A stretch of DNA of 11,763 nt from Desulfobulbaceae bacterium (lineage in GTDB: Bacteria > Desulfobacterota > Desulfobulbia > Desulfobulbales > Desulfocapsaceae): assembly GCA_030599175.1 (NCBI GenBank), contig JAUVON010000049.1:1-11763 (forward strand), read 5' to 3'. Below, one piece after another: positions 1 to 11,763 of the stretch (position 1 is the stretch's first letter; every line of letters begins with the position of its first letter). The position numbers and the translations under genes were made by a program. The notes beneath the pieces were generated by a model. It saw only the letters and a list, made by a program, of their open reading frames with translations. It was not told the origin of the DNA and searched no databases.

Positions 1-353
1 ATGATGCACTCCGTAATCCCTTCGGCGGTGATTGGGTCGTCAGCATGCAGGTCAACAATCATGAGCGTGCTGAAGAGGACGTCTGGGCACTTCAACTTAA
101 ATACAATTTTGAGCGACTTGGCATAAAAGGGTTGAGTGCGGATGTCTGGTACGGAAGTTTCAATACTCCCGATTCGGGTGTAAATACTTCTCCTGACCTG
201 GATGAAATTGATTTTAACCTGCAGTATAACCTCGGCGGGTGGTTTGAAGGCTGCAGTGTCAGGCTTCGTTATGCATTCATAGACCAGGATGAAGATGTAG
301 CAGGTGGCGAAGATTATTCCGACGGAAGAATCTACCTGCAATATAAATTTTAG
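1..353 (+). CDS. Outer membrane porin, OprD-like, C-terminal part (5' end outside window)
   Basis: The frame is open from the left edge (codons start at base 3) to the TAG at 351-353, giving about 116 residues of a longer protein. The first in-frame ATG, at 45, is internal and should not be taken as the start. The sequence alternates short polar and hydrophobic stretches typical of amphipathic beta-strands, for example WALQLKYNF, LSADVWYGSF, IDFNLQYNL and VRLRYAFI. It ends in IYLQYKF: a C-terminal Phe preceded by alternating aromatic residues is the usual outer-membrane beta-barrel assembly signal. The spacing of acidic turns and the DGRIYLQYKF end resemble OprD-family porins. It would act as a channel for small solutes in the outer membrane. 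It ends 17 bp before the next gene on the same strand, so the two could share a transcript. The porin class is clear; the OprD assignment is by resemblance. Confidence 0.75.
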   Translation, partial: DALRNPFGGDWVVSMQVNNHERAEEDVWALQLKYNFERLGIKGLSADVWYGSFNTPDSGVNTSPDLDEIDFNLQYNLGGWFEGCSVRLRYAFIDQDEDVAGGEDYSDGRIYLQYKF

Positions 354-370
354 TACCTTAGAAATAATTA

Positions 371-2233
371 ATGGCAAACAATATATCCCTTATCAGCAAA
401 GAAGTGCTGAAGGTCCTGCGAAAAAGTATCGGAAAGATATTTGCCGTACACCTTGCCTATGTGGCACTCGGTGTAATCCTGTTCACCCCCCTGATTGGTC
501 TTGTCGGGAAGCTCCTGCTGAAATTGTCCGGTAAAAGTATGCTGTCCGATCAGGATATTATCTATTTCCTCCTTACTCCATCCGGGATAGCGGCACTGAT
601 ACTGTTTGCTGCCCTGTTGATAACTATCATGGCATTCGAACAGGCTTCAATGATGGCTGTCTGCAGCTGCACTATGAAGGGGTTGCACACCGGTATTATG
701 CAACCCCTCTATTTCACCGCCAGAAGAGGGGCAGGAATCTTCTCATTCACCGTCCATCTTATTACACGAATTCTGATAATCATACTCCCCTTTCTTGCCG
801 CCGGAGGTGCCATTGCCTGGTTTCTCATTACAGACTATGATATCAATTATTATCTCTCGGAAAAACCACCAGAGTTCCTGATTGCTGCCATACTTATAGG
901 ACTTCTTCTGGCAGCGATGCTCGCAATTCTTGTGCCAAAACTTCTCTCCTGGTCCTTTACGCTTCCTTTGATCCTGTTTGGAGGTGTATCTCCCTCCAGT
1001 TCATTTAAAGAAAGCAAAAAGCTTACTAGAGGACATCGGCAGTTGTTCCTGCTGACATTTGGATTGTGGGCGATCTCTACAGTGCTGCTGGGAGCAATTG
1101 TACTGGGTACAATTAAATTTCTCGGTTCGAATCTGGTACCAATGTTCTTCAATTCACTCAACCTGCTGGTGATTGTATTGGGAGCACTGGTGGCTTTATG
1201 GTCACTTGGAAATCTTTTTATCACAACATTTACCTCAGGAAGCTTCGCCTCTCTTCTGGTGATACTCTATAAAAAATATGGGTCTGGCTTGGACATAAGT
1301 GATCTTACTCAGGAGAAACGCGGCCGACAATGGCGTATGACTGCACCACGTTTAGCCCTGCTGCTGGGTGCCTGTGCCATAATTGCTGCAATTGTTGGAA
1401 CCTCGCTTTTAAACGATATCCGAACAGACGATAATGTAACAGTCATTGCCCATCGAGGGGCCGCAGGTAAAGCACCGGAAAATACACTTGCCTCCATACG
1501 ACAGGCAATAAAGGATGGCACCGACTGGATTGAAATCGACGTTCAGGAAACTATTGACGGCCAAGTTGTAGTCATCCATGACAGTGATTTTATGAAATTA
1601 GCGGGTGTGAACCTGAAGGTATGGGACGGAACTCTGGAGCAGGTAAAAGAGCTCGATATCGGCAGCTGGTTCGACCCGGAGTTCTCAACCGAACGGGTGC
1701 CAACCCTGGTCGAGGTTCTTGAGGAGGCGCGGGGTAAAGCCCGGGTCATGATTGAACTTAAGTATTATGGACATGACCAGCAGCTTGAGCAACGGGTTGT
1801 AGATATCGTTGAACAGGCCGACATGGTTGATCACGTTGCCATCATGTCATTGAAGTACGATGGTGTCCAGAAAGTCCGCGCCCTGCGGCCGGACTGGGTT
1901 ATCGGGCTGCTCTCAGCCAAAGCAATAGGCAATACAGCTAAACTGGACGTAAATTTCCTGGCCGTAAACATGGCTATGGCCACCCCTCATTTTATCAGCA
2001 GCACACAGTCGGCAGGCAAGCAACTGTTTGTCTGGACCGTAAATGACCAGGTCTCCATGTCTCGTATGATGTCCCTCGGTGTGGACGGCATCATAACCGA
2101 TGAACCGGAATTGGCCAGGAAGGTTCTTGCCGAACGGACTGAAATGAGTTCAGTGGAGCGTTTACTGATACATACAGCAGTACTGGTAGGCCGCCCAATC
2201 CCGCAAAAAGAATACCGTGATCAGTCGCCATGA
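371..2233 (+). CDS. Membrane-anchored glycerophosphodiester phosphodiesterase (GDPD)
   Basis: This 620-residue protein has two parts. Residues about 20-345 are a membrane domain with roughly seven hydrophobic segments (about 23-50, 63-88, 123-150, 168-190, 225-250, 258-288 and 327-346), like the membrane domain found fused to some bacterial GDPDs. Residues about 357-590 form a GDPD TIM barrel. Catalytic signatures are all present: HRG at 361-363, PEN at 369-371, E388 and D390 in IEIDVQ, H403-D404 in VIHDSDF, E462 and K464 in MIELK, and the terminal VDGIITDEP at 571-579. Known members hydrolyse glycerophosphodiesters (deacylated phospholipids) to sn-glycerol-3-phosphate and an alcohol, using a divalent metal. 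A barrel after the last membrane segment could face either side; I cannot settle the topology. The ribosome-binding site before the ATG is weak. The stop overlaps the next start (ATGA at 2230-2233), arguing for coupled expression with the PLA2-like protein. Confidence 0.9.
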   Translation: MANNISLISKEVLKVLRKSIGKIFAVHLAYVALGVILFTPLIGLVGKLLLKLSGKSMLSDQDIIYFLLTPSGIAALILFAALLITIMAFEQASMMAVCSCTMKGLHTGIMQPLYFTARRGAGIFSFTVHLITRILIIILPFLAAGGAIAWFLITDYDINYYLSEKPPEFLIAAILIGLLLAAMLAILVPKLLSWSFTLPLILFGGVSPSSSFKESKKLTRGHRQLFLLTFGLWAISTVLLGAIVLGTIKFLGSNLVPMFFNSLNLLVIVLGALVALWSLGNLFITTFTSGSFASLLVILYKKYGSGLDISDLTQEKRGRQWRMTAPRLALLLGACAIIAAIVGTSLLNDIRTDDNVTVIAHRGAAGKAPENTLASIRQAIKDGTDWIEIDVQETIDGQVVVIHDSDFMKLAGVNLKVWDGTLEQVKELDIGSWFDPEFSTERVPTLVEVLEEARGKARVMIELKYYGHDQQLEQRVVDIVEQADMVDHVAIMSLKYDGVQKVRALRPDWVIGLLSAKAIGNTAKLDVNFLAVNMAMATPHFISSTQSAGKQLFVWTVNDQVSMSRMMSLGVDGIITDEPELARKVLAERTEMSSVERLLIHTAVLVGRPIPQKEYRDQSP

Positions 2234-2859
2234 GTTTCTTTGGTAGAAAACTACCCCCAGCCGGAAGATGGTTGCTTTTATTTGCAACTGCTCTGCTTTT
2301 ACTCTTACTGGTCACTGCTCTTTTTTTATCGGGGAAATCAAATTCAGAGACAGAGTCAAGGATAGAAACACGTGTCGATGCGCTGGAGCGCCAACTTGAA
2401 ATGGAACGCCATGAACAACTGGCAACCCTTAAAGTCCGTGCCGGTAGCGCACTGACCGAATTCACTACGGACGGCTGCAGCGGTGGACTCTCCATCGGCT
2501 GGGAATACCTGGCCGGCAACATCAAGGATTTTCAAACCAGCCACGGAACAGAGCCTCCCTGGGAATCATGCTGTATCAGTCATGACCGACAATACCACAC
2601 AGGTGGACCTCGTGAAACAACTGCGGATGAAAGCTTTAAGGCCCGCAAAGAAGCGGATCTGGCATTAAAGAGCTGTGTTCTGCAGACAGGCCTCAAGAGA
2701 GCGCCGGAGCTAATCGCCGAATACGATGTCTCATCACATGAAGTGCAGATTATCTATACCGGTATAGCCGATTTAATGTATCGATCGGTACGCATCGGCG
2801 GCATGCCATGTACCGGCCTGCCCTGGCGCTGGGGATACGGCTGGCCTGAATGTGAATAA
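2230..2859 (+). CDS. Membrane-anchored phospholipase A2-like protein
   Basis: This 209-residue protein starts with a positively charged N-terminus and one strongly hydrophobic segment (about residues 13-33), which could be an uncleaved anchor or a signal sequence. A charged, probably helical stretch follows (about 40-68). The rest is a small Cys-containing domain with DGCSGG at 81-86 and CCISHDRQY at 114-122. The CCxxHDxxY arrangement (C114, C115, H118, D119, Y122) is the active-site helix signature of secretory-type phospholipase A2, where His and Asp form the catalytic pair. The Gly-rich DGCSGG upstream could serve as the calcium-loop counterpart. Further cysteines at 83, 149, 194 and 208 fit a disulfide-bonded extracytoplasmic fold. 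The ATG overlaps the stop of the GDPD gene, implying translational coupling, and pairing a deacylase with a GDPD makes metabolic sense. Function is inferred from the motif and context; the family is otherwise uncharacterised to my knowledge. Confidence 0.7.
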   Translation: MSFFGRKLPPAGRWLLLFATALLLLLLVTALFLSGKSNSETESRIETRVDALERQLEMERHEQLATLKVRAGSALTEFTTDGCSGGLSIGWEYLAGNIKDFQTSHGTEPPWESCCISHDRQYHTGGPRETTADESFKARKEADLALKSCVLQTGLKRAPELIAEYDVSSHEVQIIYTGIADLMYRSVRIGGMPCTGLPWRWGYGWPECE

Positions 2860-2881
2860 AGGACGTAGGAATTCGAGCAGT

Positions 2882-4813
2882 TCATACCCTCTTTGGGGGT
2901 TGTTTTAAATAGAGAACACCAAGCGGCGGCAGGGTCAGGGTTATCGAATATGCTCGCCCATGCCTTGGCACTTTCCTCGCTTCAATCGGGCCGTCGTTGC
3001 CGATGTTCCAGCCCTCGTAATAGCTTGACTGGGAATTGAAAATCTCCTCATATGTCCCCGGATATGGCACACCAACCAGGTACTCGTGTCGTGTGTCGTC
3101 AGAAAAATTGCACAGTACATATATGGTCTCATCCGGCTTATCGCTCTTGCGCATAAAGCTGATGCAGTTATGTTGATAATCACCGTCATCAATCCATTCG
3201 AATCCTTCTCGTTTTTCATCATACTGATGCAGTGCGCGTTCATCACGGTAGATACGGTTTAGATCACTCAGCATCTTTTGCAATTTTATGTGCAGAGGAA
3301 AATCGAGAAGATGCCAGTCAAGGCTCTGCTCAAAATTCCATTCGGCAAACTGGGCGATCTCGCAACCCATAAAGAGAAGTTTCTTCCCGGGATGCGCCAT
3401 CATATGAGCGTAAAGGGCACGAAGGTTGGCAAATTTCTGATTGATATCCCCGGGCATTTTGTTGATGAGAGAGCCTTTCATATGAACCACTTCATCATGA
3501 CTGAGCGGAAGCATGAAGTTTTCATCAAAAGCGTACCACATGCTGAAGGTGAGCTGATGGTGATGATGCTGACGGTAAATCGGATCATAGCTCATATATT
3601 TAAGTGAGTCGTGCATCCAGCCCATATTCCATTTAAAGCCAAAGCCCAGACCTCCTATGGAGGTCGGGCGTGTCACCATCGGCCAGGCAGTCGACTCTTC
3701 AGCAACCATCAGGATATCTGGAAACTCACGGTAGACACTCTCGTTGAGGTTACGTAAAAAGGCAACAGCCTCAAGGTTCTCATCGCCGCCGAATTCATTC
3801 GGAATCCATTCGCCCTCTTTCCTCGCGTAATTCAAATAGAGCATTGAAGCAACAGCATCAACACGGATGCCGTCAATATGATACTTCTCCAGCCAGAACA
3901 TTGCTGAGCTGATAAGAAAAGACTGCACCTCATTGCGGCCATAATTGAAAATAATGGATCCCCACTCCGGATGAAATCCCTGTCTCGGGTCATCATGTTC
4001 ATACAGCGCTGTACCGTCAAAATTGATCAGGCCGTGCATGTCGACAGCAAAATGTGACGGTACCCAGTCCATAATGACACCAATACCGTTTTGATGCATA
4101 ATATCGATCAGGTACATCAGGTCTTCGGGCTCTCCGAAACGTGCCGTTGCCGAGAAGTAACCCACCACCTGGTACCCCCATGATCCAAAGAACGGATATT
4201 CGGTCAACGGCATGAATTCGACATGGGTATAGTTCATCATTTTAAGATAATCGACAAGCTCATGGGCAAGTTCACGATAGGTCAGATACCGGTTGTTATC
4301 CTCTACCTTCAGGCGCCATGAACCAAGATGAACTTCATAGACACTGATGGGAGCATCGTGGTTATTGTGTTTATGGCGAATGTCCAGCCATTCGTTATCC
4401 TGCCACTTATATTCATCAAGGCTCCATATACGTGATGCGGAATTTGGTGGTTTTTCACTGTAGAAGGCAAAGGGATCACTTTTGTCATGAATTATTTCAT
4501 GGTGTCTGGAGACGATATGGTACTTATAGGTAAGCCCCTGCTCCACTTCCTCTATAAAACCTTCCCAGATGCCGGAATCATCGTCCCGCAGCCGGAGCGG
4601 ATGACTGCCGGTGTCGTAATCATTGAAATCACCACGGACACTCACGCGCTCAGCATTAGGTGCCCAGACCGCAAAACATACGCCTTTTACCTTTTTGCGG
4701 GTCATCATATGAGAACCGAGTTTATCGTATAACTTGGTGTGATTTCCCTGCTTGAAAAGATAGATATCCATATCGCTCAACAAAGAAACATCATAGTGAA
4801 TAGCGTGTGTCAT
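2882..4813 (-). CDS. glgB: 1,4-alpha-glucan (glycogen) branching enzyme
   Basis: This 643-residue GH13 enzyme makes alpha-1,6 branches in glycogen by cutting an alpha-1,4 chain and transferring it. Order of domains: N-terminal CBM48-like beta-sandwich (about 40-120, with FAVWAPNAERVSVRGDFN), catalytic barrel (about 155-505), C-terminal beta-domain (about 540-640). Visible GH13 regions: MDWVPSHF (248-255), DGIRVDAV with the nucleophile D319, the acid/base Glu in VAEEST (E372 or E373), and LSHDEVVH with D440 as transition-state stabiliser. Length is within the usual range for bacterial GlgB. The start is supported by AGGAG in ACAGGAGCC a few bases upstream of ATG (4813). It is the last gene of the malQ-glgA-glgB series but is separated from glgA by 186 bp that hold a large palindrome, so its expression may be set apart from the upstream pair. 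Confidence 0.96.
   Translation of the reverse strand: MTHAIHYDVSLLSDMDIYLFKQGNHTKLYDKLGSHMMTRKKVKGVCFAVWAPNAERVSVRGDFNDYDTGSHPLRLRDDDSGIWEGFIEEVEQGLTYKYHIVSRHHEIIHDKSDPFAFYSEKPPNSASRIWSLDEYKWQDNEWLDIRHKHNNHDAPISVYEVHLGSWRLKVEDNNRYLTYRELAHELVDYLKMMNYTHVEFMPLTEYPFFGSWGYQVVGYFSATARFGEPEDLMYLIDIMHQNGIGVIMDWVPSHFAVDMHGLINFDGTALYEHDDPRQGFHPEWGSIIFNYGRNEVQSFLISSAMFWLEKYHIDGIRVDAVASMLYLNYARKEGEWIPNEFGGDENLEAVAFLRNLNESVYREFPDILMVAEESTAWPMVTRPTSIGGLGFGFKWNMGWMHDSLKYMSYDPIYRQHHHHQLTFSMWYAFDENFMLPLSHDEVVHMKGSLINKMPGDINQKFANLRALYAHMMAHPGKKLLFMGCEIAQFAEWNFEQSLDWHLLDFPLHIKLQKMLSDLNRIYRDERALHQYDEKREGFEWIDDGDYQHNCISFMRKSDKPDETIYVLCNFSDDTRHEYLVGVPYPGTYEEIFNSQSSYYEGWNIGNDGPIEARKVPRHGRAYSITLTLPPLGVLYLKQPPKRV
2886..2906 (+). 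terminator. Possible weak terminator for the GDPD-PLA2 pair
   Basis: Just past the + strand pair, ACCCTC (2886-2891) can pair with GGGGGT (2895-2900) across a TTT loop. This gives six pairs including one G-T, and TGTTTTAAA follows. It lies inside the 3' end of the convergent glgB gene, so part of the signal may be coding coincidence. Confidence 0.3.
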
Positions 4814-4829
4814 AATGGCTCCTGTTTAT

Positions 4830-4970
4830 ATGAAAGTCATGTGTAATTTGGGAAGAAAGGGATTCGGAGGAGTGTTGACACAACAGGTAAGCGACCCTGC
4901 GAGACTCCGATCCACAGCCTGCGAGGACGTTTGGCAACACTCCTCCGAATCCCGGTTACATTACTTTCAT
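4830..4970. repeat. Large interrupted palindrome between glgA and glgB
   Basis: Two perfect 19-nt inverted arms lie at 4859-4877 (starting GGGATTCGGAGG) and 4935-4953, separated by 57 bp. The symmetry continues outward imperfectly: ATGAAAGTCATG at 4830-4841 matches the reverse complement of 4956-4970 (ATTACTTTCAT side) with one substitution and a 2-nt indel. The centre holds a direct repeat CCTGCGAG at 4896-4903 and 4918-4925. As RNA in the glg direction it would form a long stem. No good U-tract follows, so it is not a standard terminator. It could be a dispersed intergenic repeat (MITE- or REP-like) or an RNA-processing or attenuation element within the glycogen operon. Confidence 0.75.
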
Positions 4971-4999
4971 GTTTTGTTGTGAAATTCATTTCATGGGCG

Positions 5000-6484
5000 T
5001 TAGCGGCGAATCCTGAGACGGCCGTCGATTAAGCGGTGGTAGAGGTATTCATAGCCCTTTGCTGCCACATCCCAGTCAAAACGCTTTTTCATGCCATTTC
5101 GACGCAGTTGTTCAAAACCTGTACTGTCATGATACCAGGTGTCAACTGCCCATTGTACTGTACCGCTGAGTGCCTCCGGCGTTGCATCGTAAAACTTGAA
5201 GCCGGTGCCGCTTTTAGTTTCTGCATCATAGTTGTCAATGGTGTCATCCAACCCTCCGGTTGCCCTTACAATCGGCACGGTTCCATACCGCAGACTGTAA
5301 ATCTGGTTCAAACCGCAGGGTTCAAACAGTGACGGCATCAAAAACAGGTCACTTCCTGCTTCAATCCGGTGAGCCAGATCGTTTCGATAACCGACGAACA
5401 AACCAAATTTTTCAGGATATCTGCCACTTATATCACTGAAGAAATGTTCTGCCCACCTTTCCCCGGTGCCCAGCAGGACCATCTGGATATTAAGCCCCAT
5501 CAGGTGCCATATGGCCGAGGCCAGCAGGCCGATACCTTTTTGTTCGGCAAAACGGCCGACAAGGCCTATCAACGGCACATCACTGCGTTCGGGGAGATTG
5601 AACGCTTTTTGCAGTTCAGCTTTACATATCGCTTTCCCTGAGAGGTCATCACTGTCAAACTGTCTGGGAATAAAATTGTCCACCTCCGGACTCCACTCCG
5701 TATAATCAACCCCATTCAATATACCGTGAAGTTTTGAAGCATGGGCATCAATGAGACTGTCAAGTCCCCAGCCAAATTCAGGAGTGCGGATCTCCTGGGC
5801 ATATTTTTTGCTGACGGCATTGATGGCATCAGCATGAACAATGCCTCCTTTGAGCAGATTGACGCCGTCATACTCTTCCAACTCACTGGCATTAAAGTGT
5901 TCCCAGCCTATATCGAGTACATCCATGGCACCTTTATAAAACTTTCCCTGGTGCTGCAGGTTATGAATGGTCAACAGCGAACCTGTATTTTCAAAATCAG
6001 GATCAGAACCATAGGTCGAGTTCAGCAAGATTGGCATAGCCGCAGTATGCCAGTCATTGGCATGAATAACATCAGGTCTGAAATGCAATTTTTTAGCAAG
6101 CTGCATGGCCGCTTTGGAGAGAAAGATAAAACGGTTGTCGTTGTCTCCGTACCCTTCTCCATCTTCATCATAAAGCCCTTTTCGCCCAAAGAATCCCTCG
6201 TGTTCTATAAAATAGATCGGCACGTCACTCCCCGGGAGCACCCCCACATAAACGGAGGACCATACTTCACCCATACTTCCCATATGCACCCCGAGGGAGC
6301 CCTCAAGAGGTTTAAGGCTATAATATTCTATGTCGACAATGTAATAACGCGGCATCACCACCCGCACGTCATGACCCAGCTGACGAAGTGCCTTTGGCAA
6401 TGCCCCGATTACATCAGCGAGACCTCCGCTTTTTGCAAAAGGTACAACTTCGGAAGCTGCAATTAAAATATTGAGTCTTTCCAT
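5000..6484 (-). CDS. glgA: Glycogen (starch) synthase, ADP-glucose type
   Basis: This 494-residue GT5 glycosyltransferase extends alpha-1,4-glucan chains from ADP-glucose. The N-terminal Rossmann domain opens with ILIAASEVVPFAKSGGLAD; K18 in the KSGGL motif (KTGGL in many homologues) is the nucleotide-sugar phosphate contact. HANDWHTA is at 141-148 and TIHNLQHQG at 172-180. In the C-terminal domain GRFAEQKG (310-317) supplies the Arg/Lys pair. FEPCGLNQIYSLRYG (387-401) carries the conserved Glu (E388), followed by PIVRATGGLDDTI (404-416). Length is typical. GT5 rather than GT4 is clear from the N-terminal motif. The start lies 12 bp after the malQ stop with AGAGCC as a modest ribosome-binding site, so malQ and glgA are almost certainly cotranscribed. 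Confidence 0.96.
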   Translation of the reverse strand: MERLNILIAASEVVPFAKSGGLADVIGALPKALRQLGHDVRVVMPRYYIVDIEYYSLKPLEGSLGVHMGSMGEVWSSVYVGVLPGSDVPIYFIEHEGFFGRKGLYDEDGEGYGDNDNRFIFLSKAAMQLAKKLHFRPDVIHANDWHTAAMPILLNSTYGSDPDFENTGSLLTIHNLQHQGKFYKGAMDVLDIGWEHFNASELEEYDGVNLLKGGIVHADAINAVSKKYAQEIRTPEFGWGLDSLIDAHASKLHGILNGVDYTEWSPEVDNFIPRQFDSDDLSGKAICKAELQKAFNLPERSDVPLIGLVGRFAEQKGIGLLASAIWHLMGLNIQMVLLGTGERWAEHFFSDISGRYPEKFGLFVGYRNDLAHRIEAGSDLFLMPSLFEPCGLNQIYSLRYGTVPIVRATGGLDDTIDNYDAETKSGTGFKFYDATPEALSGTVQWAVDTWYHDSTGFEQLRRNGMKKRFDWDVAAKGYEYLYHRLIDGRLRIRR

Positions 6485-6496
6485 AATCAGGCTCTG

Positions 6497-8056
6497 TTAC
6501 TGTAATTTATCACTTTTGATATCAGGTTGTTTTAAGTCCGTATCTTTCTTCGCAGCTATTCTGTCATAGAGCTGTGTCATTTTCAATAAATCATCTGCGA
6601 TATCTGAAGAAAGATCCCTCTTTAAAAAACGGTATTGCCAGTTGCCGCTGGAGGTGCCCGGCAGGTTCATACGTGCTTCATTGCCACATCCGAGAAGATC
6701 CTGCAGGGGAAAAATTGCCAGAAAGGCAACGGATGAGAGGGCCGCTCTAATCATATCTCTATGAATAACTCTGCCGTCGGTGTTAAGATAGCGTCTAGTA
6801 AAATCCTTTACCTCTTTCGGCTGTTTATCCCACCAGCCACGAACAGTATCGTTATCGTGGGTACCTGTATAGATAACCTGATTATAGTGATGATTATGGG
6901 GCAGAAATAATGAAGAATTATTACCCCCTTCCACCCCCTCAAAACCAAACTGCAGGATAGCCATTCCCGGATACCCGAGCTCATCAAGCATCTCTGTCAC
7001 ATCTTCGGTAATGACTCCTAAATCTTCAGCAATAATTGGAGCACCGCTGCCAAGATCACGTTCTATGGCATGAAAAAGTCCGGCGCCTGGTCCTTTTTTC
7101 CAGGTACCTTTCACAGCCGTTTCTTCCTTGGCGGGGATCTCCCAGTAGCTGGCAAAGCCTCTGAAGTGATCTATGCGGATAAAATCAAACATAAATGAGA
7201 GCAGCTCAAACCGTTTGACCCAGAAGGAATAGCCCTCATTCTTCAGCTGCTGCCAGTCAAAAAGCGGATTGCCCCAGCGCTGTCCTGTTTCACTGAAATA
7301 ATCGGGAGGCACACCGGCAACGACGGTGGGTTCGCCTTTTTTATCAAGATAAAACCATTCCTGATGACTCCAGACATCACTGGAATCATGGGCAACAAAG
7401 AGAGGAATATCACCAATGATCCTGATTCCCTGAGAGGTTGCATAACTGTGCAGCTTCTGCCATTGATCAAAGAAGAGAAATTGAAAAAACCGATGTCGCT
7501 CTATCTCATTCTCAAGCTTTTGAGACCATGAACTGAGCGCTTCAGGGCTACGCTGAACCAGTTCCTCAGGCCAGCTTGTCCAGGGTCTGCTCTGGTGAAA
7601 TCCCTTAATTGCTGCAAACAGACAAAAATCCTTCAGCCAATGCGCATGTTTCTTACAAAACCGGCTGTACCGTTGTACAACAGCGGCAGGTTTTTCAGTT
7701 AAAAAATTACTATGAGCTTTTTTGAGGAGTTCGTACTTGAAGGGAATCACACTGCCAAAATCTACATGATCATGGGGGAATTCCGGTTTTCCAATATCCT
7801 CACTTTGCAATAGTCCCTCTTCCAGTAAGAGATCGGGACTGATAAGCATGGGGTTGCCGGCAAATGCGGAAAGTGCTTGATAGGGAGAATCGCCATATCC
7901 GGTCGGTCCCAGTGGCAGCATCTGCCAGATGCTTTGCCCGGAAGCACTGAGAAAATCGATAAATTCATATGCACCGGGGCCAAAGTCACCGATTCCCCAT
8001 TCAGATGGTAGTGAGGTCGGGTGCAGTAAGATACCGCTGACTCGTTGTTTAATCAT
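6497..8056 (-). CDS. malQ: 4-alpha-glucanotransferase (amylomaltase)
   Basis: This 519-residue GH77 enzyme transfers alpha-1,4-glucan segments between maltodextrins. The opening RVSGILLHPTSLPSEWGIGD is characteristic of the short, plant D-enzyme-like GH77 type, and GYGDSPYQ follows at 53-60. Catalytic regions: GDIPLFVAHDSSDVW (215-229), RIDHFRGF with nucleophile D296, IAEDLGVI with E344 as acid/base, and GTHDNDT with D401. The 3'-end tail (about 500-519) is Lys/Asp-rich and nonconserved. A plausible ribosome-binding site, AAAGGCG, lies about 8 nt upstream of the ATG. It heads the alpha-glucan cluster, immediately before glgA. In such clusters MalQ trims or recycles linear glucans during glycogen turnover. 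The 119 bp between it and the glycine-zipper gene show no clear promoter or terminator that I can support. Confidence 0.95.
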   Translation of the reverse strand: MIKQRVSGILLHPTSLPSEWGIGDFGPGAYEFIDFLSASGQSIWQMLPLGPTGYGDSPYQALSAFAGNPMLISPDLLLEEGLLQSEDIGKPEFPHDHVDFGSVIPFKYELLKKAHSNFLTEKPAAVVQRYSRFCKKHAHWLKDFCLFAAIKGFHQSRPWTSWPEELVQRSPEALSSWSQKLENEIERHRFFQFLFFDQWQKLHSYATSQGIRIIGDIPLFVAHDSSDVWSHQEWFYLDKKGEPTVVAGVPPDYFSETGQRWGNPLFDWQQLKNEGYSFWVKRFELLSFMFDFIRIDHFRGFASYWEIPAKEETAVKGTWKKGPGAGLFHAIERDLGSGAPIIAEDLGVITEDVTEMLDELGYPGMAILQFGFEGVEGGNNSSLFLPHNHHYNQVIYTGTHDNDTVRGWWDKQPKEVKDFTRRYLNTDGRVIHRDMIRAALSSVAFLAIFPLQDLLGCGNEARMNLPGTSSGNWQYRFLKRDLSSDIADDLLKMTQLYDRIAAKKDTDLKQPDIKSDKLQ

Positions 8057-8175
8057 GGGGTTACGCCTTTATTGAAACTTTTTCTTTTTAAAAATGAAAG
8101 CATTCCTGCCTGAATGGACACGAACTAAAGAATCCTCATATTAAGATAGCACAGGGTATTTTTATCGACAGGCCG

Positions 8176-8727
8176 CTAGTATTTGACAAGATAGCCTTTA
8201 CCTTCCAGGCAAACACTGAATGCTTTTTTGAAGTTATTGATCTGCTCCTGGGTGCCCTGCTGTTGGGATTGACCCTGTTGTTCAGCCTGGCTCGCAGCCT
8301 GTTGCGCAGACCTCCTGCCTTTAAGGCGACCACCAACTGCGCCGGCAGCCGCGCCATAGGCGGCACCTCCACCAGCATCGTCACTGGCTATCTTTCCAAT
8401 AACCGCACCAGCTGCCGCACCACCCGCAGCCCCTCGCAATCCGCTGCCTTTACTGGATTGCTGAGCCGAAGCCTTAGCCTGTTCTGTTTGCTCTGTCTGG
8501 GATGTACTCTGTTTTTGCAATTCAAAAGGATCATTGCCGCTATTCTGTACGGCCCAGTCATAGCAACTCGCCTCGTCTTTTGACTGCTGATCAGCAGCCT
8601 GACCTTTTTGAGGAAAAGCATATACATTCAGTGTTGATGCCAGTGTCTTTCCGGACGGTGGATTTTGGGCAACAGCACTGGACATGAAGAATAAAAAAGG
8701 TACTACTAACACAAGATATTTTTTCAT
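8176..8727 (-). CDS. Secreted glycine-zipper protein
   Basis: This 183-residue protein begins with MKKYLVLVVPFLFFMSSAVA, a good Sec signal peptide with likely cleavage after AVA (about residue 21). There is no lipobox Cys. A mature N-terminal part contains ASCYDWAVQNSGNDPFE (about 53-69). Conserved Cys-Tyr-Asp-Trp-Ala patterns like this recur in YMGG-like glycine-zipper proteins of Proteobacteria. A Gln/Ser-rich linker leads to a Gly/Ala block (about 95-132: LRGAAGGAAAGAVIGKI, then GAAYGAAAGAVGGRLKGRR) that forms the glycine zipper, a membrane-inserting helical hairpin in known members. After a second Gln-rich linker the protein ends FKKAFSVCLEGKGYLVKY. It has AGGA eight bases before the ATG. 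Role unknown; envelope or outer-membrane association is inferred. Being next to malQ need not mean shared function. Confidence 0.85.
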   Translation of the reverse strand: MKKYLVLVVPFLFFMSSAVAQNPPSGKTLASTLNVYAFPQKGQAADQQSKDEASCYDWAVQNSGNDPFELQKQSTSQTEQTEQAKASAQQSSKGSGLRGAAGGAAAGAVIGKIASDDAGGGAAYGAAAGAVGGRLKGRRSAQQAASQAEQQGQSQQQGTQEQINNFKKAFSVCLEGKGYLVKY

Positions 8728-8750
8728 TTTTTTTCCTACGAATAATGGTT

Positions 8751-8781
8751 TTATAAAAGGCTAAGTTCTTCCTCGTTAGCC
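8751..8781 (-). terminator. Possible intrinsic terminator upstream of the glycine-zipper gene
   Basis: On the - strand GGCTAA (8781-8776) pairs with TTAGCC (8764-8759) across an 11-nt loop, followed by TTTTATAA. It is a weak, A/T-ended six-pair stem. It would separate the glycine-zipper gene from the decayed gene upstream. Confidence 0.35.
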
Positions 8782-8869
8782 CCGTAATTTGCTCTTTGAC
8801 AAGTTCATAAGTTACAAAGAAAATATACAATAGCCACAAAATAGTGTTTCAAAATCAGCATTAAATTCA

Positions 8870-9168
8870 CTGCTGCGCCTGCTACAGCAGAAACACTGGG
8901 AGGACTACCTCTGCGGGAACCAACTTTATCATGGAAATAAACGAGTGCCAGACCACCACCGTATCCAACGGCCGGCTCTGTGACAATTATATGAACCGGC
9001 AGCAAACCATCTCGATCGAGAAGCCAGTTGCTCATATCCAGTTTACCATCACTCGGATCAATAAATATGCAGTCCTAGCCAATTCCCGTTGCAAGCTGGC
9101 GGCAATATTGCCTGAAGCTGGAAGAACGAGAAAAACAAAACCCAAATCACTACACGGTTATTAAACAT
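8870..9168 (-). pseudogene. Frameshifted, truncated outer-membrane protein gene remnant (BamA/surface-antigen-like)
   Basis: Reading the - strand, an ATG at 9168 opens a signal-peptide-like start (MFNNRVVIWVLFFSFFQLQA). After a few more codons this frame runs into a stop. One base out of phase, the neighbouring frame carries IFIDPSDGKLDMSNWLLDRD and then LLPVHIIVTEPAVGYGGGLA, PPSVSAVAGA. That run resembles the N-terminal region of a family of BamA/surface-antigen-like outer-membrane proteins (pattern LLP.P..ITEPAVGYGGG), recalled from memory. Past about 8880 the match stops and no barrel follows, so nearly all of the gene is missing. A frameshift plus a 3' deletion therefore explains it better than a real 76-residue gene starting at the internal ATG at 9035. 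Family identity is tentative; the frame break is directly visible. Confidence 0.55.
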
Positions 9169-9308
9169 ATTATTTCCGGCGTTAATTTGCAGTTGACCCT
9201 GGTGATGATCAGATCCTTGTCGGCATCAATTAATATGGTTTTCTAAACATTCGGCATATTATGGTGACACTATTTTGCTATCTCTCCTTTGTCAACTCAA
9301 AATCCTCT

Positions 9309-9509
9309 CTGATTACGTATGAAACTCAGCTGCTTTTCTCGTCATCCCCGCGCAGGTGTGAGATAGCGTAAACTTCGATCCAGAGGTTCTGCTCATAACT
9401 GGATCCCCGCCTGCGCGGGGATGACAACATTGAGGGATAATATTTCACCTGTGTTATCAACATGTTAAGACTATATCCACAGAATTGGCTGAGTTTCATA
9501 CGTAATCAG
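9309..9509. mobile_element. MITE-like element with 22-bp perfect terminal inverted repeats
   Basis: Positions 9309-9330 (starting CTGATTACGTATG) and 9488-9509 are perfect 22-bp inverted repeats bounding 201 bp. The 9-bp sequence AAATCCTCT occurs directly outside both ends, at 9300-9308 and 9511-9519, with a single extra G (9510) on the right. That is what a 9-bp target-site duplication would look like. The interior has no coding frame of note, so any movement would need a transposase in trans. A REP-like palindrome sits inside it. Confidence 0.75.
9341..9425. repeat. REP-like 'ATCCCCGC' inverted repeat inside the MITE-like element
   Basis: GTCATCCCCGCGCAGG (9341-9356) is a perfect 16-nt inverted copy of 9410-9425. 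The right copy is itself a compact hairpin: ATCCCCGC (9403-9410), CTGC loop, GCGGGGAT (9415-9422). Sequences of the form GTCATCCCCGCG...GCGGGGATCCAG are common intergenic palindromes in many Proteobacteria. The pairing is seen; the family resemblance is from general knowledge. Confidence 0.7.
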
Positions 9510-9519
9510 GAAATCCTCT

Positions 9520-9701
9520 GGATTCCAGCTCCAGTCAAACCAGGGTTCAGTGGACCATTGCTTTTTTTTGCAAAAAAGTTGCGTCATAGGTGTCCAAGTA
9601 GGATTGTTAAAAACCACCTGAAACACCACGCTGTTCCATTGACTTACTACCGGCTGGTAGCATAAAATTAAGTAGTGCCTTAGAAATCTCTTTCTTCTTT
9701 T
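9520..9701. other. Intergenic stretch without recognisable feature
   Basis: Short open frames exist on both strands. The - strand one is Trp-rich (around PWFDWSWNPEDF) but has no credible start or ribosome-binding site, and both run into the MITE-like repeat. It may be decayed coding sequence. I recognise no RNA gene or promoter here. The preceding 9169-9299 stretch is likewise featureless to me. Confidence 0.4.
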
Positions 9702-9769
9702 TTTATATGAAAGTCAATTTTACTCCCCAGGCAGGGAGGGATTCAGATTAGACATATTGTTCAGCGTTA

Positions 9770-9849
9770 TTGATTCATGAAAAGCCAAACTTGTCGTAAG
9801 GCAAGGACGGAAAGCTACGGGTCTATTAGATAGCCGGGCTGCCTTGGAA
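9770..9849 (+). promoter_or_regulatory. Cyclic di-GMP-I (GEMM) riboswitch
   Basis: The segment aligns by eye with the c-di-GMP-I aptamer. It has GCCAAAC (9784-9790) where the reference has GGCAAAC. A 6-bp P2 stem follows (CTTGTC 9790-9795 / GGCAAG 9800-9805) closed by a GTAA (GNRA) tetraloop. Next comes GACGGAAAGCTACGGGTCT (9806-9824), matching the conserved GACGCAAAGCCACGGGCCT, a very short P3 (TCT-ATT-AGA), and TAGCCGGGCTGCC (9831-9843), matching the conserved 3' strand. Relative to the Vibrio Vc2 aptamer, the ligand-contacting G20 and A47 correspond to G9784 and A9811. The 21-46 pair is changed from G-C to C-G, a compensatory swap. The 5' strand of P1 is not obvious. A terminator hairpin begins within the 3' strand of the aptamer, and an HD-GYP gene follows, as expected for a c-di-GMP-controlled leader. 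Confidence 0.85.
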
Positions 9850-9871
9850 AAAGGTAGCCCGGTTTTTTTTT
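9834..9871 (+). terminator. Riboswitch-linked intrinsic terminator
   Basis: CCGGGCTGCCTT (9834-9845) pairs with AAGGTAGCCCGG (9851-9862), 12 pairs with one G-T, across a GGAAA loop, followed by nine T (9863-9871). The 5' arm is also the 3' strand of the riboswitch aptamer, so the two folds exclude each other. By that geometry ligand binding should prevent termination (an ON switch). The gene start is 125 nt further downstream. Confidence 0.9.
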
Positions 9872-9996
9872 AATCTTCATTAACGTTTCCAGAGGTGTGA
9901 ATTCTTAAAACCTGATGGCGTCGTAAAACGTCCGATCTCCTTTGTTTCAAGTTTTCCTCAAAACCTCAACAAAGAAAAACGGGAGGGTTTTCTCAT
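9872..9996 (+). promoter_or_regulatory. Leader between terminator and HD-GYP gene, with ribosome-binding site
   Basis: A strong Shine-Dalgarno sequence, GGGAGGG (9981-9987), sits nine bases before the ATG at 9997 and fixes that start. The stretch around 9913-9939 (CTGATGGCGTCGTAAAACG...) resembles short repeats I associate with deltaproteobacterial intergenic regions, but I cannot confirm this from the window. Confidence 0.6.
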
Positions 9997-11217
9997 ATGA
10001 CTCTCAGAGTTGATACCAGACAAATAATCCATGCGCTCTCGGACACTCTTGACCTTGTAGGAGTTGATGACGTACAGCATGGGAAACGAGTTGCCTTTAT
10101 GGCTATGCAGTGCGGAAAGGATCTTAACTATGACTTGCCTTCCATGAGGACTCTTTATCATGCCGCCCTTCTCCATGACTGTGGCGTTTCCTCTACCAGG
10201 GTGCACCATAAACTTGTAACTGAATTAGATTGGAGAGAATCTCAACATCATTGCCTGAGGGGTGAGCAACTGCTTTCCAGTTGCCAGCTTTTTCATGATT
10301 TGCCGGCTATTATTCGCTATCACCATACCCACTATGAAAATATGCCGGCTTCAATAGAACGAGAGACAGCTCTGATGAGTAATCTCATTTATCTTGTTGA
10401 CCGGGTTGATGCCTTAATTGCCCAGCACAAAGGTGTTGATATCCTCATTGCCCGCAAAGATATCTGTCGGATAATTTCCAAATATCGTGGGACTTTTTTT
10501 GAAGAGTCCCTGGTAGACACTTTCCTGAAAATAGCAGACGGTGAAATCTTCTGGCTCTCCCTTGAACCGAGGCATATCATTACCTATTGCATGGACATGG
10601 GGCAAAAAAGTCAAAAACAGATCGTCGGTCAGGAAATAATTATGGAAGTGGCCACTATTTTTGCAGATATAGTAGATGCCAAGAGCACTTTTACTGCAGA
10701 ACATTCTCTCGGTGTAGCCCGTCTTTCACGGTATATTGGTTCTCTTCTCTGTTTATCAGGTGCAAAACAAGATATGCTGGAGGCTGCTGGCCTCCTTCAT
10801 GATCTTGGTAAGCTAATTATTCCGGATGAAATTCTTGAAAAACCTGGGCCCCTTACAGAAGAAGAAAGGGCTATCATGATGCGGCACAGCTTTGAAAGTT
10901 ATCAAATTCTTTATCGGATTGACGGTTTTGAAAAAATTGCCAGATGGGCTGCTTTTCACCATGAGACTCTCTCAGGTAAAGGGTATCCTTTTCACCTTAA
11001 CGAAGAGGGCCTTGAACTTGAAGCAAGGATTATTGCTGTTGCCGATATTTTTCAAGCACTGTCCCAGAAGCGACCATATCGTGATTCCTTACCGTCAGAA
11101 AAGATTATGTCTATTGTGAATAATATGGTCGCCGAAGGACACCTCGACCACCAACTGACTTCCCTGGTTGAAAGCCATCTTGACGAGTGCTTACGAAAAG
11201 CTACCTGTGTTGAGTGA
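9997..11217 (+). CDS. Tandem HD / HD-GYP domain phosphodiesterase
   Basis: This 406-residue soluble protein has no signal peptide or membrane segment. The N-terminal half (about 20-180) is an HD-superfamily domain that keeps likely metal ligands (H28, H60-D61 in LLHDCG, H84/H85, H109-H110, D135) but lacks a GYP motif (HHTHYENMP instead). The C-terminal half (about 212-400) is an HD-GYP domain: H236, HDLGK at 268-272, H297, HHE at 321-323, GKGYP at 327-331, and D350 in VADIFQAL followed by RPYR. Known HD-GYP enzymes hydrolyse c-di-GMP to pGpG and GMP using a di- or tri-iron/metal centre; a few prefer 3',3'-cGAMP. Canonical HHExxDGxGYP reads HHETLSGKGYP here, with Ser for the usual Asp. The gene follows a c-di-GMP-I riboswitch and terminator, so its product probably degrades the ligand that controls its own expression. 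No receiver or other sensor domain is present. Confidence 0.9.
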   Translation: MTLRVDTRQIIHALSDTLDLVGVDDVQHGKRVAFMAMQCGKDLNYDLPSMRTLYHAALLHDCGVSSTRVHHKLVTELDWRESQHHCLRGEQLLSSCQLFHDLPAIIRYHHTHYENMPASIERETALMSNLIYLVDRVDALIAQHKGVDILIARKDICRIISKYRGTFFEESLVDTFLKIADGEIFWLSLEPRHIITYCMDMGQKSQKQIVGQEIIMEVATIFADIVDAKSTFTAEHSLGVARLSRYIGSLLCLSGAKQDMLEAAGLLHDLGKLIIPDEILEKPGPLTEEERAIMMRHSFESYQILYRIDGFEKIARWAAFHHETLSGKGYPFHLNEEGLELEARIIAVADIFQALSQKRPYRDSLPSEKIMSIVNNMVAEGHLDHQLTSLVESHLDECLRKATCVE

Positions 11218-11248
11218 AGACCTGTTCAGCTACAATTTATCTTTCTGA

Positions 11249-11276
11249 CCATTTAATTGTAAGCTCAATTAAATGG
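11249..11276. terminator. Hairpin between convergent genes, possible bidirectional terminator
   Basis: CCATTTAATTG (11249-11259) and CAATTAAATGG (11266-11276) form a perfect 11-bp stem with a 6-nt loop, midway between two convergent genes. The place fits a terminator, but neither side has a T-run, so the function is uncertain. Confidence 0.4.
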
Positions 11277-11330
11277 CCAAACTGGAACCAGCCTTAAAAT
11301 ATTCCTTTCAAAGATATTCTGTTACTACAG

Positions 11331-11763
11331 TTACCGGTGGAGTCTAACAGTAGCGCTAGTCGTAATTCCTTCAGCGCTGATCTCAACTGTGTTTTTGTAG
11401 CTTCCAGGTGTGCTGCCTGCTGTAAACAGCCCATTTTGGTCAATAGTACCGCCACCGTTGATAACATCCCAGGTATAGCCAACAGTCATTGGGTTGTTGG
11501 CGGTATCATACCCCTGGGCAGTAAATTGTTGCTGGTTGTTAGTCGCTAACTTCGCAACAGTTGGAGTTATTTCTATGCGATCCAGTACCTGTGAAGGGGC
11601 ATTAGCATCAAAGAGATTACTTATGCCTGCAGAGGTCCCTCCCTGGATATAGATTTCCACGTCCGTGGCCTCAGCGTTAATTGTGACATTCCCCGACCAA
11701 GTCCCATTGCTGAAGCTGCCGGCAGTAATCGGTGTTATGGTGCCGGTGGTATCTGATAAATCG
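11331..11763 (-). CDS. Large surface/secreted protein with bacterial Ig-like repeats, C-terminal part (5' end outside window)
   Basis: The frame is open from the right edge to a TAA at 11333-11331, giving about 143 residues. The GTG at 11660 is internal, because the same frame continues coherently upstream (GTITPITAGSFSNGTWSGNV). Two repeat types are visible. The first, TITPITAGSF.NGTWSGNVTI, is a beta-rich module common in large extracellular proteins. The second, about residues 66-140, runs IEITPTVAKLATNNQQQFTA, YTWDVINGGGTIDQNGLFTA, then NTVEISAEGITTSATVRL, which has the shape of a Big-type bacterial immunoglobulin-like domain. The composition is rich in Thr, Asn, Gly and Ser, with no cysteine, as is usual for adhesins and surface-layer proteins. 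No C-terminal anchor or sorting signal is evident. The specific role cannot be told from this fragment. It converges on the HD-GYP gene. Confidence 0.75.
   Translation of the reverse strand, partial: DLSDTTGTITPITAGSFSNGTWSGNVTINAEATDVEIYIQGGTSAGISNLFDANAPSQVLDRIEITPTVAKLATNNQQQFTAQGYDTANNPMTVGYTWDVINGGGTIDQNGLFTAGSTPGSYKNTVEISAEGITTSATVRLHR

Follow-up and report, generated by a model that had tools for sequence, protein, structure and literature searches.

A GEMM-I riboswitch with a strand-sharing terminator upstream of a putative HD / HD-GYP phosphodiesterase gene in a Desulfobulbaceae bacterium

The leader of an HD / HD-GYP gene in a Desulfobulbaceae bacterium, a relative of sulfate-reducing bacteria, raises the question of whether a riboswitch for cyclic di-GMP (c-di-GMP) controls an enzyme that degrades the riboswitch's own ligand. 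The gene lies in a window (the whole stretch of DNA that was analysed, 11,763 nucleotides) that is one contig of a host genome assembly of 430 contigs and 2,909,073 bases, 86.79% complete. The aptamer, the terminator, the strand that they share, the gene and the conservation of the arrangement in one sister genome are computed features of a locus that is real and made up of parts of known kinds. The reading that we favour, with a probability of roughly 0.7, is that an HD / HD-GYP phosphodiesterase is controlled by a transcriptional ON switch, a GEMM-I riboswitch with a canonical pocket, and that the two form a self-limiting loop. The features of the locus are as follows.

9639–9668, plus strand: weak promoter-like site ahead of the leader (TTGACT-18-TAAAAT; consensus match only)
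9775–9847, plus strand: GEMM-I (c-di-GMP-I) riboswitch aptamer (RF03167, 69.8 bits; RF01051, 65.8 bits)
9832–9871, plus strand: intrinsic terminator, stem 9832–9864 and U tract 9863–9871 (hairpin scan, folding)
9981–9986, plus strand: Shine-Dalgarno sequence GGGAGG, 10 nt before the ATG (direct reading of the sequence)
9997–11217, plus strand: HD / HD-GYP protein of 406 aa, putative cyclic-dinucleotide phosphodiesterase (ORF, Pfam HD_5/HD, relative 5z7c, alignments)
10069–10401, plus strand: N-terminal HD domain without GYP (HD_5 match 10069–10338; alignments)
10660–11157, plus strand: predicted catalytic HD-GYP domain (HD_5; alignments)

The HD / HD-GYP gene stands alone, with adjoining genes oppositely oriented: upstream, the closest genes that match a family, and downstream, the ORF at 11331, are on the minus strand. 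A consensus scan found seven promoter-like sites in 9300–11763, compared with a shuffle mean of 4.1. The ribosome-binding site claimed by the first-pass annotation was read directly as GGGAGG (9981–9986) before the ATG at 9997. The stretch from the terminator to the ATG gave no indication of an extra regulatory hairpin over this site, its folds being no more stable than shuffles in two genomes (z −0.35 and −0.69), and a shorter piece of this spacer had a fold z of 0.07 against shuffles. Elsewhere in the window, the minus strand carries a row of glycogen genes at 2882–8056 (branching enzyme-like, starch/glycogen synthase and 4-alpha-glucanotransferase), and 2230–2859, beside a membrane GDPD gene, encodes a protein that has no Pfam match above the cut-off and a CCxxHD-like stretch, presumably resembling that of phospholipase A2. 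A MITE-like element at 9309–9509 has perfect 22-bp terminal inverted repeats and a 16-bp inner inverted repeat; the genome holds 57 matches to it, including the query, with near-full copies at C348 and C74 and many partial ones; about 110 bp separate the C348 copy from a further HD_5 match.

The window was scanned with cmscan at E-values up to 5, which gave a single riboswitch, plus-strand, at 9775–9847 (E 3.4e-15 with RF03167, scoring 69.8 bits where the cut-off is 59); the remaining three Rfam matches in the window were far under their cut-offs. RF01051 also matched there, with an offset of one base, and scored 65.8 bits, its cut-off being 35. This score bears out the GEMM-type aptamer that the first-pass annotation had claimed; the expected match to RF01051 was indeed above threshold, but the best Rfam family is RF03167 and not RF01051. 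All five GEMM-I aptamers of the host genome pass the RF03167 cut-off. According to the RF alignment columns, the contact bases of the aptamer are G20 (9784), A47 (9811) and C92 (9842), the closing pair of P2 is C21-G46 (9785–9810) and a GUAA tetraloop lies at 9796–9799. In the available part of PMC4744006, c-di-GMP is contacted by G20, A47 and C92 of Vc2, and in that of PMC6274999 the Geobacter cGAMP aptamer has A14 at the end of J1/2, C15-G40 in P2 and A41 in J2/3. The window thus combines the contact bases of a c-di-GMP RNA with a P2 closing pair (C21-G46) that resembles that of the cGAMP RNA. Assignment as a cGAMP (GEMM-Ib) riboswitch was rejected because position 20 (9784) is G and not A, and assignment as a GGC variant was rejected because position 47 (consensus column 37 of RF03167; 9811 here) is A and not the G of the model. 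P1 is weak, one of its three consensus pairs being flagged as non-standard, and the G at the end of P1 lies 5 nt, rather than 6, before position 20, a form (TGAAAAG) seen in four of the 125 loci compared below, among which GATAAAG is the commonest (38). Folded alone, the 73-nt aptamer did not exceed shuffles in stability (z −0.52).

The terminator at 9832–9864 has 14 pairs, including 8 G-C pairs, and a loop of 5, and is followed by nine U. When folded alone, the piece 9828–9871 reached −26.5 kcal/mol (z −5.97) and 0 of 200 shuffles were equally stable; four terminator-like sites were found in 9300–11763, where 2.1 were expected, and this one has the most pairs. The aptamer's 3' strand (the 3' side of P3, the junction and the 3' side of P1) doubles as the 5' arm of this stem, and a ligand-free fold of 9766–9882 contains the terminator but no longer P3, with P2 and some weak other pairs persisting. 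The earlier description of a terminator that takes the aptamer 3' strand as its 5' arm stands, although the stem has 14 pairs and not 12. PMC9262584, in the part available, describes the experimentally studied pilM riboswitch as an ON switch whose aptamer and terminator are mutually exclusive, and Cd1 as an OFF switch in which the two can coexist. A terminator that shares the aptamer 3' strand thus points to the ON-switch geometry described for pilM in that text.

The RF01051 model was searched against 58 genomes of the order, giving 134 matches in 34 genomes. The five loci of the host genome and 120 of the 129 from relatives, the nine weakest being omitted, were compared (125 loci; L001–L005 and L063–L182) and typed by a motif script, with a few rows uncertain, e.g. 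L074 and L174. G20 is present in 116 of the 125 loci and A47 in 123; G20, C21-G46, C22-G45 and A47 occur together in 76 loci, and G20, G21-C46, C22-G45 and A47 in 24. A cGAMP-like A at position 20 was seen in relatives at 6 of the 125 loci, with L126 and L149 the more certain calls and at least one of the six doubtful. Overlapping terminators, defined as sharing at least 4 nt with the aptamer, are present at 84 of the 122 loci with enough downstream DNA, compared with 80 of 2440 mononucleotide shuffles. They are found at 81 of 88 loci with C-G or U-G at positions 21 and 46, at 1 of 29 with G-C and at 2 of 5 with other pairs (Fisher p 2e-19, a value that ignores relatedness; the C/U-G loci represent 25 genomes and the G-C loci 18). 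The P2 closing pair is thus associated, in the sampled order, with whether or not a locus has a shared-strand terminator, which may prove of wider use, and G20 is kept in 84 of the 90 loci with C-G or U-G at this pair.

Pairing in both states was scored in 78 of these 90 loci, nine without a terminator or without a clear 3' strand being skipped and three identical rows dropped. The shared bases at columns 67, 68, 69, 71 and 72 are paired in both states in 77, 75, 77, 75 and 75 of the 78 loci, respectively, with lower values at column 70 (56/78; 57/78 for pairing in P3) and column 73 (62/78). Column 71 carries a compensated change in five loci, U-A-U replacing C-G-C. When downstream sequences were swapped among the C/U-G loci, the own downstream sequence beat the foreign median in just 56 of 88 cases, so the coevolution of the terminator arm is modest, the signal of this test being limited because the shared strand is highly conserved. 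Four further riboswitches of this type occur in the host genome. One is truncated where its contig ends; the other three have overlapping terminators and precede a five-CxxCH protein, a protein that is UspA-like by eye and a protein without a Pfam match. The five-CxxCH (multiheme cytochrome-like) protein is found behind a G20 riboswitch at L001, L137, L140 and L165, that is, in four genomes: the host, two of the same genus and one of the same family. In Geobacter, cytochromes are among the targets of cGAMP riboswitches.

The ORF at 9997–11217 encodes a protein of 406 aa with Pfam matches to HD_5 twice, HD twice and HDOD once. The tandem HD/HD-GYP gene of the first-pass annotation was thereby recovered, with two HD_5 and two HD stretches, GxGYP in the second HD stretch and an N-terminal HD domain without GYP. 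In a protein search, 8000 candidates were scored, of which 3978 reached 1e-40 and 120 were listed. Two alignments were made, one of 16 tandem proteins of the order, including 14 from L013–L030, and one of 47 proteins, in which that of the window was joined by 46 of these 120 homologs. Invariant in both alignments are the HD-GYP residues H236, H268 D269, H297 and H321 H322 E323, together with G327, G329-Y-P331, D350, R359 and R362, and, in the N-terminal HD domain, H28, H60 D61, H85, H109 H110 and D135. The retained ligands of the N-terminal domain suggest that it may also bind metal. Among five relatives in the PDB, the best is 5z7c (E 5.4e-41), deposited as '3'3'-cGAMP-specific phosphodiesterase 3', which we take to be V-cGAP3 of Vibrio cholerae, VCA0931. 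The order of an HD domain followed by an HD-GYP domain with intact metal ligands and GYP places the protein with the HD-[HD-GYP] type, a tandem family named in the reference list of PMC13090378 (source available in part), and the protein is probably a cyclic-dinucleotide phosphodiesterase. The host genome has eight HD_5 matches, two of them within this gene, so its product is one of several candidate phosphodiesterases.

For the ligand, the switching, the catalysis and the feedback, our best inference is as follows. Without ligand, the P3 3' strand and the junction/P1 strand would pair with the downstream arm to give the 14-pair terminator. Binding of c-di-GMP would hold the shared strand in the aptamer and permit read-through by RNA polymerase, upon which the phosphodiesterase would be made and c-di-GMP lowered, a negative feedback. 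The geometry resembling that of pilM, as far as the source describes it, implies that the ligand should allow read-through and that the enzyme should then lower the ligand. Such feedback had been proposed at first pass, and the GEMM-I aptamer, the shared-strand terminator (84/122 against 80/2440) and the intact HD-GYP site argue for it; with RF03167 as the best model and a cGAMP phosphodiesterase as the best solved relative, however, the statement that c-di-GMP induces its own degradation has the standing of a best inference and not of a fact.

It is conceivable, though we consider it unlikely, that the aptamer senses 3',3'-cGAMP, or cGAMP together with c-di-GMP, and that the enzyme is a cGAMP phosphodiesterase. 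As 5z7c is deposited as a cGAMP-specific enzyme, hydrolysis of cGAMP by the protein of the window is also possible; in the available part of PMC8177086, VCA0681, VCA0931 and VCA0210 of V. cholerae hydrolyse both c-di-GMP and cGAMP, and a glutamine of PmxA is linked to cGAMP specificity. The RNA offers two further points in the same direction, the P2 C-G closing pair common to the Geobacter cGAMP aptamer (C15-G40; PMC6274999, in part) and the shared-strand terminator common to pilM (PMC9262584, in part). Against this, position 20 is G here where the cGAMP aptamer, in the text available, has A14, and G20 is kept in 116 of the 125 loci. The GGDEF domains also point away from cGAMP. Of the four GGDEF matches in the host genome, two are readable through the motif, both with Asp and not the Hypr Ser, the other two being partial; the Hypr position was assumed to fall in the GHxxGD stretch. 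Six sister genomes added 62 matches, and each of the 30 read among them has Asp, so that in the genus, most of whose genomes are incomplete, all 32 domains read of 66 matches have the canonical Asp. Ser at this position is the mark of a Hypr enzyme in the accessible parts of PMC6456294 and PMC8835794, and Asp in the 32 domains read of the 66 therefore argues for c-di-GMP and against Hypr-type synthesis of cGAMP.

A different objection holds that termination is constitutive or that the aptamer is decaying, the gene being expressed mainly from an internal downstream start and without feedback. The comparison with the Desulfobulbaceae MAG S3730MH12 bears on this; it is the closest named relative found, its phosphodiesterase is 97% identical, and it keeps the riboswitch-gene arrangement with a riboswitch scoring 67.9 bits. 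Between the two genomes, 70 of 73 bases of the aptamer (96%) and 23 of 24 ungapped bases of the remaining terminator (96%, with one gap) are identical, compared with 108 of 125 in the spacer from terminator to ATG (86%) and 58 of 85 in the upstream part (68%), so conservation peaks at the switch. The two P2 changes in S3730MH12 (9801 and 9804) exchange G-U and A-U and keep the pairing. Loss of switching would be at home with the weak P1, and the 125-nt spacer, at 86% identity between the sisters, leaves room for a promoter; the consensus scan scored none in this spacer. Since no other part of the leader is as well conserved as the aptamer and the terminator, and the genome holds four more such riboswitches, three of them with overlapping terminators, we give this explanation a slim chance.

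A more elaborate proposal combines three elements: aptamers with C-G or U-G at positions 21 and 46 would be a platform from which cGAMP (GEMM-Ib) riboswitches arise by G20A, the copy in the window would sense both dinucleotides, and the HD / HD-GYP protein, with two full sets of metal ligands, would clear both. We judge the combination decidedly improbable; if it were true, one loop would limit two signals together.

A true GGC-variant riboswitch with another, unknown ligand is extremely unlikely: RF03167 gives the top Rfam score and all five aptamers of the genome exceed its cut-off, but the A at position 47 (column 37), where the model's consensus is G, is shared by the best RF03167 matches of 29/29 other genomes examined among the 89 others matching. 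These come from 198 sampled genomes of the phylum, in which RF03167 has a match in 90 and one above its cut-off in 54, and all 29 combine G20 with A47, which makes the 'GGC' label unsafe as a guide to the ligand. We assume that the letters GGC in the name of RF03167 refer to positions 20, 47 and 92. That Rfam gives this label to RNAs with a canonical pocket may be of wider use; in the available parts of the literature, c-di-GMP-I-GGC appears merely as a model name in methods.

Taking the preferred reading again, a c-di-GMP ON switch for a phosphodiesterase, its parts are rarely found side by side. An HD-GYP motif in the ORF of the fetched stretch was seen at 3 of the 125 loci, namely the window, its 97%-identical ortholog (L099) and L168, the script having found no downstream ORF at 10 of the 125, partly because of stretch or contig ends. 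At L168 (101–1573), which is from another family, an unrelated GGDEF/HD-GYP gene comes a few bases after a GEMM-I aptamer, a separate instance of a c-di-GMP turnover gene behind a riboswitch. Proteins matching that of the window at 1e-30 occur in 16 of the 58 genomes and in two of seven of the genus, six of those seven being less than 90% complete, and at 18 further loci of HD-GYP homologs (L013–L030) no GEMM was found at the gathering threshold. On present evidence, the riboswitch-phosphodiesterase loop is lineage-specific. According to the available part of PMC7266159, many GEMM-associated genes act in c-di-GMP production, degradation or signalling; with GEMM RNAs beside c-di-GMP turnover genes already reviewed there, the idea of the loop is itself not new. 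A search of the open-access literature, outside which most subscription papers lie, turned up neither an account of this locus nor a GEMM-I/HD-GYP loop that had been put to the test. With a riboswitch directly before a phosphodiesterase at so few loci, the arrangement is a compact and testable autoregulatory unit.

The locus can be set beside four known systems. It resembles the classical RF01051 RNAs (Vc2, Vc1) in its fold, its GNRA tetraloop, G20/A47/C92 and its score of 65.8 bits against a cut-off of 35, and differs from them in having C21-G46 where the classical form has G21-C46, in the terminator strand shared with the aptamer and in the weak P1. RF03167 (c-di-GMP-I-GGC) is the top-scoring model, but the RNA has A for the model's consensus G at position 47. 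The HD-[HD-GYP] phosphodiesterase 5z7c likewise has an HD domain followed by HD-GYP, with the catalytic residues kept (5.4e-41), whereas the N-terminal HD domain here keeps its HD metal ligands and that of 5z7c carries KD instead. With the pilM GEMM-Ib cGAMP riboswitch of Geobacter metallireducens, in the available account, the locus shares the ON-switch geometry of mutually exclusive aptamer and terminator, and its C-G closing pair of P2 is that of the crystallised Geobacter cGAMP aptamer; position 20, however, is G here and not A, so that c-di-GMP is the expected ligand, unlike in pilM, and the target is a phosphodiesterase here and pili there.
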